A stretch of DNA of 64,000 nt from positions 434,001 to 498,000 of the forward strand of contig LDJB01000002.1 of assembly GCA_001028815.1 (NCBI GenBank), in the 5' to 3' direction. The notes beneath the pieces are model-generated. The model did not search any database and was not told where the DNA came from. It was given only the letters and a program-made list of their open reading frames with translations. Every line of letters starts with the position of its first letter. The first letter of the stretch is position 1. Shown here in pieces: positions 1-64,000 of the stretch. Made by a program: the position numbers and the translations under genes. Source of the DNA: Peptococcaceae bacterium 1109. Lineage in GTDB: Bacteria; Bacillota; Limnochordia; Darwinibacteriales; Darwinibacteriaceae.

Positions 1-58
1 CTTGGAAGCCATCAATGAACTGTTGGCCAAGGAAGGGCAAAGCCAGAAAGGCAATTAG
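1..58 (+). CDS. 3' end of an unidentified gene entering the window
   Basis: An open frame enters from the left and ends at the TAG at 56-58. The last residues read LEAINELLAKEGQSQKGN, a hydrophilic helical tail typical of a cytoplasmic protein. Too little is present to name it. Its stop overlaps the stop of the convergent Nudix gene by a few bases. Confidence 0.5.
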   Translation, partial: LEAINELLAKEGQSQKGN

Positions 59-555
59 TGGCTGCGCTGGCGCTCTGCCTCCCGCATCATGCGAATGTAC
101 TTAAAGAGGGCAATGATGGTTTTCGCATCGTGAATCTCGCCCTCATCGATGAGCTGCTCTGCCTCTTTAAGGGGGATCCACCGCACCTTGATATCTTCCC
201 CTTCATCAGGGTTGGGTGAACCAGGAGTGAGCCCTTCTCCTAAGAAGAGGTAGAGCACCTCATTGGTATACCCAGGGGTGGGATAAAGGTAACCCATGGG
301 CTCGAGTTTTTCCACCTTGTATCCCGTCTCTTCCTCTAGTTCTCGGAGGGCACATTGGGCTGGGCTTTCGTCCCCATCGATCGATCCTGCGGGAATTTCC
401 AGCATGTTGCGGTTCGCAGCGGGACGGTACTGCTCTACCATGAGCACCTTGCCGTCTTGCACAACCAAGGTGGCCGCGGCACCAGGATGTTCAACCATCT
501 TAAACTGCCTGACCTGGCCGCCGATCCATGCGTCTTTGGTAATGAATCTAAACAC
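55..555 (-). CDS. Nudix hydrolase, ADP-ribose pyrophosphatase type
   Basis: The 166-residue cytoplasmic protein carries a complete Nudix box: G, five residues, E, seven residues, then REL-EEETGY (within GSIDGDESPAQ...RELEEETGY). This loop binds the Mg2+ ions that hydrolyse nucleoside diphosphates linked to another group. The length, the preceding EIPAG and the following PTPGYTNEVLYLFL stretch resemble the NudF/ADP-ribose pyrophosphatase branch, so ADP-ribose is the likely substrate. I chose GTG at 555 because GAGGTGA lies 5 nt upstream; a GTG at 564 sits inside that RBS. The gene is divergent from the ArsR-type regulator with about 70 bp between the starts. The family call is firm; the substrate is inferred. 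Confidence 0.9.
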   Translation of the reverse strand: MFRFITKDAWIGGQVRQFKMVEHPGAAATLVVQDGKVLMVEQYRPAANRNMLEIPAGSIDGDESPAQCALRELEEETGYKVEKLEPMGYLYPTPGYTNEVLYLFLGEGLTPGSPNPDEGEDIKVRWIPLKEAEQLIDEGEIHDAKTIIALFKYIRMMREAERQRSH

Positions 556-623
556 GTTAATCACCTCGTAAATGCTATTCTTGCCCTGAACCAGAAGTCC
601 TGTTGCAGATAGGAGAATGGGAT

Positions 624-1541
624 ATGATTTTGCAGTTTGGGATCGAGTTTAAAGAAGCCTATGAACTGCTGGTGAGTGCTTGGGCTGGAGCCTTTGCTAA
701 ACAGCCCGGAATGCTTGGCCTCAGCCGGGACTGGTTCAACTGGTGCACCACCAAGCTGTCTGCACAAAACCTGACCCTCCTGGAAGAGATCCGCAGAATG
801 GAGCAAGCCATTCCCGTTGCTCTCGCCCTAAATTCGCCCAACCCCACTGCGGTTGGATTCATCAAATGGGTGAACTCCCTCAGCGGTTCCGACGCCTATG
901 AAATCATCTACTCTTTTGATCCCAACGCCCAGCGGAAAACCCCCCAGGTACTGCGGAAGCTTTGCCAAACCCTGGGAAGGGGCCTGGGGATGTGGTACGA
1001 CCAGTATTTCCACCGCATCGCCCCGAAAATCACCGCTGCCCTGGAAACCAGCGCTGCACAAGCCCATGCCCTGCTGGAAAGCTTTGATGAGCGGCCCCAA
1101 GACTTGATCAAGGAACTAACCCAGAGCCTAGTCTGGGAAGCCCTTGCCGTTACAGACATTACCATGATACCCCAGGCCCATCTCAGCCCGTGGCCTGTTT
1201 ACCTCATCGGCGGCGATCACGGGGTGGTCTTCTACCCCGTTGCAGGTATCCTTCCTCAGGAAGACAAAAGCGCAGAGGTGGAGCGCCTTCTAAAGGCTCT
1301 CGCTGACCCGAGCAGGATGAATCTCCTTCGCTTGATCGGCAGCGATGTCGCGCGGTTCACCGATTTGGTTGAAAAGAGCGGACTCGCGAAGAGCACTGTT
1401 CATCACCACCTCGTTGCCCTGCGGCATGCGGGGCTTTTATGGCTGCATGTGGGAGATGATACCGCGGCGCGCTTTAGCGTCCGCTGGGAGGCGGTGCGCA
1501 GCTTAAGCAGTCAACTAGAAGGGGTGTTACTGGGAAAATGA
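624..1541 (+). CDS. ArsR-family transcriptional regulator with long N-terminal domain
   Basis: The 305-residue protein ends in a classic winged helix of the ArsR type: ALADPSRMNLLRLIG, a recognition region around SGLAKSTVHHHLVALRHAGLL, then the wing. About 215 residues precede it and contain no metal-binding Cys motif, so this is unlikely to be a simple arsenic or metal sensor; the N-terminal part probably senses or dimerises and resembles long regulators found in Bacilli. I start at ATG 624 because AGGAG at 611-615 lies 8 nt upstream, rather than TTG at 603. It is divergently arranged with the Nudix gene and may regulate itself or that gene. Ligand unknown. Confidence 0.8.
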   Translation: MILQFGIEFKEAYELLVSAWAGAFAKQPGMLGLSRDWFNWCTTKLSAQNLTLLEEIRRMEQAIPVALALNSPNPTAVGFIKWVNSLSGSDAYEIIYSFDPNAQRKTPQVLRKLCQTLGRGLGMWYDQYFHRIAPKITAALETSAAQAHALLESFDERPQDLIKELTQSLVWEALAVTDITMIPQAHLSPWPVYLIGGDHGVVFYPVAGILPQEDKSAEVERLLKALADPSRMNLLRLIGSDVARFTDLVEKSGLAKSTVHHHLVALRHAGLLWLHVGDDTAARFSVRWEAVRSLSSQLEGVLLGK

Positions 1542-1615
1542 CGCCCTAGTCCTATGCGTTTCATCCCTGGTATGCATACACTGTTACCAGAGTTGAGACG
1601 AAAGGAGGCGTCCTA

Positions 1616-2215
1616 GTGATATTCCCAGCCCCACCCGCGAATTGCAGCGGTTTTTACTATACTGTCCGGCCAGGGGATAGCCTGTTTAGCATTGCACAGC
1701 GGTTTGGGGTGCCGCTCTCTGCTTTAATTGCCGCCAATCCCCAGATCCCTAACCCTAATCTGATTTTCCCCGGCCAGGTAATCTGTATCCCTGCATCCCA
1801 ACCTGGGGTACCATCCGTGGAATGCGCTATGCTGCTTTTTAGGACGGCGAACATCCCGTTTAACCCCGCAGCTGAAGCCGGCGGAGTGGCCCGGGTATTC
1901 CAGCGCTCTGGGCAGTCAGGCAATGTCCTGGTTTCTGCCATCGGCCTGCCACCGCCTGGATCTTTAGGCGGGAACATTTATGTGGCCTGGATTCGGCGGA
2001 CCAACGCACCTCCCATCCCAATCCAGCTGTTCCGAACCGCCCCAGTGGCCATTGAGCCTGGTGTTTACGTCGGAGCCTTTGTGTTCGGCCCTGGAGAGAT
2101 AATCGCGCCTTTCCAAGATATGGTGGTCACCGCGGAGCTTGGGTTCCCAGTAACGACGCCCAACTTGAACCGCATCGCCCTGATCGGCCAGTTCAGCCAG
2201 TGCTGCCCAAGGTAA
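1616..2215 (+). CDS. LysM-domain protein
   Basis: The 199-residue protein starts at GTG after AAAGGAGG. Residues about 10-60 form one LysM module (YYTVRPGDSLFSIAQRFGV ... NPNLIFPGQVICIP), the usual peptidoglycan or chitin-type glycan-binding fold. The remaining ~135 residues are rich in Pro, Gly and beta-strand-like hydrophobics and end in QCCPR; I do not recognise this part. There is no signal peptide, so the protein may be deposited from the mother cell on the spore cortex or coat, as Bacillus SafA is, but that is an inference from the lack of a signal peptide and the spore-former context. A strong terminator follows directly. Confidence 0.8.
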   Translation: MIFPAPPANCSGFYYTVRPGDSLFSIAQRFGVPLSALIAANPQIPNPNLIFPGQVICIPASQPGVPSVECAMLLFRTANIPFNPAAEAGGVARVFQRSGQSGNVLVSAIGLPPPGSLGGNIYVAWIRRTNAPPIPIQLFRTAPVAIEPGVYVGAFVFGPGEIIAPFQDMVVTAELGFPVTTPNLNRIALIGQFSQCCPR

Positions 2216-2224
2216 TTCAGACAG

Positions 2225-2259
2225 AAATAACCCCGCCCGTAAAGCGGGGTTATTTTTTT
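2225..2259 (+). terminator. Rho-independent terminator after the LysM gene
   Basis: A 12-bp stem AAATAACCCCGC (2225-2236) pairs with GCGGGGTTATTT (2244-2255) around a 7-nt loop, followed by a T run. Confidence 0.9.
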
Positions 2260-2309
2260 CTGTTTCGGGTATTCTATGGAAAGATACGTGGCACAGGGAG
2301 GTTTTGGCA

Positions 2310-2798
2310 GTGGAGCTCATTCAGGCACTGTTTTACCCAGTCTTCGTCTTAGCTGTCACTGTGGCAATCATGATCTTCATTCCCAGGGATCAGCTCCGGG
2401 GATTGCTCCCCGCGGCCGCGGTCATCGGGGGGCTGGGAGATGTGATCGTGGTCTGGCTGTTCCAAGACGTCCTCAAGATCATCTGGTTCAAGAATCATGG
2501 TATCTGGGAGTGCGCCAACCAGCACTTCTTCTCTCCCATTGGCTGGACAATGGTGATGGTGCTTTACTTCTACTTCTTCCCCCGTCACCTTAGAATCCTG
2601 CGCTACCTTTACACTGCGGCCTGGGCGGCCCTCGCGGTGGGTTACGGCTTACTCGTGCGCAACGTTGAGCTCTACGACTTCCGCCCGTGGTTTTTCCCTG
2701 TTCCCATCTACCTCACATTCCTAGGCTGGTTTACCTTCGCGATTTGGGCTTATCACGCTCTGGGGGCTGCGCATTCGCCAGAACAGGCGGATAAGTGA
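2310..2798 (+). CDS. CBO0543-like integral membrane protein
   Basis: The 162-residue protein is almost entirely hydrophobic, with about five membrane helices: FYPVFVLAVTVAIMIFIP, a second near GLLPAAAVIGGLGDVIVVWLF, then WTMVMVLYFYFF, YLYTAAWAALAVGYGLL and FPVPIYLTFLGWFTFAIWAY. The order and the conserved W/N/H polar residues resemble the small CBO0543 family of Bacilli and Clostridia, which has no known function. GTG 2310 is preferred because AGGGAGG (2295-2301) lies 8 nt upstream; TTG 2304 is too close. Its 3' end overlaps the convergent oxidoreductase by about 46 bp. Confidence 0.7.
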   Translation: MELIQALFYPVFVLAVTVAIMIFIPRDQLRGLLPAAAVIGGLGDVIVVWLFQDVLKIIWFKNHGIWECANQHFFSPIGWTMVMVLYFYFFPRHLRILRYLYTAAWAALAVGYGLLVRNVELYDFRPWFFPVPIYLTFLGWFTFAIWAYHALGAAHSPEQADK

Positions 2799-3751
2799 CA
2801 TGCTTCCATAACTGCCACCACACCCATGCCGAACTCCCCTGGGATGAGGGGTGATTGTCCCGTGCGGATACAACTGGAGAAGTGTTCCACCTCAAGCTGG
2901 TAGGGATTGCTAGAAGGAAACTGGATCTCCTCCCGCACCGGGCCATTCTGGACCACGATGGCAACCTCTGCACGATCTGGGCGCCACGGCCGGTTGATGA
3001 TAATCCTGCCGCCGGTTCCCACAATCTCTACCATCTGCCGATCTTCCATGACAAAACTGCTGTCAAACACCGCCATACGCCCGCCTGAATACTCCAAGAT
3101 ACCGCACATGGAAAGGTCAACATCAGGAGCTTCGGGCCGGTACACCCCAGTAGCTTTCACCTTCACGGGCAGCTCACCGTAAATCAGGTTCGAGAGATGA
3201 ATGGGATAACAGCCTACATCCATCAGGCTGCCACCGCCAAGGCCCTGCACCATCCTGATGTTGGTTTCATCCTCCAGAATGAAGCTGAAGGTTCCCCTAA
3301 TGAGTTTGACCTCGCCGATGCGCCCTTCCTGTATGAGCTCCTCTACTTTGAAGATCTGCGGGTGGAAGCGGTACATGAAGGCTTCCATGAAGATCATGCC
3401 CTCAGCACGGGCAACCTCTAGCATCTCCCGGCACTGCTCCACGTTCAAAGCCATAGGTTTCTCGCACAGCACATGCTTTTTTGCCTGCAGCGCTTTGACA
3501 GTCCACTCGTGGTGCAGGTTATTGGGCAGGGGAATGTAGACTGCTTCGATTTCCGGATCCGCAAGGAGTTCCTCATAGCTGCCGTAGGCCCGCTGCGCTC
3601 CCCACTCCGCCTTAAGCTCCTCCGCTCTCGCCTTACTGCGGCTGGCTACCCCGTACAGAACTGCGTTTCTTGCATCGGCCAAGCCCGGCACGAACTGGGC
3701 ATGGGCAATGTGCGCGCCACCTAAGATACCCCATTTTACTGGAACGTCCAC
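2753..3751 (-). CDS. Gfo/Idh/MocA-family NAD(P)-dependent oxidoreductase
   Basis: The 332-residue protein has the two-domain layout of this family: an N-terminal Rossmann fold (VKWGILGGAHIA, then VASRS), the EKP signature in VLCEKPMAL with the catalytic-site Lys, and a C-terminal alpha/beta domain containing GGGSLMDVGCYPIHL. Such enzymes oxidise or reduce sugars, inositols or their derivatives. It starts at GTG 3751 after AAGGCGGTG. It is divergent from the beta-lactamase-fold gene and convergent with the membrane gene. The substrate cannot be read from the sequence; sugar use elsewhere in the window makes a carbohydrate likely. Confidence 0.88.
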   Translation of the reverse strand: MDVPVKWGILGGAHIAHAQFVPGLADARNAVLYGVASRSKARAEELKAEWGAQRAYGSYEELLADPEIEAVYIPLPNNLHHEWTVKALQAKKHVLCEKPMALNVEQCREMLEVARAEGMIFMEAFMYRFHPQIFKVEELIQEGRIGEVKLIRGTFSFILEDETNIRMVQGLGGGSLMDVGCYPIHLSNLIYGELPVKVKATGVYRPEAPDVDLSMCGILEYSGGRMAVFDSSFVMEDRQMVEIVGTGGRIIINRPWRPDRAEVAIVVQNGPVREEIQFPSSNPYQLEVEHFSSCIRTGQSPLIPGEFGMGVVAVMEACHLSACSGECAAPRA

Positions 3752-3869
3752 TTCTTTACACCGCCTTACGCACTTTTAATTGATTGTTCCCAACTTCTAC
3801 CTAAATGAGCAGGATCCCTCTCGCCCTTGCAGAACAGGAACAACAAAAGCATTGTCGAGGTGGGACAGG

Positions 3870-5750
3870 ATGGTTAAACGGCTGGGTGCAATGTTGGTCT
3901 TAATGTGTCTGGTTCTAACGTGCAGAGGTACCGCTGCCCTTTCCCCGGAAGACGCAGGAGATCTGGAGGCCTTCTTCGATGGCGTGTTCGCGATTCAACA
4001 GCGGCAGTACAAGGTGCCTGGCATCGCGGTTGCTGTAGTGAAGGATGGCGAGGTACTCTTTGCCAAAGGTTACGGCCACGGGGATTTAGAGGCTGGACAG
4101 GCCGTAGATCCCGCCTACACCCTCTTCCGGGCGGGCTCAAACACCAAGGTCCTGGTGTGGACCGCGGTGATGCAGTTAGTCGAAGCGGGGGAACTTGACC
4201 TCCATCGGGACATCAATGAGTACCTGGACTTCCAAATCCCCGGGCAGCTCCATTCGGGAGCTCAAGCACCCCCCATTACCCTGCACCATCTCTTGACTCA
4301 CACTGCTGGATTTGAGGAAGTAATTTCAGAGACGTTCGTGCTCTCAGAAGAGGATCTTCGGCCTCTCGGGGAATACCTGCAGGTGCGCATGCCTGCTCGG
4401 GTTGCTCTACCAGGCACCATGCTGGCTTACTCCAACTATGGCTCAGCCCTGGCAGGCTACATTGTAGAGCGGGTTTCAGGCATGCCTTTCTACGAGTATG
4501 TTGAAGAACACATTTTCAAGCCCTTAGGGATGGAAAACAGCACTCTCAGGCAGCCCCTCCCAGCCCACTTAGCACCGTACCTATCCCAAGGCTACCGCTG
4601 GAGCGCTGGAAGGCACGTTGCAGGGGAATTTGAACTGGTGCAGGCCTATCCAGCGGGAAGCCTCACCAGCTCCACCCTGGACATGGCAAAGCTCATGATA
4701 GCCCACCTGCAGCTGGGCGCCTACGGGGAAGAACGCATCTTAGAGGAAGAAACAGCCCGGCTCATGCAGGCTCAACAGTACACTAACCACCCGGAGCTGC
4801 CGGGTATGGCGTATGGATTTATTGAGAACTATATCAACGGATACCGCATCCTGGAGCAAGGGGGAGATACGGGGCTGTTCCATACAGGCTTGTTCCTCAT
4901 ACCCGAAGAGCAGGCGGGTTTGTACGTCGCATATAACGCGCTGGAAGCGGCTCCAGCAAGGCAGGACCTGTTTGAAGCCTTTATGAACCGCTACTTCCCA
5001 GAAAAGGCGCAGGGAGAAATCACACCCCAGCCCATCGCCCCAGGAACTGGCTCTAACTATGCAGGCAACTACCATTCTACCCGGAGCAACTTCACCAAGC
5101 CAGAGGGCATCGTCCGCTTGTTCCAGGCTTACCGAGTAGATGTGGATGCGGAGGGTTACTTGGTCATCTCTGCCTTCGGCCGCACAAGCCGCTACGGAGA
5201 GATTGCCCCAGGGGTGTTCCGGAATCTTGAGACGGGGAGTAAAATTGCCCTTACATTCCGGGACGGCCGTGTGACCGCCATCCACCTCCCAGGCCCCTAT
5301 TCCTTAATTAGGGCTCCATGGTACCAAACTCTGGGGGCCTTTGGTGCATTAGTTGGCGCTGCCGCCTTGTTTATGATCTTTACACTAATCGTGTGGCTGG
5401 TCCAGCTCGGAAGGCCCGCTCGGCGTAAGCCCCGGTTCACCCTGCCCAAACTTGTGGGCACCTTGTTTATCTTGGGCTCCTTCTCGCTGCTCTTCATCTT
5501 GATTGGAGCCGCCGCCGATATCCACCCAGATATGCAAGCGCCCCGCATGTTCTTCCAGCCCACCGGGACCTTGGACACCATTTCCAACCTGCCCAGGGCC
5601 CTGGGGATCCTCGCTAGCACCATGGTTATCTTGACGCTGGCCGCGTGGTTCAGGAGCATGGGCACTGCCTGGATGCGGGTTCATTTCACTCTCCTAACAC
5701 TGTGTGCGACGGGCGTCACTTGGTTAATGTGGAGCCTAAACTTCCTGTAG
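3870..5750 (+). CDS. Secreted class C beta-lactamase-fold serine hydrolase with four C-terminal membrane helices
   Basis: The 626-residue protein has a signal peptide (MVKRLGAMLVLMCLVLTCRGTAAL) and a beta-lactamase/esterase domain. The nucleophile motif is S90-N-T-K93 (RAGSNTK), the second motif is Y187-S-N189, and GGDTGLFHTGLF lies where the third motif is expected. The last ~120 residues hold four hydrophobic helices, so the catalytic domain is tethered outside the membrane. Relatives act as D-aminopeptidases, esterases or peptide hydrolases rather than true lactamases. I chose ATG 3870 because GAGGTGGG lies about 6 nt upstream and the signal peptide then begins at residue 1; upstream in-frame codons lack an RBS. 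Substrate unknown. Confidence 0.85.
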   Translation: MVKRLGAMLVLMCLVLTCRGTAALSPEDAGDLEAFFDGVFAIQQRQYKVPGIAVAVVKDGEVLFAKGYGHGDLEAGQAVDPAYTLFRAGSNTKVLVWTAVMQLVEAGELDLHRDINEYLDFQIPGQLHSGAQAPPITLHHLLTHTAGFEEVISETFVLSEEDLRPLGEYLQVRMPARVALPGTMLAYSNYGSALAGYIVERVSGMPFYEYVEEHIFKPLGMENSTLRQPLPAHLAPYLSQGYRWSAGRHVAGEFELVQAYPAGSLTSSTLDMAKLMIAHLQLGAYGEERILEEETARLMQAQQYTNHPELPGMAYGFIENYINGYRILEQGGDTGLFHTGLFLIPEEQAGLYVAYNALEAAPARQDLFEAFMNRYFPEKAQGEITPQPIAPGTGSNYAGNYHSTRSNFTKPEGIVRLFQAYRVDVDAEGYLVISAFGRTSRYGEIAPGVFRNLETGSKIALTFRDGRVTAIHLPGPYSLIRAPWYQTLGAFGALVGAAALFMIFTLIVWLVQLGRPARRKPRFTLPKLVGTLFILGSFSLLFILIGAAADIHPDMQAPRMFFQPTGTLDTISNLPRALGILASTMVILTLAAWFRSMGTAWMRVHFTLLTLCATGVTWLMWSLNFL

Positions 5751-5795
5751 TCTTCCAGTCCGAACGGACATGTTTTCCTTTTTCCCGCACGAGTA

Positions 5796-5801
5796 TATAA
5801 T
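5796..5801 (+). promoter_or_regulatory. Candidate -10 box for the alarmone synthetase gene
   Basis: A perfect TATAAT at 5796-5801 lies about 46 bp upstream of the chosen start. The matching -35 position (5773-5778, TTTTCC) is weak, so the promoter call is tentative. Confidence 0.4.
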
Positions 5802-5847
5802 ATGTATGGGGAATGAAAACAAAAACTTAACCGAACAGGAGAAGTCA

Positions 5848-7158
5848 ATGTCTATTATTGATCGGTTTCTGGAAGACTACAAAGCCCGCATGGACCGCTA
5901 CGAGCGGGTAGCTCAGCTCTGTGCGATCCAGTGCGAGAGTGGTCTCAGGCGAAACGGGCTGCGGGCGTTGGTGACCTATCGGGCCAAGCGCCTGGACAGC
6001 CTCTTGGAAAAAGTAACGATCCGCCACGCAGAGAAAAACTACCAGACTTTAGACGAAATCTACGACGATATTGTGGACCTAGCAGGCGTACGCATCGCCC
6101 TGTACTTTCCCGGCGACCGCACGGAAGTAGATGCATTGGTACGTTCCCACTTCCTGGTGGAAAAAGTGAAAAACTTCCCGGAAGACATCGACTATTCTTA
6201 TCCTTATCCGAAGCGGTTTTCAGGATACTCTGCCCGTCACTATCGTATTCGCCTTAGGCCATCCTCCCTCGCACACGAGGACCAGCACTTGGCAGAGCTG
6301 TTAGTCGAACTGCAGGTAGGTTCGGTCCTCATGCATTCCTGGGCGGAAGTGGAGCACGACCTAGTTTACAAGAACCGCTTGGGGCACTTATCCTACGATG
6401 AATATGCCATCTTAGACGAGTTAAACGGTTTGATGCACGCTGGGGAAGTGGCCCTGGAAAGGCTGCAAGAGGCAGTGAAGCGTCGGATTCAAACTGAATC
6501 CCAGCCCTTCTCAAACCACTATGAACTCGCGGCCTACCTCTACGACTACCTCCGCCAAACCACGCCCCACGGCACTGAACCGTTTATTGGGCGTGCAGAC
6601 ATCTTGTTCCGCTTCCTCCAGATTCTCGGGCTGGATACAGTGAAGAGCCTCGAGCCGTTCCTGGGGAAATGCAATCCTCGGATGCAGAGCAAGCCCATAA
6701 CGGAGCAAATTGTAGACATCATCCTAGCTCAGAACGAAGAGTTCTATCAAGCGTACAATCGAGCGCGGCAAGAAGTAAGCCGCATTGACCCCTTCGGGGC
6801 ACCCCACGAAGCCGTATCCTATTTTTCTGACAAGAGAGGCCTGGGTTTTTTTATGCGGCAGTGGATCGCGATGGAGACCATTCTAAGTGAGATCCTGGGC
6901 AACGTTTTGCTTAGTTCCGATAACTTCTCAACCTCACTGCAGAAGGCCCGCAACGGCCTCGATGATGAAAGCCTCGCGGAACTGGAGCACGTCCACCGCC
7001 TCCGGGATCAAATCCTCTATGGAGACAGCTGGCCCAGCGAAGAAGAACTAACCCGGGCCGGTAAATTTCTGCAGAAGCTTTTGCAGAACCTTTCCCACCA
7101 TAGCCCAGATGTAGAGGAGATACTGCGTAAATACCTTCCTCCTGCCGAACCCCAGTAA
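5848..7158 (+). CDS. RelA/SpoT-domain (p)ppGpp synthetase with long C-terminal extension
   Basis: The 436-residue cytoplasmic protein has a RelA/SpoT nucleotidyltransferase domain at about residues 40-210. Visible motifs are LAGVRIALYF with the metal/ATP-binding region, GYSARHYRI for the GTP site, and VELQVGSVLMHSWAEVEHDLVYK. There is no HD hydrolase domain before it and no TGS/ACT region after it, so it should be a synthetase-only enzyme. About 220 further residues follow that I do not recognise; they are helical and charged and nearly double the usual small alarmone synthetase length. ATG 5848 is preferred with AGGAGA just upstream; upstream in-frame ATGs lie on the -10 box. It stands alone between two transcription signals. 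Confidence 0.82.
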   Translation: MSIIDRFLEDYKARMDRYERVAQLCAIQCESGLRRNGLRALVTYRAKRLDSLLEKVTIRHAEKNYQTLDEIYDDIVDLAGVRIALYFPGDRTEVDALVRSHFLVEKVKNFPEDIDYSYPYPKRFSGYSARHYRIRLRPSSLAHEDQHLAELLVELQVGSVLMHSWAEVEHDLVYKNRLGHLSYDEYAILDELNGLMHAGEVALERLQEAVKRRIQTESQPFSNHYELAAYLYDYLRQTTPHGTEPFIGRADILFRFLQILGLDTVKSLEPFLGKCNPRMQSKPITEQIVDIILAQNEEFYQAYNRARQEVSRIDPFGAPHEAVSYFSDKRGLGFFMRQWIAMETILSEILGNVLLSSDNFSTSLQKARNGLDDESLAELEHVHRLRDQILYGDSWPSEEELTRAGKFLQKLLQNLSHHSPDVEEILRKYLPPAEPQ

Positions 7159-7160
7159 AG

Positions 7161-7187
7161 CCCGCCAGCCCGTGCTGGCGGGTTTTT
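7161..7187 (+). terminator. Terminator after the alarmone synthetase
   Basis: CCCGCCAGC (7161-7169) pairs with GCTGGCGGG (7174-7182), followed by five T. Confidence 0.92.
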
Positions 7188-7260
7188 CCCGTAGCAGTGA
7201 AGGATTTAAACGCTCATCTTTAGAATGTGTAGGGGAGAACAAAGAAGGAGGGCATGCATC

Positions 7261-8430
7261 TTGGACGTATATCAAAAAGCATTAGAATGTCATCGTCAGT
7301 GGCAAGGTAAGCTGGACTATAGGAGCAAGGTGGAAATAAAGTCAGCAGCCGAGTTAAGCTTAGCCTATTCTCCAGGTGTGGCCGCACCGTGCCGTGAAAT
7401 CGCAAAAGACAAGAGCAAGGTCTTTGAGTACACTGGCCGGGGAAACACCATTGCAGTCGTATCAGATGGCTCCGCGGTGTTAGGCTTAGGGAATATTGGA
7501 CCAGAAGCAGCACTCCCAGTAATGGAGGGCAAGGCTATCCTCTTTAAGGAATTTGCCGACGTCAATGCACTGCCCATCGTGTTGAACACTCAAGATCCAG
7601 ATGAGATCGTCCAGGTAGTGAAGGCGCTAGAACCCAGTATTGCGGGAGTTAACCTAGAGGACATCTCCGCACCTCGCTGTTTTGAGATTGAGGAGCGGCT
7701 TAAGAAAGAAACGGACATCTTCATTTTCCACGACGACCAACACGGGACTGCAGTAGTATGCTTAGCCGCCCTGATCAATGCTCTGAAAGTTGTGGGCAAG
7801 GATGAGTCGTGCACCATAGTGGTGAACGGCATCGGGGCCGCCGGAGCTGCCATCGTGCGCCTCTTGCAGGTTGCAGGCTTCACAAACCTTCGCACTTGCG
7901 GAAAACAGGGCCGTCTCATCCCGGGAGACCCCAATAACAACCCCGTCCAGGAACAAATCGCGCAAGTCACTAATCCCAACGGTGAGCGCCAGTCCCTAGC
8001 AGAAGCTCTGGTAGGTGCCGATGTGTTTATCGGGGTTTCCGCGGCCAACATCGTCACCGGGGACATGGTGAAGAACATGAACGATCAACCGGTGATTATG
8101 GCGCTAGCCAACCCTGAGCCAGAGATTTCAGTGGACGAGGCCAAGGCTGCAGGGGCAGCAGTCGTTGCCACAGGCCGATCTGACTATCCCAATCAAGTAA
8201 ACAACGTTCTGGGCTTCCCAGGCATTTTCCGCGGCGCCTTGGATGTGCGGGCCACCGATATCAACGATGCGATGAAGATCGCAGCAGCAGAAGCTATCGC
8301 TAGCGTTGTGGAAGAACCTACAGCAGATATGATCATCCCCTCTCCCTTCGATAAGCGCGTAGCGGAGCGGGTAGCCGCAGCTGTGCGGGAAAAAGCTATT
8401 GAGACTGGAGTGGCCCGGGAGGGGAGATAA
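7261..8430 (+). CDS. NAD(P)-dependent malic enzyme
   Basis: The 389-residue protein catalyses oxidative decarboxylation of malate to pyruvate and CO2. It shows the family's signatures: [49 protein letters not shown] with the metal ligands, [11 protein letters not shown], and the dinucleotide-binding [10 protein letters not shown]. The length matches the short bacterial form without a phosphotransacetylase domain. TTG 7261 is chosen because AAGGAGG (7245-7251) is 9 nt upstream and the resulting N-terminus ([18 protein letters not shown]) fits the family. It ends directly against the MalY-type gene with no gap, so the two are probably translated together. Cofactor preference is not determined. 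Confidence 0.95.
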
Positions 8431-9609
8431 TTGTCGTGTAGATTCGATGTAGTCACAGAGCGTACTGGGCTGAACTCTGTAAAATGGGACATGGCCCCGA
8501 AAGCTTACGGCTGTGACGACTTGATACCCATGTGGGTCGCGGACATGGACTTCCCCCCGCCCGATGCGGTAGTGGAAGCAGTAACAAAGCGGGCCCAGCT
8601 CAACTTTTATGGATACGAACACCTGCCTGAAAGCTATGTGGATTCCTTCTGCCGTTGGGTAGAGGATCGCCACCATTGGGCCATCTCCCGGGACTGGGTT
8701 ACCCACAGCCCCGGCGTGGTGGCCGGACTATCCTTCGCAGTGCAAGCCTTTACCCGCCCGGGGGATCAGATTGTGATTCAACCCCCGGTCTATCACCCCT
8801 TCTTCTCCGTGGTGGAGCGAAACAACCGGGTGCTAGTGGAAAACGAGTTGGTAGTGGAAAACGGGCAGTACCAGATAGACTTTGGACACTTAGAAGAGGC
8901 ATTCGCAGCGGGGGCTCGGGCCATGATCTTCTGCAGCCCACACAATCCGGTGGGTAGGGTGTGGGCCAAAGAAGAGTTAGAGCAGCTGGCAGAACTGGTA
9001 TGCCGTTATGACGTATTGGTGCTGGCCGATGAGATCTGGTCCGACTTAACCCTTCCAGGGCATGAGCACCTGTCCCTCGCCGCGTTGGGCGAGGACATCG
9101 CCAGCCGGTGTATCACCTTTATGGCGCCAAGCAAGACCTTTAACGTTGCAGGCTTCCACTTATCCAACCTAGTCATCCCTAGCCAGGAGCTGCGGGAAAC
9201 ATACTGCCAGTTCCTGCAAAGGCTTTCCTGGGGGCTGACGAACACCTTTGCGGTGCAAGGAGCACAGGCGGCGTATCTCTATGGAGCAGAGTGGCTCGAC
9301 GAACTCCGGGGATACCTCAAGGGGAATGTAGAGTATACCATGGGGGAACTCGCAAAAAGGATTCCGAGGATTAAGGTAATTCCCCCAGAAGGGACCTATT
9401 TGCTGTGGCTGGACTGCCGGGAGCTGCCCATTCCCCCAGCGGAACTGAACAGCTTCCTTGCGAAGGAAGCAGGGGTTGCCCTAAACGACGGCAAGATGTT
9501 CGGCAAGAACGGGTTAGGCTTCCAGCGCATGAACATAGCCTGTCCTCGCCAAACAATAGAAAAAGCCCTCCAGCGGATGGAAGAGGCTCTGAAAGGCCAA
9601 CAAGCTTAA
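8431..9609 (+). CDS. MalY/PatB-type PLP-dependent C-S lyase (aminotransferase fold)
   Basis: The 392-residue protein is a fold-type I PLP enzyme. It begins with FDVVTERTGLNSVKWD, has MWVADMDFPPP and SPGVVAGL, the PLP-contacting SPHNPVGRVW and ADEIWSDL, and the Schiff-base lysine in APSKTFNVAG. This order is that of the MalY/PatB cystathionine beta-lyase group, which cleaves cystathionine or cysteine conjugates to pyruvate, ammonia and a thiol. The TTG start abuts the malic enzyme stop and GGGAGGGGAG lies within the end of that gene. Both products of this operon can yield pyruvate. The exact substrate is open. Confidence 0.9.
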   Translation: MSCRFDVVTERTGLNSVKWDMAPKAYGCDDLIPMWVADMDFPPPDAVVEAVTKRAQLNFYGYEHLPESYVDSFCRWVEDRHHWAISRDWVTHSPGVVAGLSFAVQAFTRPGDQIVIQPPVYHPFFSVVERNNRVLVENELVVENGQYQIDFGHLEEAFAAGARAMIFCSPHNPVGRVWAKEELEQLAELVCRYDVLVLADEIWSDLTLPGHEHLSLAALGEDIASRCITFMAPSKTFNVAGFHLSNLVIPSQELRETYCQFLQRLSWGLTNTFAVQGAQAAYLYGAEWLDELRGYLKGNVEYTMGELAKRIPRIKVIPPEGTYLLWLDCRELPIPPAELNSFLAKEAGVALNDGKMFGKNGLGFQRMNIACPRQTIEKALQRMEEALKGQQA

Positions 9610-9628
9610 TTGTTGGCCTTTTGTTTTT
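9592..9628 (+). terminator. Terminator overlapping the end of the MalY-type gene
   Basis: AAAGGCCAACAA (9592-9603) pairs with TTGTTGGCCTTT (9610-9621); the stop codon TAA lies in the loop. A T-rich run follows. Confidence 0.9.
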
Positions 9629-9651
9629 CTTGCACGAAAAAAGGCAGGAAT

Positions 9652-9657
9652 ATAGGA
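9652..9657. repeat. Left copy of the IS target-site duplication
   Basis: ATAGGA, repeated at 11475-11480 immediately outside the other inverted repeat. Confidence 0.85.
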
Positions 9658-11474
9658 CCGACTTTCCGCACCCTTGAACCTCATGGAAAAATAGTTTCTG
9701 CCCAGCAGGGATTTGTTAGAATTTCGCGAACTGTTCTCTATCCAAATATTGGAGGGAGAATCAGTGCAGGTCTCAGCCAAACACCCAGGCGCAGCTAATC
9801 TCATGGCTCACCTATGCAAGGAGCTCGACATAGCCAGGTTCATAAACCACATGGTTACCTGGGATGACAGACAATGGAAGGTATCTCCCGGCACGGTGAT
9901 TACGGCTCTTGTTATCAACATCTTGGTTCACCGAAGGCCCCTCTACCGTGTGGAACGGTTCTATGAAGCCATGGACATGCCTCTGCTTTTTGAGGAGGAT
10001 ATTCAGGCTCAAGACCTCAACGATGACGCTCTAGGCCGGGCCCTTGATAGGCTAGCTGAGATCGACTGTCGGCAGCTGCTCGGAACTATCGCCTGCCGAG
10101 CGGCGAACATAGAAGATATGGAAATCCGCTCAGTACACGCCGATACCACCTCTTTTTCCGTCTACGGGTCGTATGAGAACGAAGACAGCAATGGAAGTTT
10201 TGAGAAACAGTTCATCGAGATCGTCTACGGCCACAGCAAAGACAAGCGAGATGATCTCAAGCAGCTCAAGTTCGGACTGATGGTTACCAATGACGGGTTT
10301 CCCATCGTGGGAACCGTTAACAGCGGCAACGAAAGCGACATGGTGTGGAGCCGGGATATACTCGATGAGTTCAAGGTCAGCTTTCTTGAGACCTGGAATG
10401 TGGCCTTTGTCGCTGACTCAGCCCTGATCACCATGGAGAACCTCAAAGCAATGGATGCCAAGAAGATCCGGTTCATCTCTGTTCTGCCCGGGCGATATTC
10501 TCTAGCCCAGGAGCTGCGGGACCGTGCTTGGGAAGAGGGAAGATGGCGTTATCGCGGCCCTATGTCCAAGGCCAAAGATGCGGCTCATTACTGGACACAG
10601 ACTCTGCAGGCCGAGTTTGCCGGTAGAGTCTACCGCTTCATCGTAGTCCGCTCTTCTAAGCTGGATAACCGCAAGGAGAAGAAGCTGGAGAGAGTTCTGG
10701 AAACTGAGCAGAAGGACCTCGCCAAGCTCAAAAAGCAGCTGGAAAAGGAATCGTTCCAATGTGAACCAGATGCCAAAGCCAGGCTGGATGCAGTTTTGGC
10801 AGAGAACAAAACGCTCCATAGGCTGACAGGCCGTGTTGTTAGGCAGCAGAAAATCAAACGCCCTCCTGGAAGACCACGGAAAGATCGGCAGGAAGCTGTT
10901 CTGGAGACGATCACTACCTTTCGGCTGGAAATCGACATCCATCCTCCAACGGAAGAGGCTCTCACTGAATGGCGTCAGCGGGAAGCCACCTTTGTGCTGA
11001 TAACCTCGGTGTCAGAGGATCTCTATGATGACTATGATGTCCTCAAAGAGTACAAGGGTCAGATCAACGTGGAAATGCGGTTTCGGTTCCTGAAGGATCC
11101 TATGTTTGTCAACGCCATCTACCTGAAGACCCCAAAGAGAGTCCAAGCACTGGGGTATGTGATCCTGCTGGCGGTTATGATAGCTTCCCTTCTGGAGATG
11201 AGGATCCGGGAGGCTATGGCCAAAGAGAAGGCAACGATCTCCACAGGCCCTCGTACTCTAGACCGCCCAACAGCCCGTGTACTGCTGGATATGCTCAACA
11301 CGATTCAGGTTGTCTATCTGACCTATGATGACCATGTAGAGCGCCATCTGCCTCACGATATCCCACCGGATGTTCTGAGGCTGCTCAAGTTCGCCGGCTA
11401 TGATGAACGGATCTACCTCGAAAATCCATTCAGAAAACCCACCTAATTCTCTGCCCAAGGGTGCGAAAAGCAGG
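9658..11474 (+). mobile_element. Complete IS1634-like insertion sequence with inverted repeats and target duplication
   Basis: The ends are imperfect 19-bp inverted repeats: left 9658-9676 CCGACTTTCCGCACCCTTG, right 11456-11474, which reads CCTGCTTTTCGCACCCTTG on the minus strand (16 of 19 match). The element is flanked by a 6-bp direct repeat ATAGGA at 9652-9657 and 11475-11480, so the insertion is intact and its borders are exact. It holds a single transposase gene. It lies between the malY terminator and the sugar ABC operon. Confidence 0.92.
9764..11446 (+). CDS. IS1634-family DDE transposase
   Basis: The 560-residue protein has the N-terminal region typical of IS1634 transposases (LMAHLCKELDIARFINHMV, then a small helical domain), followed by an RNase-H-like DDE domain. 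Candidate catalytic residues are Asp in SVHADTTSFSVYG, Asp in VAFVADSALIT and Glu in INVEMRFRFLKDP, with the usual long beta-strand insertion between the second and third. A coiled-coil stretch rich in Lys and Glu (about residues 310-360) sits in that insertion. GTG 9764 follows GGAGGG by 7 nt. The frame is uninterrupted and the element has both ends, so the copy may still be active. Confidence 0.93.
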   Translation: MQVSAKHPGAANLMAHLCKELDIARFINHMVTWDDRQWKVSPGTVITALVINILVHRRPLYRVERFYEAMDMPLLFEEDIQAQDLNDDALGRALDRLAEIDCRQLLGTIACRAANIEDMEIRSVHADTTSFSVYGSYENEDSNGSFEKQFIEIVYGHSKDKRDDLKQLKFGLMVTNDGFPIVGTVNSGNESDMVWSRDILDEFKVSFLETWNVAFVADSALITMENLKAMDAKKIRFISVLPGRYSLAQELRDRAWEEGRWRYRGPMSKAKDAAHYWTQTLQAEFAGRVYRFIVVRSSKLDNRKEKKLERVLETEQKDLAKLKKQLEKESFQCEPDAKARLDAVLAENKTLHRLTGRVVRQQKIKRPPGRPRKDRQEAVLETITTFRLEIDIHPPTEEALTEWRQREATFVLITSVSEDLYDDYDVLKEYKGQINVEMRFRFLKDPMFVNAIYLKTPKRVQALGYVILLAVMIASLLEMRIREAMAKEKATISTGPRTLDRPTARVLLDMLNTIQVVYLTYDDHVERHLPHDIPPDVLRLLKFAGYDERIYLENPFRKPT

Positions 11475-11480
11475 ATAGGA
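11475..11480. repeat. Right copy of the IS target-site duplication
   Basis: ATAGGA, identical to 9652-9657. Confidence 0.85.
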
Positions 11481-11529
11481 AGACTTGCCGAAATGTTAGG
11501 CGTAGGTTAATATCATGGAGGTGCATTGA

Positions 11530-12858
11530 ATGTTTCAAAAGCGGAGTAAAAGCATTCTCATGGCCGCGCTCGTCCTTGTCCTAGCTCTCGGCGGGATCGC
11601 GACCGCACAAGCGCCAGTGACCGTAGAGTTCTGGCACAGCATGACAGGCTCTCGCCTGGAAGTGTTGAACAAGGTTGTTGCAGACTTTAACGCCCTCGAC
11701 CCAACAATGCAGATTGAACCAGTCCTCGTTGGAACCTATGAAGAGTGCTTGACTCGGTTTAGGGCAGCATACCAAGCTCGCCAAGAACCAGGTATCGTTC
11801 AGATCTATGAAGTGGGGACCCAGACCATGCACGACAGCGGCATGATCATCCCGGCTTACCAGATTCCAGAAAGACTGGGCGAGACTTGGGACTTCGGCCA
11901 ATACATTCGGCCTATCGTCCAATACTACTCCAAAGATGGCAACCTGTGGTCGTGGCCTTTCGCCTCTTCCACAGCCATGATCTACTACAACGCTGACCAT
12001 CTCCGGGCCGCAGGCCTCGATCCTAACAAGCCGCCCACAACCTGGGAAGAGATGTATGAATACGGCAAGAAGCTGGTTGAGGCTGGAGTAGTAAAGCATG
12101 CCCTCTCCTACGGCTGGCCGGATTGGATGTTCGAAAATGCCCTATCCCTCCACGACCTGGAGTATGCCAACATGGGCAACGGCCGTCTAGGGCGCCCCAC
12201 CGAGGTAAGCTGGCCCAACGAATTCACCGACGAGCTCCTTGACATCTGGGCGAAGATGGCCAAGGACAATGTCTGGATTTACGGTGGAGCGGAGTACAAT
12301 GCTAACGCTGCTTTCCAAAGCGGTGAGATTACATTCCTGATGCAGTCTACTTCCTCCTTGGATGGAATCTTGAAGACCGTTGGGGACAGCTTCGAAGTCC
12401 GCACAACCTTCCTGCCGCGGCTTGCCAACCCCAAGTATGCCCGGGGCAACTCTCTCATCGGTGGCAACAGCTTGTACGTTTCCAACCGGGTGAGCGATGC
12501 TGAGCTTAAGGTAATCTTCGAGTTCTTCAAGTATCTCTCTCGGACCGACGTATCTGTCTACTGGCACAAGAACACCGGCTACTTCCCAGCAACCAACGCT
12601 GCTGTGAAGGCTCTTATGGACGAAGGCTGGTTCACCCAAAGCCCGAACCACTTGACTGCTTTCCTCCAAATCCTCAGCGGCAAGACAGATACAAATGCCT
12701 CTGCAGGCATGCGGATGGGCCCCTTCGCCCAGTCTCGGGAATGGGTCCGGACAGCCCTGGAGAAGATCGCCAACGGCGAAGATCCTAAGGCTGCTCTGAA
12801 ATACTCTGCTGAGCAAGTGAATGCTCTCTTGGCTGAGTACAACGAGTTCTTTGAATAA
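11530..12858 (+). CDS. Sugar ABC transporter substrate-binding protein (UgpB/MalE type)
   Basis: The 442-residue secreted protein has a signal peptide ending ALGGIATAQA and then VTVEFWHSMTGSRLEVLNKVVADFN, the standard N-terminus of cluster-B (family 1) binding proteins. Later motifs such as WSWPFASSTAMIYYNADHLRAAGLDP and the WEEMYEYGKKL helix fit glycerol-3-phosphate or oligosaccharide binders of the UgpB group. There is no lipobox Cys, so the protein is either released or held in a periplasm-like space, which fits an outer membrane. ATG 11530 follows GGAGGTG. Two permeases follow; no ATPase gene is nearby, so a shared MsmK-like ATPase is expected. Confidence 0.92.
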   Translation: MFQKRSKSILMAALVLVLALGGIATAQAPVTVEFWHSMTGSRLEVLNKVVADFNALDPTMQIEPVLVGTYEECLTRFRAAYQARQEPGIVQIYEVGTQTMHDSGMIIPAYQIPERLGETWDFGQYIRPIVQYYSKDGNLWSWPFASSTAMIYYNADHLRAAGLDPNKPPTTWEEMYEYGKKLVEAGVVKHALSYGWPDWMFENALSLHDLEYANMGNGRLGRPTEVSWPNEFTDELLDIWAKMAKDNVWIYGGAEYNANAAFQSGEITFLMQSTSSLDGILKTVGDSFEVRTTFLPRLANPKYARGNSLIGGNSLYVSNRVSDAELKVIFEFFKYLSRTDVSVYWHKNTGYFPATNAAVKALMDEGWFTQSPNHLTAFLQILSGKTDTNASAGMRMGPFAQSREWVRTALEKIANGEDPKAALKYSAEQVNALLAEYNEFFE

Positions 12859-12894
12859 CAGTCTCCTTTTGAAGGAGGGCTAGGCCCGCCTAAA

Positions 12895-12923
12895 ATCACC
12901 GGAGGAGCCTCTCCTCCGGTGAT
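12895..12923 (+). terminator. Intercistronic hairpin between binding-protein and permease genes
   Basis: A perfect 13-bp stem ATCACCGGAGGAG (12895-12907) pairs with CTCCTCCGGTGAT (12911-12923) around a 3-nt loop; a weak T-rich tail (CTTTACGTTTTT) follows. It probably terminates part of the transcription or protects the 3' end of the binding-protein mRNA, giving more binding protein than permease. Confidence 0.8.
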
Positions 12924-12957
12924 CTTTACGTTTTTAGGAGCACGAGGAGGTTTCGAA

Positions 12958-13839
12958 TTGAACAGATTTCCTAATCACCGCATTCTCCCCTATGCCTTAG
13001 TCATGCCATCAATCGCGGTAATCGCCATCTTTCTGATTATCCCCTTTGGGCAGGCGGTTTACTTGTCTTTCCATCGGGTTTCGCCTTTTGGCGCCCTGCG
13101 CAATGTGGGCTGGCGAAACTATGTCGAGATGTTTGCTTCCGCAGAGTACCTGTTCAGTTTTAGAAACACCATGATCTTTTCAGCGCTAGTGATCGGCGTT
13201 GGCCTAACCATCGCGCTCTGCATCGCACTTCTTACCACCCAGAAAATCCGCGGTGCAGCCTTCTACCAAATTGCTTTTATCTGGACTTACGCGATGTCGC
13301 CCATCATTGCCGGTGTCATGTGGTCGTTGATCTTTGATCCCGCGATTGGAATCATGGCTCGTCTTATCGGCAGTGCCACCGGGTATTCTATTAACTACTT
13401 TACCGATCCAGTGGCGGCCTTTCTCTTAGTGACAGCGGCATCGGTGTGGATTATGCTAGGTTACAATATTTGCTTTTTCGTGGCTGGGCTCCAAAACGTC
13501 CCCCACGAACTGAAGGAAGCGGCCTGGATCGATGGGGCCACCACCTGGCAGACCTTTTGGGTTGTAACCTTCCCAATGCTCAGCCCCACAACAGCCTTCT
13601 TGGTGTTCGTCAATACTGTGTATGCCTTCTTCCAGTCCTTTGGCATGATCGATGTGGTCACCCAAGGGGGCCCCAACCGCTCTACCGAGTTCCTCATCTA
13701 CAAGATCTACAGGGACGGATTCGGGCGGATGCAAGAAGGGCAGGCCGCAGCTCAATCTGTGTTCTTGTTCGTCTTGATCGCCATCGTGGGGGCGGTTCAG
13801 ATCTACACATCTACGAAGAAGTCGGTCTACGACCGTTAG
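12958..13839 (+). CDS. Sugar ABC transporter permease (MalF/UgpA type)
   Basis: The 293-residue membrane protein has six hydrophobic helices and the cytoplasmic EAA loop ELKEAAWIDGATTWQTFWVVTFPML that docks the ATPase. TTG 12958 is chosen because GAGGAGG (12944-12950) lies 7 nt upstream; the longer frame would start inside the upstream hairpin. It follows the binding-protein gene through that hairpin and precedes the second permease by 17 bp. Confidence 0.92.
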   Translation: MNRFPNHRILPYALVMPSIAVIAIFLIIPFGQAVYLSFHRVSPFGALRNVGWRNYVEMFASAEYLFSFRNTMIFSALVIGVGLTIALCIALLTTQKIRGAAFYQIAFIWTYAMSPIIAGVMWSLIFDPAIGIMARLIGSATGYSINYFTDPVAAFLLVTAASVWIMLGYNICFFVAGLQNVPHELKEAAWIDGATTWQTFWVVTFPMLSPTTAFLVFVNTVYAFFQSFGMIDVVTQGGPNRSTEFLIYKIYRDGFGRMQEGQAAAQSVFLFVLIAIVGAVQIYTSTKKSVYDR

Positions 13840-13856
13840 AAGGAGGGTGACAGTAC

Positions 13857-14684
13857 ATGAACAGGAAAACGCTGAATACTGTACTAACCCACGCGATATT
13901 GATCATCACCCTGATCGGGGTAGCCTTCCCCATGTATTACGCCTTCGTCATGGCTACCCATACCCATCAGGATGCCTATGCTTTTCCACCCATTCTCCGC
14001 CCCGGCAACCAACTGTGGAACAACATGAAAACGGCGTGGGACCGGGTCAATATGGGCACCCTTTTGAAGAACAGCGCTATCATTGCCGTTGTGGTGTCTG
14101 TGGGTAAGATCGCCTTCTCCATCATGGCGGCGTTTGCATTTACCCATTTCAAGTTCAGGGGCAGCTGGTTCTTGTTCCCCCTGTGTATGGTGACCCAGAT
14201 GATGCCCCTGCCTGTGCGTGTCATTCCTCTGTACCGCATGATGGCCAGTTGGAACTGGCTGAACACGTACCGGGCTCTCACCATCCCCTATTTTGCCAGT
14301 ACTACTGGGATTATCTTGTTCCGGCAGTTCTACCTGACCGTACCCCAGGAACTCGCGGATGCAGCCCGGGTCGATGGCGCAACCCCTATGCAGTATCTGT
14401 GGAATATCCTCCTGCCCTTGTCTTGGACCAACGTAGCAGCTCTACTCGTGATTGAGTTCGTCTATATGTGGAACGAGTACCTCTGGCCCAACATCGCCAC
14501 AACGGACTCGGGGATGCGCGTGGCCCAGATTGGACTGCGCATGCTCTACACCTCCGAGCGGGGCGCTGCGGAGTGGAACATCATCATGGCTGGCTTGCTC
14601 ATCATCATGCTGCCGCCCCTGCTTCTCTTGATAGTCTTCCGCAGGCAGTTCGCCCAAGGCATTGCCATGCAGACAACGAAATAG
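13857..14684 (+). CDS. Sugar ABC transporter permease (MalG/UgpE type)
   Basis: The 275-residue inner-membrane protein has six helices and the EAA-loop sequence ELADAARVDGATPMQYLWNILLPL. The N-terminus (ILIITLIGVAFPMYYAFVMATHTHQDAY) is typical of the second permease of carbohydrate importers. ATG 13857 follows AAGGAGGGTG. It is the last gene of the operon, with a bidirectional hairpin immediately after. Confidence 0.92.
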   Translation: MNRKTLNTVLTHAILIITLIGVAFPMYYAFVMATHTHQDAYAFPPILRPGNQLWNNMKTAWDRVNMGTLLKNSAIIAVVVSVGKIAFSIMAAFAFTHFKFRGSWFLFPLCMVTQMMPLPVRVIPLYRMMASWNWLNTYRALTIPYFASTTGIILFRQFYLTVPQELADAARVDGATPMQYLWNILLPLSWTNVAALLVIEFVYMWNEYLWPNIATTDSGMRVAQIGLRMLYTSERGAAEWNIIMAGLLIIMLPPLLLLIVFRRQFAQGIAMQTTK

Positions 14685-14697
14685 GGATGAATTAAGA

Positions 14698-14725
14698 AAA
14701 CCGGCTACGGCCGGTTTCCTTGTTT
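14698..14725. terminator. Bidirectional terminator between permease and mscS
   Basis: AAACCGGC (14698-14705) pairs with GCCGGTTT (14710-14717). T-rich tracts lie on both sides, serving the two convergent transcripts. Confidence 0.8.
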
Positions 14726-15526
14726 TACACGCACATCAAGCTGTTCAAAGGGAATCTCAATGCCTGCTGCATCTAGCCCTTCCTTGATGTTCTCGTTGAG
14801 CTTGAAATAGCACGTCCAGTAGTCTTTCACAGGTGCCCACGCCCGAAGGTAGAACACCATGCCGTGCGGGCTAAAGTCACCTAAGGCAACAAACGGAGCA
14901 GGGTCGTCAAGGAGCCCAGGGACTGCCCTTGCTGCATTGAGCAGGACTTCTTTCACCTGCTGAATATCAGAATCAAAGGAGACTAACACCTTAATGTTAG
15001 CCCGGCGCGTTGGATTCGCCGAATAGTTCACTGTGGATGCATTCGAGAGGGTGGAATTGGGTAGAATCACCTTTTGGTTGTCAGGGGTATGCAGGATGGT
15101 GTAGAACACCTGGATTTCCCTTACTGTACCTGAATAGCCCCCTGCTTCGATGAAATCCCCTACCTTGAATGGTTTCAGGAGCAGAATCAGGACCCCACCC
15201 GCGAAGTTTGAGAGTGAACCCTGGAAAGCAAGGCCTATAGCTAAGCCTGCTGCCCCGATGAGGGCCACAAAGGACGTTACTTCTATTCCTGCGGTAGCTG
15301 CCACCGAAAGGAGTAGAAGTGCCTGCAGAGCCATGCTGAGCAGCGAAGACAAGAACGTATGCAGCGACTCCTCCACATGGAGCTTGGTCATGCGCCGCTC
15401 TGCCAGGTTGATAGCGACCTTCACTAGCTGGCGCCCAGCAAAGAAAACTATGGCAGCCAGTATGAGCCTGCCCGCATACTGCACAACAATCCCCCACAGA
15501 TTAGACACGGTGGACATCGCGTCCAT
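14705..15526 (-). CDS. mscS: Small-conductance mechanosensitive channel
   Basis: The 273-residue protein matches the length and order of E. coli MscS (286 residues). There are three N-terminal helices, the pore helix with its Gly/Ala pattern (FVALIGAAGLAIGLAFQGSLSNFAGGVLILLLKPFKVGDFIE), the beta-domain, and the C-terminal beta-strand IPFEQLDV. It opens under membrane tension to release solutes on osmotic downshock. Its ATG overlaps the stop of the upstream Gfo/Idh gene by one base (TAATG), implying coupled translation in an operon with the nitroreductase and oxidoreductase. Confidence 0.94.
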   Translation of the reverse strand: MDAMSTVSNLWGIVVQYAGRLILAAIVFFAGRQLVKVAINLAERRMTKLHVEESLHTFLSSLLSMALQALLLLSVAATAGIEVTSFVALIGAAGLAIGLAFQGSLSNFAGGVLILLLKPFKVGDFIEAGGYSGTVREIQVFYTILHTPDNQKVILPNSTLSNASTVNYSANPTRRANIKVLVSFDSDIQQVKEVLLNAARAVPGLLDDPAPFVALGDFSPHGMVFYLRAWAPVKDYWTCYFKLNENIKEGLDAAGIEIPFEQLDVRVKQGNRP

Positions 15527-16569
15527 TACAACTTAACCTCCTGTCCTAGACGAGCTGAATTATAGATGCCGTTTAGGATTTTTTGGACAGCCATCCCATC
15601 TTCCAAAGTGGCGATGGGTTCCTGGTTGCCTTTGATGCAGTCAATGAAGTGGCGGATCTCGTTGAAAAATGCATCCTGTTGTTCCACAACGGGAGTGCTG
15701 TCCATGAGGTAACCCTCAACCTCATCGTAAATGCAGAAGGGTTCCAGGCTCGCCCCAGCTTTTGTACCGAAGATCTCGCTGTAGAAGCCCCGCTCCTTGC
15801 CGTTAATTGCCCAGCTCACATCAACAGTCATTGCCGAGCCGTCCCTAAAGCGAATCAGTGCTGCAGCAGAGTCTTCTGTTTCAAAGACAAGCTCATCTGT
15901 ATCCAAGGCTTCCCAGCGGCTCACACCCTTGGTCTTGTAGTCCCCGATTTTGGAGTACGTCACCGCGCTGACACTCACCGGATCAGGCTTGCCCATGAAA
16001 TACCATGTCAAATCAATGATATGCACTCCAATATCGATCACGGGGCCTCCGCCCGCCTTGCTTAGGTCAGTAAACCAACCTAGAGGAGTACCCCGGCGGC
16101 GGATAAACCCGCACTTAGCGTAGTAGATGTCCCCGAACCTGCCCGCCTCTGCCAGCTCCTTAATAACCTTGCTGTCTGACCGGAAGCGGGAAACAAAGCC
16201 CATCATGAAAGTGACCTGGTTCTTGCGCACCGCTTCCGCCATAGCCTCTGTCTCTGCAACTGTCATGGCCATAGGTTTCTCGCACAGAATGTGTTTCCCT
16301 GCATTGGCCGCGGCGATCACTGCTTCCATGTGGCCGTTATTCCAGGTGCACACGCTTATCCCGTCCAGCTCATCCATACCCACAAGTTCCTCTAGGCTTT
16401 TGGCAGCATACTTAAAGCCGTACTTCTCTGCCACTTCCCGGGCACGGGATTCCTTGATGTCGTACACTGCGTAAAGCTCCACATCCTTCTGGGCAAGGTA
16501 CGCGGGGATGTGAGCAGATTGGGCGATGTTCCCAGCTCCAATAATCCCGATACGGACTTTATCAGCCAT
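15526..16569 (-). CDS. Gfo/Idh/MocA-family oxidoreductase
   Basis: The 347-residue protein has an N-terminal Rossmann motif VRIGIIGAGNIAQSAHIPAY, the EKP motif in ILCEKPMAMT, and the second-domain signature GGGPVIDIGVHIIDLTWYFMG, whose DxGxHxxD pattern is stronger than in the oxidoreductase at 2753-3751. It is probably a sugar or cyclitol dehydrogenase. The start is ambiguous between ATG 16575 and ATG 16569; the second has better spacing (about 9 nt) from GGAGG. It lies 16 bp after the nitroreductase gene and overlaps mscS. Confidence 0.9.
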   Translation of the reverse strand: MADKVRIGIIGAGNIAQSAHIPAYLAQKDVELYAVYDIKESRAREVAEKYGFKYAAKSLEELVGMDELDGISVCTWNNGHMEAVIAAANAGKHILCEKPMAMTVAETEAMAEAVRKNQVTFMMGFVSRFRSDSKVIKELAEAGRFGDIYYAKCGFIRRRGTPLGWFTDLSKAGGGPVIDIGVHIIDLTWYFMGKPDPVSVSAVTYSKIGDYKTKGVSRWEALDTDELVFETEDSAAALIRFRDGSAMTVDVSWAINGKERGFYSEIFGTKAGASLEPFCIYDEVEGYLMDSTPVVEQQDAFFNEIRHFIDCIKGNQEPIATLEDGMAVQKILNGIYNSARLGQEVKL

Positions 16570-16585
16570 AGGCATCTTCCTCCAT

Positions 16586-17092
16586 CTAAAATTTGTTATA
16601 CGACACTATTTCTGCGAAGGGGCGCCGGGGCCGCGGGGCCGGCTCCTCTTCAGGATAGCCCACAGCCATAAGCTGCACGATTTGGTGTTCCTCCGGTATC
16701 CCCAGAAGCTGCCTCATTTCCTCTTGGGGGAATCCCCCAATCCAGCACGTCCCCAAACCCATCTCTACCGCTAGCAAGGATACCTGCGTAAGGGCGATTG
16801 TCACATCCACAATATAAGGGGGTATTCCGCAGCGCATCACCCGCGTTGGCTCTAGCCCCACTCCCGCAATTACCATGGGCGCTCCCCCAAGAAAATCCTG
16901 ACCTGAAATCTGGGCAACCTTTTGGATAAGCTCCTTTTCTGTGACAGCAATAAACCTCCACTCCTGGCGGTTGCGGGCCGAGGGTGCAAGCTGCGCAGCG
17001 GTGAGGAGGAGATCCACTTCCTCTCGAGTCAACTCCCGGCTCGCATACTTCCGAATGCTGCGCCGCTTTTCGATGGCTGTGCGAACGTCCAC
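16586..17092 (-). CDS. Nitroreductase-family FMN oxidoreductase
   Basis: The 168-residue protein carries the family's N-terminal FMN-binding helix signature (EKRRSIRKYASRELT), the APSARNRQEWRF segment, and the C-terminal GLGTCWIGGF and AVGYPEE motifs. Members are dimeric flavoenzymes that reduce nitro compounds, quinones or other electrophiles with NAD(P)H. GTG 17092 is chosen because AAAGGAG at 17105-17111 merges with the alternative GTG at 17104 and leaves no spacing for it. It heads a three-gene minus-strand operon with Gfo/Idh and mscS. Confidence 0.9.
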   Translation of the reverse strand: MDVRTAIEKRRSIRKYASRELTREEVDLLLTAAQLAPSARNRQEWRFIAVTEKELIQKVAQISGQDFLGGAPMVIAGVGLEPTRVMRCGIPPYIVDVTIALTQVSLLAVEMGLGTCWIGGFPQEEMRQLLGIPEEHQIVQLMAVGYPEEEPAPRPRRPFAEIVSYNKF

Positions 17093-17171
17093 TGTATCTT
17101 TCACTCCTTTCGGTCTTTACACTACTAATATTTGCCACCTGAAACCGTAAATCCTGTGCCGCAACAGAAAA

Positions 17172-17204
17172 GCGCGTGTCCAGGGGAATGCCCTGTACAC
17201 GCGC
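17172..17204 (-). terminator. Terminator after the tlp gene
   Basis: Outer stem GCGCGTGT/ACACGCGC (17172-17179 with 17197-17204) and inner stem CAGGG/CCCTG; a T run follows on the minus strand and also on the plus strand. Confidence 0.85.
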
Positions 17205-17222
17205 CTTTTTGCGTTGTTTCTG

Positions 17223-17459
17223 TTAATCCTTTTGTCGTTGTTGGAACTCGTACTCGTCCCGAATCTCTTCCCGCTTCCCCGCAATGGCCTCTTCCCGTCG
17301 GCGGTTCTTGGCGATGATCCGCTCCCGCTGTTCCGGGGGAAGATCAGGGTTCCGGAGAGTCTCGTGAGCTTCCTCCAGATTCTCAATGGTGTTTACCACT
17401 TGCTCTTGGAGGCGGTCAACATTGTCGCTCCGGTCGTCCGGCTTAGGACGTTTGCGCAC
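17223..17459 (-). CDS. tlp: Small acid-soluble spore protein Tlp
   Basis: The 78-residue protein reads RKRPKPDDRSDNVDRLQEQ, then NTIENLEEAHETL and ERIIAKNRRREEAIAG, the pattern of Bacillus Tlp (PNPDDRSDNVEKLQ, NTIENIEEAE, KNARREQSIEAFRNEI). Tlp is made in the forespore and stored in spores. It is the clearest sign in the window that the organism sporulates. GTG 17459 is chosen because GGTGGAG lies 5 nt upstream. A single-gene unit with its own terminator, it has a sequence resembling a sigma-G/F promoter upstream. Confidence 0.85.
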   Translation of the reverse strand: MRKRPKPDDRSDNVDRLQEQVVNTIENLEEAHETLRNPDLPPEQRERIIAKNRRREEAIAGKREEIRDEYEFQQRQKD

Positions 17460-17491
17460 AGCTTCTCCACCTTTCTGCAAGATGTCCTGCT

Positions 17492-17520
17492 TAGTGTGCG
17501 CACCTCAAAGGCAGGCATGC
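17492..17520 (-). promoter_or_regulatory. Candidate forespore (sigma-G/F-like) promoter for tlp
   Basis: On the minus strand GCATG (17520-17516) is followed 17 bp later by CACACTA (17498-17492). This is close to the Bacillus sigma-G consensus GHATR-N17/18-CATNMTA, with one mismatch in the -10. No sigma-A-like pair stands out at the same distance. Confidence 0.4.
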
Positions 17521-17603
17521 CGGATTTTACCTTCCGCTTCCTGCAAGTCTCACCAGGAAAAGCCGGACGATCCATCGAACTTCCATTCGAGGGAGATGAT
17601 AGC

Positions 17604-19217
17604 TTGAAAAGAAGAAGTTTGCTTATTACCGCTCTCTGTGCAGTCGTAGTTTTATTCACAGTAGCCAACCTGGCACTAGCCGCAGCCCCGCCCAAGGTGG
17701 GGCTTGTGTTGGGAGGAGGCGCGGCCCGAGGCTTTAGCCACATTGGACTGATTAAAGCCTTAGAAGAGCAGGGCATACCCATTGACATCCTTGTGGGGAC
17801 GAGCATGGGAAGTATTGTGGCCAGCCTCTACGCTGCAGGGTACTCAGTGGAAAACATGGAGATGCTCATCGCCAGCCTGGATCTAAGCCAACTGGTGCAG
17901 ATCCTTATACCTCCCCAGGGTGGCATAGTGGACACCACGAGGTTTGAGCGCTACTTAGATGTCCTACTCCACGGGCAGAGCATCAGCGAACTAGGCATCC
18001 CCTTCTACCCAGTGATTACCGAACTGCTCACAGGAGAAGAGGTTGCTTTAGGGCAAGGCTCCGCTGCCACAGGAGTGAGGGCCAGCATGTCCATTCCTGG
18101 GCTTTTCCCGCCAGTAGAAATCCAGGGGAAGTACTACGTGGATGGGGGCATGAAAAACGCTGTCCCCGCGAATGTAGCTGAGGACAAGGGAGCGGATGTG
18201 ATCATTGCGGTGGATGTGAAGAAGGAACTCCCCGAAGTGGATTTCAACAACATCCTGAATAACGTCCAGCTTACCATGTGGTTTATGATCGATGGCTACG
18301 TCCAGCTCAACACGGAAGGGGCCGATGTTATCATTGTCCCAGAAGTGAAGTTTGACTCCTACATGGATTTCCAGCGGGCAGATTACTTTATTGAGCAGGG
18401 ATATGCTTCCGGTTTGGCCTATATGGAGGAGATCAAGAGGGCTATCCTGGCGGAAGACCCAGATTTTCAGTTTGTCCCCTACGAGCAAGAAGGATTTTCT
18501 GACGAGGAAATGCTGAAAATCATCACCGCGGCAAAACAGGCGGCAGCACAGGTTAAACCTAGGTTCTCCATTAAGCCCGGGCTGGAACTGGAGAGCCCGT
18601 ATGGAATAGGTTTGGAAGTTAGCGGTGGGCCCTTGGGGTGGCTGAGCGCAGGCTACCGCTACTGGCTGGGAGATAGGGGCCACGAGGGCTATGTGGGCCT
18701 AACCCAACCTGGGGTAGGCAAAATCAGCCTGGGGCTGCGCACAAGCTCCACATGGGATGGGATTGGCTATCGCCTGCAGGCGGAGAGTGTTCCCTTCTGG
18801 GGAAGCACAACTCTGAAGGCTTCCTACCAGACCAAGGGGGAAGACTGGTGGAAGGTGAGCCTACACAATCCCAAGCTGCTGGCTAGCACATCCCTGGCCT
18901 TAGGATTAGATGTGGGGGCGGGTCAACGGCGCCTTCCGGCGCAGGAGTCGTTTGTTCAGGTGGCGCCTCTTGCGCGGATCTACCCCACCAGTGGCTTCAC
19001 TCCCGTGGCAGAAGCAGCCTTAGTCCGGCCGTACTTTTTCGCTGGAGTAGACATCGAGCATACCTTGGGTGCGGACACAGCCTTTGATGTACATGGGGGA
19101 ATCGGAAGCGAAGTGCGCCTTTTTGGCCTCTATCCCATTGATGTACAGGCTGGGCTTAAGCGGGCCCATACCCAAGAGCTAGAGTTTAGGTTTGCAGTGA
19201 TTGGAGGACGCTTCTAA
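17604..19217 (+). CDS. Secreted patatin-like phospholipase with barrel-like C-terminal domain
   Basis: The 537-residue protein has a signal peptide (to about ANLALAAA) and a patatin domain. Visible are the oxyanion-hole motif LGGGAARGFSHIG (37-47), the nucleophile GTS67MG and the catalytic Asp180 in VDGG. The last ~220 residues switch to alternating hydrophobic/polar strands rich in Gly, Tyr and Trp (LSAGYRYWLGD, YVGLTQPG, ELEFRFAVIGGRF) and end in Phe, as outer-membrane barrels do. Type Vd secretion proteins (PlpD) join a patatin to a POTRA and a barrel; I see no clear POTRA here. TTG 17604 follows GAGGGAG by 8 nt. Its TAA overlaps the ATG of the next gene (TAATG). Confidence 0.85.
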   Translation: MKRRSLLITALCAVVVLFTVANLALAAAPPKVGLVLGGGAARGFSHIGLIKALEEQGIPIDILVGTSMGSIVASLYAAGYSVENMEMLIASLDLSQLVQILIPPQGGIVDTTRFERYLDVLLHGQSISELGIPFYPVITELLTGEEVALGQGSAATGVRASMSIPGLFPPVEIQGKYYVDGGMKNAVPANVAEDKGADVIIAVDVKKELPEVDFNNILNNVQLTMWFMIDGYVQLNTEGADVIIVPEVKFDSYMDFQRADYFIEQGYASGLAYMEEIKRAILAEDPDFQFVPYEQEGFSDEEMLKIITAAKQAAAQVKPRFSIKPGLELESPYGIGLEVSGGPLGWLSAGYRYWLGDRGHEGYVGLTQPGVGKISLGLRTSSTWDGIGYRLQAESVPFWGSTTLKASYQTKGEDWWKVSLHNPKLLASTSLALGLDVGAGQRRLPAQESFVQVAPLARIYPTSGFTPVAEAALVRPYFFAGVDIEHTLGADTAFDVHGGIGSEVRLFGLYPIDVQAGLKRAHTQELEFRFAVIGGRF

Positions 19218-20281
19218 TGAGCTATCGCCGAGTTGTCATGCTCCTTGCGTTGGTGGTGGTGCTGGCTGTGCCAGTGCGTGCGGAAGGACACTCAGTGATG
19301 ATCTGGTACCTGCCCCATCCAGACGATGAAACCATCGGCATGGCCGATGCCATCCACCAATCGGTCTTGGCATGCAACACCAACTACTTCATCTTTTTTA
19401 CTAAGGGAGAAAACTCACTAGCTCGCCATGGGCTGAAGGGGCCCGATGGCACATCGTACCAGCTCAGCCCTGGGGAGTTTGGACAAGCGAGAGTCAATGA
19501 AACCTTAGCCGCTCTACAGGTCCTGGGGGTCGGGCCAGAAAACGTAATCTTTTTCGACTATCCCGACGGGGCCATTCCCCAGGAGGCGGTGGAGAGAACG
19601 ATTGAGTTCTTTGCCACCCTTTACCCAGGCGCGGTGCATAATACAGTGAGTATTTACGATGACCATGAAGATCACCAGACCCTGGCCCGGGCCCTTGCAT
19701 CAGCAACTAACCGGTTTGAGCCGGAGCTAAACACACGGTATTACAGTGTATATATCTACCGCAATCCCACTCTACTCGATTCTGATGTGGTGGAAAAGCA
19801 CCCCGTTGCGAACCCCTCTGCGAAGTCTGATGCCCTCGCCCAGTTCACCCACTGGGATCCGGCAGCTGGGCGGTATGCCATCGCAGGATTCTCCACGCCC
19901 GATCTAGTGGCTGCGGCCGCTGCAAGCCCCTACGAGTATGTCCAATCCGCCTCAGGGGCTGCCAAGCACTGGCCTCGTCCCAAACCCTTTCTGAAGCTGT
20001 CCAACCTTGGACTGGAGCTGGGGCTGCCCATCCAGGATAGAGTAAGCATTGCCGGGATGTTCGATTTCACCAAGGCTTCCCTGGGCAGTGAAGTCGCTCT
20101 GAGGCTCCAAGATGATATACCCCTGATCCAACTTGTGGCCAGCCTTGGATACCACTTTGGGGAAGGCAAGCCGTACTTAGGTTTCTCCGCTGAGTTTGGC
20201 CGCCATTACTTTGTCACTGTCCGGCATATATGGAAGGCCGACACCCAACTGGGCATCGGCCTGAAGGCAAACACATTTTAG
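19217..20281 (+). CDS. Secreted PIG-L family deacetylase with barrel-like C-terminal region
   Basis: The 354-residue protein begins with a signal peptide (LLALVVVLAVPVRA). It then has the metal-binding PHPDDE motif (residues 33-38) and the second zinc site in SIYDDHEDHQTLARAL. PIG-L/LmbE enzymes remove N-acetyl groups from sugars, classically GlcNAc attached to a lipid or thiol. The C-terminal ~100 residues (LSNLGLELGLPI ... LGYHFGEGKPYLGFSAEFGRHYF ... GIGLKANTF) look like amphipathic beta-strands ending in Phe. Its start overlaps the patatin gene by 1 nt, so the two exported lipid/glycan hydrolases are made together. It converges on the barrel gene with one intervening base. Confidence 0.85.
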   Translation: MSYRRVVMLLALVVVLAVPVRAEGHSVMIWYLPHPDDETIGMADAIHQSVLACNTNYFIFFTKGENSLARHGLKGPDGTSYQLSPGEFGQARVNETLAALQVLGVGPENVIFFDYPDGAIPQEAVERTIEFFATLYPGAVHNTVSIYDDHEDHQTLARALASATNRFEPELNTRYYSVYIYRNPTLLDSDVVEKHPVANPSAKSDALAQFTHWDPAAGRYAIAGFSTPDLVAAAAASPYEYVQSASGAAKHWPRPKPFLKLSNLGLELGLPIQDRVSIAGMFDFTKASLGSEVALRLQDDIPLIQLVASLGYHFGEGKPYLGFSAEFGRHYFVTVRHIWKADTQLGIGLKANTF

Positions 20282-20282
20282 G

Positions 20283-21545
20283 CTAGAAGCGATATCCAAC
20301 TGAGAGGCGGACTTGATCTGGGACAAGGTCAAGTTCGCCTTCTCCATCGCCAAGGTTCTTAAGAAGTGTACCCTTGAGCTCCACCCCTTGGGGCAGCCGG
20401 TAGGTGAACCCAGGCAAGAGGAGTGCGCTGCCATCTTCCATGCTGTAGAGGGCAGTAAGCTCAACGCTGTCTTCCAAGGTGAAGTTATACGACAGGCGGC
20501 CCATGAGGTAGTGGGCTGGCTCTGGCTCGGCCCCCGGCTCCCCGGCCGGTTCCTGATAGGGGCTGAACAAACTACCGCTCCCTGCGTAAATATACTGCCC
20601 TTGGATAAGGAGGCCGCTGCCTACGGGCACCATGTACTCCAGTGCCACCGTCCCCTCCCAGGCTTTCTTGTTCTGAGAGAGCGGCGCAACCAAGGCCTCG
20701 CCCTCGCCCTGAGCGAAAGGCGCAGGCCCACCATATGCCACTTCTCCTTTGATCCCTAAATCACCCACAAAACCTGCCACTGCACCGCCCACATACCATT
20801 GACGGCGGTACTCCGCCTTGGGGATGGGCATGAGTATGTCAGATGTAGTCATTCCCATAGGGGCAACAAGTTGGATTCCGGGCAAAGGTTCAAAACCGCT
20901 GTACGCGCTCAGCTGAACGTCCCACCCTTTCAGGTTGGTTTCTACCCGGGCGCCCCATTCCATGTTGACTAGGGAACGCTCAGGGACTTCTGCTGACTCA
21001 ATCACCGCCAAGATCATGTTCCCACTAGGCTCTTTCAGGAGCGCCTCCCGCATCATGGGGCTCAGCTGCTGGGGGGAGAAGATGGGGAGAACTACGCCTG
21101 TGGCGGACCAGTTAGGGCTGTAGTACGCAACTTGCACTCCTGTAACAGGTTCACCGGTGATGGAACCTTGCAGGAGGGCAGCTTCGCTCAGCCGCGCGAA
21201 GTAGTTGGTGGGGCCAAAGGCATCTATAGTGCCCCAACTGATAACCTTTCGCCCTATAGTCAGATCCACGTCCCCAAGGTAAGCCGCACCATAGGCTTCC
21301 CCCAGTGCGAGGTTGTTTGCCTCACTCACTGGATCAAACGTCCCCTTTAGTTCCAGGTACAGCTTCCCTTTCCCTTGGAGGTCATCGCTGAAAGCCACTT
21401 TAGCCTGGAGAGGCATAGCAGCAATCCCCTCCTCAAGCTCGTACACAACACTAGCCGTCAGTTCACCCCCCACCGAAGTTGCCCATGCTGTGGCACTCCA
21501 CACCAATACCACGACTAAAGCTAGCGCGCTTAGCCCTCTACGCAT
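20283..21545 (-). CDS. Predicted outer-membrane beta-barrel protein (DUF1302-like)
   Basis: The 420-residue protein has a clean signal peptide (LSALALVVVLVWSATAWA). The rest is long alternating strands with Gly/aromatic girdles: GKLYLELKGTFDP, AYLGDVDLTIGRKVISWGTIDAFGPTN, GWDVQLSAYSGF. It ends VRLSVGYRF, the C-terminal Phe signature recognised by the BAM machinery. The RKVISWG...D.FGPTN stretch recalls DUF1302-type barrels, which in Proteobacteria sit next to RND/MMPL exporters and LolA-like proteins, exactly as here. ATG 21545 follows AAGGAGGG. It is the third gene of the TetR-RND-barrel operon. A barrel in a spore-former implies a diderm envelope. Confidence 0.8.
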   Translation of the reverse strand: MRRGLSALALVVVLVWSATAWATSVGGELTASVVYELEEGIAAMPLQAKVAFSDDLQGKGKLYLELKGTFDPVSEANNLALGEAYGAAYLGDVDLTIGRKVISWGTIDAFGPTNYFARLSEAALLQGSITGEPVTGVQVAYYSPNWSATGVVLPIFSPQQLSPMMREALLKEPSGNMILAVIESAEVPERSLVNMEWGARVETNLKGWDVQLSAYSGFEPLPGIQLVAPMGMTTSDILMPIPKAEYRRQWYVGGAVAGFVGDLGIKGEVAYGGPAPFAQGEGEALVAPLSQNKKAWEGTVALEYMVPVGSGLLIQGQYIYAGSGSLFSPYQEPAGEPGAEPEPAHYLMGRLSYNFTLEDSVELTALYSMEDGSALLLPGFTYRLPQGVELKGTLLKNLGDGEGELDLVPDQVRLSVGYRF

Positions 21546-21566
21546 GATTCTCGCCCTCCTTAAGTG

Positions 21567-22337
21567 TTAGCGCCTGAGATAACGCAAGGAGAAAATGTCC
21601 TCGGCCACGCCCTCTGAACTGATCTCCGACAGCTTTATGATGGTGCGGGTTTTTGCCAACTCGTCCCGCATCTCCAAGTAGTGAGGGATCATCTCACCCT
21701 CCACTTCGCGGAAATCCCCCAGTTGCAGCGTCTTGGACGGCTCAGCCGTTCCGTGCCCGAAGAGTTCCAACCTCATAGGGAGCATGCCCTCATGCCTTAC
21801 CCACATTTTTACCCGCTCATAGGGAGCATCTGCGCCGGGCTCTAAGTCCAGGACGTACACCCCGTACCCATCCACAGTTTCATCAGGGAGGCGCGCTGCT
21901 GAATACTGCTCCTCGTAATCAAAATCCCCCGCGATTTCCTCATAGGTAAAGTCCGTTCCCATGAACTTATCGCCGGTCATGTTCGCGGCAATCCGCCTTT
22001 CCCGGCCTAGGGCAGGCATATACAGCCACATCTGGCTGGGGCCATCCCCTTCCTTAATTGACAAGAACTTCGTGCCCCGCACGTCCGCAGGGGCGAGGTA
22101 CTCTAGCAGCTGCTTCTCCCCAGTCTCATCCTGCATGCGGTAAATCCGCAGAGTATAGCTTCTTTGGGCCCCGTTAGGATTCTCTGTGATCATCTCCAGC
22201 TCTGCGGTTCCTGAACCTGCCAGGAGATTCCCCAGCTCGATCTGGCTGAGAATATCATCTCCAGAGAGGTCCACAGCCCAGGCAGCGCTAGATATGCCAA
22301 GCACAAGAGCTACAAACAATACTGCCATCCTTCTCAT
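21567..22337 (-). other. Internal start: possible separately translated LolA-like secreted protein
   Basis: ATG 22337 inside the RND frame is preceded by GGAAAGGGG (22353-22345) with 7-nt spacing. It opens a 256-residue product that begins with its own cleavable-looking signal peptide ending SSAAWA. The normal genomic arrangement elsewhere is two separate genes, so the fusion may result from loss of one stop codon, with separate translation kept. Confidence 0.5.
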
Positions 22338-24623
22338 TCTTCTACCCCTTTCCAGCTTACGATTTTCATAGAAACGCAGGAGCACCGGGATAATTGCCAA
22401 AGTGGCGAGGCTGCTGATCACCATGGTCAAAGCCATTAAGTAACCAAAGATGGCAATGGCCTGGAAGTACCTGGAGAAAGCGAGTACCAAAAAGCCTACG
22501 ATTAATGCCGCTGAGTTGAAAAAGATTGCGCGCCCGGAGGTGGTTCCAGCGGCCAGGACGGCCTGGTCAAAGCTTTTGCCCGCTTCCCGCTCCAAGCGGT
22601 AGCGGCTTACATAGTGAATGGCATAGTCGATACCCAGGCCAATGGCGAGGCTGGCAATGATTGAGGTAACCGCATCCAGGGGAACGCCCACGAAACCCAT
22701 GGCGCCAAAGTTCACTACCACGGTGAAGAGCAGAGGCACTAGGCACAGGAGCCCCAAGGCAGCTGATCCCATGAGGAGTACCACGATTAACCCTACCCCT
22801 ACAGATGATGTAACCAAACTGGAAATCTGGGTCTGCACATAGCGATCCATGAGCCGCATCATCACCTTGGGCGTCCCAGTCACCGTTACGGTAAGGCTTG
22901 GGTCACCGCCAAATTCGGCCTCCACGTAATCTTCCACTGCCCGGATCACCGCTGCGAGTTCCCCCGCATCTAAGGTTTTCATTTGGGCATTGATCAGGGC
23001 CTGTTGGTAGTCATAGCTCACCATAGAATCTAGGCCTGAGCCCCCCTGCATGGTAAAAAGCAGGAGCTGCTGAGCCACGGCCTCTCGGCTCTCAGGTATG
23101 GTATAGAAGGACGGATCACCGTCCCACAAGGCCTGGTTCAGGAGTTTCAGCACATCCACGATGGAAGTAGGGTGATTGATGGTGGAGAAGGAGTTGAGGT
23201 ACTCTTGAGTCTTGGCTATTCTGCCCAGGACCTCTGGATCTTTGATCCCGTCAGGCTCGCCTGTATCGAAGACCACTGCCAGCTGCATGCTGCCTCCAAA
23301 GACCTCTTCTACCGTAGCCGTCGCTTGCCGAATGGGCGTACGCTCATCGAAGTAGTTTACAATGTTGCTCTCCAGCTGAATCCTGCTACCCCCCACGGCC
23401 ATCACCACAAGTAGGCCGGCTCCCACCGCCAGTACCAGGGTGCCGCGGCTGAGAGCCAGGCGTGCCACCCGCTGCAGCCCACGACCAAGCAGTGTCTTTG
23501 AGGCTCCTTCTTTCTCCCCCTTTACTGGCGGTGGGTTCACCAAGGAGAGCACTGCAGGAACAAGGGTGAGGGACAGCCCCATGGCAGCGGCTACTCCAAA
23601 GGCAGTAAAAATGCCAAACTCCCTAATGGGGCGGACGAAAGCCGTCACCAGCGAGGCAAAGCCTGCTGATGTGGTTAGGGCCGCCATCACCACCGGTGAG
23701 GTGATCTCTCTAAAGGTACGCTCTAGAGCCGCGCTCTTCTCCAAGCCCTGCCCCAACAGTTCTTGATACTTGTTGAGGATATGAATGCCTGAAGCGATCC
23801 CCAGCGTCATAAGAATCATGGGCAAGACCATAGAGATGATGGAAATGGGCACCTCAAAGAGGGCCATAAGTCCCAGGGTCCACACTAAGCTTATGGTGAC
23901 AGTCAACAGGGGTATGAACACGCCCAAGAACGAGCGAAATGTCCAGTACAGCACCGCGATGATCACGATAGCCACGAAGGGGACCAACCTAAATAGGTCT
24001 CGCTGCATCGCGTATTCTGTGTAATGGAAGATGTAGAGGTCCCCGACCACCGAAATCTCTTCGGGCCCTTCGTAGCGCTGGGCGATCCTCTCGATTTCCT
24101 CTACCACCGCCCGCTTCTCATCCTCACCCCACGGCTCAAACTTGACCAAAAGCATTGCGCCCCGCCCATCAGTAGTGATCAGGCGCCCCGCGTAGGGGGT
24201 GTGGGTGAAATCCGCTCGAAAAGCCTCGATCTCCTCAGGGGACTGGGGGACACCGTCGGCCACCGGGCGAATGTCTATCCCGAAGAAACCACTCTCGATC
24301 ATCTGAGCGCTCAAGGGGCTATCTACTTGGCTGACCCCAGGCAAGGCTTCAATCTCCTGTGCTAGCCTATGGATCTTCTGGAGGACTGCTGGGGTATAGA
24401 CATCTTCTGCCCGCAGCGCCACTGCAAACAGTTCTTGGGAACCGAATTCCTCAGTGACTTCCAGCAGTTCTGCCAGTACTGGATCATCATCGGGGATCAT
24501 GGACGTGATACTGGCATCAAACTGCAGCCTAGGAATAAGAGATGCCGTAATCAGAGTTAAGACTGCGGCCAGGGCTACATAGAGCCACGGCCACCGCAGG
24601 ACAGACTTTCTCAGCCAAGTCAT
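21567..24623 (-). CDS. RND/MMPL-family exporter in frame with a LolA-like lipoprotein carrier domain
   Basis: One 1018-residue frame. Residues ~1-760 form a complete RND/MMPL transporter with two sets of membrane helices around two extracytoplasmic loops; GIASGIHILNKYQELL and GLGIDYAIHYVSRYRLERE are the helix-4-type motifs with the proton-relay Asp in the second. From residue 763 a signal-peptide-like segment (MRRMAVLFVALVLGISSAAWA) leads into a 230-residue LolA/COG2834-type beta-sheet domain (YLAPADVRGTKFLSI, WLYMPALGRERRIA, GTDFTYEEI). An internal ATG at 22337 has GGAAAGGGG 7 nt upstream, so the second part can also be made alone. Such sets are thought to move lipids or lipoproteins between membranes. 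ATG 24623 follows AGAGAGG. The substrate is unknown. Confidence 0.85.
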   Translation of the reverse strand: MTWLRKSVLRWPWLYVALAAVLTLITASLIPRLQFDASITSMIPDDDPVLAELLEVTEEFGSQELFAVALRAEDVYTPAVLQKIHRLAQEIEALPGVSQVDSPLSAQMIESGFFGIDIRPVADGVPQSPEEIEAFRADFTHTPYAGRLITTDGRGAMLLVKFEPWGEDEKRAVVEEIERIAQRYEGPEEISVVGDLYIFHYTEYAMQRDLFRLVPFVAIVIIAVLYWTFRSFLGVFIPLLTVTISLVWTLGLMALFEVPISIISMVLPMILMTLGIASGIHILNKYQELLGQGLEKSAALERTFREITSPVVMAALTTSAGFASLVTAFVRPIREFGIFTAFGVAAAMGLSLTLVPAVLSLVNPPPVKGEKEGASKTLLGRGLQRVARLALSRGTLVLAVGAGLLVVMAVGGSRIQLESNIVNYFDERTPIRQATATVEEVFGGSMQLAVVFDTGEPDGIKDPEVLGRIAKTQEYLNSFSTINHPTSIVDVLKLLNQALWDGDPSFYTIPESREAVAQQLLLFTMQGGSGLDSMVSYDYQQALINAQMKTLDAGELAAVIRAVEDYVEAEFGGDPSLTVTVTGTPKVMMRLMDRYVQTQISSLVTSSVGVGLIVVLLMGSAALGLLCLVPLLFTVVVNFGAMGFVGVPLDAVTSIIASLAIGLGIDYAIHYVSRYRLEREAGKSFDQAVLAAGTTSGRAIFFNSAALIVGFLVLAFSRYFQAIAIFGYLMALTMVISSLATLAIIPVLLRFYENRKLERGRRMRRMAVLFVALVLGISSAAWAVDLSGDDILSQIELGNLLAGSGTAELEMITENPNGAQRSYTLRIYRMQDETGEKQLLEYLAPADVRGTKFLSIKEGDGPSQMWLYMPALGRERRIAANMTGDKFMGTDFTYEEIAGDFDYEEQYSAARLPDETVDGYGVYVLDLEPGADAPYERVKMWVRHEGMLPMRLELFGHGTAEPSKTLQLGDFREVEGEMIPHYLEMRDELAKTRTIIKLSEISSEGVAEDIFSLRYLRR

Positions 24624-24641
24624 AGGTACCACCTCTCTGTA

Positions 24642-25193
24642 CTACCTGAAGAAACGGACAAGCATGTCAAGGGAATCGAGAATAGCAGGGTCTTCTGGTT
24701 CCAGGAGATACTGAATCGCGGTCCCTAAGACTACTCCAAACATCAAGCGGGACATGGGCGCGGCCTCCGCTGGGTCGGCAACCGCATGTTGAACCTCCTC
24801 CACGATTTGCCGCCTGATGCCGGCAAACACCTCTTGCATCTTTTCTCGAAACGTGTCGGAAAACAAAGCTAGGCCAGCGGAATCATAGATCACTCTAAAG
24901 ACCGCCGAATCCTTGATGAGGGCCTCTTTGAGCAGACTGATAAGACGTTCCCCTTTCTCCTCAGGGGACTGATACTCCGCGATAGTTGCCTGCATGAGGT
25001 GGTGATACTTGTGGGCTGCCTGGGCAATGACCGCGAGGAGCAGCCCTTCTTTGTTCTTGAAATGATAGCTTATCTGGCTCACTGCTACCCCTGCCTCTTG
25101 GGCAATCTGCCGGAGGCTGATGTTTCCGTAGCCTTCCCGGGAGATGCAGGTGTATGCTGCTGCCAAGATTTGCTCTTCCTGGGTGGTGTTCAT
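24642..25193 (-). CDS. TetR-family transcriptional regulator
   Basis: The 183-residue protein has an N-terminal TetR helix-turn-helix (EQILAAAYTCISREGYGNISLRQIAQEAGVAVSQISYHFKNKEGLL). The ~130-residue helical C-terminal ligand domain follows the usual layout. ATG 25193 lies 9 nt from AAAGGAG; ATG 25199 is too close. It is the first gene of the operon and only 18 bp before the RND-LolA gene, so it most likely represses its own operon and is released by a lipid- or drug-like effector; this is inference. Confidence 0.92.
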   Translation of the reverse strand: MNTTQEEQILAAAYTCISREGYGNISLRQIAQEAGVAVSQISYHFKNKEGLLLAVIAQAAHKYHHLMQATIAEYQSPEEKGERLISLLKEALIKDSAVFRVIYDSAGLALFSDTFREKMQEVFAGIRRQIVEEVQHAVADPAEAAPMSRLMFGVVLGTAIQYLLEPEDPAILDSLDMLVRFFR

Positions 25194-25216
25194 AGGCATT
25201 AACTCCTTTATCTCAA

Positions 25217-25233
25217 TCGGTCGTTCGTTCGAA
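25217..25233. promoter_or_regulatory. Candidate TetR operator
   Basis: CGGTCGTTCGTTCGAAT is an imperfect palindrome with a repeated GTTC/GAAC core, just downstream of the -10 and upstream of the tetR start. Position and composition fit, but the symmetry is weak. Confidence 0.35.
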
Positions 25234-25248
25234 TCTTTGCTTGCGTTA

Positions 25249-25277
25249 ATTATACCTTATGTGGTGCCCCACAGCAA
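25249..25277 (-). promoter_or_regulatory. Sigma-A promoter of the TetR-RND-barrel operon
   Basis: On the minus strand TTGCTG (25277-25272) and TATAAT (25254-25249) are separated by exactly 17 bp. Downstream, at about 25217-25232, lies a repeated CGTTCGTTCG-rich imperfect palindrome in the transcribed leader, a plausible TetR operator. Confidence 0.75.
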
Positions 25278-25284
25278 CAGAACT

Positions 25285-25920
25285 TTACTCCGGGAAGAAC
25301 CGCCTTTCGATTTCCGCGCAGATGTAGTGGTAGATGGCCTGCTGAAGCTCTTGCACATGGGCAGTTTCCTTGTCTGGGGCCGCAATGAGGCAGTGGCTCA
25401 GTTGACCCACTTTTCCCCCACCCTCGCCTGTAAACCCGATAACCGTTAGGCCCAGAGCCCGGGCTACAAGGCAGGCATGTACCACATTGCGGGAGTTGCC
25501 TGAGGTGGTAATGGCCAGGAGTACATCGCCGGGCTGGCCGTAACCTAAGACTTGCTGTGCAAAAGCATATTCATAGCCTGTGTCGTTGCCCACCGCACTT
25601 ATGAGCGAGGTGTGACTGCTCAAGGATATGGCTGGCAGAGCCTCCTGGAGGTGCTCTGCTAGCACCGCGCCCTCACTCCCGGCGAGCCCTTCAAGGCGCT
25701 CCCTTAACCCTTCTCCCACTGGCCGCCTTCTTATAAACCCCTTCATCAGCTCGCCCACAATGTGCTCGCTATCGGCAGCGCTGCCTCCATTGCCGCACAC
25801 CAAGAGCTTCTTACCATCGCGAAAAGCCCGTTCCAACAGATCGCAGGCCTCTCTAATTTCCGGTATAATGGACATAAGCATTGGGTAGCGGTGAGTTAAG
25901 GTGCGTTCATCAATTGGCAT
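25285..25920 (-). CDS. SIS-domain sedoheptulose/phosphosugar isomerase (GmhA type)
   Basis: The 211-residue protein shows the GmhA signature LLVCGNGGSAADSEHIVGELMKGF, then SLISAVGNDTGYEYAFAQQVLGYGQPGDVLLAITTSGNSRNV with the SIS phosphate-binding Ser/Thr loop. GmhA converts sedoheptulose-7-phosphate to heptose-7-phosphate for lipopolysaccharide cores or, in Gram-positive relatives, S-layer glycans. ATG 25920 is chosen because GGGAGG lies 8 nt upstream and the longer frame would overlap the divergent gene. No other heptose-pathway gene is in the window, so the role in envelope glycan synthesis is inferred. Confidence 0.85.
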   Translation of the reverse strand: MPIDERTLTHRYPMLMSIIPEIREACDLLERAFRDGKKLLVCGNGGSAADSEHIVGELMKGFIRRRPVGEGLRERLEGLAGSEGAVLAEHLQEALPAISLSSHTSLISAVGNDTGYEYAFAQQVLGYGQPGDVLLAITTSGNSRNVVHACLVARALGLTVIGFTGEGGGKVGQLSHCLIAAPDKETAHVQELQQAIYHYICAEIERRFFPE

Positions 25921-25950
25921 AGTATTACCTCCCATGAAAGGATGCTGGAT

Positions 25951-26445
25951 ATGGAGAGTTTTTTCATCGGCATCGCCCTTCCGCCCACGCTGGAGAAGGA
26001 AATTGAAGCTTGGCGGCGCCGGTTCCGAGCCCCTCGCACAGCGCCCCACATCACCCTGATTCCGCCATTCCAGTGGGCCAATGGTTACCACAAGCTGTAT
26101 GCCATTGTCCAAGGAGTAACGGCTAAGTGCGGTGAGTTTCCCATCCGGGGCGAGGGTATCGGCAATTTCGGCAAAGCGGTGCTGTTCGTCAATGTTGAAC
26201 CCACTCCGGAGCTCGTGGCCTACCAAAGGGAGCTGGCCCAAGCCTTGGCTCAGTTTGGCGTTCCCGTAGAGTCCAGGCCCTACCATCCCCATATTACCCT
26301 AGCCACAAGGCTATTGCCACCCCGCTTTGCAGCATTTCGCCAGGAACTTGCTGATTACAGCCCTTCCTACGAGTTCTTCTTCCGCGGGCCTTGTATTTTC
26401 CAGCTCGTAGAAGAGGGTAAGGGAAAGCGCTGGCAGATGATCTAA
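25951..26445 (+). CDS. 2H phosphoesterase / 2'-5' RNA ligase-like protein
   Basis: The 164-residue protein has two HxTL motifs (APHITLIPPF and HPHITLATR), the paired catalytic His of the 2H superfamily (LigT, YjcG, CPDase). The fold acts on 2',3'- or 2',5'-phosphodiesters in RNA-derived molecules. ATG 25951 is preferred since AAAGGA is 8 nt upstream. Its start is 30 bp from the divergent gmhA-like start, so the two promoters must overlap or lie inside the genes. Biological substrate unknown. Confidence 0.88.
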   Translation: MESFFIGIALPPTLEKEIEAWRRRFRAPRTAPHITLIPPFQWANGYHKLYAIVQGVTAKCGEFPIRGEGIGNFGKAVLFVNVEPTPELVAYQRELAQALAQFGVPVESRPYHPHITLATRLLPPRFAAFRQELADYSPSYEFFFRGPCIFQLVEEGKGKRWQMI

Positions 26446-26454
26446 CTGTGCGCG

Positions 26455-26487
26455 AAAAAAACCAGCCCCCTGGGTAGTGGGGGCTGG
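26455..26487 (-). terminator. Terminator after dps
   Basis: CCAGCCCCC (26462-26470) pairs with GGGGGCTGG (26479-26487). On the minus strand a run of seven T follows. Confidence 0.9.
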
Positions 26488-26502
26488 CTGAAGTGATATG
26501 CT

Positions 26503-26979
26503 TTACTTCCTGAGGAATGCATCCAGCATCCAGACTTGCTTTTCCAGATTGCTGAGTGCGCCAATCATCATGTCTACGGTGACCTCGTCGCCCACTTCTT
26601 GAGCGGTCTCGATGCCTTCGCGCAGGCTGTTAATCATGGCTTGGAAATCGGCGAGCAAGATCTCGATGAGTTCCTTGCCTTGAATGCCTTCGCTTGGAGC
26701 TTCCTTGAGGTCAGCTACCTTTAGGTAATCTGCCAGAGAAGCCAAGGGGCGCTCGCCGAGCATAAGGATTCTTTCTGCTACCGCATCGATTTCTTCGTTA
26801 ACGCCATCATAGATCTCTTCCAGTTTGGCATGGATGGTGAAGAAACCCTGGCCCTCTACGTTCCAATGATAGTTGTGGAGCTTGGTGTAGAGTACGTGCA
26901 AGTTTGCGAGATACTTGTTGAGGTGTTCTACCACCCGTTTGCTTCCGTCCACTGGCAGTCCAACTAAGTTCTTACTCAT
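26503..26979 (-). CDS. dps: Dps-family DNA-binding ferritin
   Basis: The 158-residue protein has the Dps ferroxidase pattern NYHWNVEGQGFFTIHAKLEEIYDGVNEEIDAVAERI. Its His, His, Asp/Glu ligands sit at subunit interfaces, and it ends in a helix without a long basic tail. Dps forms 12-mers that oxidise Fe2+ with H2O2, store iron and protect DNA. ATG 26979 follows AGGAGG. It is monocistronic with a consensus promoter and an overlapping AT-rich inverted repeat that could bind PerR. Confidence 0.93.
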   Translation of the reverse strand: MSKNLVGLPVDGSKRVVEHLNKYLANLHVLYTKLHNYHWNVEGQGFFTIHAKLEEIYDGVNEEIDAVAERILMLGERPLASLADYLKVADLKEAPSEGIQGKELIEILLADFQAMINSLREGIETAQEVGDEVTVDMMIGALSNLEKQVWMLDAFLRK

Positions 26980-27023
26980 GTGTCAGCCTCCTCATTGCTA
27001 ATATCATCCATCTGTCAGTATTG

Positions 27024-27052
27024 ATAATACCTCTTATTAAGCGAAATGTCAA
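27024..27052 (-). promoter_or_regulatory. Strong promoter of dps with possible operator
   Basis: TTGACA (27052-27047) and TATTAT (27029-27024) on the minus strand are 17 bp apart. The spacer/-10 region contains TAATA-N5-TATTA, a palindrome overlapping the -10. PerR boxes are AT-rich palindromes of similar size, so peroxide control is possible but not shown. Confidence 0.8.
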
Positions 27053-27206
27053 GCCCTTTTCTTCGCCCTCTTCCTCCTTCCTCAGTCTCTCCCGTGACTT
27101 ACCCTGCAATACCCATATACGCTAGATCCCTTCTGGGTACCTCCTTTCATTTCCTGAACCGATTTTGGGCAGACTAGGTTTAGGACTAGAGAAAGGAGCA
27201 ATCACC

Positions 27207-27731
27207 GTGAAAATCCAGCGGTTTATCCCCTTCCTGGTTGTTGCCGTCATCGCAGGAGCCCTGGCCTACGGGCAAGGCTGGCTTCAGCCCAAACAGAGCC
27301 CTAAGACAGGGGAAGAGATCCGCTCTCAAGTGGCCACCCCTGGCAACCGCCTAGAAGATCTGCGCAGATTGGACCTGGAAATCGAACTGGTCAACGACAG
27401 AGAGGTCAAGTTGACCTATGCTGCCAGCGGAGATCAGGACCCCAGGGCGGCCATTCGGCGCGGCGACCGCCCAGATGAAGGCGAAATTACTGGCCAAGAA
27501 GCTGTGGACCAGATCGAAGCCATCGCGGGCGCCATACCACCCCTCCCCGCCGACGAGCCCTTAACTCTTATCCAAGCTGTCCTCGATCAGCTTGCCATTG
27601 CCCAGACAGATGTCAGGGAGTTCGAGTTTGAGTACGTCCTTACCGATGATTCCCGGGGTGTGGTTGAGCTGCAAGTGAAAGACCATAATGATGATGACTG
27701 GGACGACGATGGCGGCCGGGATGATAGTTGA
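27207..27731 (+). CDS. Exported protein, YusW-like (function unknown)
   Basis: The 174-residue protein has a signal peptide or membrane anchor (IQRFIPFLVVAVIAGALAYGQGW). Two related acidic alpha/beta segments follow: LDLEIELVNDREVKLTYAA and EFEFEYVLTDDSRGVVELQVKD. It ends in a striking Asp-rich tail (DHNDDDWDDDGGRDDS) that could bind Ca2+ or other cations. The pattern of an acidic strand pair around a helix recalls the YusW family of Bacillus. GTG 27207 follows AAAGGAG. Its stop meets the convergent kinase gene. Confidence 0.5.
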   Translation: MKIQRFIPFLVVAVIAGALAYGQGWLQPKQSPKTGEEIRSQVATPGNRLEDLRRLDLEIELVNDREVKLTYAASGDQDPRAAIRRGDRPDEGEITGQEAVDQIEAIAGAIPPLPADEPLTLIQAVLDQLAIAQTDVREFEFEYVLTDDSRGVVELQVKDHNDDDWDDDGGRDDS

Positions 27732-27734
27732 TCA

Positions 27735-29123
27735 TCAGCGGGCCTCGTCCCCCGCGGCATGCTCCTGACCTGCCTGAGGCAGGATCAGAGTAAAGGTGGT
27801 GGCCTCCGCATTGCTGTCCACTGTGAGGCTGGCACCGAGCTCATTAGCGATTTTTTGGCAGATGGTTAGTCCAAAGCCTCTGTCTTTACCTTTGGTGCTC
27901 AAACCTGGTTCAAATATCCTCGGCCTCAGCTCTGGGGGAATCTCTGAACCGCTATTGGTTACCTTGAGCACCGTCCCCTCCTGCGACCGGTTCCATTCCA
28001 AGATGATCCTCGGCTCAGGTGCTCCTGCCACCGCATCCATGGCATTGTCCAAGAGATTACCCACCAACTTCGGCAGGAGGCGCCTCTGGTGGAAGTCATC
28101 GGGCGGGGGGGCATTCAGCTTGCACAGAAACTCTATCCCCTGCTCCTGGGCAAGGTCTGATTTGGCTGCAATGATCTGGTACCAGGCGTCGTTAGGAAGG
28201 GTTGTGTAATTGTACCTATCGGAGAGGTCCGCGGCGATCACCTCGATGCACTGCTGAGCTTCTGCGATGCGGTTCATCTGCAGATAGGTTGATGCTAGGG
28301 TCAGATCATTGATCATGTCGTGGAGTTGGGCCCGCATGAGCTGGACCGCTTCAGTCAAATCCTGAAATAGGGTCCGATACGGGTCTTTCAAAGTGCTGAT
28401 GACCAGCACACGGTAGACACAGAGCCGCGTCAGGATCTTGAACAGATGGCCCAGGACTGACACGGTGCCACCCAGATCTGTCTGCACAGCAAAGGCAAAC
28501 TGCCCTGCAACTTCCGAGACCATAATGACCATCAAGAAAACCCTGTTGCGGAGGGAAATACTAATTGGCCTGCGAAGCAGATGGGAAAGCCCCAGAAGAA
28601 TACCTCCGTTAACTGCCCAACGCCACACCAGCTGCGGAAGCCACTGGAGGTCAGGAACGAAGGGTCCTACCGATCGTGAACTTCTCGTAATCCAAAAAGC
28701 CGCGCCCAGTGCTGCAAAGACATACGCTGCCAAGACAACTTCCTGATCTACTTGTATCTTGCGCTCCCGCACATAAAGTGCGTGGAGGAAGGCGACCGCT
28801 ATGATGGTGCGGGCCGCAAGCAAGAAATGCACAGTCGCATTAGGATTCGCAAAAAACACAGCAGGAAAATGGCCGTGTGCTAGCATGTGGAGGAACTCAA
28901 GGATAGCACAACCCAAGAAACCGCTTGCCATAATGGCGAAGTGGTCCTGATTGGTGATATGCCTGGCATTCCAACCAATGGAAAAAACCGAGGCACAAAT
29001 CGCGATCCCTACGAGCTCGGTGGCCACATGGAATACAGGATAGTTGTACAGGCCAATCCAAGCCAGGATCGATGCTCCACCTGCTACCAGCGCGGCTGAT
29101 GTAACAATGCCTCGTCGGTTCAT
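27735..29123 (-). CDS. Membrane sensor histidine kinase: MASE3-like sensor with Spo0B-type H-box
   Basis: The 462-residue protein has about seven membrane helices in residues 1-235. The first part, FHVATELVGIAICASVFSIGWN followed by ILEFLHMLAHGHFP, resembles the MASE3 sensor domain. A short helix pair follows with the candidate phospho-His in RAQLHDMINDLTLASTYLQMNRIAEA; this is the Spo0B/CitA-like type rather than the usual HisKA. It ends with a GHKL ATPase (LLDNAMDAVAG, PGLSTKGKDRGFGLTI). There is no partner response regulator beside it. In a spore-former it could feed a phosphorelay, but no data here show this. Confidence 0.8.
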   Translation of the reverse strand: MNRRGIVTSAALVAGGASILAWIGLYNYPVFHVATELVGIAICASVFSIGWNARHITNQDHFAIMASGFLGCAILEFLHMLAHGHFPAVFFANPNATVHFLLAARTIIAVAFLHALYVRERKIQVDQEVVLAAYVFAALGAAFWITRSSRSVGPFVPDLQWLPQLVWRWAVNGGILLGLSHLLRRPISISLRNRVFLMVIMVSEVAGQFAFAVQTDLGGTVSVLGHLFKILTRLCVYRVLVISTLKDPYRTLFQDLTEAVQLMRAQLHDMINDLTLASTYLQMNRIAEAQQCIEVIAADLSDRYNYTTLPNDAWYQIIAAKSDLAQEQGIEFLCKLNAPPPDDFHQRRLLPKLVGNLLDNAMDAVAGAPEPRIILEWNRSQEGTVLKVTNSGSEIPPELRPRIFEPGLSTKGKDRGFGLTICQKIANELGASLTVDSNAEATTFTLILPQAGQEHAAGDEAR

Positions 29124-29200
29124 GTGTTCCTCTGCCCCATAGTTAGAGATTGCCCAAACTCCTGCGCGAGGAGCTTGGGCATGGACTACAGTCGCCTAAG

Positions 29201-30325
29201 TTAGAACGGGAACTCGTACTTGAGGCCCAGTTCTTCCTGGAGTACTCTCATGTCTTTTTGCAGGCTTTCATTAATGGGTATCCCATTCTTAGCCCGCTCT
29301 TGCCGGGTGTAGTATTCCTTCTCCCCCGCAGTGTAGATCCGGTCATGGCCAGGCGCCTTCTTAGAAGCCCGCAGCTGCCGGAGGATCTCGCCAGTGGTGT
29401 GGCGGAACTCATCGAGTTCAGTAAACGCACTAACATCGATGGCGATGAAGAAGTGGCCAAGGCGATGCGGTACCTTCTTGCCATCCTGGACGCCAGAAAG
29501 GGCCTTGAGGAAGGGACCTCCTTGGAGTGCTGCCGATAGGATCTCCACCACAGTGGCATAGCCATAGCCTTTATAGCCCGCTGTCTCCTCAGAGATGCCT
29601 CCAAGGGGCGCTAGAGCAGCCAAGCCCTGGGTGAGCTCCTCGAGAATCTGATGGGGGTCTGTCTTGCTCGTGCCGTCGTGCCCGATTACCCAACCCTCTG
29701 GCACGGGCTGATTTCGGCGGGCATAGACTTCGATTTTGCCGCGCTGGCTAACACTAGTCGCGCAGTCCAAGGAGAAGTGAAACTCTTCATCAGTAGGCAT
29801 AGCAAAAGACAAAGGATTGGTGCCCAACATGTTCTCTACGCCAAAGGTGGGGGCAATGGACGGCCGCGCATTTGTGCCACAGATGCCGATCATGCCTGCA
29901 TCCGCCGCCATGTTAGTATAATACCCAGCAATCCCATAGTGGCTGGAGTTCCGCACAGCCACCATGCCCATGCCGTATGTGCGTGCCTTGTCAATGGCCA
30001 TTTCCATGGCCCGCTTGGCGATTACATGGCCCATTCCGTTGTTGCCGTCTAGAAGTGCGGTTGTGGGGCCTTCCCGAACAACATCGATTTTGGTGATAGG
30101 GGACAGAATCCCGTCCTTAATGCGGTTATAATAGATGGGCTTCAGCCTGCTGATACCGTGGGAATCAAAGCCCGCCAAATCTGCGGTGATCAAAACGTCC
30201 GCGATGGTCTCCGCATCTTCTTTCGGAACGCCAACCCCAACGAATACATCTTCCATGAACTGCCTGAGCAGTTCAGCACTTATTCGGGGAACAACTTCAA
30301 TTGCTTGTCCAACCCGTTTCTCCAT
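29201..30325 (-). CDS. Malate/L-lactate dehydrogenase (Ldh_2/MDH2) family oxidoreductase
   Basis: The 374-residue protein has the family's catalytic and cofactor motifs: AGFDSHGISRL near the N-terminus, GMGMVAVRNSSHYGIAGYY with the catalytic His, and NPLSFAMPTDEEFHFSLDCATS. These NAD(P)H-dependent dehydrogenases use a fold distinct from classical LDH and reduce 2-oxo acids such as ureidoglycolate, 2,3-diketogulonate or delta1-piperideine-2-carboxylate. ATG 30325 follows AAGGGGG. It stands alone on the minus strand. Which 2-oxo acid is used cannot be told from the sequence. Confidence 0.9.
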   Translation of the reverse strand: MEKRVGQAIEVVPRISAELLRQFMEDVFVGVGVPKEDAETIADVLITADLAGFDSHGISRLKPIYYNRIKDGILSPITKIDVVREGPTTALLDGNNGMGHVIAKRAMEMAIDKARTYGMGMVAVRNSSHYGIAGYYTNMAADAGMIGICGTNARPSIAPTFGVENMLGTNPLSFAMPTDEEFHFSLDCATSVSQRGKIEVYARRNQPVPEGWVIGHDGTSKTDPHQILEELTQGLAALAPLGGISEETAGYKGYGYATVVEILSAALQGGPFLKALSGVQDGKKVPHRLGHFFIAIDVSAFTELDEFRHTTGEILRQLRASKKAPGHDRIYTAGEKEYYTRQERAKNGIPINESLQKDMRVLQEELGLKYEFPF

Positions 30326-30463
30326 CTAGCTACCCCCTTGCACCAATATTCTGTGTCTTTCATACTTCGAGAACTAGAAGCAATGTCCTGCTCATTCTTT
30401 TCCAACATGCTCCAGGGCCTCAAGGGGATAATAACCCATACATCAAAAATAGGAGGGTTTCAT

Positions 30464-30658
30464 ATGCCCCGTTCAAAAGACTTTTTAGGACGCAAAGGCT
30501 ACAAAGAACCTGAACGTTTGGAGGAAGTCCACCGTCCACCAGGCAGCCCCACAGGTAGGGAACCCCAAAGCCAGAAGGTGCAGATGGAGACCATGCCTAA
30601 CCCTGATAACCAACCTTCTACCCGAAGCCATGTTAGAACGAGAAAGGACAAAGACTAG
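30464..30658 (+). CDS. Small basic hydrophilic protein, unknown function
   Basis: The 64-residue product starts MPRSKDFLGRKGYKEPER and ends SHVRTRKDKD. It is rich in Arg, Lys, Pro and Gln, with no hydrophobic core, Cys or signal peptide. An ideal RBS (AGGAGGG at 30451-30457, 6-7 nt before ATG) supports it as a real gene. Small disordered basic proteins of this type are common among forespore-made spore proteins and nucleic-acid binders, but I cannot match it to a known Ssp family. Its stop overlaps the end of the convergent kinase gene by 4 bp. Confidence 0.6.
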   Translation: MPRSKDFLGRKGYKEPERLEEVHRPPGSPTGREPQSQKVQMETMPNPDNQPSTRSHVRTRKDKD

Positions 30659-32094
30659 CTCTCTGACTCGGTGGTGGGGGGCAGTGCAGGGAGGACTAGG
30701 GTAAATCGGCTGCCCACGTTTTCCCTACTGAGCACCTCAATATGCCCCCCATGCCGGTCGGCGATCCAGTGAGCAATGGATAATCCCAGGCCTGTTCCGC
30801 CAGTGGCCCGAGCCCGAGACTCATCGGCCCGGAAGAAGCGGTCAAAGATGCGGGAGATGACTTCTGGAGGGATGCCAATGCCCTCGTCTTGCACGGTGAT
30901 ATGCGCCTGCCGTCCTTCCCCCTTCACCAGCAGCTTGATCTTACCGCCGGCAGGGGTGTATTTACGGGCGTTATCCACCAGAACCCGCACAGCCTGCTTG
31001 ATTAGGCCTTGATCCCCTTCCACCAGCACAGATTCAAAGGAAGATACATACTCATGGTCCTCATCAAGCATCTGGTACTCCCGGACAATGGTTTCGCCGA
31101 GCGCACCAAGGTCAAAAGGCTCGATCTCTAGGGACATGGTGTTGTTGTCTCCACGGGCAAGAAAGAGGAGCTGTTCCACTAAATCCTGCATGTTAGAGGC
31201 TTCTTCCTTAATCGCGGCAATAGACTCTTCCAAGGCCTCCGGATCGTGCTTGCCCCAGCGGTCCAGCAAATTTGCGTAACCTTGGATCGCGGCAATAGGG
31301 GTGCGCAGTTCATGTGAAGCATCAGAAACAAACCGGGCCTGCATCTGGTACGCGTGATTAATGCGGTCTAACAGCCCATTGATGGCCGAGGCCACGCTTC
31401 TCAGCTCGTCCTGGGTGGACTCAAGTTCAATGCGTGTGTCTAACTTGGCAGCGGTAATGCCTTCCAACTTGCCTGCTAACGCCTGCACTTCTCCTGGGTA
31501 AAAGGGAGTCCGGGCTTGGCTCAGGGTCTGGGCCTTTTCCGCCAGCTCAGAGATGGGCTGAAGGGTCTTGCGGATCACTTGGGACTGGCTGAAGATATTG
31601 GCTGCTAAAGAATAGAGCTGCAGCGCAAATACTGCAGCTAAGATTAGGGCAAACACCCTAAGCAACCGGCCAACGCTGAAAGCATAGGCTAGGCCTTGGT
31701 CCTTAAGGTGCACATGGTAGCTAAAGGTACCGAGAATATCCCACCACGAAAGGTCCGGATCTCCATCCCACCTAACCAGGCGAGAGCCGTTGGCCGTCTC
31801 TTTGGGCAAGAAACGCTGGAACACCTGAGGGACAGTCCATCCCTCTGGAGGCCCTGTGAGCTGGTTGACGGTGATTCCTCCCATCTCCCTGCCAAAGACA
31901 ACCGGGCCAGTGCGGTGCACTTCTGCTACCACCTGTTCCGCATAATACCCTGTCCCTACCAACACCCCACCCAGCAAGACCAGATCAAGCACTAAAAAGA
32001 GACTAAACAGGCGCAGCCAGAGCTGGATGTTCAGTTTGGATCCCAGGGAGAACCCGATAGTAGTAACCTTTTTGTGCTGCTGATTATTCCTCAT
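30655..32094 (-). CDS. Sensor histidine kinase of an OmpR-type two-component system
   Basis: The 479-residue protein has two membrane helices (about 24-50 and 165-190) around a ~110-residue extracytoplasmic sensor, then a HAMP-like linker. The HisKA H-box is FVSDASHELRTPIAAIQGYANLL, and the ATPase has N (LVDNARKY), G1 (DEGIGIPPE) and G2 (GGTGLGLSIA) boxes. Its ATG lies inside the response regulator gene, 11 bp before that gene's stop, so translation is coupled. The architecture resembles CssS/ArlS-type envelope stress kinases. The stimulus is unknown. Confidence 0.93.
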   Translation of the reverse strand: MRNNQQHKKVTTIGFSLGSKLNIQLWLRLFSLFLVLDLVLLGGVLVGTGYYAEQVVAEVHRTGPVVFGREMGGITVNQLTGPPEGWTVPQVFQRFLPKETANGSRLVRWDGDPDLSWWDILGTFSYHVHLKDQGLAYAFSVGRLLRVFALILAAVFALQLYSLAANIFSQSQVIRKTLQPISELAEKAQTLSQARTPFYPGEVQALAGKLEGITAAKLDTRIELESTQDELRSVASAINGLLDRINHAYQMQARFVSDASHELRTPIAAIQGYANLLDRWGKHDPEALEESIAAIKEEASNMQDLVEQLLFLARGDNNTMSLEIEPFDLGALGETIVREYQMLDEDHEYVSSFESVLVEGDQGLIKQAVRVLVDNARKYTPAGGKIKLLVKGEGRQAHITVQDEGIGIPPEVISRIFDRFFRADESRARATGGTGLGLSIAHWIADRHGGHIEVLSRENVGSRFTLVLPALPPTTESES

Positions 32095-32764
32095 CGCGAA
32101 TCACATATCCCACTCCACGGACTGTGGAGATTAACTTGATGCCGAACACTTCATCGATTTTGCTCCGCAAGAAGCGAATGTATACATCAACTGCATTGGT
32201 TTCGCCCGCGAAATCAAAACCCCACACGTTTTCCAGTAGGGACTCCCGGCTCACCACAATGCCCTTGTTTTCCAAAAGATAGTGCAGGACGTCAAATTCC
32301 CGCTTCGTCAGTTCAATGGGAATATCCCCATACCTTACTTGGCGGCTGTTAGGATCAAGCGCCAGAAGCCCCGCTGTCAGCACGTGGCTCTGGGGGCTTC
32401 TAGCTTGTTTGCGCAGCGCGGCCCGAATCCGCGCCAACAGCTCTTCAATGGCAAATGGCTTGGTGATGTAGTCATCAGCGCCAAGGTCAAGCCCTGATAC
32501 TTTATCCATCACACTGTCTCTGGCGGTAAGCATAATGATGGGAACGGAACTCACCCGGCGGATCCGGCGGAGCACCTCAATACCGTTTAGCCCCGGCAGC
32601 ATCACATCGAGCAAGATGAGGTCGAACTGTTCCTTTTCTGCCATTTCCAGGCCTGTACGGCCATCGTAGGCCTTTGTGACAGAGTACCCTTCATAGGTAA
32701 GCTCCAGCTCCACAAAGCGGGCAAACTTCACCTCATCCTCTACTACCAGAATCCGTGCTCCCAC
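32084..32764 (-). CDS. OmpR/PhoB-family response regulator
   Basis: The 226-residue protein has a receiver domain (LVVEDE acidic pocket, phospho-Asp in LILLDVMLPG, Thr in MLTAR, Lys in ITKPF) and a C-terminal winged helix (LTKREFDVLHYLLEN ... YIRFLRSKID ... VRGVGYVI). GTG 32764 follows AGGTGAG by 5 nt. It is the middle gene of an operon with the DUF4342 gene upstream and the kinase overlapping downstream. A direct repeat upstream of the operon promoter is a likely binding site. Confidence 0.95.
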   Translation of the reverse strand: MGARILVVEDEVKFARFVELELTYEGYSVTKAYDGRTGLEMAEKEQFDLILLDVMLPGLNGIEVLRRIRRVSSVPIIMLTARDSVMDKVSGLDLGADDYITKPFAIEELLARIRAALRKQARSPQSHVLTAGLLALDPNSRQVRYGDIPIELTKREFDVLHYLLENKGIVVSRESLLENVWGFDFAGETNAVDVYIRFLRSKIDEVFGIKLISTVRGVGYVIRDEE

Positions 32765-32787
32765 CTAGACTCACCTCTCGCCGTGTG

Positions 32788-33255
32788 CTATAGATCGCTA
32801 AATCCCACACCCACAAACCGATAATGGAACCCAAAGAACAGGCCAATAAGAATCAGGGGCAGAGTAATGTGCGGTGCGAAAATCACCAGCAAAGCCAGGA
32901 CTGTTACGGGAAACCTCACCTTACTCTCGTTGTCCTTCAATACTTCAAAGGTAGTGTTGTTGGCTCTTTTAATCACCTTCGCACAGAACTTCCCGATCCG
33001 GTCTAGGGTCTGCATAAAGGTATCCGCCCCACTCTCCCGGCGCTGTTCGTCCTGCCCCTCCTGCTCTTCAAAGCTGGACGTGCCGGCGGTGCTGTGGAAT
33101 CCTCCACCTTGAGGCGGGTTCACCTTGCCTTGCCGCTCCAAGTAGATGATGGCTTCCAAGAGATCGCCATCGGCCGCCTCCAAGGCAGCTTTAGCCTCAT
33201 CATAGGTTACATTAGCCCGTTCCCGAAGTCTTTCAATCTGCTCCAACTTGGTCAT
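32788..33255 (-). CDS. DUF4342 membrane protein with UBA/CUE-like N-terminal domain
   Basis: The 155-residue protein begins with a three-helix UBA-like domain (EQIERLRERANVTYDEAKAALEAADGDLLEAIIYLERQGK), as in EF-Ts and DUF4342 proteins. A polar linker of ~35 residues follows, then a conserved FCAKVIKRANNTTFEVLKDNESKVRFPVTVLALLVIFAP segment and one or two membrane helices. The function of the family is unknown. It is the first gene of the two-component operon (23 bp before the regulator), which suggests an envelope-stress role. Confidence 0.8.
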   Translation of the reverse strand: MTKLEQIERLRERANVTYDEAKAALEAADGDLLEAIIYLERQGKVNPPQGGGFHSTAGTSSFEEQEGQDEQRRESGADTFMQTLDRIGKFCAKVIKRANNTTFEVLKDNESKVRFPVTVLALLVIFAPHITLPLILIGLFFGFHYRFVGVGFSDL

Positions 33256-33286
33256 GGTAAATCCCCCTTCGACTTGTTATGACTGA

Positions 33287-33314
33287 ATTGTACCAAGTGG
33301 GGCTTTAAAGGCAA
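33287..33314 (-). promoter_or_regulatory. Promoter of the DUF4342/two-component operon
   Basis: On the minus strand TTGCCT (33314-33309) and TACAAT (33292-33287) are 16 bp apart, about 32 bp before the DUF4342 start. Confidence 0.65.
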
Positions 33315-33324
33315 TTGGACCTCC

Positions 33325-33343
33325 ATTAAAAGGACATTAAAAC
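33325..33343 (-). promoter_or_regulatory. Direct repeat, candidate OmpR-type regulator binding site
   Basis: TTTTAATG occurs twice on the minus strand (33343-33336 and 33332-33325) with an 11-bp period, ending about 10 bp upstream of the -35 box. OmpR-family regulators bind head-to-tail half sites one helical turn apart at just this place. Confidence 0.6.
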
Positions 33344-33347
33344 GGCC

Positions 33348-34361
33348 TTAGCCCGCGGTTTGGTTCCGGCCCCCCGCTTTCGCACAGTAGAGAGCAGCAT
33401 CCGCTCGCCGGAATAAACCCTCCTCATCTTCCTCTGGCATGAGCTCTGCAGCCCCCAAGCTGATGGTAACTTTCCCCACGCCTGGGAAGGTTGCTTCTGC
33501 CACCGCCTGGCGCAAGCGTTCTGCAAGCCGCAGCCCACCTGCGAGATCTGTCTGAGGAGCAATCACCGCAAACTCCTCTCCTCCCACACGGGCAAGGAGT
33601 TGGCCCTCTTCGAGATGGGCCCTAAAGACCGCTGTGAGCTGTTCTAGGACCCGGTCCCCTAGTGAGTGTCCGAAGTTGTCATTGACATGCTTGAAATGGT
33701 CAATATCCAAGATGATCAAAGAAAGGGGCTGGTTCTGCTTCTGGGCGGAGGCCCGAGCGGCGCGCAAGGTTTCTTGGAAATGCCACTTGTTCGCAGCCTT
33801 TGTCAAGCTGTCGTGACGGGCCAAGAACTCCAGGGAATCATGCACGTACTGTTTCAGCCAGACTAAGAGTGCACCAATGAGGATGATGCAAACCACAAAA
33901 GAAGCGACGATGTAGTTGTAGTTTTCGATTTTACCCTGCGCGTGGAGCTGCGCAGTGAGCACCAGATCATTTGACAAAATCCAAAGCTCTTCCCCAAGGC
34001 GGAAGATTTCCTCGTGACCTTCTCGGGAAGGCAGTGCTTCGTAGCGGCCTGCAGCTTCCCTTAAAGCTTGCCATGTATCTTCCAGCTCAGAGACTTTTCC
34101 CGCAAGCTGCGGATGCTCCCGGAAACCTGCGATGATCGCCTCGATCTCCTCGTACATCTCATAAGAGCTCGTTCCCATCAGCACAAAGTGTACCAGGCGC
34201 TGCACTCCACCGCGGATCTTACCTAGTTCGTTGATTATCCGGGCATCTTCCTGAACGATAAAGTTGGTATACCCTGCATAAAGGCCTGTGGTTGCCACCA
34301 GTAAGAGTAGGAAGATGGTGATGGTGATCATTGTGGAAGTGCGATTGGCCCAGTTGCCCAT
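33348..34361 (-). CDS. Membrane-bound GGDEF diguanylate cyclase
   Basis: The 337-residue protein has an N-terminal membrane helix (ITITIFLLLLVATTGLYAGY), a ~120-residue extracytoplasmic helical sensor resembling four-helix-bundle domains, and a second helix (YIVASFVVCIILIGALLVWL). The GGDEF domain has the active-site motif GGEEF in LLARVGGEEFAVIAP and the metal/substrate residues LIILDIDHFKHVNDNFGHSLGD. It should make cyclic di-GMP from GTP. The RxxD inhibitory site that normally precedes the active loop is absent (E-E-G-Q at that place), so product inhibition there is unlikely. It is monocistronic and divergent from the tRNA gene. Confidence 0.92.
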   Translation of the reverse strand: MGNWANRTSTMITITIFLLLLVATTGLYAGYTNFIVQEDARIINELGKIRGGVQRLVHFVLMGTSSYEMYEEIEAIIAGFREHPQLAGKVSELEDTWQALREAAGRYEALPSREGHEEIFRLGEELWILSNDLVLTAQLHAQGKIENYNYIVASFVVCIILIGALLVWLKQYVHDSLEFLARHDSLTKAANKWHFQETLRAARASAQKQNQPLSLIILDIDHFKHVNDNFGHSLGDRVLEQLTAVFRAHLEEGQLLARVGGEEFAVIAPQTDLAGGLRLAERLRQAVAEATFPGVGKVTISLGAAELMPEEDEEGLFRRADAALYCAKAGGRNQTAG

Positions 34362-34458
34362 GGTGACCCTCCCCCCTACTCTGTAGTTTCTTGACCAAGT
34401 CCGTTTTTCCTACTGCACTACTTGGAGATTGCCTGCGTGAGGAAGTTCGCAAGTTTCG

Positions 34459-34488
34459 TTGACAGGGCCTTTCGCCAAGGTGTATAAT
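34459..34488 (+). promoter_or_regulatory. Consensus promoter for tRNA-Val
   Basis: TTGACA (34459-34464) and TATAAT (34483-34488) are both perfect, with an 18-bp spacer, 14 bp upstream of the mature tRNA. Confidence 0.9.
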
Positions 34489-34502
34489 TTATAACGTACG
34501 AT

Positions 34503-34577
34503 GGGCTCGTAGCTCAGGGGGAGAGCGCTTGACTCACATTCAAGAGGCCGCAGGTTCGAAACCTGCCGAGCCCACCA
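34503..34577 (+). tRNA. tRNA-Val (anticodon CAC)
   Basis: The 75-nt gene folds as a full cloverleaf: acceptor GGGCTCG/CGAGCCC, D-arm GCTC/GAGC, anticodon stem CTTGA/TCAAG with loop CTCACAT (anticodon CAC, reading GUG), a 5-nt variable loop, and T-arm GCAGG-TTCGAAA-CCTGC. Discriminator A and an encoded CCA end complete it. A perfect promoter and a terminator frame it as a single-gene unit. Confidence 0.96.
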
Positions 34578-34592
34578 TACTAAGCTTCGGCA

Positions 34593-34621
34593 AGCCTCGG
34601 ACGGAAGTCCGAGGCTTTTTG
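34593..34621 (+). terminator. Terminator of the tRNA-Val transcript
   Basis: AGCCTCGGAC (34593-34602) pairs with GTCCGAGGCT (34607-34616) around GGAA, followed by a T run. Confidence 0.92.
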
Positions 34622-34731
34622 CTGTCTAGAAAAGGCTGGAGGAATTACCATCCTCCCTGCCTAGCTCTTGAGGAGGGAATACTTATATAAGTTAGAAGAT
34701 CATCCTATCATATTTTGGAGGGTGAGATTGA

Positions 34732-35598
34732 TTGCGGGGTAGAGTTGCGTTGTTTTCCATCATACTGCTCGCGGTTGCCTTAACGGGCTGCATTTCCACA
34801 GATCAGGATTATGCCAGCTTAACGGTGGAGGTTTCTGGGGAAGGCACAATCACCCCTCGCCAGGGCACACACAAGTATCCAGCGGGCACCCTAGTAGAGC
34901 TGGAAGCCCACCCTGCTCCTGGCTGGACATTTAGCCGCTGGGAAGGGGAAGTGGTTGATCCCTATGCTGTGCGGACGAATATGGCCGCGGAGAAGCGGCA
35001 CCGGGTACGGGCAGTGTTCGTCCAAGATGCTGCAGTCTTAGAAGCGCCAGGCGGCCTCATCCGCTGGCGGGCAGATGGCACTCAGGTCATGGCACGCCCG
35101 AACGGGACTGGGGATATTGAGTACATCATGATCCACGCCATGAGTGATGCCGCGGCTAATCCCACTGATCCCTACAGAATAGAACGCATCCGAGAAATCT
35201 TTGATGAGTACGGCGTAGAATCCCACTACGTAATCGACAGGCAGGGGCTTACCTACCAGTTTGTAGAGGACGCGTTGGCAGGCCGCCACGGGGGCAAAGG
35301 ATCCTGGGGCGGAAATCCCCGGCTCGCCAACAACATGAACCGCTATGCGGTGGGCATTGAACTCCTGGGCATCGGCACTACTGAAGAGATGATTCCTGTA
35401 ATCGGCAGCGCTTCGAACAGCGCGATCAAACCCCGGAACCGGGGCTATACAGAGGCGCAGTACAGTGCCTTGGAACATCTCGTTGCCATACTGCAGCAGC
35501 GCTACCACGTCCCCAAGGAAAACATCATCGGCCATGATGATTACGATCCTGCCCGCAAATGGGATCCAGGAGTGCTCTTTGACTGGAACCGCCTCTAG
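34732..35598 (+). CDS. Lipoprotein N-acetylmuramoyl-L-alanine amidase (Amidase_2/PGRP type)
   Basis: The 288-residue protein has a lipoprotein signal peptide with lipobox LTGC (Cys20). It then has one InlB-B/Flg_new-type repeat (LTVEVSGEGTITP ... GWTFSRWEGEV) and an Amidase_2 domain at about 115-285. Zinc ligands are visible as His in IMIHAMS and His/Asp in IIGHDDYDPARKWDPG, with the conserved SHYVIDRQG. It cleaves the amide between muramic acid and the stem peptide. TTG 34732 follows GGAGGGTGA. The product is probably anchored in a membrane and acts in wall turnover, germination or cell separation; which is not shown. Confidence 0.9.
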   Translation: MRGRVALFSIILLAVALTGCISTDQDYASLTVEVSGEGTITPRQGTHKYPAGTLVELEAHPAPGWTFSRWEGEVVDPYAVRTNMAAEKRHRVRAVFVQDAAVLEAPGGLIRWRADGTQVMARPNGTGDIEYIMIHAMSDAAANPTDPYRIERIREIFDEYGVESHYVIDRQGLTYQFVEDALAGRHGGKGSWGGNPRLANNMNRYAVGIELLGIGTTEEMIPVIGSASNSAIKPRNRGYTEAQYSALEHLVAILQQRYHVPKENIIGHDDYDPARKWDPGVLFDWNRL

Positions 35599-35682
35599 AA
35601 GGATTGCTCAACTGCTGGCTCTAGTATACAACAACTGAAGAACTGGGAATAATAGCTCCGAAATCACAAAGGAGCTGATCGA

Positions 35683-36945
35683 ATGTTCAATCCCTTTGAG
35701 GAAAAACCTATCACCCTCAGCGATACCATGATGGATTGGCGGGCAGTGTATCCTAAACCCTATGACAAACACACTGCCGATCCCTACACTAAAGTGCGGG
35801 TTATTCTCATGAACGGCATTGAGGTGGAATCGGCCATGTTCTCGCACCAGTTCCACCGCAATTGCTCAAACAACGACATCAGAAGGGAACTTGCCATGCT
35901 GCGCCGCTGTGAACAGCAGCAGCAAAAACGCATCGACTGGCTCAGCCCTCCAGATGAGACTGCTCTGGAGAAAACCATCTCCTACGAGCACGTGGCTGTG
36001 GATCTCACTTCTTGGCTTGCCCAGCATGAGCCCGATCCCGCAGTGAAGGCCACTTTGGACTTCCTCCTCCTGGAGGACTTCGACCACCTCTACCGCTACG
36101 CCAACCTCCTTGACCTAGACTCCAATATTCCTGCCCAAAACTTGGTGAAGGAATATGTGGAAATTATGCCTGGGCGGCCCACCATTTCTGAGCATCGCCA
36201 CCCCGTGGACACGGTGCACCGGCCCGTGGACTTTACCACCGCCGATGTACGCACTAAACTGAATACCTTAATTATCGTCTCCGCGGAGCAGCAGACCATG
36301 AATTTCTACAACACCGTGGGTGGATTGTACTACAACGACCTGGGCCGACAGCTCTACCAAGAGATTGCCTTAATTGAGGCACAACACGTTACCCACTACG
36401 GTTCCCTCTTGGATCCTAACGCCACGTGGCTCGAGAATCTCCTCCTGCACCAGTACGTGGAGTGCTTCCTCTATTACTCCTTTGCCCAGGATGAAACGGA
36501 TAAACACATCCGGTCAATCTGGGAACAGTGCTTGGAACAAGAGATTACTCACCTTCATACCGCGGCATCGCTGCTTGCCAAGTTTGAAAACAAAGACTGG
36601 CGCCAGGTTGTCCCCGGCCCCTTCCCTGAGCCTCTCCACTTCCGGGATACCCGGGAGTACGTCCGCCAGATCCTAGGAACGCAGGTAGAGCTCACGGTGG
36701 ACTTGGAGGATTTTGTAGATGTGAACAAACTTCCTGATGAACACCGCTTCTTCTGGTACCAGTCTCGCATCAACAGTGATGTGAATGTCGTTCCTTCCCA
36801 TGTGGTAATCGGAAAACACCAGAGCAAGCACGAAACTGATTACCGCTTCCAAACTGAACCACACCCGATAAAGAATCTCGAAGACCGAAAGTTAGACAAC
36901 ACTGACATCGGCAGGACAAAGAGTAGAGTGCCCGAGTATGTCTAG
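35683..36945 (+). CDS. Ferritin-like (di-iron) domain protein of unknown function
   Basis: The 420-residue soluble protein contains repeated helix motifs of the E-x-x-H type expected for di-iron four-helix bundles: SYEHVAVDLTSW, LLEDFDHLYRYANLL, EIALIEAQHVTHYGSLL and EQCLEQEITHLHTAASLL. These look like two ferritin-like halves. The ends are polar and lack known domains. It has no signal peptide. ATG 35683 follows AAAGGAG. It resembles uncharacterised ferritin-like proteins of anaerobic Firmicutes, for which oxidative-stress roles are suspected but unproven. It ends at a terminator shared with the HD gene. Confidence 0.6.
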   Translation: MFNPFEEKPITLSDTMMDWRAVYPKPYDKHTADPYTKVRVILMNGIEVESAMFSHQFHRNCSNNDIRRELAMLRRCEQQQQKRIDWLSPPDETALEKTISYEHVAVDLTSWLAQHEPDPAVKATLDFLLLEDFDHLYRYANLLDLDSNIPAQNLVKEYVEIMPGRPTISEHRHPVDTVHRPVDFTTADVRTKLNTLIIVSAEQQTMNFYNTVGGLYYNDLGRQLYQEIALIEAQHVTHYGSLLDPNATWLENLLLHQYVECFLYYSFAQDETDKHIRSIWEQCLEQEITHLHTAASLLAKFENKDWRQVVPGPFPEPLHFRDTREYVRQILGTQVELTVDLEDFVDVNKLPDEHRFFWYQSRINSDVNVVPSHVVIGKHQSKHETDYRFQTEPHPIKNLEDRKLDNTDIGRTKSRVPEYV

Positions 36946-36956
36946 ATAAAACTATG

Positions 36957-36983
36957 AGGGGATAGCCACGGCGGCTATCCCCT
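36957..36983. terminator. Bidirectional hairpin between the ferritin-like and HD genes
   Basis: AGGGGATAGCC (36957-36967) pairs with GGCTATCCCCT (36973-36983). The U-tract is weak on both sides. Confidence 0.7.
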
Positions 36984-36984
36984 T

Positions 36985-37572
36985 CTACAAACCCAGTTCA
37001 TATTGGAGCCATTTGAGGCATTGGGCAACCACTTGCACTTGCTCATCATACAGCTTCCGCCCGCTAGGCGTCCTGAGCCATCCTGCCCGGGACTTAAGCT
37101 CCGCCAAGGATCTTTGTGCCCGCGCATACACCGCTGTGTAGCTCGGATTAGGCTTTAACGCGGTGCCTAAGCTGTCCCAAACCAGCGTCAGTACCCCCAC
37201 TTCATCTAGGAAATCCGCATCTTGGATGATGAGCGTCTCCTTGCGGAACGGCCCGGGCGAATCCCGGTGGTTGTGGTGGGCAACGGCCTCCACGATGGCA
37301 TCTAGCTTATCCATGTACAATCCCTGAGCTGTTAAGTAAGCCCGTGTAATCTCAGCCCCTACCTCTTCATGGGGACGGTGCTCGTCCCACCCCACATCAT
37401 GGAAGAGAGCAGCCACCTGGATCACCTCTAGATCGCCTCCCTCCATTGCCTGCAACCGCTCAGCCCATTTCTGCACCCTTAGGGTGTGGGCAAAGCGATC
37501 ACGAAATGGTGCTGAAGGGCGGCCATTTTCCGCAATGGTTTTTTTCACATATTCCAGCATATGTTCGTGCAA
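36985..37572 (-). CDS. HD-domain phosphohydrolase
   Basis: The 195-residue protein carries the HD metal-binding set: His in [13 protein letters not shown], the HD pair in [12 protein letters not shown], the following [10 protein letters not shown] and the distal Asp in [12 protein letters not shown]. The family hydrolyses phosphomonoesters of nucleotides or other small molecules. TTG 37572 is supported by AGGAGGAG 6 nt upstream. It is divergent from the redoxin gene with 116 bp between starts. Substrate unknown. Confidence 0.9.
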
Positions 37573-37688
37573 TTACGACTCCTCCTTGGGCTAAACGCCC
37601 CGTTCCAGGAAATGATGAAGGAGTTCCCGCCCGGAGCAAGAAATATACCTGCACACCAATAAATTATTCCTCAAAGGAGGCGGATATT

Positions 37689-38270
37689 TTGGCTTTTACT
37701 CTCCAGTTAGGGGATAAGGCCCCCCACTTCAAGCTTCCCGCCACTGACGGGCGCACCTATTCCCTTGCAGATTTCGATACTGCCAAGTACTTGGTAGTGT
37801 TCTTCACCTGCAACCACTGCCCCTACGTCATTGGCTCTGATGAAGTGACGCGCCAAACAGCGGAAAGGTACAAAGACAAAGGCGTTGCCTTCGTGGCAAT
37901 CAACTCCAACAGCGCCAACACCTATGAGGAAGACTCCTTCGAAAACATGGTCAAACGCATGGAAGAGCACAAGTTCCCCTGGGTTTACCTGCATGATGAA
38001 AGCCAGGAAGTGGCCTTAGCCTATGGAGCCCTGCGCACTCCCCACTTCTTCGTCTTTGACGAAGAGCGCAAGCTGGTATACACAGGACGGGGCGTAGATA
38101 ACCCCCGGGATACCAGCAAAATGACAGTAAATGACCTGGACAACGCTTTGGCGGAACTTACCGCGGGCAAGCCCATCACCACCCCCGTGACCAACCCCAT
38201 CGGCTGTAATGTGAAGTGGGATGGGAAAGACGCCCACTGGATGCCGCCGGAGGCATGCGACCTCGTCTAG
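37689..38270 (+). CDS. Thioredoxin-fold (AhpC/TSA) family redox protein
   Basis: The 193-residue protein has [23 protein letters not shown], the usual N-terminus of AhpC/TSA-redoxin proteins. The active-site CxxC follows in [17 protein letters not shown], and the cis-Pro region is [12 protein letters not shown]. It lacks a signal peptide and so acts in the cytoplasm as a thiol oxidoreductase or peroxidase-like enzyme. TTG 37689 follows AAAGGAGG by 8 nt; longer frames have no RBS. A terminator follows. Confidence 0.9.
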
Positions 38271-38277
38271 CCACAAG

Positions 38278-38303
38278 AGCCCCGTTAACCGGGGCTTTTT
38301 TTA
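38278..38303 (+). terminator. Terminator after the redoxin gene
   Basis: AGCCCCG (38278-38284) pairs with CGGGGCT (38290-38296), followed by seven T. Confidence 0.9.
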
Positions 38304-38783
38304 CTAGATGTCCATCAAGAAAATCACGATCATGGCCACCTGCATGAGCACCTTTGCGAACAAGCTCCCTGCAAAGGCGATTAAGGTGCCCACAGCCGCC
38401 TTCATTGCCCGCTCAGGGGCGCTGGGCTGCAAAATGAGCTCCACCGCGAACACCAAGAAAAAGGGGACCAACACAAAGCCTAAGGGGGGGAAGAAAAACA
38501 GGCCGATGGGCACCCCCACCAAAGATGCTAAGACGCTCAGGCGGCTGCCTCCGTAGCGTTTCACCGCATAGGCATTGGCCAGTTGATCTGCGATGAGCAT
38601 GAGCCCGGTGAGGAGAATAAAGCTTCCCCAAGTAAACCAGCCCAGCTGTGTAGAGTCGATGAGAAAATGATAGACCCCAGCCCCAAGCCAGATGAACGCG
38701 GCCCCTGGCAGGACAGGGACAACCAACCCCACAAAACTGAGGATAAAGCATAGGGTGATCAAAATCCAGAGGACTACATTCAC
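38304..38783 (-). CDS. DUF456-family membrane protein
   Basis: The 159-residue protein starts with a helix containing GLVVPVLPGAAFIWLGAGVYHFL, the hallmark of DUF456. It has four hydrophobic segments and a conserved GGSRLSVLASLVGVPIGLFFFPPLG core with a re-entrant-looking Gly-rich turn. Function unknown; the family is common in Firmicutes. GTG 38783 follows GGGGAGGG. It is 37 bp downstream of the phosphofructokinase gene on the same strand and may be cotranscribed. Confidence 0.85.
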   Translation of the reverse strand: MNVVLWILITLCFILSFVGLVVPVLPGAAFIWLGAGVYHFLIDSTQLGWFTWGSFILLTGLMLIADQLANAYAVKRYGGSRLSVLASLVGVPIGLFFFPPLGFVLVPFFLVFAVELILQPSAPERAMKAAVGTLIAFAGSLFAKVLMQVAMIVIFLMDI

Positions 38784-38820
38784 AAGTTACCCTCCCCAAC
38801 TTTGCTCCGCGGCTGAGGCG

Positions 38821-40032
38821 TTAGACCATGATCTTCCGCAACTTAACATATGCCGGCAAGCCTGCGCGGATCTTCACTTCCACCTCGCCTTGAATCAGTG
38901 GGCGCGCATAATTTAAGAACTCTGTGGTGACATAGCTGCCTGAAGGATCGATCCACTCCCGAGGGACTTCCCGCTCAAGGTTCGCCACCTTCTCCAGCTC
39001 AGAGAAGCTTGTGGCACCCTCTTCTTCAAGTAAGGTTACCATATAACCTGATTTCCCATCCACCGCAGCCTTAACCGCGCTTCTCCCTACAGCAATAGCG
39101 TCCTTTACGTCCCGGGCAGAAGCGAAGTGCATGGCCGCCTGCTGGCAGATGTCCAGTTTGACGTTGCGAGCCTTGATCTTGAGGTTCTTCTCAATGGCCT
39201 CCCTGAGATAGTCGCTCGCGCCGCCCAGCATGGGATGGCCGAAGGCGTCAGTGCCCACTTCATCAGCTTGGGCGCTCACATAACTACCATCTGCTTTTCT
39301 TAGGCCTTCCCCAACCACGATAAAGGCTCCTCCCACCCGCCGGTATGTATCCTCCACTTTCCCCAGGAACTGGTTCAGCTCAAAGGGCACTTCTGGGAAG
39401 CAGATGATGTGGGGGGCATCCTCTTCATCCATCCGGGCCAGGGCACTGGCCCCAGGGAGCCAGCCTGTATTGCGGCCCACTGTTTGCAGAATGGTTATTG
39501 GCTCAGAGGTATACATGCTGGCAGTGTGCAGGCCCGCCTCCCGCACAGAGGTTGCCACATACTTCGCGCAGCTGCCAAACCCCGGGCAGTGGTGGGTTAC
39601 AGGAAGGTCGTTATCGATCGTCTTCGGGATGCCTATCACCCGCAGCACGCCATCTCCGATCTCCTTAGCATACTCACTGATCCGGTGAGCTGTATCCATG
39701 GAGTCATTGCCACCGATATAGAAGAAGTACTTGATGTTGTACTCCTGGAAGACCTGGAAGATTCTTTCCAAATCTTCGTCCTGCACTCTGTAGCGGCATC
39801 CGCCCAAAGCCGCGCCAGGAGTCCTAGTCAGCCCCTGGATTGTCCCTTCATCCTGCCTGGTAAGATCTATGATCTCCCGCTTCAGTACCCCTTCAATTCC
39901 GTGGATAGCACCGTAGACATTTTCAATGCAGCTGTGGTTCCTGGCTTCAGCGATCACTCCATACAGGCTGCTGTTGATCACTGAGGTGGGGCCGCCAGAT
40001 TGGCCCACCAAGGCATTGCCCTTCAGTGTCAT
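38821..40032 (-). CDS. 6-phosphofructokinase, probably pyrophosphate-dependent
   Basis: The 403-residue protein has the phosphofructokinase fold: QSGGPTSVINSSL, GGNDS (107-111) and the catalytic PKTIDND (136-142), then TVGRNTGWLPG and EGLRKADG. Where ATP enzymes have Gly after GGD (GGDGS), this one has Asp (GGNDS), a known marker of pyrophosphate use. It thus probably catalyses the reversible fructose-6-P + PPi reaction. The length is that of the ~400-residue PPi-PFK group in anaerobes. ATG 40032 follows GGGGGAG. Confidence 0.88.
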   Translation of the reverse strand: MTLKGNALVGQSGGPTSVINSSLYGVIAEARNHSCIENVYGAIHGIEGVLKREIIDLTRQDEGTIQGLTRTPGAALGGCRYRVQDEDLERIFQVFQEYNIKYFFYIGGNDSMDTAHRISEYAKEIGDGVLRVIGIPKTIDNDLPVTHHCPGFGSCAKYVATSVREAGLHTASMYTSEPITILQTVGRNTGWLPGASALARMDEEDAPHIICFPEVPFELNQFLGKVEDTYRRVGGAFIVVGEGLRKADGSYVSAQADEVGTDAFGHPMLGGASDYLREAIEKNLKIKARNVKLDICQQAAMHFASARDVKDAIAVGRSAVKAAVDGKSGYMVTLLEEEGATSFSELEKVANLEREVPREWIDPSGSYVTTEFLNYARPLIQGEVEVKIRAGLPAYVKLRKIMV

Positions 40033-40138
40033 CTGTTCTCCCCCTTTAATGCCTTAACTGCTTTTGGTGTGATTGCTGCCTGCAGTTTATACTTCGCTGA
40101 CAAATCCAAAAGCCCTCTCCCAGCGGCCAGTCATAGGA

Positions 40139-40166
40139 ATGGCGCTGGAATGATGACCAGCGCCTT
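40139..40166 (-). terminator. Hairpin after the DUF4097-like gene
   Basis: GGCGCTGG (40141-40148) pairs with CCAGCGCC (40157-40164); the T-rich tail is poor, so termination may be partial. Confidence 0.4.
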
Positions 40167-40170
40167 GTCA

Positions 40171-40995
40171 TTACTTCAGATTGAGCTTCACTGTGCTGAA
40201 CCGGCTGAGGATCTGGATGGGCAGTTCGCCGCGATGTACCACTCCCCGAGCGATAAGAGTATTCCTCTCCTGCTGCCTCTCGAGGGCAAGGCCTCCTTCC
40301 ACTGCCCCAAATGCTGCCTCAACATAAACATCATATCCAGCGGGGTCATCCACCAGGTCCAGTCCAACTGTTGAGTAGGACGCCTCAAGCTCTAGCGATC
40401 CCCGGAATTCCGTCAAGTTCAAGGAAGTGAAGCTTACGCTGCCCTGAATATCACTGGAAAGCTCCTTTCCCTGTACAGCGCTATAGGCTGCATCAAGGCT
40501 TACGCCCCCTACAACATTGGCCAGCTCAGCAGAGCTGTGGGTGATGTTCAGCTCCACTGCAATCCCTTCAGGAACAGCCACCGTGTACCTGCGCTCTACC
40601 TTTGTCCGGCCTTGTACATTGGGTACAGGCCCAGCAACTAGCTTTACCTTCTGCCCTTCCACGGCCACGTCAAGCTTGAGCTTGGACAGCAACTCCTCTG
40701 CTTCTGCCAGCGTAGCCCCGGCAGCGGTAAACTCCGCAACTATCTCAACGTTCTCAGATGCTCCCCCTGTGATTGTAATTTCTGCGGAATCTGCTTCAAC
40801 TGCGAGCTCCGCAACTCCCTCTGCAGGAACGCTCCACCGTTCCGTCGACTTGCTCTGGGCAAGATCAGGATCCCATGCGGGAGAGAAGTGGATTCCCTTT
40901 CCCCCGGTCCGGGGAATGATGCCCAGCCAACCCTCGAGGAAGGCTATTCCAGTGAGGATCAGCAAGACCAACACCGTTATCCTTTTGCTGTTCAT
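40171..40995 (-). CDS. DUF4097-like exported beta-helix protein
   Basis: The 274-residue protein has an N-terminal membrane anchor (ITVLVLLILTGIAFLEGWLGII). It is followed by short repeated beta-strands of the 'toastrack' kind: VAELAVEADSAEITITGG, VELNITHSSAELANVVGGVSLDAAYSAVQG, GSVSFTSLNLTEFRGSLELEASYSTVGLDL. Such domains often accompany GntR/ABC or PspC envelope-stress modules and are thought to act as extracytoplasmic scaffolds or adhesin-like sensors. It is the last gene of the YtrA-like operon, 16 bp after the permease. Confidence 0.8.
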   Translation of the reverse strand: MNSKRITVLVLLILTGIAFLEGWLGIIPRTGGKGIHFSPAWDPDLAQSKSTERWSVPAEGVAELAVEADSAEITITGGASENVEIVAEFTAAGATLAEAEELLSKLKLDVAVEGQKVKLVAGPVPNVQGRTKVERRYTVAVPEGIAVELNITHSSAELANVVGGVSLDAAYSAVQGKELSSDIQGSVSFTSLNLTEFRGSLELEASYSTVGLDLVDDPAGYDVYVEAAFGAVEGGLALERQQERNTLIARGVVHRGELPIQILSRFSTVKLNLK

Positions 40996-41011
40996 CGCGT
41001 TCGGCCCCCTT

Positions 41012-41791
41012 CTAGTTCACTTCCACGAAGTTTTCCAACAGCCAGGCACCGAGGAAGAAGAGGCCTGCAAAGGCAAGCCACGACCCGATGCTGCCGGACA
41101 GATCCCACAGCACCTGAGATGAATCCATGAACGCCCGGGGAACTTGATCTAGGTTAAACAGGCGGTGCAGAGGGATAGAAGGCAGCCAGGCAAAGACAGG
41201 CTGAAGCACGGTACCCACCGTATCTACCACCCATCCCTGAAGGAGCAGTACCCAAAGGAGAACCAGGCCGTGAAAGCGCCCCACTACCTTTGCGGTGATG
41301 TACGCTACCTGCATATAGATGATGAAGCTTGCAAAAACCCCCAGACTCATAAGGTAGAGGAGAAATCCGTTTCTGATGAACCAGCTCAACGTGATACCCT
41401 GGAAGAGTTCTGCCACCAGAGTACTTAAGGGGCTCCAGTATATCACCAGCCCACCGAGGGCCCAAATTCCCACAACTACAGTGTATTCAATGAGTAAGGC
41501 TGTTAGCTTGGACAAAGTAATTTTCCACCCCGGCACAGGAAGGGCCAGGAGAGTATAGATCGTATCTTCCCGCCACTCTGTCCGCAAGGACTGATACGTC
41601 TGCCAGACAAACCACAGTGGGAGGAACGCCATGGGCAGAAACAACAGAGCAGCCACAGCTTCTGCAGGCCACCCCTGCTGCAGGCGGGTGCGTAGGAAAA
41701 GCTGCCATAGGATTGCTGCTACGCCGTTAATCAACATGGGCAGCCTGCTTAGTTCTAGATCCTTCCAAAGTAGTCTTCCGAAGGCTTTCAT
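41012..41791 (-). CDS. ABC-2-type transporter permease
   Basis: The 259-residue protein has six membrane helices after a short cytoplasmic N-terminus (MKAFGRLLWKDLELSR), the typical start of ABC-2 permeases that act with YtrB-like ATPases. A characteristic LRTEWREDTIYTLLALPVPGWKITLSK loop precedes the third helix. Its ATG overlaps the ATPase stop (TGATG). It probably exports a lipid-linked or peptide substrate, as members of Ytr operons respond to cell-wall antibiotics; that role is inferred from the operon type. Confidence 0.88.
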   Translation of the reverse strand: MKAFGRLLWKDLELSRLPMLINGVAAILWQLFLRTRLQQGWPAEAVAALLFLPMAFLPLWFVWQTYQSLRTEWREDTIYTLLALPVPGWKITLSKLTALLIEYTVVVGIWALGGLVIYWSPLSTLVAELFQGITLSWFIRNGFLLYLMSLGVFASFIIYMQVAYITAKVVGRFHGLVLLWVLLLQGWVVDTVGTVLQPVFAWLPSIPLHRLFNLDQVPRAFMDSSQVLWDLSGSIGSWLAFAGLFFLGAWLLENFVEVN

Positions 41792-42498
41792 CAGGCGTAA
41801 ACCTCCTTAAACAAGTCGTTGATTGACTTGCCGCGCTGGATTCTCAGTTCTTCCGCATTGCCAATCAGCTCAATATGGCCGTCACGGAGAAACATAACGG
41901 TGTCAAACAGCCGCTCTGTTTCATCTACAGCGTGGGTAGATAAAACGATGCTCCGCCCTTCCCCATCGAACTGTCGTGCGATGCCCTCTACGATGCGATC
42001 CCGTGAAGCTGGATCTATTCCTGAGAGGGGTTCATCTAAGAGGACTAACTGCGCATCCCGAGCCATCCCGAGGATAAGCCGCAGCCTAGCCCGCATACCC
42101 TTGGAGAGAGACCCCACTTTCTTGCCTGGCTCAAGCCGCATGAATTCCATGAGTTCCTGTGCCCGTTCCTTACTCCAATCCTGGTAGAAGGCTGCTGCAA
42201 AGGACATTACCTCTGCTACTGTCATCCACCGGTACATGGTATTAATCTCCGGGACAAAGGCAACTACGGACTTGGTCGCACGAGATGGGCTCAGGCCGTT
42301 AATGCGAATGGATCCCTCATCAGGCTTCACAAGGCCTGCTATGCATTTCAGGAGCGTGGACTTCCCGCTCCCATTAGGCCCAAGCACGCCCCAGATCTCA
42401 CCCATTGGAAGCTGGAGACTAACGTCATCCAAGGCCTCTACTCTGCCGTAGCGCTTGCTCAAGCCATCGATTTCCAAAACGTATCTCTTACTTGCCAT
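41791..42498 (-). CDS. ABC transporter ATP-binding protein
   Basis: The 235-residue ATPase has Walker A GPNGSGKST, the signature LSKGMRARLRLILGMA, Walker B LVLLDEPLSGIDP and the switch His in VLSTHAVDE. It is of the YtrB/BcrA-like export type. ATG 42498 is chosen because GAGAGAGGA lies just upstream and the homologous start is there; the longer frame overlaps GntR coding sequence more deeply. It overlaps the gntR stop by 11 bp and the permease start by 1 bp, so the operon is tightly coupled. Confidence 0.95.
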   Translation of the reverse strand: MASKRYVLEIDGLSKRYGRVEALDDVSLQLPMGEIWGVLGPNGSGKSTLLKCIAGLVKPDEGSIRINGLSPSRATKSVVAFVPEINTMYRWMTVAEVMSFAAAFYQDWSKERAQELMEFMRLEPGKKVGSLSKGMRARLRLILGMARDAQLVLLDEPLSGIDPASRDRIVEGIARQFDGEGRSIVLSTHAVDETERLFDTVMFLRDGHIELIGNAEELRIQRGKSINDLFKEVYA

Positions 42499-42889
42499 TC
42501 CTCTCTCCCCCGTTCCCGGCAGTGTCTGCGAGCTTCTGTCGAACATGTAGGAGAATTGCCTCCGCATCATATCCCAGCGCCTGCATGGCCGTGACAAATT
42601 CCTCCACCAATGTGCTTACCATATCTCCCCTCGTCTCCTCGACAATACTGCGTTCTGCCCTCACGAAGGTACCTTGGCCTCGCAAGGTTTCAACAATCCC
42701 GAGTAGTTCCATCTCCCGATACGCCCTTTGCACCGTGTTTGCATTCACCTGCAGCTGCACAGCGAGGTCACGCTGAGATGGAAGTTTGTCTCCCGGCTTA
42801 AGTACCCCCGTGGCAATCTGCCGCTTGATATCCTCGATAATCTGCAAATAGATTGGCCTTGACTGGTCAAATTCAACCTTCAACTGCAT
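42488..42889 (-). CDS. GntR-family regulator, YtrA subfamily
   Basis: The 133-residue protein has the short YtrA layout: a winged helix (RPIYLQIIEDIKRQIATGVLKPGDKLPSQRDLAVQLQVNANTVQRAYREMELLGIVETLRGQGTFV) followed by only ~55 residues of dimerising helices. YtrA-type regulators repress their own ABC operon. A perfect 26-bp palindrome sits at its promoter. ATG 42889 follows GGGGGG. Confidence 0.93.
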   Translation of the reverse strand: MQLKVEFDQSRPIYLQIIEDIKRQIATGVLKPGDKLPSQRDLAVQLQVNANTVQRAYREMELLGIVETLRGQGTFVRAERSIVEETRGDMVSTLVEEFVTAMQALGYDAEAILLHVRQKLADTAGNGGERNGK

Positions 42890-42907
42890 CCCCCCTATTG
42901 GGACACT

Positions 42908-42933
42908 TAGTGCACTAGGCGCCTAGTGCACTA
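42908..42933. promoter_or_regulatory. Perfect 26-bp palindrome, likely YtrA-type operator
   Basis: Each half reads TAGTGCACTAGGC (42908-42920 and its exact reverse complement 42921-42933). It starts 2 bp downstream of the -10 and covers the expected transcription start, where a bound repressor would block initiation. Confidence 0.9.
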
Positions 42934-42935
42934 TT

Positions 42936-42965
42936 AGTATATCCCGCGCGGGGAAGAACTGTCAA
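42936..42965 (-). promoter_or_regulatory. Promoter of the gntR-ABC operon
   Basis: TTGACA (42965-42960) and TATACT (42941-42936) on the minus strand with an 18-bp spacer. Confidence 0.85.
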
Positions 42966-42989
42966 CCCCGCGGGGAGAAAAAAAGCGCG

Positions 42990-43017
42990 AAAAAAGAGGG
43001 CTTCCTCAAAACCCTCT
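42990..43017 (-). terminator. Terminator after the GNAT gene
   Basis: AGAGGG (42995-43000) pairs with CCCTCT (43012-43017) with an 11-nt loop; on the minus strand T5-6 follows. Confidence 0.75.
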
Positions 43018-43018
43018 C

Positions 43019-43570
43019 CTAGTCGATTTCTTTGCCCATAAGGACAGTGTCCACAAACCCTCCGTGTACTCGCATATCCCGGGACATGCGCCCTTCCACC
43101 TTAAAACCACACTTTTCATAAAGCGCCATGGCTCGCTGATTGTCCGCCCGCACCCGGAGGTTTACTTTACGGATAATCCCTGTTTCATGGCACCAATCCA
43201 GGAAAGCGCTTAAGAGCGCGGTACCGATTCCTCTGTGCCAATGAGGCTGCCGCACGCTCATGCCGAACTCCCCAACGTGGGCGATGCGGGGCCGGCCTCC
43301 AGCAGCGAAGGACAGAGTGGCAGCGATTTCACCGTCCAGTATCCCTAGAAGATAGATACCATTCTTCCGTTCCTGCATCTTTCTCAGATATTCCTGTTCT
43401 TCAGCAAGGGTTATGCCAAATTCCCCAGGGCCGAACGTAAGGTTATCTGATTCGCCGCTCACCGCATCTAGATACTCCAGGAGCGCTTCCCCATCCTCCG
43501 GCGCAGCCTCCCGGATGAGCAATTCGCCGCCATCCTTCAGCTTTACACTCACAGGTTGAAACTTTGCCAT
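43019..43570 (-). CDS. GNAT-family N-acetyltransferase
   Basis: The 183-residue protein has the GNAT fold: LLIREAAPEDGEALLEYL at the start, the beta4 strand VGEFGMSVRQPHW, the acetyl-CoA pyrophosphate loop HRGIGTALLSAFLDW, and the C-terminal VRADNQRAMALYEKCGFKVEGRMSRD typical of RimJ/ribosomal-protein-type or small-molecule acetyltransferases. ATG 43570 follows AAGGAGAAG by 6 nt. It lies 81 bp after the lipase-InlB gene. Substrate unknown. Confidence 0.92.
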   Translation of the reverse strand: MAKFQPVSVKLKDGGELLIREAAPEDGEALLEYLDAVSGESDNLTFGPGEFGITLAEEQEYLRKMQERKNGIYLLGILDGEIAATLSFAAGGRPRIAHVGEFGMSVRQPHWHRGIGTALLSAFLDWCHETGIIRKVNLRVRADNQRAMALYEKCGFKVEGRMSRDMRVHGGFVDTVLMGKEID

Positions 43571-43651
43571 GGTTGACTTCTCCTTATGTTGGGCGGATCT
43601 TGGGTACAGGACATTCTCCATCTCCTCAGGATTTCCTGCAAGCTGGATGGC

Positions 43652-46600
43652 TTATGGGTACTTCGGCTTAAAGCGGGAGTCATAGGTGGAGAAGAAGAAC
43701 TCGCTGCCAAGGGCTTCGTAGATTTCTCCTCGGTCCGTCCGCACATAGCAGCGCACCTCAAACCAGTCTCGATCACGCAAGTAGCCCTTGGTAAAGCCGT
43801 TTGCTTGGACGGAGTACAGGGCCTGAAGGGGGAAGTTGTACTCCCCGGGGCCAGATGTATGGAGGTACTCTTCATCCAGTATTACACTGCCGTTACCGTT
43901 GTAGACCCTAATCCCAACCGCATCTATGGGGTATGTCCACCTCACGGTAGCCATGACAATAAAGTAATCTATATCGGACTGTCTTTGATCCCAGAACGCC
44001 TTGACGATCTGTGTGGGCCGTTCCCGCACCGGTTTGACCCACTCCCACTCCGCATAGAGCCTTGTCGTTTCCTCTGTTGCCTCGAAGGTATCGCCAGGCA
44101 TGGCCTTTTGCGTTGAGCGTTTTGAGCCCACAAGCCAACCAGTGAACCGGTGATCTCTTCGGGTGGGTATGGTACTACTAATTACAAACGTGGGGTCTGT
44201 AGAAGACTCGGTACGGGGAACCCCTGTGCCGCCGTTCCCATCGTAGATGATTTTGTACACAATGGCCTTCTCCCACTGTGCGTAGTATTCAAGGACTGCT
44301 TGCGCCTTGCCTTTACCCACCTGTCCTTCCACTTCCTCGCCTGGCTGCACCACTTTGTTCTTCGGATCATTTCCCAAGAGCCAGCCGGTGAAGTTGTAGC
44401 CATTGCGGGTGGGCTGAGCCTCAGGCAGGGAAAAGTGCACCGTTCCCTGGGCATCTTTAGCCACGCTATGAGATGGAGGAGCACCTTCCCCTTCGTTAGC
44501 GTTGTAGCGGATAGTCACTTCGCCGTAGGCTTCTCCGGGGGTTGCCCACTGGGCAAAGTACTCAAATACCTCATTGCTGGTAGGGCTGCTGGTTGTAAGG
44601 GCCACGTTTTCCTTGGGGTGCTGAATGCCATGGCGCGGATCGTTGTGAATCATCCAGCCCATAAAGACATAACCCTGCCGTGATGGCTGCTGCGCGGGGA
44701 TCTGGAAGTTCACCCGCCCCTGGCCATCCTTAGTGACAGTTTGGGCAAGCGGTGCACCGCTTCCGCCAGCAAGATTGTACTTGATCGTTACCGTACCGTA
44801 GTCTGTTGTCTTCTTCCGCCACTGCGCGTAATACGTCAGCACACCTGCATCGGCGCCCATGCGGATCACTTGGTTTGGTTGGTCGATATCATAGTCAGAG
44901 CTGTTTTCCAGCCGCCAGCCAGTAAACTCATACCCCGCTCTTGTGGGCACAACACTGGAAAGGCGGAAAGTTATCCCGCCACCCACGGACTCAACGGTGT
45001 GGCTGTTAGGGGCACCGGAGCCGCCGTTGGCGTTGTACTGGATAAGGACCGTCCCTTTTTCCAGCGACATCTTGCTCGTGAAAACGAACCAGCATTCCTT
45101 TGGCTTTTCATCCGATGAGATGAAGAAGTACCGCGTGCTGCCATCAGATAACACCGCCCTCTTTGTCGCAGTAATTCGATATGAGTCCGGTTTTGAAGAT
45201 ACATAGGTGTAGGGAGTGGACGCGGTTGGTTTTTCGTAGCAATCAAGCCTGTAGTTCTTAGGAATGGTGATGCTAAACCCGCCTTCTACCAACTCTACTA
45301 CCTTTAACGCCTCTTTCTGCGGCGTGTCTCTCCTTGGGGGTGAAGGCGTAGGTGAAGGTGTAGGTGAAGGCGCAGGTGCAGGCGTAGGGGGCGGCGCCAC
45401 CACTCTGGGACCGAATGAATGATACCTCAAACCTGCCAGATACAGCTCTGGATAGTGCGCTGCAGTAACTGTACTCATCAACTTATCGAGTAATACACGA
45501 GTAAGAACAACTCCCGCACTTCCCTTGGTGAACATTATTCCAAGCGCAATTTCCATCATGGCATTGTCGCTCTTGCCAGAAGAAGCGGCCATTTTTTTGC
45601 CCATAGTCTCAAGGAGACCCTGAAACGCGGGCCAATTTACACCAGAAGGAACGGTCGAGGGGTCTTCCCCGCTTAGCAAGAGAACCAATGCCCCGATTGA
45701 CTCTAATCCTTGGGGTATGCTGAAAGCGACCAGGTCAACTACGTACGGGAGCAAGTCAAGCAATACTTCATCGGCCAGCGGCACTGAGGGAATCTTGTGA
45801 CTGGTAATCCGCTGGTATTCCCTCTCCCAGTCCGGATGATAAAGGCGGAACCCCTCCGTAAGCTTGGTAGTGTGTTCAGGTACATAGAGGTCTCTCCCAT
45901 ACCGTCTATAGTGACCCACGCTCTTGGGAGGAAGCTGGGGAATAAGGTCTCTTGGATTGATGATATTGAAAATGCTGGAATACTTGGAAGCATTATGGTT
46001 CGACTTAGTAGTAGTCTTGGGGGTGGCAAACGTATACACAAACAGATCCTTTGGCCTTAACACATAGTTGGCAACAGGTGAGCCCTCTGGTTCTCCCATG
46101 CGCTCAAAAGCCGCTAATACGTTGGCCATAAATGCCCCTGTGAGATTCGCTATAGCAGCCCCTCTGCTATACCCAACGATCCAAAGCTTAATATGGCCTT
46201 GGAGGCGTGCTTCGTGTTTGCCTAGATATTTAAGCAACTTATCTACTACCTGCAGGTAGGCATCAAATCCATGATGCCCCCAACTGCTGATGTTAAAATT
46301 CCCGACCCACTCGTTTTCGTAGCGGCCCCCTCTAATGGCCACAACTACCAGATTGCATTCATCATCCAGCCTTTTGCTGGCAATTATCGCGCCGATGGAG
46401 TCTTTCGTAGGCTGGCCACCATAGAGGCTGCAGTCATAGTTGCCCTCAGTCATATCAAAACCTGCGGCCCTCAAGACATCGATCACATTGCTCGCCGCGA
46501 TTTCCGCCTTGTACCCTCCGCTTGGAGCGGCCATAGAGTTAAAGGCAGACATGGCCAAGAGCAAAGACATCTCGGCCAATTCTGGGTTATAGGTCCGCGA

Positions 46601-46780
46601 ATCCACGTAAAAGTGACGATCTGAGTAGTTCATCGTGGCCCTACTGGGGAGACCCTTTTCTGAGGGAGGATACGTCACATTGATATTAACATCTGCTGCG
46701 TGGGCCGAGCTGCTCACCAAGATCAACAGCAACGAGAGGACTGCCACACAGATTCCTCTCGGACTAGTTACCCCTTTCAC
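43652..46780 (-). CDS. Large secreted protein: lipase-like alpha/beta-hydrolase plus InlB-type repeats
   Basis: The 1042-residue protein has a signal peptide (ICVAVLSLLLILVSSSAHA). Its first ~470 residues contain a class-3-lipase-like core with nucleophile elbow GYS205RG and a later YTFATPKTT strand plus a NIINPRDLIPQLP acid/turn region. A Pro-Thr-Ser linker encoded by a 12-bp tandem repeat follows. Then come about four InlB/Listeria-Bacteroides repeats (I-Y-N-x-G-G-x-G-A-P ... P-T-R-x-G-Y-x-F-T-G-W) and a C-terminal beta domain. GTG 46780 is preferred (GGAGGTG 5 nt upstream); ATG 46795 is an alternative. It is last in the CsgG/PEGA operon, suggesting surface or extracellular display. Confidence 0.8.
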   Translation of the reverse strand: MKGVTSPRGICVAVLSLLLILVSSSAHAADVNINVTYPPSEKGLPSRATMNYSDRHFYVDSRTYNPELAEMSLLLAMSAFNSMAAPSGGYKAEIAASNVIDVLRAAGFDMTEGNYDCSLYGGQPTKDSIGAIIASKRLDDECNLVVVAIRGGRYENEWVGNFNISSWGHHGFDAYLQVVDKLLKYLGKHEARLQGHIKLWIVGYSRGAAIANLTGAFMANVLAAFERMGEPEGSPVANYVLRPKDLFVYTFATPKTTTKSNHNASKYSSIFNIINPRDLIPQLPPKSVGHYRRYGRDLYVPEHTTKLTEGFRLYHPDWEREYQRITSHKIPSVPLADEVLLDLLPYVVDLVAFSIPQGLESIGALVLLLSGEDPSTVPSGVNWPAFQGLLETMGKKMAASSGKSDNAMMEIALGIMFTKGSAGVVLTRVLLDKLMSTVTAAHYPELYLAGLRYHSFGPRVVAPPPTPAPAPSPTPSPTPSPPRRDTPQKEALKVVELVEGGFSITIPKNYRLDCYEKPTASTPYTYVSSKPDSYRITATKRAVLSDGSTRYFFISSDEKPKECWFVFTSKMSLEKGTVLIQYNANGGSGAPNSHTVESVGGGITFRLSSVVPTRAGYEFTGWRLENSSDYDIDQPNQVIRMGADAGVLTYYAQWRKKTTDYGTVTIKYNLAGGSGAPLAQTVTKDGQGRVNFQIPAQQPSRQGYVFMGWMIHNDPRHGIQHPKENVALTTSSPTSNEVFEYFAQWATPGEAYGEVTIRYNANEGEGAPPSHSVAKDAQGTVHFSLPEAQPTRNGYNFTGWLLGNDPKNKVVQPGEEVEGQVGKGKAQAVLEYYAQWEKAIVYKIIYDGNGGTGVPRTESSTDPTFVISSTIPTRRDHRFTGWLVGSKRSTQKAMPGDTFEATEETTRLYAEWEWVKPVRERPTQIVKAFWDQRQSDIDYFIVMATVRWTYPIDAVGIRVYNGNGSVILDEEYLHTSGPGEYNFPLQALYSVQANGFTKGYLRDRDWFEVRCYVRTDRGEIYEALGSEFFFSTYDSRFKPKYP
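45339..45386. repeat. 12-bp tandem repeat encoding the Pro/Ser/Thr linker
   Basis: Four near-identical 12-bp units (GGTGAAGGCGTA type) encode PSPT-like residues between the hydrolase and the repeat domains; unit number could vary by slippage. Confidence 0.8.
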
Positions 46781-46837
46781 GTGCCCACCTCCCATCGTGT
46801 CTCTCCTCCGGTTCATTCCTGTTGCATGGGAAATGCA

Positions 46838-47059
46838 TTAGTTGTTGCGGGGGTTAAGAACAGCATTCACCCGCAACCCATCGAAGGCGATGATCTCATT
46901 GCTCCATGGAGCATAACCCTCTGCCCGGATCTCAATCCGGTGGCTCCCTGGAGTCATGTTCAAGGTTAGAGGTGTAACCCCGCGGTATCTTCTGTCTAAG
47001 TAAACCTCGGCACCTGTCGGTTTTGAGTCCACGTAAGCAAATACTTCGGTGAGCTCAGG
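46838..47059 (-). pseudogene. PEGA domain in frame after the stop of the CsgG-like fragment
   Basis: The 73 codons directly following the TAA at 47062-47060 stay open in the same frame and encode a full PEGA domain: VFAYVDSKPTGAEVYLDRRYRG, TPLTLNMTPGSHRIEIRAEGY. The domain's first strand lies before the first usable start (GTG 47032), which also lacks an RBS. So either the upstream stop is a recent nonsense mutation, or it is read through. PEGA domains occur on surface proteins and often follow CsgG-like domains. Confidence 0.6.
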
Positions 47060-47434
47060 TTATTCAGCTTCCTTCTGTGCTTCAGCCTTTAGTAGCTCAG
47101 GCAGCGCATTTTGAAAAGCCTTCTCCAGCAAAGTGCGGAGGATCTGGGCCTGATTTGGCGTCTTCATGCCCAAAAGCACTTCTTCATGGGAGACAGCGAA
47201 CGATGCGGCCCGTTCAACCACACCTGTGGTGGTATTTGCCAGGCGGATGTCCCCTGTTATGCTGGCGGTAAGTTTCTCTGTTGTAGCTCCGTAGCTTTCG
47301 AAAGTCAGGATCTCCTGGTCGTAGGAACTCAGAGTACCGATGGCCAGGTAATCCGCGGCAAGAAGCCTGCCCACCTCAATGGTGGATGCATCAAGGTCTA
47401 TTAGCCCCGTTAGGGAAAGCTTCTTCTTCAACAC
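47060..47434 (-). pseudogene. C-terminal half of a second CsgG-like domain
   Basis: The frame encodes LSLTGLIDLDASTIEVGRLLAADYLAIGTLSSYDQ, ITGDIRLANTTTGVVERAASF and LLEKAFQNALPELL. These match the second half of a CsgG fold (compare DVLVLGTVNVLEQ and LSARLVDVNTGVILGS in the gene just upstream) but the N-terminal half is missing. It overlaps the preceding csgG-like gene by 44 bp in another frame and has a fair RBS (GAGGG, 6 nt before GTG 47434). It could be a 5'-truncated paralogue left by recombination, or a translated half-domain. Its stop is followed in frame by the PEGA segment. Confidence 0.6.
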
Positions 47435-48233
47435 TGATAGCCCTCAGGGTTCCAACAGGGACTTCCACCGGTTTTGTCAAGCCTGCGACTCGCACCACTT
47501 GGCTGACGGCAAACCTGTCGCCACGCTTCACGTTGTGGACTGCACCTAAGTTGAGGACGTATTTATCGCCCACCACTGCTAGAATGTTACCTACGAGCGG
47601 CTCTGTGTCGAGTTCCAAGTTGCGAAAAGCGTCATCAAAGCTGGCGGCTAGATCCTCCACCGCCTCAGCCAGGGCTTTACCCAGCAACGAGTCTTTGAAC
47701 GCTTGACTACTGAACGAAATGCCGTAGAAGTCCTCAACGGCAAAGCTAAGGCCCGTTTCCGTACCGGAGCCTTGCACTGAACCTAGAATCACACCGGTGT
47801 TTACATCAACAAGGCGGGCACTCAGCTCAACCCGGGCGGTGGAACCCCGCAGAATGACAAGGCCTGCTTTAACTCCCCCGCCCTCTTTTTGCTCCAGGAC
47901 ATTCACAGTGCCTAGCACCAGCACATCCGCGCCGAGGAGGCGTCCGATCTCAGCAGCAGTGAAGGTATCCACACGCCCCGAGTAGCCGAAATGCTGTTCG
48001 GTGAGGATCTGTTCCATGCGTGTCCGCTCAATCACCTTCAGCCAATCACATTCGGAGAGGCGGTCTGTAAGAGATTCTGTGATGCCTTTGATCATCTGAT
48101 CCCGATCCAGGTACCAATCGCGAATCTCTGTACCTTCAAAGGGCAGCACGGCTGCAGTGAACTTCGCGAATGCGCTGCCCTGGGCAGCACCAAGTAAGAT
48201 TACCAAACACAAAACAAGCAGCTTCGGCTTCAT
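47391..48233 (-). CDS. Secreted CsgG-family protein
   Basis: The 280-residue protein has a signal peptide (LLVLCLVILLGAAQGSAFA), a CsgG-type domain (FTAAVLPFEGTEIRD, LSECDWLKVIERTRMEQILTEQHFGYSGRVDTFTAAEIGRLLGADVLVLGTV, VELSARLVDVNTGVILGS) and a C-terminal ~60-residue small beta domain (VLNLGAVHNVKRGDRFAVSQ). CsgG in curli systems forms an outer-membrane secretion pore, but CsgG-like proteins also serve as generic outer-membrane-associated lipoproteins. There is no lipobox Cys here. The ATG overlaps nothing and lies 15 bp after the preceding gene. Confidence 0.82.
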   Translation of the reverse strand: MKPKLLVLCLVILLGAAQGSAFAKFTAAVLPFEGTEIRDWYLDRDQMIKGITESLTDRLSECDWLKVIERTRMEQILTEQHFGYSGRVDTFTAAEIGRLLGADVLVLGTVNVLEQKEGGGVKAGLVILRGSTARVELSARLVDVNTGVILGSVQGSGTETGLSFAVEDFYGISFSSQAFKDSLLGKALAEAVEDLAASFDDAFRNLELDTEPLVGNILAVVGDKYVLNLGAVHNVKRGDRFAVSQVVRVAGLTKPVEVPVGTLRAISVEEEAFPNGANRP

Positions 48234-48248
48234 TCCCAGTCCCCCTCA

Positions 48249-49058
48249 CTAGTAACTGCCAGCGGCCTGCATGAACAGGCGGCCCTCTTCCGCGTTCAGC
48301 AACTCCAAAGGAAGCTCGTACGTTATTTCTCCGGCCAGTTGAAAGGCGGTCAGTTCCGTAAGAATCTCTAGCCTTCCCGCATCCCAACTGAACTCCACGA
48401 TGGCCACATCCCTTATGCCGCCCATCTCCTGCAGGCGCTCTGCGATAAACTGGAGGTACGGGAAGTCTATGTTGATTACCTCTAAGAGAATGAGGGCATG
48501 GCGGCTGCTGTAGCGTTCAGGCAAGGTTTTAAGGAGGAAATCAGCCATCTCCTCACCGGCGGTGGTGGTGGCCTTATCTGAGGCTATGGAGGCCACAATG
48601 TCTACTCCCACTCCATGGACTTGATGATTTATGACTATCTGCTCTAGTACTGGATTGATAACTTTCAAATCTACCGTCCCTTGGTAGGATAGGAGGCCCA
48701 TAGTATCAGCGAGCATGGTGGAGCTGGCAGAACCGATTACCAGTAAATCGGCATCATATTCTTCTTGTAATGCCGCAATGGCGGTTTTGTCGCCGCGCAA
48801 GGCGCCATCAAAGAGATGGGTTATTTCCCCAGTGGTGACTGCAAAGCCGTCCTGGACTAAGCGATCGATGATCACTTTCTCTGCGTTGGAGTTAGGGAAG
48901 AATTGCCCCAAATCAAGGGTGGGAACCATCACCAACAAGGTTGGGCTATTCTGCTGCTTAATGCCTCCTGCCCCCACACTGCCGTCGTAAGCAAGTACCG
49001 CTGCAGAGCAAGCAAGGCATGCTGCTAAGAGTGCACAAATCCATCGGAAAACTCTCAC
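48249..49058 (-). CDS. Secreted CsgG/FlgT-like protein
   Basis: The 269-residue protein has an N-terminal hydrophobic segment (ICALLAACLACSAAVLA) with a possible lipobox LAAC or SPase I site AVLA. The domain LLVMVPTLDLGQFFPNSNAEKVIIDRLVQDGFAVTTGEITHLF and the EYDADLLVIGSASS strand resemble a divergent CsgG fold. The C-terminal part (FPYLQFIAERLQEMGGIRDVAIVEFSWDAGRLEILTEL) resembles FlgT-type domains that bind wall or outer membrane structures. GTG 49058 is preferred with GAGGGGG upstream. It is the first gene of the CsgG/PEGA/lipase operon. Confidence 0.55.
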   Translation of the reverse strand: MRVFRWICALLAACLACSAAVLAYDGSVGAGGIKQQNSPTLLVMVPTLDLGQFFPNSNAEKVIIDRLVQDGFAVTTGEITHLFDGALRGDKTAIAALQEEYDADLLVIGSASSTMLADTMGLLSYQGTVDLKVINPVLEQIVINHQVHGVGVDIVASIASDKATTTAGEEMADFLLKTLPERYSSRHALILLEVINIDFPYLQFIAERLQEMGGIRDVAIVEFSWDAGRLEILTELTAFQLAGEITYELPLELLNAEEGRLFMQAAGSY

Positions 49059-49089
49059 GGCGATCCGCCCCCTCATCCATGACTTCCAC

Positions 49090-49118
49090 TATCAATCCAT
49101 CTCGTTAACTTCTGTCAA
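49090..49118 (-). promoter_or_regulatory. Promoter of the CsgG/PEGA/lipase operon
   Basis: TTGACA (49118-49113) and TTGATA (49095-49090) on the minus strand, 17 bp apart. Confidence 0.65.
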
Positions 49119-49390
49119 AATCGCCTGACATAATTTACACACTGTTCTTACTTGTCCCTTGAAATTCCTGCCATTTATGTCAGAATTTAGAGACAATCGT
49201 TTCCAGATTGCCCTCCCTCACCCTCCCACTGCCTGGCAGCCGCAAGTGGGCGTCCTCCACACCATCGAACTGGCCCGTGTGGAAATGGGTGCACATCAAC
49301 TCAGTGGCACCGTTCAAATCGTTTCGCAGCAAGATCCGGAAGTGGAAAAAACGGAACGCAGGCACCTAACCATTCACCAGAAAATAGGAA
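49119..49390 (+). other. Non-coding or decayed stretch with a possible gene fragment
   Basis: No complete gene lies here. On the plus strand 49177-49385 has coding-like composition (FQIALPHPPTAWQPQVGVL, HTIELARVEMGAHQLSGTV), but it has no good RBS and its frame runs through a terminator into the antisense of degV, so it is at best a truncated remnant. Confidence 0.25.
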
Positions 49391-49417
49391 AGCCGCTAGG
49401 CTGCTCACCTAGCGGCT
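49391..49417 (-). terminator. Terminator after the DegV gene
   Basis: AGCCGCTAGG (49391-49400) pairs with CCTAGCGGCT (49408-49417); T-rich on the minus side. Confidence 0.85.
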
Positions 49418-49445
49418 CCTTATTCGATTCGCGACGCTTGATGTG

Positions 49446-50288
49446 TTATAGCTCATCAGCGTATGCTGCAATGCCCAACATGCCTTGGCCTCCGTGCACT
49501 GCCAAGGAGGCGCCCATCTCGGCGACAAAAACCTGAGCACAGCGCAGGCGGTCTTCCACTCTGGCCTTAAATTCCTCTGCCATTTCCAGTGCATTGCTGT
49601 GCAACACAGCGATGGTAAGTTTTTCACTTGGAAAACGCTCTTCCACAAGGGAAATCATGCGCTGCAGTGCCTGAGTGTAGGAGCGTTTTTTGTCAACAGC
49701 CTGCACCAGGCCATCCTTCACACCCAAGATAGGGTTGATGTTCAATAACGATGCCAACATAGCCTGTACCCTGCTGACCTTACCGCTTCGGGCCAGGTAT
49801 TTCAGAGTTGGCACAGCCACAAACACAGCCGTTTTCTGCTTAACCCGCTGAATAACCTCTAAGATCTCTTCCCGGCTCTTGCCTTTAAGAGCAGCTCGCG
49901 CTGCAACCAGAGCCGCAAATCCCTGCCCCATACTCGCTGATTCTGAATCAACTACGGTGATACGGATGGGGACGTGTCCCTTAAGGAGTTCAGCTACCTG
50001 AACAGTACCACTCTGTTTGGAAGTGATGTGAATTGAAATGATCTCTTTGGCCTTATCAACGAGTCTGTTGTAGACGTCGAGGAAGTCCCCTGGTGAAGGC
50101 TGAGAAGTAGTGACATTCTCCTTGTGTTCCAGCTGTGCATAGAACTCCTCCGGTGTTATGTCAATGCCTTCACGGAGGAACTGGTTGTCGATTTGAATTC
50201 CTACGGGCACAATTTCCAGCTCAACCTCTCTTGCCAGCTCTGGAGGTACACTCGCGGCGCTGTCAGTTACAATGGCTATGCGCTTCAC
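49446..50288 (-). CDS. DegV family fatty-acid-binding protein
   Basis: The 280-residue cytoplasmic protein has the DegV signatures: IVTDSAASVPPEL at the N-terminus, TSQPSPGDF, ITSKQSGTVQVAE with the Ser that contacts the carboxylate, and PTLKYLARSGKVSRVQAMLASLLNINPIL near the ligand pocket. DegV/FakB proteins hold fatty acids for phosphorylation by FakA in phospholipid synthesis. No fakA is in the window. GTG 50288 with GGTGA just upstream is the likely start. Confidence 0.93.
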   Translation of the reverse strand: MKRIAIVTDSAASVPPELAREVELEIVPVGIQIDNQFLREGIDITPEEFYAQLEHKENVTTSQPSPGDFLDVYNRLVDKAKEIISIHITSKQSGTVQVAELLKGHVPIRITVVDSESASMGQGFAALVAARAALKGKSREEILEVIQRVKQKTAVFVAVPTLKYLARSGKVSRVQAMLASLLNINPILGVKDGLVQAVDKKRSYTQALQRMISLVEERFPSEKLTIAVLHSNALEMAEEFKARVEDRLRCAQVFVAEMGASLAVHGGQGMLGIAAYADEL

Positions 50289-50483
50289 GCTTTCACCAGC
50301 TTTCTAGATAAACTTGCTTCCTAGTTTTAGATTATTCCCCCAAATAGGCACTTATCCTGCATGGGCTTAGGTTCTTATTCTACCATACCATCCTGTTTCC
50401 AAATGTGAAAAAGAACCACAATTTCCGGAAGGGAAGTATATGAAAAAGGGGAATTGTTATGAAAAAACAGAGGAGGCAGGATT

Positions 50484-50662
50484 GTGAGACAGGTCTCGTT
50501 GCGTTGCGCGCTGTTGACGTTGATATTGGCCTTTTCTTGTGCAGTATCAGGAGGCGCTACACGACAGCTGGGATCGAGAGCTTCATCACAGATGCGCTGG
50601 AGGGCGGAGTGTTGGACGCAAAGGCCAAAAAGCAGATAGAGAACCTCATACAGGGGGTCTAG
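50484..50662 (+). pseudogene. Frameshifted small secreted-peptide gene
   Basis: GTG 50484 follows a strong AGGAGG (50471-50476) and encodes MRQVSLRCALLTLILAFSCAVSG, a convincing signal peptide. The same frame then turns to unlikely sequence and stops at 50639. Another frame covering 50575-50662 encodes the sensible helix AGIESFITDALEGGVLDAKAKKQIENLIQGV. One indel near 50560 would join them into a ~55-residue secreted peptide. I do not recognise the family. Confidence 0.4.
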
Positions 50663-50713
50663 AGGTGGAAATGAGCGTAATGCATCGCTGAACTACCGGA
50701 CATCTCTCTAGGC

Positions 50714-50980
50714 ATGGGTGCGGATGTTCTGTCTTATGAAGATGGGAGCAGCACCCGCGACAAGTACCAGGTTAAAGTCGCGTTTAACGATGCATGTGGA
50801 TACACTGTCCGTTTTTGGTGGTTCGGCAAGTTTCTGCTTTTCACCGGCGATGAATTAGCCGCTGATCCGAACACGAAAGACATAGCCCTGGATCCCTTCG
50901 ATGAAAGGTTTACGTTTGAACACTTTTCCGCGGACGCTCTGTCAGTCATAGGAACATTCACTACTGTAGCCACCCCTTAG
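50714..50980 (+). CDS. Possible small protein of unknown function
   Basis: An 88-residue frame (MGADVLSYEDGSSTRDKYQVKVAFNDACGYTV, then FWWFGKFLLFTGDELAADPN) has moderately protein-like composition. It has no clear RBS and follows a broken gene; it may be a remnant. No domain recognised. Confidence 0.3.
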   Translation: MGADVLSYEDGSSTRDKYQVKVAFNDACGYTVRFWWFGKFLLFTGDELAADPNTKDIALDPFDERFTFEHFSADALSVIGTFTTVATP

Positions 50981-51008
50981 CCCAAAGGCCCGAGTGGACG
51001 TCCACGTA

Positions 51009-52004
51009 TCAAGGCTCAAGGAACACAATAGGTACTTCCCGCTCAATCCGTGATCTGATGCCATCAAGCAGCTTCGCAAACCTCTGTAGGTTGTTCTGGT
51101 CAAATTTCTGATGAAAAACGGTATACAAAATGATATCTCGGAGCTTCATAAAATACGGGATCTCGTTTAGCCAGAAGGCCTCCAGCTGATTCTCCCCGTT
51201 GTAGCCGATCATGAAGTCTTCCAGGAATTTCTTGGCATAGGCGTCCTTTTCACTTTGGGGTTTGTCACTGAACTTCCACAAGATCGTGTAATACAGGGCT
51301 ATAGCTATATCGCTTGCGAACCACTGGTAGGAACTATCATCGAAATCAAAGACTGTTATCTTACCTTCGTTGACGAAGAAGTTGCCCGGATGAACATCGG
51401 TGTGGATCAGGCCATAGCTATCTTGAGACTGCGGCAAGTTTTTCGCATATTCTAGCAGCGAGTAGCCGATGTCCACAATGTGCTTATCCCCTTTAGGGAG
51501 GTACTTCTCAAAGCACATCAAATCGTCCTCAAACCACTGCGGCCTTCTAAACCTTGCTTCAGAGGGTTCAAAGTGTTTGGTGGCCCTGTGCATCTGTCCA
51601 ATGGTTCTTCCCCACTCAGTGATAACCTCAGGAGTTGGTTCTGCAGGATTCGTGCGATCCAATGGCCTTCCTTTGGCTTTTTGGAACACACTGGCAGCAA
51701 AATAGTCTTCCCCCACATGTATTTGCTCCGCTAATCTCCCGGAGGTTGAAGGAAGGGCCTTGGCCACACTTATTCCGTTTTCTGCAAGATAGTTGATCCA
51801 CTCTAGCTCTCCCAAAACCATGTTGGTGCTTCGATGAGAGCTGTGGGTCAGCCTGAGAACGTAACTAACTCCGTCGATTTCACCTTCATATACGTAGTTT
51901 TCGAAGTCACCCAAGCGCTTTAATGAGTCCGTGGACATGCCAAAACGCTGGGCCGCTTCAAATAGCACTTCTTGAGAAAATTGCAGTTCTACTTCTCTTT
52001 CCAC
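51009..52004 (-). CDS. Aminoglycoside-phosphotransferase-like kinase (APH/CotS/SrkA type)
   Basis: The 331-residue protein has the APH/choline-kinase fold: an N-lobe with the nucleotide lysine region (VYEGEIDGVSYVLRLT), GELEWINYLAENGISV, the Brenner catalytic loop GLIHTDVHPGNFFV and the metal-binding VFDFDDSSYQWFASDIAIALYY. These kinases phosphorylate hydroxyl groups on small molecules (aminoglycosides, homoserine, macrolides) or, for CotS/SrkA, proteins. ATG 52004 is used although the RBS is weak. The substrate is unknown; nothing shows antibiotic resistance. Confidence 0.85.
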   Translation of the reverse strand: MEREVELQFSQEVLFEAAQRFGMSTDSLKRLGDFENYVYEGEIDGVSYVLRLTHSSHRSTNMVLGELEWINYLAENGISVAKALPSTSGRLAEQIHVGEDYFAASVFQKAKGRPLDRTNPAEPTPEVITEWGRTIGQMHRATKHFEPSEARFRRPQWFEDDLMCFEKYLPKGDKHIVDIGYSLLEYAKNLPQSQDSYGLIHTDVHPGNFFVNEGKITVFDFDDSSYQWFASDIAIALYYTILWKFSDKPQSEKDAYAKKFLEDFMIGYNGENQLEAFWLNEIPYFMKLRDIILYTVFHQKFDQNNLQRFAKLLDGIRSRIEREVPIVFLEP

Positions 52005-52046
52005 AAAGATCGCCCCTCAAACATCATGGTGCTGCCTATGACGCTC

Positions 52047-52538
52047 CTACTCTGTGCGTCCTTCCTCTGTCTCCACTTTTTTCACGAAGTCCATGTGGTA
52101 ACGAACGGCTCCATGATCCTTAATCACTGTCGCTGTTGTGATGCGGATGGCTAGGATGACGCAGTTTTCATCGCTTTCGTCATTGGCGGAGTCGTACCAC
52201 GGAGCAAATGCTTCCCTAAGTTTTTCCCTCAAAGCGGCGTTCTTTGGATCCAGCACCCATCCGAGATTCTCCCCAATGCCATTGCCTGAAAACCACTGCC
52301 CGCTAACGGCAAAGGCGACCTCTGGGTTTCGGGCGATCTGCTGCATCTTGGTGGATCGTGCCCAAGTAGTGATGTAAAACACCCCGTCTTCATAAAAGGC
52401 ATCCACTTCACGGACACAAGGCCGGGGAGTTCCTTCTGCAGTTGGTTCTAATGCGATGGTAGCAAGGGATATTACATTGTCCTTTCCATTCCCGCACCTT
52501 TCTGCAATTAGCTGTAACCCTTCTTCATACCTGGTCAT
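52047..52538 (-). CDS. Pyridoxamine 5'-phosphate oxidase-like (split-barrel flavin) protein
   Basis: The 163-residue protein has the split-barrel pattern: NVISLATIALEPTAEGTPRPCVREVDAFYEDGVFYITTWARSTKMQQIARNPEVAFAVSGQW, with TKM and NP contacts to FMN or a similar flavin. Most members lack PNPOx activity and reduce or bind flavin/F420-like substrates. ATG 52538 follows GGGGGATT. Its role is unclear; it sits in a loose run of minus-strand accessory genes. Confidence 0.85.
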   Translation of the reverse strand: MTRYEEGLQLIAERCGNGKDNVISLATIALEPTAEGTPRPCVREVDAFYEDGVFYITTWARSTKMQQIARNPEVAFAVSGQWFSGNGIGENLGWVLDPKNAALREKLREAFAPWYDSANDESDENCVILAIRITTATVIKDHGAVRYHMDFVKKVETEEGRTE

Positions 52539-52679
52539 TTCCGAATCCCCCTTGTAGTGCTAACGCCAGATCCGTGAATCTACGGCACAGCAGGCGCTAG
52601 AGCTGTTCCACTCTCTGGGCTTGCTGAGGAAGATTCTACCTGTCCAAAACTCAACCCTGCTAACCGGTGAGCAACCACG

Positions 52680-52702
52680 AAAAAAACGCGGTTAAACCGC
52701 GT
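52680..52702 (-). terminator. Terminator after the small Cys-containing gene
   Basis: ACGCGGT (52686-52692) pairs with ACCGCGT (52696-52702) around TAA; on the minus strand T6-7 follows. Confidence 0.85.
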
Positions 52703-52711
52703 AAGCAGCCC

Positions 52712-52948
52712 TCAAGCTTTCTTCTCATACATAACGCCGCCATTACCCTCTATTGGAGTGGTGTGGTCATGCTCACCCAAGGTAATCTCACCAGGGATTC
52801 TCTTTGGAAACGCCGCGCACTTCCAATCACCCCAGTAGTGCTTGCATGAGCTACAAGCCATATGGTAAATACCAACATGACCGGAAAACTCATCTGGGTT
52901 ACTGTCGTAGATGATCCGTTTACCTACTTCTAGCTTTTCAGACCCCAT
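52712..52948 (-). CDS. Small conserved Cys-cluster protein, unknown function
   Basis: The 78-residue protein centres on MACSSCKHYWGDWKCAAFPKRIPGEITLGEHDHTTPIEGNGGVMYE. The C-x-x-C ... C plus His and the conserved AFP/IP-EI/H--P pattern occurs in a small family found in many bacteria, and could bind zinc or another metal. ATG 52948 has AGGAGG upstream. It precedes PNPOx-like and follows rsgA in the genome order on the same strand. Confidence 0.65.
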   Translation of the reverse strand: MGSEKLEVGKRIIYDSNPDEFSGHVGIYHMACSSCKHYWGDWKCAAFPKRIPGEITLGEHDHTTPIEGNGGVMYEKKA

Positions 52949-52997
52949 GACAACACCTCCTGTGAGCTATAGGGCAACGCAACTGTTCGTACCGCTC

Positions 52998-54068
52998 TTA
53001 CCTCCTGTTCTTGACATACTTTTGGTGCTGCCTTACTCCACTTTTTCCACCGAACATCCTGTTCAGTTTGGCTAGTTCCCGCTCTCTGGCTTTCAACCCT
53101 GCATACAATGCCTCCCGCTGCAGCTTTATATAGCTCTCAAAGCGCTCTTCAGACAGGGTCCCGTCGGCGATGGCTGCACGCACAGCACAGCCAGGCTCCG
53201 AACCATGGGAACAGTCGCTAAACCGGCACAAGGCGGAGAGTTCTTCAACATCTTCAAAGGCCCTAGTTAAGTCAGCCGCATAGATCTGCAGCTCTCGCAT
53301 CCCAGGCGTGTCGATGACGATGCCGCCTCCTGGCAGAAGCAGTAATTGACGATGGGTTGTGGTGTGCCGGCCTTTGCCATCATCTTCCCGGATTGCCTGG
53401 GTGACAAGGACGTCCGTTCCCATTAACGTGTTAATGATGGTAGACTTGCCCACACCGGACGAGCCAACGAAGGCGATGGTCTTGCCGGGAGCAATGTAAG
53501 ACCTGATCTCGTCGATTCCTTCTCGGTGCATCGCTGAACATGTGATGACATCCACTCCAAGGCTTACTCCTGCAATTTCCCTGAGCTTGTGTGGCAGGTC
53601 CGTGCATAGATCGGACTTGGTCAAAACGATCACGGGTAGTGCCATACTATCCCAGACAATGCTCAGATAGCGTTCAAGCCGCCGGACGTTGAAGTCCTCA
53701 TTCAGAGACATGCAGATAAAGACAGTATCGATATTAGCCGCGATAAGCTGTCCCGTGCTTTTAGTCCCTGCCATCTGCCGCATGAGCACGCTCTTGCGGG
53801 GAAGAAGGTGGTGTATGATGGCATGGCCCGTTCTGCCGTCCAAGCGGTCGATCATCACCCAGTCCCCGACTGTGGGGAATGAGGTTTCATCGTCGGCCCA
53901 GTGGGCGAACTTGCCCGAGACTCTAGCCTCAATCTCGCCGCGTGGGCAGATTACTTTGTACAGTTCCCGGTGCTGCTCTGAAACCCTGGCAGGGAATAGC
54001 CCTTCGTATTTTTCTGCCTCTTGGGCAAAGTCATTTCCATAACCAAAATCTTGCAGATTAACGTTCAA
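52998..54068 (-). CDS. rsgA: RsgA-type circularly permuted ribosome-associated GTPase
   Basis: The 356-residue protein has an N-terminal OB-like domain (FPARVSEQHRELYKVIC ... VGDWVMID), then a circularly permuted GTPase in the order G4 (LTKSDL), G1 (GSSGVGKST), G3 (DTPGM). The C-terminal zinc finger is CRFSDCSHGSEPGC. RsgA binds the 30S subunit and helps its late maturation. The start TTG 54068 has AAAGGAT 10 nt upstream. The N-terminus MNVNLQDFGYGND is of the second, accessory RsgA type rather than the standard yloQ form. It is preceded by an unusual leader with a peptide, a long stem and a terminator, so its expression is probably set by attenuation. Confidence 0.9.
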   Translation of the reverse strand: MNVNLQDFGYGNDFAQEAEKYEGLFPARVSEQHRELYKVICPRGEIEARVSGKFAHWADDETSFPTVGDWVMIDRLDGRTGHAIIHHLLPRKSVLMRQMAGTKSTGQLIAANIDTVFICMSLNEDFNVRRLERYLSIVWDSMALPVIVLTKSDLCTDLPHKLREIAGVSLGVDVITCSAMHREGIDEIRSYIAPGKTIAFVGSSGVGKSTIINTLMGTDVLVTQAIREDDGKGRHTTTHRQLLLLPGGGIVIDTPGMRELQIYAADLTRAFEDVEELSALCRFSDCSHGSEPGCAVRAAIADGTLSEERFESYIKLQREALYAGLKARERELAKLNRMFGGKSGVRQHQKYVKNRR

Positions 54069-54116
54069 TGCGTTCAGATCCTTTCGCTGAGTATGGTGTT
54101 TTTGTAAGGCCCGCGA

Positions 54117-54145
54117 AAGCAAAAAGCGCAGCTGCCCGCTGCGCT
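54117..54145 (-). terminator. Terminator inside the rsgA 5' leader (attenuator)
   Basis: AGCGCAGC (54145-54138) pairs with GCTGCGCT (54132-54125) on the minus strand, followed by TTTT and GCTTT. It lies between the leader promoter and the rsgA start, so transcription of rsgA must read through it. Confidence 0.75.
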
Positions 54146-54165
54146 GAGAGACATGCAAAAGAACA

Positions 54166-54224
54166 TGCTTGTTTGAAGCACCTCTCCGTCGTCTCGCAAG
54201 GCTTTTGGGCACACGAAACAAGCA
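54166..54224 (-). promoter_or_regulatory. Leader stem of the rsgA 5' region
   Basis: TGCTTGTTT (54224-54216) pairs perfectly with AAACAAGCA (54174-54166) around a 41-nt loop that contains further self-complementary parts. It directly precedes the terminator hairpin. Confidence 0.6.
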
Positions 54225-54260
54225 GGCACGATACCCGCTTCTGTGACACTAAGCTAAGCC

Positions 54261-54278
54261 CTAGCGATCGACCGACAT
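54261..54278 (-). CDS. Leader peptide MSVDR upstream of rsgA
   Basis: ATG TCG GTC GAT CGC TAG (54278-54261) is preceded by GAGGTG with 5-nt spacing, so a ribosome can translate this 5-residue peptide about 20 nt after the expected transcript start. Ribosome position here could decide the downstream fold. Confidence 0.5.
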   Translation of the reverse strand: MSVDR

Positions 54279-54304
54279 CCGCACACCTCACTCTTCTAGA
54301 ACGC

Positions 54305-54333
54305 AGTTTACCCCTTTGTGGGATTATTGTCAA
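54305..54333 (-). promoter_or_regulatory. Promoter of the rsgA leader
   Basis: TTGACA (54333-54328) and TAAACT (54310-54305) on the minus strand, 17 bp apart. Confidence 0.75.
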
Positions 54334-54404
54334 AGGAAAAGAACAGTTGAAGTATTTAGTAACCCCCTGCGGCAGTATGGGAGCTCTCTTTTAAGGACAG
54401 ATCA

Positions 54405-54812
54405 TTAGGCGAAATCTGAGAGCGCTTCTAGCAGCTCAATGAGACTCCGAAAGCCCGTTGGCAGATCATCGAGTACCATACCACAAGCACCTGACCAATC
54501 AAAGGCTACGGCATTTCCCCGTGTCAGGCGGAAGGAAAACTCCCGGGGGTGAGGCGTCCATACTTGGCACTCACTTTTCCATTGATCGAGCCGCTCCTTG
54601 ATAAGTGGGCTCTCGAAAAAGTCAAGCAGCTGATCGGCTATGTCATGGTACTCCTCGTTGAGGTCTACCCACTCTGTCCACTCGCTGTGTTGATACTTAG
54701 AGATGCGATAACCTCCCGGGTACTCCGCGATTGCCAGGCCCCAGTATGAATCAGCTCCGTAACCAATGCCGAAGGACTCGTACTTCCCTGTGCGAAATTC
54801 TAGTGTTCTCAT
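54405..54812 (-). CDS. Hypothetical cytoplasmic protein, 135 residues
   Basis: The protein reads MRTLEFRTGKYESFGIGYGADSYWGLAIAEYPGGYRISKYQHSEWTEWVDLN and ends with an Asp/Leu-rich helix. It is acidic and rich in aromatic residues, without signal peptide or known motif. ATG 54812 is well supported by AAAGGAG 8 nt upstream. The composition recalls SMI1/KNR4- or immunity-type small proteins but no toxin is adjacent. Function unknown. Confidence 0.6.
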   Translation of the reverse strand: MRTLEFRTGKYESFGIGYGADSYWGLAIAEYPGGYRISKYQHSEWTEWVDLNEEYHDIADQLLDFFESPLIKERLDQWKSECQVWTPHPREFSFRLTRGNAVAFDWSGACGMVLDDLPTGFRSLIELLEALSDFA

Positions 54813-54866
54813 AGCGATCACTCCTTTGACCAAACGGTTACCTTGATCGGTCCGTAAAAGGGAAGG

Positions 54867-55211
54867 TCATTCCCTGGCCGTCCAGTACTCACGCTCATCC
54901 TCGATGATAACTCGTCGAGCTCTGTTGTTTTGATCAAAAGCGTCCAGGTACTCCTCGATCTTGCTCGCATCAGAGTCATCGGACATTACAGCAAGCATTT
55001 CTCGGGCTTCATCATCAGTGAGGTCGATCCGGAAGGTGAAGTAGTTCACCCCGTAGCTGACTGTAGCCTCCATCGAGACAAAGAGATGGTAGGTATTGCA
55101 CTGGCGGCAGTATCTCACCTCGTAGTACTTCTCATCGCCAGTAATATGAGTGCCAGTAAAACGACGAACTGCTTCCATCTCTCCATGCTCAGGTACTCTG
55201 CATTTATACAT
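54867..55211 (-). CDS. Hypothetical protein with a CxxC motif, 114 residues
   Basis: The protein begins MYKCRVPEHGEMEAVRRFTGTHITGDEKYYEVRYCRQCNTYHLFVSMEAT. It has one Cys-x-x-Cys and an additional Cys/His near the N-terminus, and an acidic C-terminus (ALDDSDASKIEEYL-like). The RBS GGAGGTG is strong. The short, cysteine-containing start resembles a zinc ribbon, but the pattern is incomplete. It lies just upstream of the similarly sized hypothetical gene on the same strand. Confidence 0.6.
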   Translation of the reverse strand: MYKCRVPEHGEMEAVRRFTGTHITGDEKYYEVRYCRQCNTYHLFVSMEATVSYGVNYFTFRIDLTDDEAREMLAVMSDDSDASKIEEYLDAFDQNNRARRVIIEDEREYWTARE

Positions 55212-55250
55212 GGTGCCACCTCCAGAAGCTATGGATAGTAATACTCACCC

Positions 55251-56153
55251 CTAGAAACCTACCACATTACTTAGAGCATGAATCAGCATCCAAGGCCAGA
55301 GCATTCCCGTACGATACACCCCATACGCCATTAAGCTTCCGAACAATCCGGTACTGGCCACACTACTCAAGGCCAAGGGTACGGTGGGGTACACACGGAA
55401 CACAAAATCCGGAATGTGCAGGAGCGCAAACAGGCAAACAGATAGGCCTATGCCCATGATCGGGTGCTTGGTGACAGATATGAACAAGGGCTGCATCACG
55501 CCGCGGAAAAAGAACTCTTCCTGGAACCCGGCATGCAAAATGGCGTACAAAAGGAAGGCCCAACGTTCTACGGTCACGCCGCCAAATAGAAACGCTGCCA
55601 TGTAGATAGCCAAAAACGGGGTCGCTGGTTTCAGATCGCCTCCAGAGAAGCCGAACTCTCCCCGCTTCACTCCCAACCAACGCAGCACCAAGGCGGGAGC
55701 GAGTACCATAAATGGCGCTCCCCGTAGAATGTTAGCCGTCATATATCCGCCTGGAAACTCATTGAAGAAGTCGTACCAAAGGGCCCATCCCGGGATAACG
55801 GAAAACAAGGGAATGCCTGGCATATACCCTTGCCTTTGCAGCCTGTCCACGATGGAGCCCAGGATGAACAGGTAGATGAGAACAATGAGCCCCGCACCTT
55901 TCATGGCCTTTCCTGACTCTAATTCCTCTGCAGCAAACCGGTTCCCCAAAGGCTTCTCCGATAGGAGGCAGACTACTCCCAGCGCCAACCCATAAACGAG
56001 AAGACCTACAAGACCAGAGCGCAAACCATTGATCAGGCTGCCGCCATAAGTTGTGTTCGACCAGATTTTTGCAGCCAAAAAAAGAAGGGCGAAGATCACC
56101 GGAACAGGATGACACACCAAGCGACGATAAAAACCCACTAGCTTCTCCACCAT
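55251..56153 (-). CDS. CPBP-family intramembrane metalloprotease
   Basis: The 300-residue protein has about eight membrane helices and all three CPBP motifs: EExxxR in FQEEFFFRGVMQPL, F-x-x-x-H in FALLHIPDF, and the last His in WMLIHALSNVVGF. These Rce1-like proteases are used for peptide maturation, bacteriocin self-immunity or other membrane cleavages. ATG 56153 has AGGTGG 5 nt upstream. It flanks the CRISPR-Cas remnant. Its substrate is unknown. Confidence 0.9.
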   Translation of the reverse strand: MVEKLVGFYRRLVCHPVPVIFALLFLAAKIWSNTTYGGSLINGLRSGLVGLLVYGLALGVVCLLSEKPLGNRFAAEELESGKAMKGAGLIVLIYLFILGSIVDRLQRQGYMPGIPLFSVIPGWALWYDFFNEFPGGYMTANILRGAPFMVLAPALVLRWLGVKRGEFGFSGGDLKPATPFLAIYMAAFLFGGVTVERWAFLLYAILHAGFQEEFFFRGVMQPLFISVTKHPIMGIGLSVCLFALLHIPDFVFRVYPTVPLALSSVASTGLFGSLMAYGVYRTGMLWPWMLIHALSNVVGF

Positions 56154-56367
56154 GAGAACCACCTGTTTGCTCTGTTGATTATGTGCCAGACATAAAGCTA
56201 ATTACAGAATTATCCTTCGCCACCAGACTTCTGTTCCCTTTTAGGCAACCATGGGACAAGAGCGCGGAGGCAAAAAAACAGGGCGACACTGCCACCAGTG
56301 GCACCAAGAAACACACTGGCCTCAGAAAAGGTTTACACATCTGATCGTGGCTGGCCCCCCTGTTCGA
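56154..56367. other. Intergenic stretch without a recognisable gene
   Basis: No supported open frame. The sequence holds a few short hairpins (for example CCACCAGTGG near 56300) and then the orphan CRISPR repeat. The CPBP promoter should lie near 56170-56210 but no clear -35/-10 pair is seen. Confidence 0.4.
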
Positions 56368-56395
56368 GGATCATCCCCGCGCGTGCGGGAAAGAC
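56368..56395 (-). CRISPR. Single orphan type I-E CRISPR repeat
   Basis: The 28-nt unit, read on the minus strand, starts GTCTTTCCCGCACGCG and ends CGGGGATGATCC. It closely follows the type I-E repeat of Streptococcus thermophilus CRISPR4, differing at about three positions, and keeps the CCCGC/GCGGG hairpin. No second copy exists within 100 nt on either side, so no array remains. Confidence 0.65.
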
Positions 56396-56741
56396 GATGT
56401 AAATAGCCCGGCTCCAGTTGGCGGTTCCGTAAGGTTTTCTAAGAATTCCCATTCCGAGCCCGGCGAGCAGTAGAAACTCGGCTTACTTTGAGGGACCGCT
56501 GTAGCTTTGCCGATATCATGTGCGGCACCTAGAAATGCTACGAGTTTCTTGGCCACGTCCTCGCTAGGCGTACGTAAGAACCGGTGATAATCCGCCTCTG
56601 ATGGCCACTCAGCCAGTACTCCCAGAGCAGAAGTCGAGCCTTCCCGTTCTCTTGGGATCCAGCGCTTTCATCTTCCAGGATTTCAGGTTTGTGGAACCAA
56701 AAGACACGTACGCCACATAACGGTAGTAAACATCCCTGCAA
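56396..56741 (-). pseudogene. cas3: Frameshifted N-terminal fragment of cas3 (type I-E)
   Basis: Frame A encodes RLLLWEYWLSGHQRRIIT and then breaks; frame B, a few bases on, encodes RFLRTPSEDVAKKLVAFLGAAHDIGKATAVPQSK, the HD-nuclease motif of Cas3 (A-A-H-D-I-G-K). A shift near 56590 separates them. The frame ends a few codons inside the CRISPR repeat. No helicase part follows. It looks as if a deletion joined the 5' end of cas3 to the end of the array. Confidence 0.65.
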
Positions 56742-56766
56742 CCAGCCTCGACAGAAACAGAATGAA

Positions 56767-56792
56767 GAAGGGAATACTCTGATACTCCCTTC
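56767..56792. repeat. Inverted repeat upstream of the cas3 remnant
   Basis: GAAGGGAATA and TACTCCCTTC (9 of 10 pairs) form a hairpin in the otherwise gene-free stretch 56742-57026. It lacks a clear T run. Confidence 0.4.
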
Positions 56793-57026
56793 CTTCTAAG
56801 CGTTCAGCAAGTTAGCTGCGGTAATTGCGATGACTTAAAGGTGCATTATGGCGTCCCGATAGCAAAAAGCTCTCCGACATTTAGATCTGGAGAGGAATAT
56901 CGGTTCGGCACAATAATTGTTCCAAAACACCGCACAGCAGGCGCCCTTTTTTTACCTGCTAGGAAGGAAGACGGCAGAATATTTGAGAAAACAATGACAT
57001 GTAAAGCAGTGGAAAGGGTTGAAGTA
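56793..57026. other. Leader of the flavodoxin/GH43 cluster
   Basis: No gene is supported. The stretch contains the short perfect palindrome ACAATAATTGT (near 56915) and an AGCAGG/CCTGCT pair around a T run, which might be an operator and a hairpin of the following operon. I cannot assign a promoter with confidence. Confidence 0.35.
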
Positions 57027-57542
57027 ATGCGCTTAGTCATTCACGATCTGGAACCGGGTCATATTGATCGCCTCTTCCCTGAGCAGCCCCTCAATCTGCT
57101 AGTCATCTCCCCTGATGCGCCCATCCATCACTGTGTGGGTTGTTTCGGCTGCTGGGTTAAGACACCTGGCGCCTGTGTCATCCGGGATCGCTATGGCGAT
57201 TTAGGTGAGCTTCTGGCTAAAAGCCAGGATGTACTGATCATCAGCCGCTGCTGTTATGGGGGGTTCAGCCCTTTTGTAAAGAACGTCCTGGATCGCAGTA
57301 TTTCCTACATTCATCCCTTCTTTGTGAATAAGAACGGCGAGATGCACCACAGGAGGCGGTATAGCAATCATGCCCGCCTGACAGTTTGGTTCTACGGCAA
57401 TGTTACAGAACAGGAAGCGAACACGGCGCGGGGGCTTGTTGAAGCGAATGCGGTCAATTTGTGGTGGGAAGCCGCAGAAGTTGAGTTCTATCCCAGCCCA
57501 AAAGAAATGGAGGCCGGATGCTATGAAGATCGGGCTAATTAA
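57027..57542 (+). CDS. Flavodoxin-family reductase with Cys motif
   Basis: The 171-residue protein starts MRLVIHDLEPG and has HHCVGCFGCWVKTPGACVIRD, the Cys-rich loop of NADPH-dependent FMN-reductase-like flavodoxins, followed by the FMN phosphate/ring contact region (ISRCCYGGFSPFVKNVLDRSISYI). ATG 57027 follows GGAAAGGG by 8 nt. It overlaps the next flavodoxin-like gene by 20 bp, so the two are coupled. These proteins may pass electrons between flavins or quinones; the link to the sugar genes is only by neighbourhood. Confidence 0.85.
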   Translation: MRLVIHDLEPGHIDRLFPEQPLNLLVISPDAPIHHCVGCFGCWVKTPGACVIRDRYGDLGELLAKSQDVLIISRCCYGGFSPFVKNVLDRSISYIHPFFVNKNGEMHHRRRYSNHARLTVWFYGNVTEQEANTARGLVEANAVNLWWEAAEVEFYPSPKEMEAGCYEDRAN

Positions 57543-58164
57543 TGGAAGCCCCAAGCTGCGGAGCAGCGCTTCCCGCTGTATCCTGCAATATCTGCAGCCA
57601 CTATTGGAGCAGGATGGACATGTCGCAGCAGCGTTCGCCTTGCACAACCCAGAGCTGGCTCCCGAAGATGCCCAGGGCATAAGAGAGTGTGACGTACTCA
57701 TCTTTGCACTGCCGCTGTATGTAGATGGCCTGCCCTCGCACATGGTCAGCTGTCTCCTGCACCTTGAGAAAAGCCTGGCTCGTTCGGGGAAGGCACCGAC
57801 TGTCTATGCCATTGTGAACTGTGGGTTCTATGAAGGGCACCAGGCCAAGTGGGCCTTGAACATGATGGAGAACTGGTGCCGCCGCACGGGGCTCCGCTGG
57901 GGCTATGGAATCGGGCTGGGCGCAGGAGGAGTGCTCCTCAGTGTTCAAAGTGTTCCGTTGGGTGCCGGGCCCACGAGGAACTTGGCTCAAGCCCTGAGAC
58001 AGCTCGCCTCCAGTGTGAGCCAAGGAGTTGGCGGTGAAAACGTGTTTACTACGATGAACTTTCCCAAGCTCCTCTACAAACTGGCCGCGGAGATAGGCTG
58101 GTGCAGATCTGCTAGGGCCAATGGCTTGAAGATCCGCGATCTGTCCCTCCGGCGTGGGAGCTGA
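57523..58164 (+). CDS. NAD(P)H-dependent flavodoxin-like oxidoreductase
   Basis: The 213-residue protein begins with MKIGLINGSPKLRSSASR, the FMN phosphate-binding loop of this family, and continues CDVLIFALPLYVDGLPSHMVSCL, the flavin-ring loop. It is longer than the first flavodoxin-like protein, with a C-terminal helical region of ~60 residues that lacks recognisable motifs. ATG 57523 lies inside the preceding gene, 9 nt after GGAGG. It is followed 7 bp later by the GH43 gene. Confidence 0.85.
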   Translation: MKIGLINGSPKLRSSASRCILQYLQPLLEQDGHVAAAFALHNPELAPEDAQGIRECDVLIFALPLYVDGLPSHMVSCLLHLEKSLARSGKAPTVYAIVNCGFYEGHQAKWALNMMENWCRRTGLRWGYGIGLGAGGVLLSVQSVPLGAGPTRNLAQALRQLASSVSQGVGGENVFTTMNFPKLLYKLAAEIGWCRSARANGLKIRDLSLRRGS

Positions 58165-58171
58165 CCAGGCC

Positions 58172-59653
58172 ATGGCAAATGTCAACAACCCCATCATCTG
58201 GGCGGATGTCCCTGATCCAAGCGTGATCCGAGTTGGGGACGTATATTACATGACCAGCACCACCATGCATATGAACCCTGGTGTACCAGTGATGAAATCC
58301 AGGGATCTAGTGAACTGGGAGATAGTCAACTACGTTTACGGTGTTCTGGGTGAGCGAGACGAACAGTGCCTGGAAAACGGCAGGAACGAATACGGCAAAG
58401 GCTCCTGGGCCAGCAGCCTGCGCTACCATAACGGCATCTACTACGTGGTGTTCAGTTCCCAGACAGAACAGAAGACCTTTGTGTTTCAGACGCGGGATGT
58501 GGAGCGGGGCCCATGGGAAAAGCATGTTTTACCCTTCCTCCACGACATGTCCCTTCTCTTTGACGATGACGGTAAGGTGTTGTTAGTTCACGGCAGCGGG
58601 GATATCAGGGCATTAGAGCTAACCTCCGACTGCACCGCTGTCAAGCCTGGTGGCTTGAACCAGGTGATAATCCCAGACAGCAGCGCCGTGGCCGGGCATG
58701 ATATTTCCCTCCCAGCGGAAGGCGCACACGTTCACAAGGTTAACGGAATGTACTACATCTTCCTCATCACCTGGCCCAGGGGAGGCATGCGCACCCAGCT
58801 CTGCTACCGAGCGGAGAAAATCACGGGCCCCTGGGAAGGCCGCATCGTACTGCAGGATGCTGGCATCGCCCAGGGCGGGTTAGTCGATACACCGGACGGT
58901 AAGTGGTATGCGCTGCTCTTTGGCGATCGGGGCGCGGTTGGCCGCATCCCCTACCTGGTACCTGTGCGGTGGGAATCGGGCTGGCCCATTTATGGGGTTC
59001 AAGGCCGGGTGCCTTTGAATACGGGGATCGGCCCAGGCAGGGGGCTGAAGATCGTATCGTCCGATGGGTTTAGTCCTGGGCCACAGCTTAGCCTTGTGTG
59101 GCAGTGGAACCACAATCCAGACAACGCTAACTGGTCCCTTGCTGAGCGCCCAGGGTACCTGCGTCTTCGAACAGGACGAATTAGCAAGGGCCTGACGGAT
59201 GCTCGCAACACCCTCACTCAGAGGACCTTCGGGCCCGAGTGTTCAGGGACGGTGGCCGTAGAAACTGCCGGCATGCGCAGCGGCGATTGCGCCGGCTTGG
59301 CGGTATTTCAAAGGCAGTATGGCTTTGTAGGTGTCAAGGTGTGCGGTACCGGCCAATATGTAGTAATGGCGGAGGCAAGTTCTGATTCGTGTGTGGAGGT
59401 AGAGCAGATAGCCCTGGAACACACTCGGCTTTACTTCCAGATCAGATGTGATTTCACGGAGCAAAGGGATCAGGCCAGTTTCTTCTACAGCACTAGCGGC
59501 CAGGAGTGGATCCCCATAGGGCGCCCCCTACAGATGACTTATACCCTGCCACACTTCATGGGGTACAGGTTTGCCCTCTTTAACTATGCCACCGAAACGG
59601 TCGGCGGCTACGCCGACTTCGATTTCTTCCGCATCACGGGTTCCACAAGCTAG
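58172..59653 (+). CDS. Glycoside hydrolase family 43 (xylosidase/arabinofuranosidase type)
   Basis: The 493-residue protein lacks a signal peptide and so acts inside the cell on imported oligosaccharides. The five-bladed propeller shows the catalytic Asp in ADVPDPSVIRVGDVYYM, the pKa-tuning Asp in HDMSLLFDDDGKV and the acid Glu in PAEGAHVHKVNGMYYIF. A C-terminal beta-sandwich (about residue 310 on) is of the GH43 C2 kind. It hydrolyses beta-xylosides or alpha-arabinosides. ATG 58172 is chosen over the GTG at 58154, which lies inside the upstream gene. Confidence 0.92.
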   Translation: MANVNNPIIWADVPDPSVIRVGDVYYMTSTTMHMNPGVPVMKSRDLVNWEIVNYVYGVLGERDEQCLENGRNEYGKGSWASSLRYHNGIYYVVFSSQTEQKTFVFQTRDVERGPWEKHVLPFLHDMSLLFDDDGKVLLVHGSGDIRALELTSDCTAVKPGGLNQVIIPDSSAVAGHDISLPAEGAHVHKVNGMYYIFLITWPRGGMRTQLCYRAEKITGPWEGRIVLQDAGIAQGGLVDTPDGKWYALLFGDRGAVGRIPYLVPVRWESGWPIYGVQGRVPLNTGIGPGRGLKIVSSDGFSPGPQLSLVWQWNHNPDNANWSLAERPGYLRLRTGRISKGLTDARNTLTQRTFGPECSGTVAVETAGMRSGDCAGLAVFQRQYGFVGVKVCGTGQYVVMAEASSDSCVEVEQIALEHTRLYFQIRCDFTEQRDQASFFYSTSGQEWIPIGRPLQMTYTLPHFMGYRFALFNYATETVGGYADFDFFRITGSTS

Positions 59654-59743
59654 CGAATAGGGCGTTGGTGGTTTCCGGGAAAGCTCAAGTCCTGAACGAC
59701 CTCAAGGATTCTTAACAGGGCAAAAAAGCGGAGAGGTGAAGAC

Positions 59744-61282
59744 ATGCTGCGAGAAGTGCGCATCAAGAATGGTGTAGTGCGGGGACTACCTGCTGCGGAT
59801 CCTCGGATTACCAGTTTCAAAGGGATTCCCTTTGCTGCACCACCCACAGGCCCCAACCGATGGCGGGCACCCCAGCCTGCGGAGGACTGGAGCGGCGTCT
59901 TGGAAGCCTTTCAGTTCGGCCCCATTGCCATGCAGGCCACACCAGGGATTAACAAGGACAATATCTATGATTTCGAATGGCATGTGGATCCCCATGTGCC
60001 CATGGCCGAAGACTGCCTCCACTTGAACATCTGGACGCCGGCCACCAGCCCCGAAGATCGCCTACCTGTTTTCATCTGGTTCTTCGGAGGTGGCCTACAG
60101 GTGGGTTATCCTTCAGAGATGGAGTTTGACGGCGAACGCATCGCCCGGCGGGGAGTGGTAGTGGTCACCATCAACTACCGCTTGAATGTCTTCGGCTTTC
60201 TCTGCCATCCAGAGATCACCAGGGAAGCCCCTGAGGCACCAGCGAACTTCGGCCATCTGGACCAGCAGTTTGCCGTCCGCTGGGTCCAAGCGAATATTGC
60301 TGCCTTTGGCGGCGACCCCCAAAACATTACCATTGGAGGACAGTCCGCTGGGGGTGGCAGCGTGCTCGCCCAGCTCACATCACCCCAGAACCAAGGACTG
60401 TGCCAGAAAGCAATCATCCAAAGCGGCATGTTTGCCCCTGTATACCCAGAGAACAGGAAGCCGCCTTGGGGGTTCAGCCTTCAGGAAGCGGAAAAAGCCG
60501 GGATAGAGTTCTTTGATTTTCTAGGGGTTTCATCGCTTAAGGAGGCCCGGGAACTGGATGCGGAGTTCATCCGGCGGAAAGCTTTGGAGTACGGTCGGCC
60601 TTGGGGGACTGTGGTCGATGACCAGTTCTGCGTGGGGGATCCCTTCTTGCTGTTCCTCGAGAACAAGCGCTTGCAGGTTCCGGTGATGGCGGGCCACACC
60701 TCCTCGGAGTTCTTCAGTAGGCCTCAGGTACAGACCAAAGAAGAGCTGCAAAACCTGGCCCAGAGGCTGTTCTCCGACGCTGCTTCCGAGTTCCTTGACT
60801 TGATCGGCTTCCATACCTCCGCCTTCCAAGAAGCGGTGGAAAAGGCCGCTGTTAACACCATCGAGTACGCCGTGCGCTTAGCCAGCCGCGCCAATGCTGA
60901 GACTGGGCCGGGGCGCCCTTTCTACTACTACAACTTCGATGCTGAAATACCCGGCCCAGACAATCCTGGCCCCTTCCATTCTGTGGATTTGTGGTTCTTC
61001 TTCGAGACCCTCGCCAAGTGCTGGCGCCCCTTTGTGGGTAGACATTACGACCTGGCCCGCCAAATGTGCAATTACTGGGCGAACTTCATCAAGAATGGCG
61101 ATCCTAACGGCCTAGATGCAACAGGAGATGAAATGCCCCATTGGCATCCCTATACAAGGGAAGACCCCTGCGAGATGCTCTTCCGAGACAAACCAGAGTG
61201 TTCTAAGGAAGAACCGAGTCCGCTTATGGCGTTCATGACAAGCCGCGGCCTCGTGAACCAAAGGGAAGCCGGCAATGGGTGA
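59744..61282 (+). CDS. Type-B carboxylesterase
   Basis: The 512-residue protein has the type-B esterase fold: FKGIPFAAPPTGPNRW, EDCLHLNIWTP, oxyanion FFGGGLQVG, nucleophile GGQSAGGGSV, acid Glu in AGHTSSEFF and the catalytic His in GPFHSVDLWFFFE. There is no signal peptide. Next to a GH43 enzyme it most likely removes acetyl or feruloyl groups from xylo-oligosaccharides inside the cell; this is inference from position. ATG 59744 follows GGAGAGGTG. Confidence 0.92.
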   Translation: MLREVRIKNGVVRGLPAADPRITSFKGIPFAAPPTGPNRWRAPQPAEDWSGVLEAFQFGPIAMQATPGINKDNIYDFEWHVDPHVPMAEDCLHLNIWTPATSPEDRLPVFIWFFGGGLQVGYPSEMEFDGERIARRGVVVVTINYRLNVFGFLCHPEITREAPEAPANFGHLDQQFAVRWVQANIAAFGGDPQNITIGGQSAGGGSVLAQLTSPQNQGLCQKAIIQSGMFAPVYPENRKPPWGFSLQEAEKAGIEFFDFLGVSSLKEARELDAEFIRRKALEYGRPWGTVVDDQFCVGDPFLLFLENKRLQVPVMAGHTSSEFFSRPQVQTKEELQNLAQRLFSDAASEFLDLIGFHTSAFQEAVEKAAVNTIEYAVRLASRANAETGPGRPFYYYNFDAEIPGPDNPGPFHSVDLWFFFETLAKCWRPFVGRHYDLARQMCNYWANFIKNGDPNGLDATGDEMPHWHPYTREDPCEMLFRDKPECSKEEPSPLMAFMTSRGLVNQREAGNG

Positions 61283-61476
61283 CCTGTTGCCCATGAATTC
61301 ACCTGGTATTTAGTGTATTTGTTACCACAAAAGTCCATTTCGTGAAAGGTTTTTAACAAATTGACGAGAAATATACACTTAGAATTTTCTAGAAAAGGGG
61401 GCCGATAAACGGGAAGATAGGGAGCGATGTTCAAGCGTTGGTTGTGTTTTCAAAAAGAAGAGGGGAGTGGATAGTC

Positions 61477-63084
61477 TTGAAGAGAAGAGGATTTTGGTTT
61501 CTACCTTTGCTGCTGATTCTCCTTTTGAGCGGAACAGTATTTGCACAGGAGTTTAAGGAATTCACGGTCTTCACAGGCGAACCCTTACCAGACTACCCCG
61601 GCTCAACTATCGTAGGTGACATCATCGAAAGGGAAACAGGCGTAAAATTGATCAGGGAAGCCTTGGTTGGCGATCTGGAGACAAAAGTTGGACTGATGAT
61701 TGCCAGCGGGGATTATCCCGACCTAGTTGTGGCAGCTCACTTCACCAGCCTGTTGAAAGACGCAGGGGCATTGCTCCCCCTCAACGATTTGATTGAGGAG
61801 CATGCTCCCAACCTCAAGCGTCTGTATGCAAACCATTGGGATATGCTGACACAGGAAGATGGTAACGTGTATTGGCTGCCAATTCAAGCAATTCCCTACG
61901 GCCCCGATACATCCCGTTATCCGTCCTTGGCCTTCTTTATGAACAAGCGGGTGCTGAAAGAAGCCGGCTGGCCTGTGATCAAAACGTTGGATGAGTACTT
62001 CGGGCTCATCGCGGATTACATGGCCAAGCATCCCACCATCGATGGAGAACCCACCATTGGTTATATTACCCTCTTTGACGGCTGGCGCAGTTTCGCCACT
62101 ACGAACGTACCACAGCACCTGATGGGCTATCCCAACGAAGGTGAGTTTGTCCCTGTAATGCAGCAAGGCCGCTACGTCGTAACAGAGTACCATACCTCTC
62201 CAACCGCAAAGGCATACTACAAGAAGCTCAATGACATGTACAACAAAGGCGTTGTAGATCCGGAAACCTTTATCCTGAACTACGACCAATACATTGAGAA
62301 GCTGAGCTCCGGACGGGTACTCGGTACGTTTAACCAGTTCTGGCAGATGCAAGAGGCCCAGAACTATCTCTTGCGGGACAAACCGGAAAGCATCTTCGTT
62401 CCTCTGCCAATTGTGATCGATCCATTGGTTGAAGAACGTCAGCGCGATATCCCCTACGTACAACCGACGCAGGGTATGGGCATCACCATTAAGTGTAAGG
62501 ATCCTGTTGGAGCCATCAAGTTCCTGGATTACCTGATCAAGGAAGACACCCAACGGTTGCTCCAATGGGGTATCCTGGGCGAGCACTATGAAGTAGATGA
62601 AAACGGCCTCTACTATCGCACGCCTGAACAGCTCGAACTCTTTAGAGATCCCGACTGGGTTCAGAACGTCTTTGGCCGGCATTACTTCTTCAACGCCTTC
62701 CCGAGCCTGAGGGGCGTAGACGAGAACGGCAACATGTTCTTCCCAGATACTCAGCCACATCTGATCTACAGCGACAGCACCGACTCAGAGAAGGAAGTCA
62801 TGGATGCCTATGGCGTTAAGTCCTTCTCCGATCTGTTCAATGAGCCCATCTTCAAGAAATACTTCCCGCTGTGGACCATCACTATGCCTGCTGGCTCAGC
62901 GGCACATATCGAGGAGACGAGGATGAAGGACGTCCTCAACCGCTATGTACCTGAGCTGGTCATGAGCTCCCCAGAGCAGTTTGATGCTATTTGGGAGAAC
63001 TACGTGAAGGACATTAAGCCGCTCATGGTCGAACAGATGAAGGTTTATCAAGAAGGCATCGACTGGCGCATGGAGAACTGGTAA
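61477..63084 (+). CDS. LplA/YtcQ-type extracellular solute-binding protein
   Basis: The 535-residue protein has a signal peptide (KRRGFWFLPLLLILLLSGTVFAQ) without a lipobox Cys, then the long family-1 binding fold (GDIIERETGVKLIREALVGDLETKVGLMIASGDYPDLVVA). Its length matches the LplA/YtcQ class used for oligosaccharides such as arabinoxylan or rhamnogalacturonan fragments. TTG 61477 follows GAGGGGAGTG. The absence of a lipid anchor again suits a periplasm. The permease follows across a strong hairpin. Confidence 0.9.
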   Translation: MKRRGFWFLPLLLILLLSGTVFAQEFKEFTVFTGEPLPDYPGSTIVGDIIERETGVKLIREALVGDLETKVGLMIASGDYPDLVVAAHFTSLLKDAGALLPLNDLIEEHAPNLKRLYANHWDMLTQEDGNVYWLPIQAIPYGPDTSRYPSLAFFMNKRVLKEAGWPVIKTLDEYFGLIADYMAKHPTIDGEPTIGYITLFDGWRSFATTNVPQHLMGYPNEGEFVPVMQQGRYVVTEYHTSPTAKAYYKKLNDMYNKGVVDPETFILNYDQYIEKLSSGRVLGTFNQFWQMQEAQNYLLRDKPESIFVPLPIVIDPLVEERQRDIPYVQPTQGMGITIKCKDPVGAIKFLDYLIKEDTQRLLQWGILGEHYEVDENGLYYRTPEQLELFRDPDWVQNVFGRHYFFNAFPSLRGVDENGNMFFPDTQPHLIYSDSTDSEKEVMDAYGVKSFSDLFNEPIFKKYFPLWTITMPAGSAAHIEETRMKDVLNRYVPELVMSSPEQFDAIWENYVKDIKPLMVEQMKVYQEGIDWRMENW

Positions 63085-63102
63085 GGCCTTGGGTTCTAAT
63101 AC

Positions 63103-63134
63103 GTAAAAGGGGCGCTCTTGAGCACCCCTTTTAC
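63103..63134 (+). terminator. Intercistronic hairpin between binding-protein and permease genes
   Basis: GTAAAAGGGG (63103-63112) pairs with CCCCTTTTAC (63125-63134), with an inner GCTC/GAGC step, forming a strong stem in the spacer before the permease gene. It resembles in place and role the hairpin at 12895-12923 of the first sugar operon. Confidence 0.85.
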
Positions 63135-63167
63135 GCTATAAATCTAAAGTGAGTGAGTTGAGAATTT

Positions 63168-64000
63168 ATGAATACATCAGCGTGTGCAGCTCCGCGCGGT
63201 AAGACCTTTTGGGACAGGGTAAAACAGCAGAAAGTGCTCATTCTGATGACTATTCCATTCTTAGTTCATGTCATCATCTTTAGATATGTCCCCATCTGGG
63301 GCTGGCTTATGGCTTTCCAGAACTACTGGCCAGGCAAAAGTATCCTGCAGCAAACTTGGGTAGGGCTGGAGAACTTCAAACTCCTCTTCGATGACCCCGT
63401 TTTTTACCAGGTCTTGAGAAACACCCTGGCAATGAGCGTTATCAAGTTGGCAATGGGCACGGTCAGCTCCATCATCCTGGCCCTCATGCTCAACGAGGTA
63501 CGCATAATGTGGTTCAAAAAGAGCGTGCAAACCATATCCTATCTGCCTCACTTTATCTCCTGGGTGGTCGCGGCCAACTTGGTGAGGGATGCCCTATCCA
63601 CCGATGGAGGCATCATCAATGAGGTACTGATGCGCCTGCACATCATCAAGCAACCCATCATGTTCCTGGGCATACCGGCTCTGTTCTGGTGGATCATTGG
63701 CGTGTCCCACGTCTGGAAAGAGGTGGGTTGGGGAGCCATCATCTATCTGGCAGCAATTGCGGCCATCGACCCTACACTGTATGAATCGGCCATGATCGAT
63801 GGAGCGGGAAGGCTAAAGCAGATGTGGTATATTACGCTGCCCTCAATCCGTCCCACCATCAGTGTCCTGTTGATCATGAACTTGGGCTGGGTGTTAAGCG
63901 CAGGTTTTGAACAGCAGTATCTGCTCCAGAACGGACGAGTGATCGACTACGCCAGGGTCTTCACCATCTACGAACTCGACTACGGGATCAAGATGATGCG
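63168..64000 (+). CDS. LplB-type sugar ABC transporter permease (5' part)
   Basis: The frame opens at ATG 63168 and continues past the window end, giving 277 codons so far. It has a polar N-terminus and helices beginning at LILMTIPFLVHVIIF, and the EAA-type loop YESAMIDGAGRLKQMWYITLPSI. The N-terminal form with a long GWLMAFQNYWPGKS-like segment is typical of LplB, partner of the preceding binding protein. The RBS is weak (GAGTGAG about 8-10 nt upstream). Confidence 0.9.
   Translation, partial: MNTSACAAPRGKTFWDRVKQQKVLILMTIPFLVHVIIFRYVPIWGWLMAFQNYWPGKSILQQTWVGLENFKLLFDDPVFYQVLRNTLAMSVIKLAMGTVSSIILALMLNEVRIMWFKKSVQTISYLPHFISWVVAANLVRDALSTDGGIINEVLMRLHIIKQPIMFLGIPALFWWIIGVSHVWKEVGWGAIIYLAAIAAIDPTLYESAMIDGAGRLKQMWYITLPSIRPTISVLLIMNLGWVLSAGFEQQYLLQNGRVIDYARVFTIYELDYGIKMM

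Follow-up and report, generated by a model that had tools for sequence, protein, structure and literature searches.

The accessory rsgA gene (rsgA2) carried by the window, i.e. the whole stretch of 64,000 nucleotides analysed here from Peptococcaceae bacterium 1109, appears to be controlled by a ribosome-sensing transcription attenuator of the anti-antiterminator/antiterminator/terminator kind, complemented by a hairpin over the SD of the gene, a reading to which a probability of about 0.78 is given. The parts of this leader and their mutual exclusivity, as predicted structures, are demonstrated by sequence together with conservation; we infer that the leader ORF is translated and that stalling on it would be the trigger, RsgA2 itself being presumably a factor aiding ribosomes under translation stress. 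The window leader would add rsgA2 to the genes under a known kind of attenuator. An earlier, sequence-only reading of this DNA had proposed that an accessory paralogue of RsgA is controlled by a leader peptide and a terminator, and such an attenuator is well supported by conservation, covariation and antiterminator-terminator competition. The accompanying statement that no such control of rsgA had been described stands within the open full texts searched, in which attenuation of rsgA was not found described.

Regarding the gene, the rsgA2 CDS (52998-54068, minus strand) begins with a TTG codon behind the SD GAAAGGA (54085-54079) and encodes a full RsgA-family GTPase according to both Pfam (RsgA_GTPase, E 2e-53) and NCBIfam. 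Its orthologues begin at the matching position; a start at another TTG (54221), which would extend the ORF through the leader, was ruled out by in-frame stops just upstream in two orthologues (L012 and L015). Invariant alignment columns comprise the permuted G motifs (TKxD before GSSGVGKS, HTTTH and DTPG) as well as the zinc-site residues C/C/H/C. A housekeeping rsgA is present elsewhere in the genome, from whose relatives the RsgA2 proteins split off as a clade of their own with 100/100 support. Within the family of the host (Darwinibacteriaceae), an RsgA match was found in 23 of 23 genomes, the best one being the housekeeping form in each, and 11 of the 23 passed the threshold of the paralogue search. 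At 18 of 21 loci the housekeeping gene lies at most 60 nt from the upstream ORF, so close behind it, inside an operon, that there is no room for a leader, and the covariance model R1 presented below found no leader at 23 housekeeping rsgA loci. Upstream of the rsgA2 leader, two ORFs on the minus strand (54405-54833 and 54867-55211) are without Pfam or NCBIfam match.

All parts of the leader are likewise on the minus strand. The putative promoter, TTGACA-17-TAAACT (54305-54333), was recovered by motif scan exactly where the sequence-only reading had placed it, and of 12 related rsgA leaders, eight have the consensus TTGACA with 17-nt spacing 55-60 nt 5' of where the ORF starts, while the other four have weaker or unclear promoter matches. 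The five-codon ORF for MSVDR with its own ribosome-binding site, also proposed earlier, was confirmed in the sequence: the leader-ORF SD GTGAGGTGTG (54282-54291), including GAGGTG and falling in near-invariant alignment columns, precedes the ORF ATG TCG GTC GAT CGC TAG (54261-54278), which is made of five codons and a stop. P1 (54188-54272), the anti-antiterminator, is formed by the ORF arm (54272-54256) and an anti-ORF arm (54204-54188), and encloses the hairpin P2 (AAGCGGG/CCTGCTT, 54220-54240), identified by covariation. The antiterminator hairpin (54133-54211) pairs TGCCCAAAAGCCTT (from 54211) with AGCGCAGCGGGCA (54145-54133), the latter corresponding to the 5' arm and loop of the terminator; its apex is P3 (54146-54187), a hairpin obtained by folding, which contains TTCTTT (54163-54158), a match to the NusG pause motif TTNTTT. 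Motifs of this type can also be read in some relatives, and RNA polymerase may pause at P3. The intrinsic terminator, AGCGCAGC-GGGCA-GCTGCGCT-TTTTTGCTTT (54116-54145), was located by scan and by pairing across leaders, and its core, AGCGCAGC-GGGCA-GCTGCGCT-TTTTT (54145-54121), stands before the TTG start at 54068 as had been claimed. Finally, the hairpin H4 (CTTTCGC/GCGAAAG, 54081-54119), deduced from pairing across leaders, covers part of the rsgA2 SD.

The ORF and the terminator are kept in orthologues, but the 9-bp leader stem listed by the sequence-only reading (54224-54216 with 54174-54166, i.e. TGCTTGTTT with AAACAAGCA) is complementary in the window only, AAACAAGCA being missing from 15 of 15 related leaders and the 5' strand being the 3' arm of a conserved hairpin. 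In its place, the functional elements are the ORF/anti-ORF stem and the antiterminator. Taken in isolation, the window has promoter, terminator and fold statistics near chance (1 promoter found vs. 1.1 expected, 2 terminators vs. 1.2, and single-sequence fold z of -1.35 and -1.74), so that the case rests on comparison with relatives; curated Rfam models, such as T-box and riboswitch, gave no match at the window leader. Homologous leaders fold with z of -6.5 and -6.8, and it is conservation that raises the predicted leader above chance.

The window-type leader is kept in orthologues of G001, DURH01000020, Oscillibacter valericigenes, Megasphaera paucivorans and Companilactobacillus insicii. The covariance model R1, built from six leaders including that of the window, added L112, L124 and L125, three full rsgA leaders of unrelated Bacillota, with E-values in unrelated genomes down to 1e-32 to 1e-39, bringing the full rsgA leaders with kept structure to nine, distributed over Clostridia, Negativicutes and Lactobacillales. 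In four genomes (L114, L115, L116 and L120; leader at 1501-1671, peptide MSVIL), R1 also found the leader, there placed 5' of a gene for a class I SAM methyltransferase of 241 residues, by virtue of which the window-type leader behaves as a portable regulatory cassette; the common leader flags this methyltransferase as a candidate translation-stress or resistance gene. An SD-led ORF with a Met-Ser start and an in-frame stop after four to five codons is present in all 16 leaders, partial ones included, where ATGTC is invariant and codons 3-5 are variable (D, V, L, I, S; R, L, Q, G). Counting against the attenuator, the leader is decayed in one orthologue (L014) and none was recognised at another (L015). 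At L125 (G513), an intact window-type leader stands 5' of an rsgA2 shortened by an internal loss to a frame of 195 residues. Three further R1 matches (L117-L119) are near threshold and look like noise, a pattern match in a viral contig (L126) falls within a coding region and was taken as chance, and blastn of the leader against plasmids gave no match.

The covariation across leaders of rsgA paralogues that the sequence-only reading had named as a check was found. Over the nine rsgA leaders, the pairing of P1, P2, terminator, H4 and antiterminator loop reaches 90.3% vs. 34-46% in slid controls, and 12 pairs are changed on both sides vs. 5.7 in shuffles, none of 500 shuffles being as high, in counts that overstate independence as the leader relatives share ancestry. 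For 11 of the 14 leaders examined, no more than 2 of 300 shuffles matched the duplex between the ORF and its downstream arm (P1), which includes compensatory changes. P2 (96.8% of cells paired) is the top covarying helix in an unbiased scan, in which the terminator (98.5%) and TGCCC x GGGCA, third with two covarying pairs, complete the best three. A pseudoknot reading of this last helix, which joins the strand after P2 to the terminator loop, was dropped, the helix being seen as the outer part of the antiterminator helix, itself paired at 89.8%. H4 (86.8% of cells paired) displays compensatory changes and is also present in the methyltransferase leaders.

P1 and the antiterminator both use a CCUU stretch and are thus mutually exclusive; the exclusive stems that folding had been expected to reveal were indeed found, with the antiterminator competing with both P1 and the terminator. 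In full-length folds with the ORF masked, no antiterminator was obtained and the terminator won in most leaders, so the switch must be kinetic: the antiterminator appears only when the RNA is cut before the 3' arm of the terminator, as when emerging from RNA polymerase. In such truncated folds, URCCCAAAUGCCUU is released once a ribosome occupies the ORF, and it then pairs around P3 with the 5' arm and loop of the terminator. Expected antiterminator pairs rise from 1.0 in the free window leader to 8.1 with a ribosome at codon 3, and from 0 to 9.3 in Oscillibacter, 9.6 in Megasphaera and 10.3 in G513, the equivalent pairing in the methyltransferase leaders being ACUGCCUUACAGAUU x AAUUUGUAGCGCAGU. 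Of 13 leaders, 11 have almost no antiterminator pairs in the free nascent RNA, and the same 11 gain 5-10 such pairs with a ribosome on the ORF, ten of them at codon 3 and one (G378) only when it is placed at the stop codon. In the other two (G001 and MT406), the antiterminator is predicted even without a ribosome, which counts against the switch. A further point against it is that shuffling only the antiterminator strand reached as many pairs in 35 and 55 of 100 shuffles in two leaders, the figure for the other 11 being 0-16 of 100.

With an empty ORF, or once a fast ribosome is gone, P1 would form and hide the antiterminator strand, the terminator would form and rsgA2 would be off. If a drug or another early elongation block instead detained a ribosome at any point of the ORF, P1 would stay open, whereupon the freed strand could pair with the emerging 5' arm and loop of the terminator, and the resulting antiterminator would let RNA polymerase read through into rsgA2. 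From the exclusion between P1 and antiterminator, a held ribosome should thus mean read-through and an empty leader termination. The sequence-only reading had the gene switched on when ribosomes stall or initiate poorly on the leader; the former would fit the architecture, but not the latter, an empty leader being predicted to favour termination. A peptide of five residues is too short for classical macrolide sensing, which counts against the explanation, and by analogy with vmlR the window leader would be expected to answer drugs stalling ribosomes at or soon after initiation, not macrolides.

Beyond the window type, leaders of several types, both transcriptional and translational, precede RsgA2 genes. 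An SD-led leader ORF was found at 51 of 64 RsgA2 loci from many lineages vs. 18 of 76 control genes, and an ORF together with a terminator or an anti-SD at 34 of 64 vs. 4 of 76 (p about 1e-10), the classification rules having been fixed when part of the leaders had already been read. An SD-like stretch, GGGGAGG or close to it, is encoded within the ORF itself in Sporomusa, Clostridium, Syntrophomonas, Listeria and others, where this stretch and the rsgA SD are alternative partners of a single anti-SD. In the Listeria monocytogenes record (L122, 2842-2935), rsgA2 adjoins pnp and the leader ORF is MAIVKMENLIINTGVFYL; ATGCTCCC can pair with the end of this ORF or, partly, with the rsgA SD, making it a translational attenuator candidate. 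A close relative of the window (L026, DURQ01000064, 2385-2515) has kept the ORF (MSEIG) and lost the terminator, its anti-ORF abutting the rsgA SD, so that control seems to have shifted here from transcription to translation. A distinct family of longer leaders 5' of rsgA2 (L016-L020), with peptides such as MSAIYMVISS and MINHVTLVVLT, exhibits a GGCACAG/CTGTGCC hairpin and a CCTTTCG complementary to the leader SD. In a further family from Lysinibacillus and Metasolibacillus (L079, L083, L090 and L094), a terminator follows the ORF and the conserved peptides contain F-x-F-T-R-L (e.g. MMNKSIFSELQFGLFHFTRL...).

Since a leader ORF, an antiterminator and a terminator are also the classical layout of amino-acid attenuators of the trp/his style, the ORF could in principle sense the charging of a specific tRNA. 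Such a role is nonetheless highly improbable considering that the ORF has four to five codons, of which the variable ones change freely with the anti-ORF, that the constant part is limited to Met-Ser with no run of a regulatory codon, and that the controlled gene is a ribosome factor. Feedback from the supply of 30S subunits, where the leader would report initiating ribosomes and tune rsgA2 to the maturation of 30S subunits, not to drugs or stalling, agrees with the RsgA family membership of the gene, with the ability of the leader-ORF SD itself to pair downstream in several leaders, and with translational leaders of other RsgA2 genes, whose expression an empty leader would leave on; still, an empty window-type leader is predicted to favour P1 and with it termination, the opposite of what a shortage would call for, and this scheme is considered unlikely. 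As for the near-chance single-sequence statistics of terminator and promoter, they would suit a constitutive short transcript, the terminator ending a small RNA and rsgA2 being expressed by fixed read-through or from another promoter. Against this quite unlikely arrangement stand the covarying mutually exclusive helices with the ORF, and the same leader moved 5' of a methyltransferase.

The ribosome-sensing attenuator, as the preferred reading, suggests that rsgA2 helps cells survive blocked protein synthesis, because similar switches precede the spare rsgA across many Gram-positives. Stall-sensing leader ORFs are a good guide to genes countering translation inhibitors, hflXr having been discovered in this way, and here they mark a whole accessory RsgA clade across Bacillota, which leads to the testable proposal of RsgA2 as a 30S or ribosome factor induced by drugs or stalling. 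The broader view, that RsgA2 is to RsgA as HflXr to HflX, namely an undescribed and widespread family of ribosome GTPases induced by translation stress, possibly intrinsic antibiotic-tolerance or target-protection factors, under stall-sensing leaders of several unrelated designs in many Gram-positive lineages, is given even odds.

Among known systems, housekeeping RsgA (YjeQ, CpgA/YloQ) shares with RsgA2 the circularly permuted GTPase and the zinc-site residues, but forms a separate clade and is encoded in an operon without leader. Translational attenuators of the erm/cat kind combine a leader ORF, stalling and alternative pairing; they resemble the leaders of other RsgA2 genes (Sporomusa, Clostridium and Listeria), whereas the window leader would act mainly through its terminator. 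In its layout, compared by the order of the parts, the window leader matches vmlR of B. subtilis, where a very short ORF in the first stem acts as anti-antiterminator, a TTNTTT pause-type hairpin is followed by a terminator and an SD-covering hairpin (SL-1 to SL-4), and the antiterminator bears a second hairpin at its apex (PMC9226507). The vmlR ORF has three codons, is sequence-tolerant and lies in a bulge, lincomycin and retapamulin acting through it, whereas that of the window has five codons and is base-paired, with P2 as an extra hairpin; besides, vmlR controls an ABC-F ATPase, and a drug response is shown for vmlR only (PMC9226507). In Listeria monocytogenes, hflXr (lmo0762)/rli80 follows the paralogue logic proposed here for rsgA2, a transcription attenuator with a leader ORF acting on the accessory copy of a ribosome GTPase while the housekeeping copy is not involved, but the hflXr leader peptide has 14 residues with an RLR macrolide motif and the GTPase is an HflX, acting in ribosome splitting (PMC6310831).
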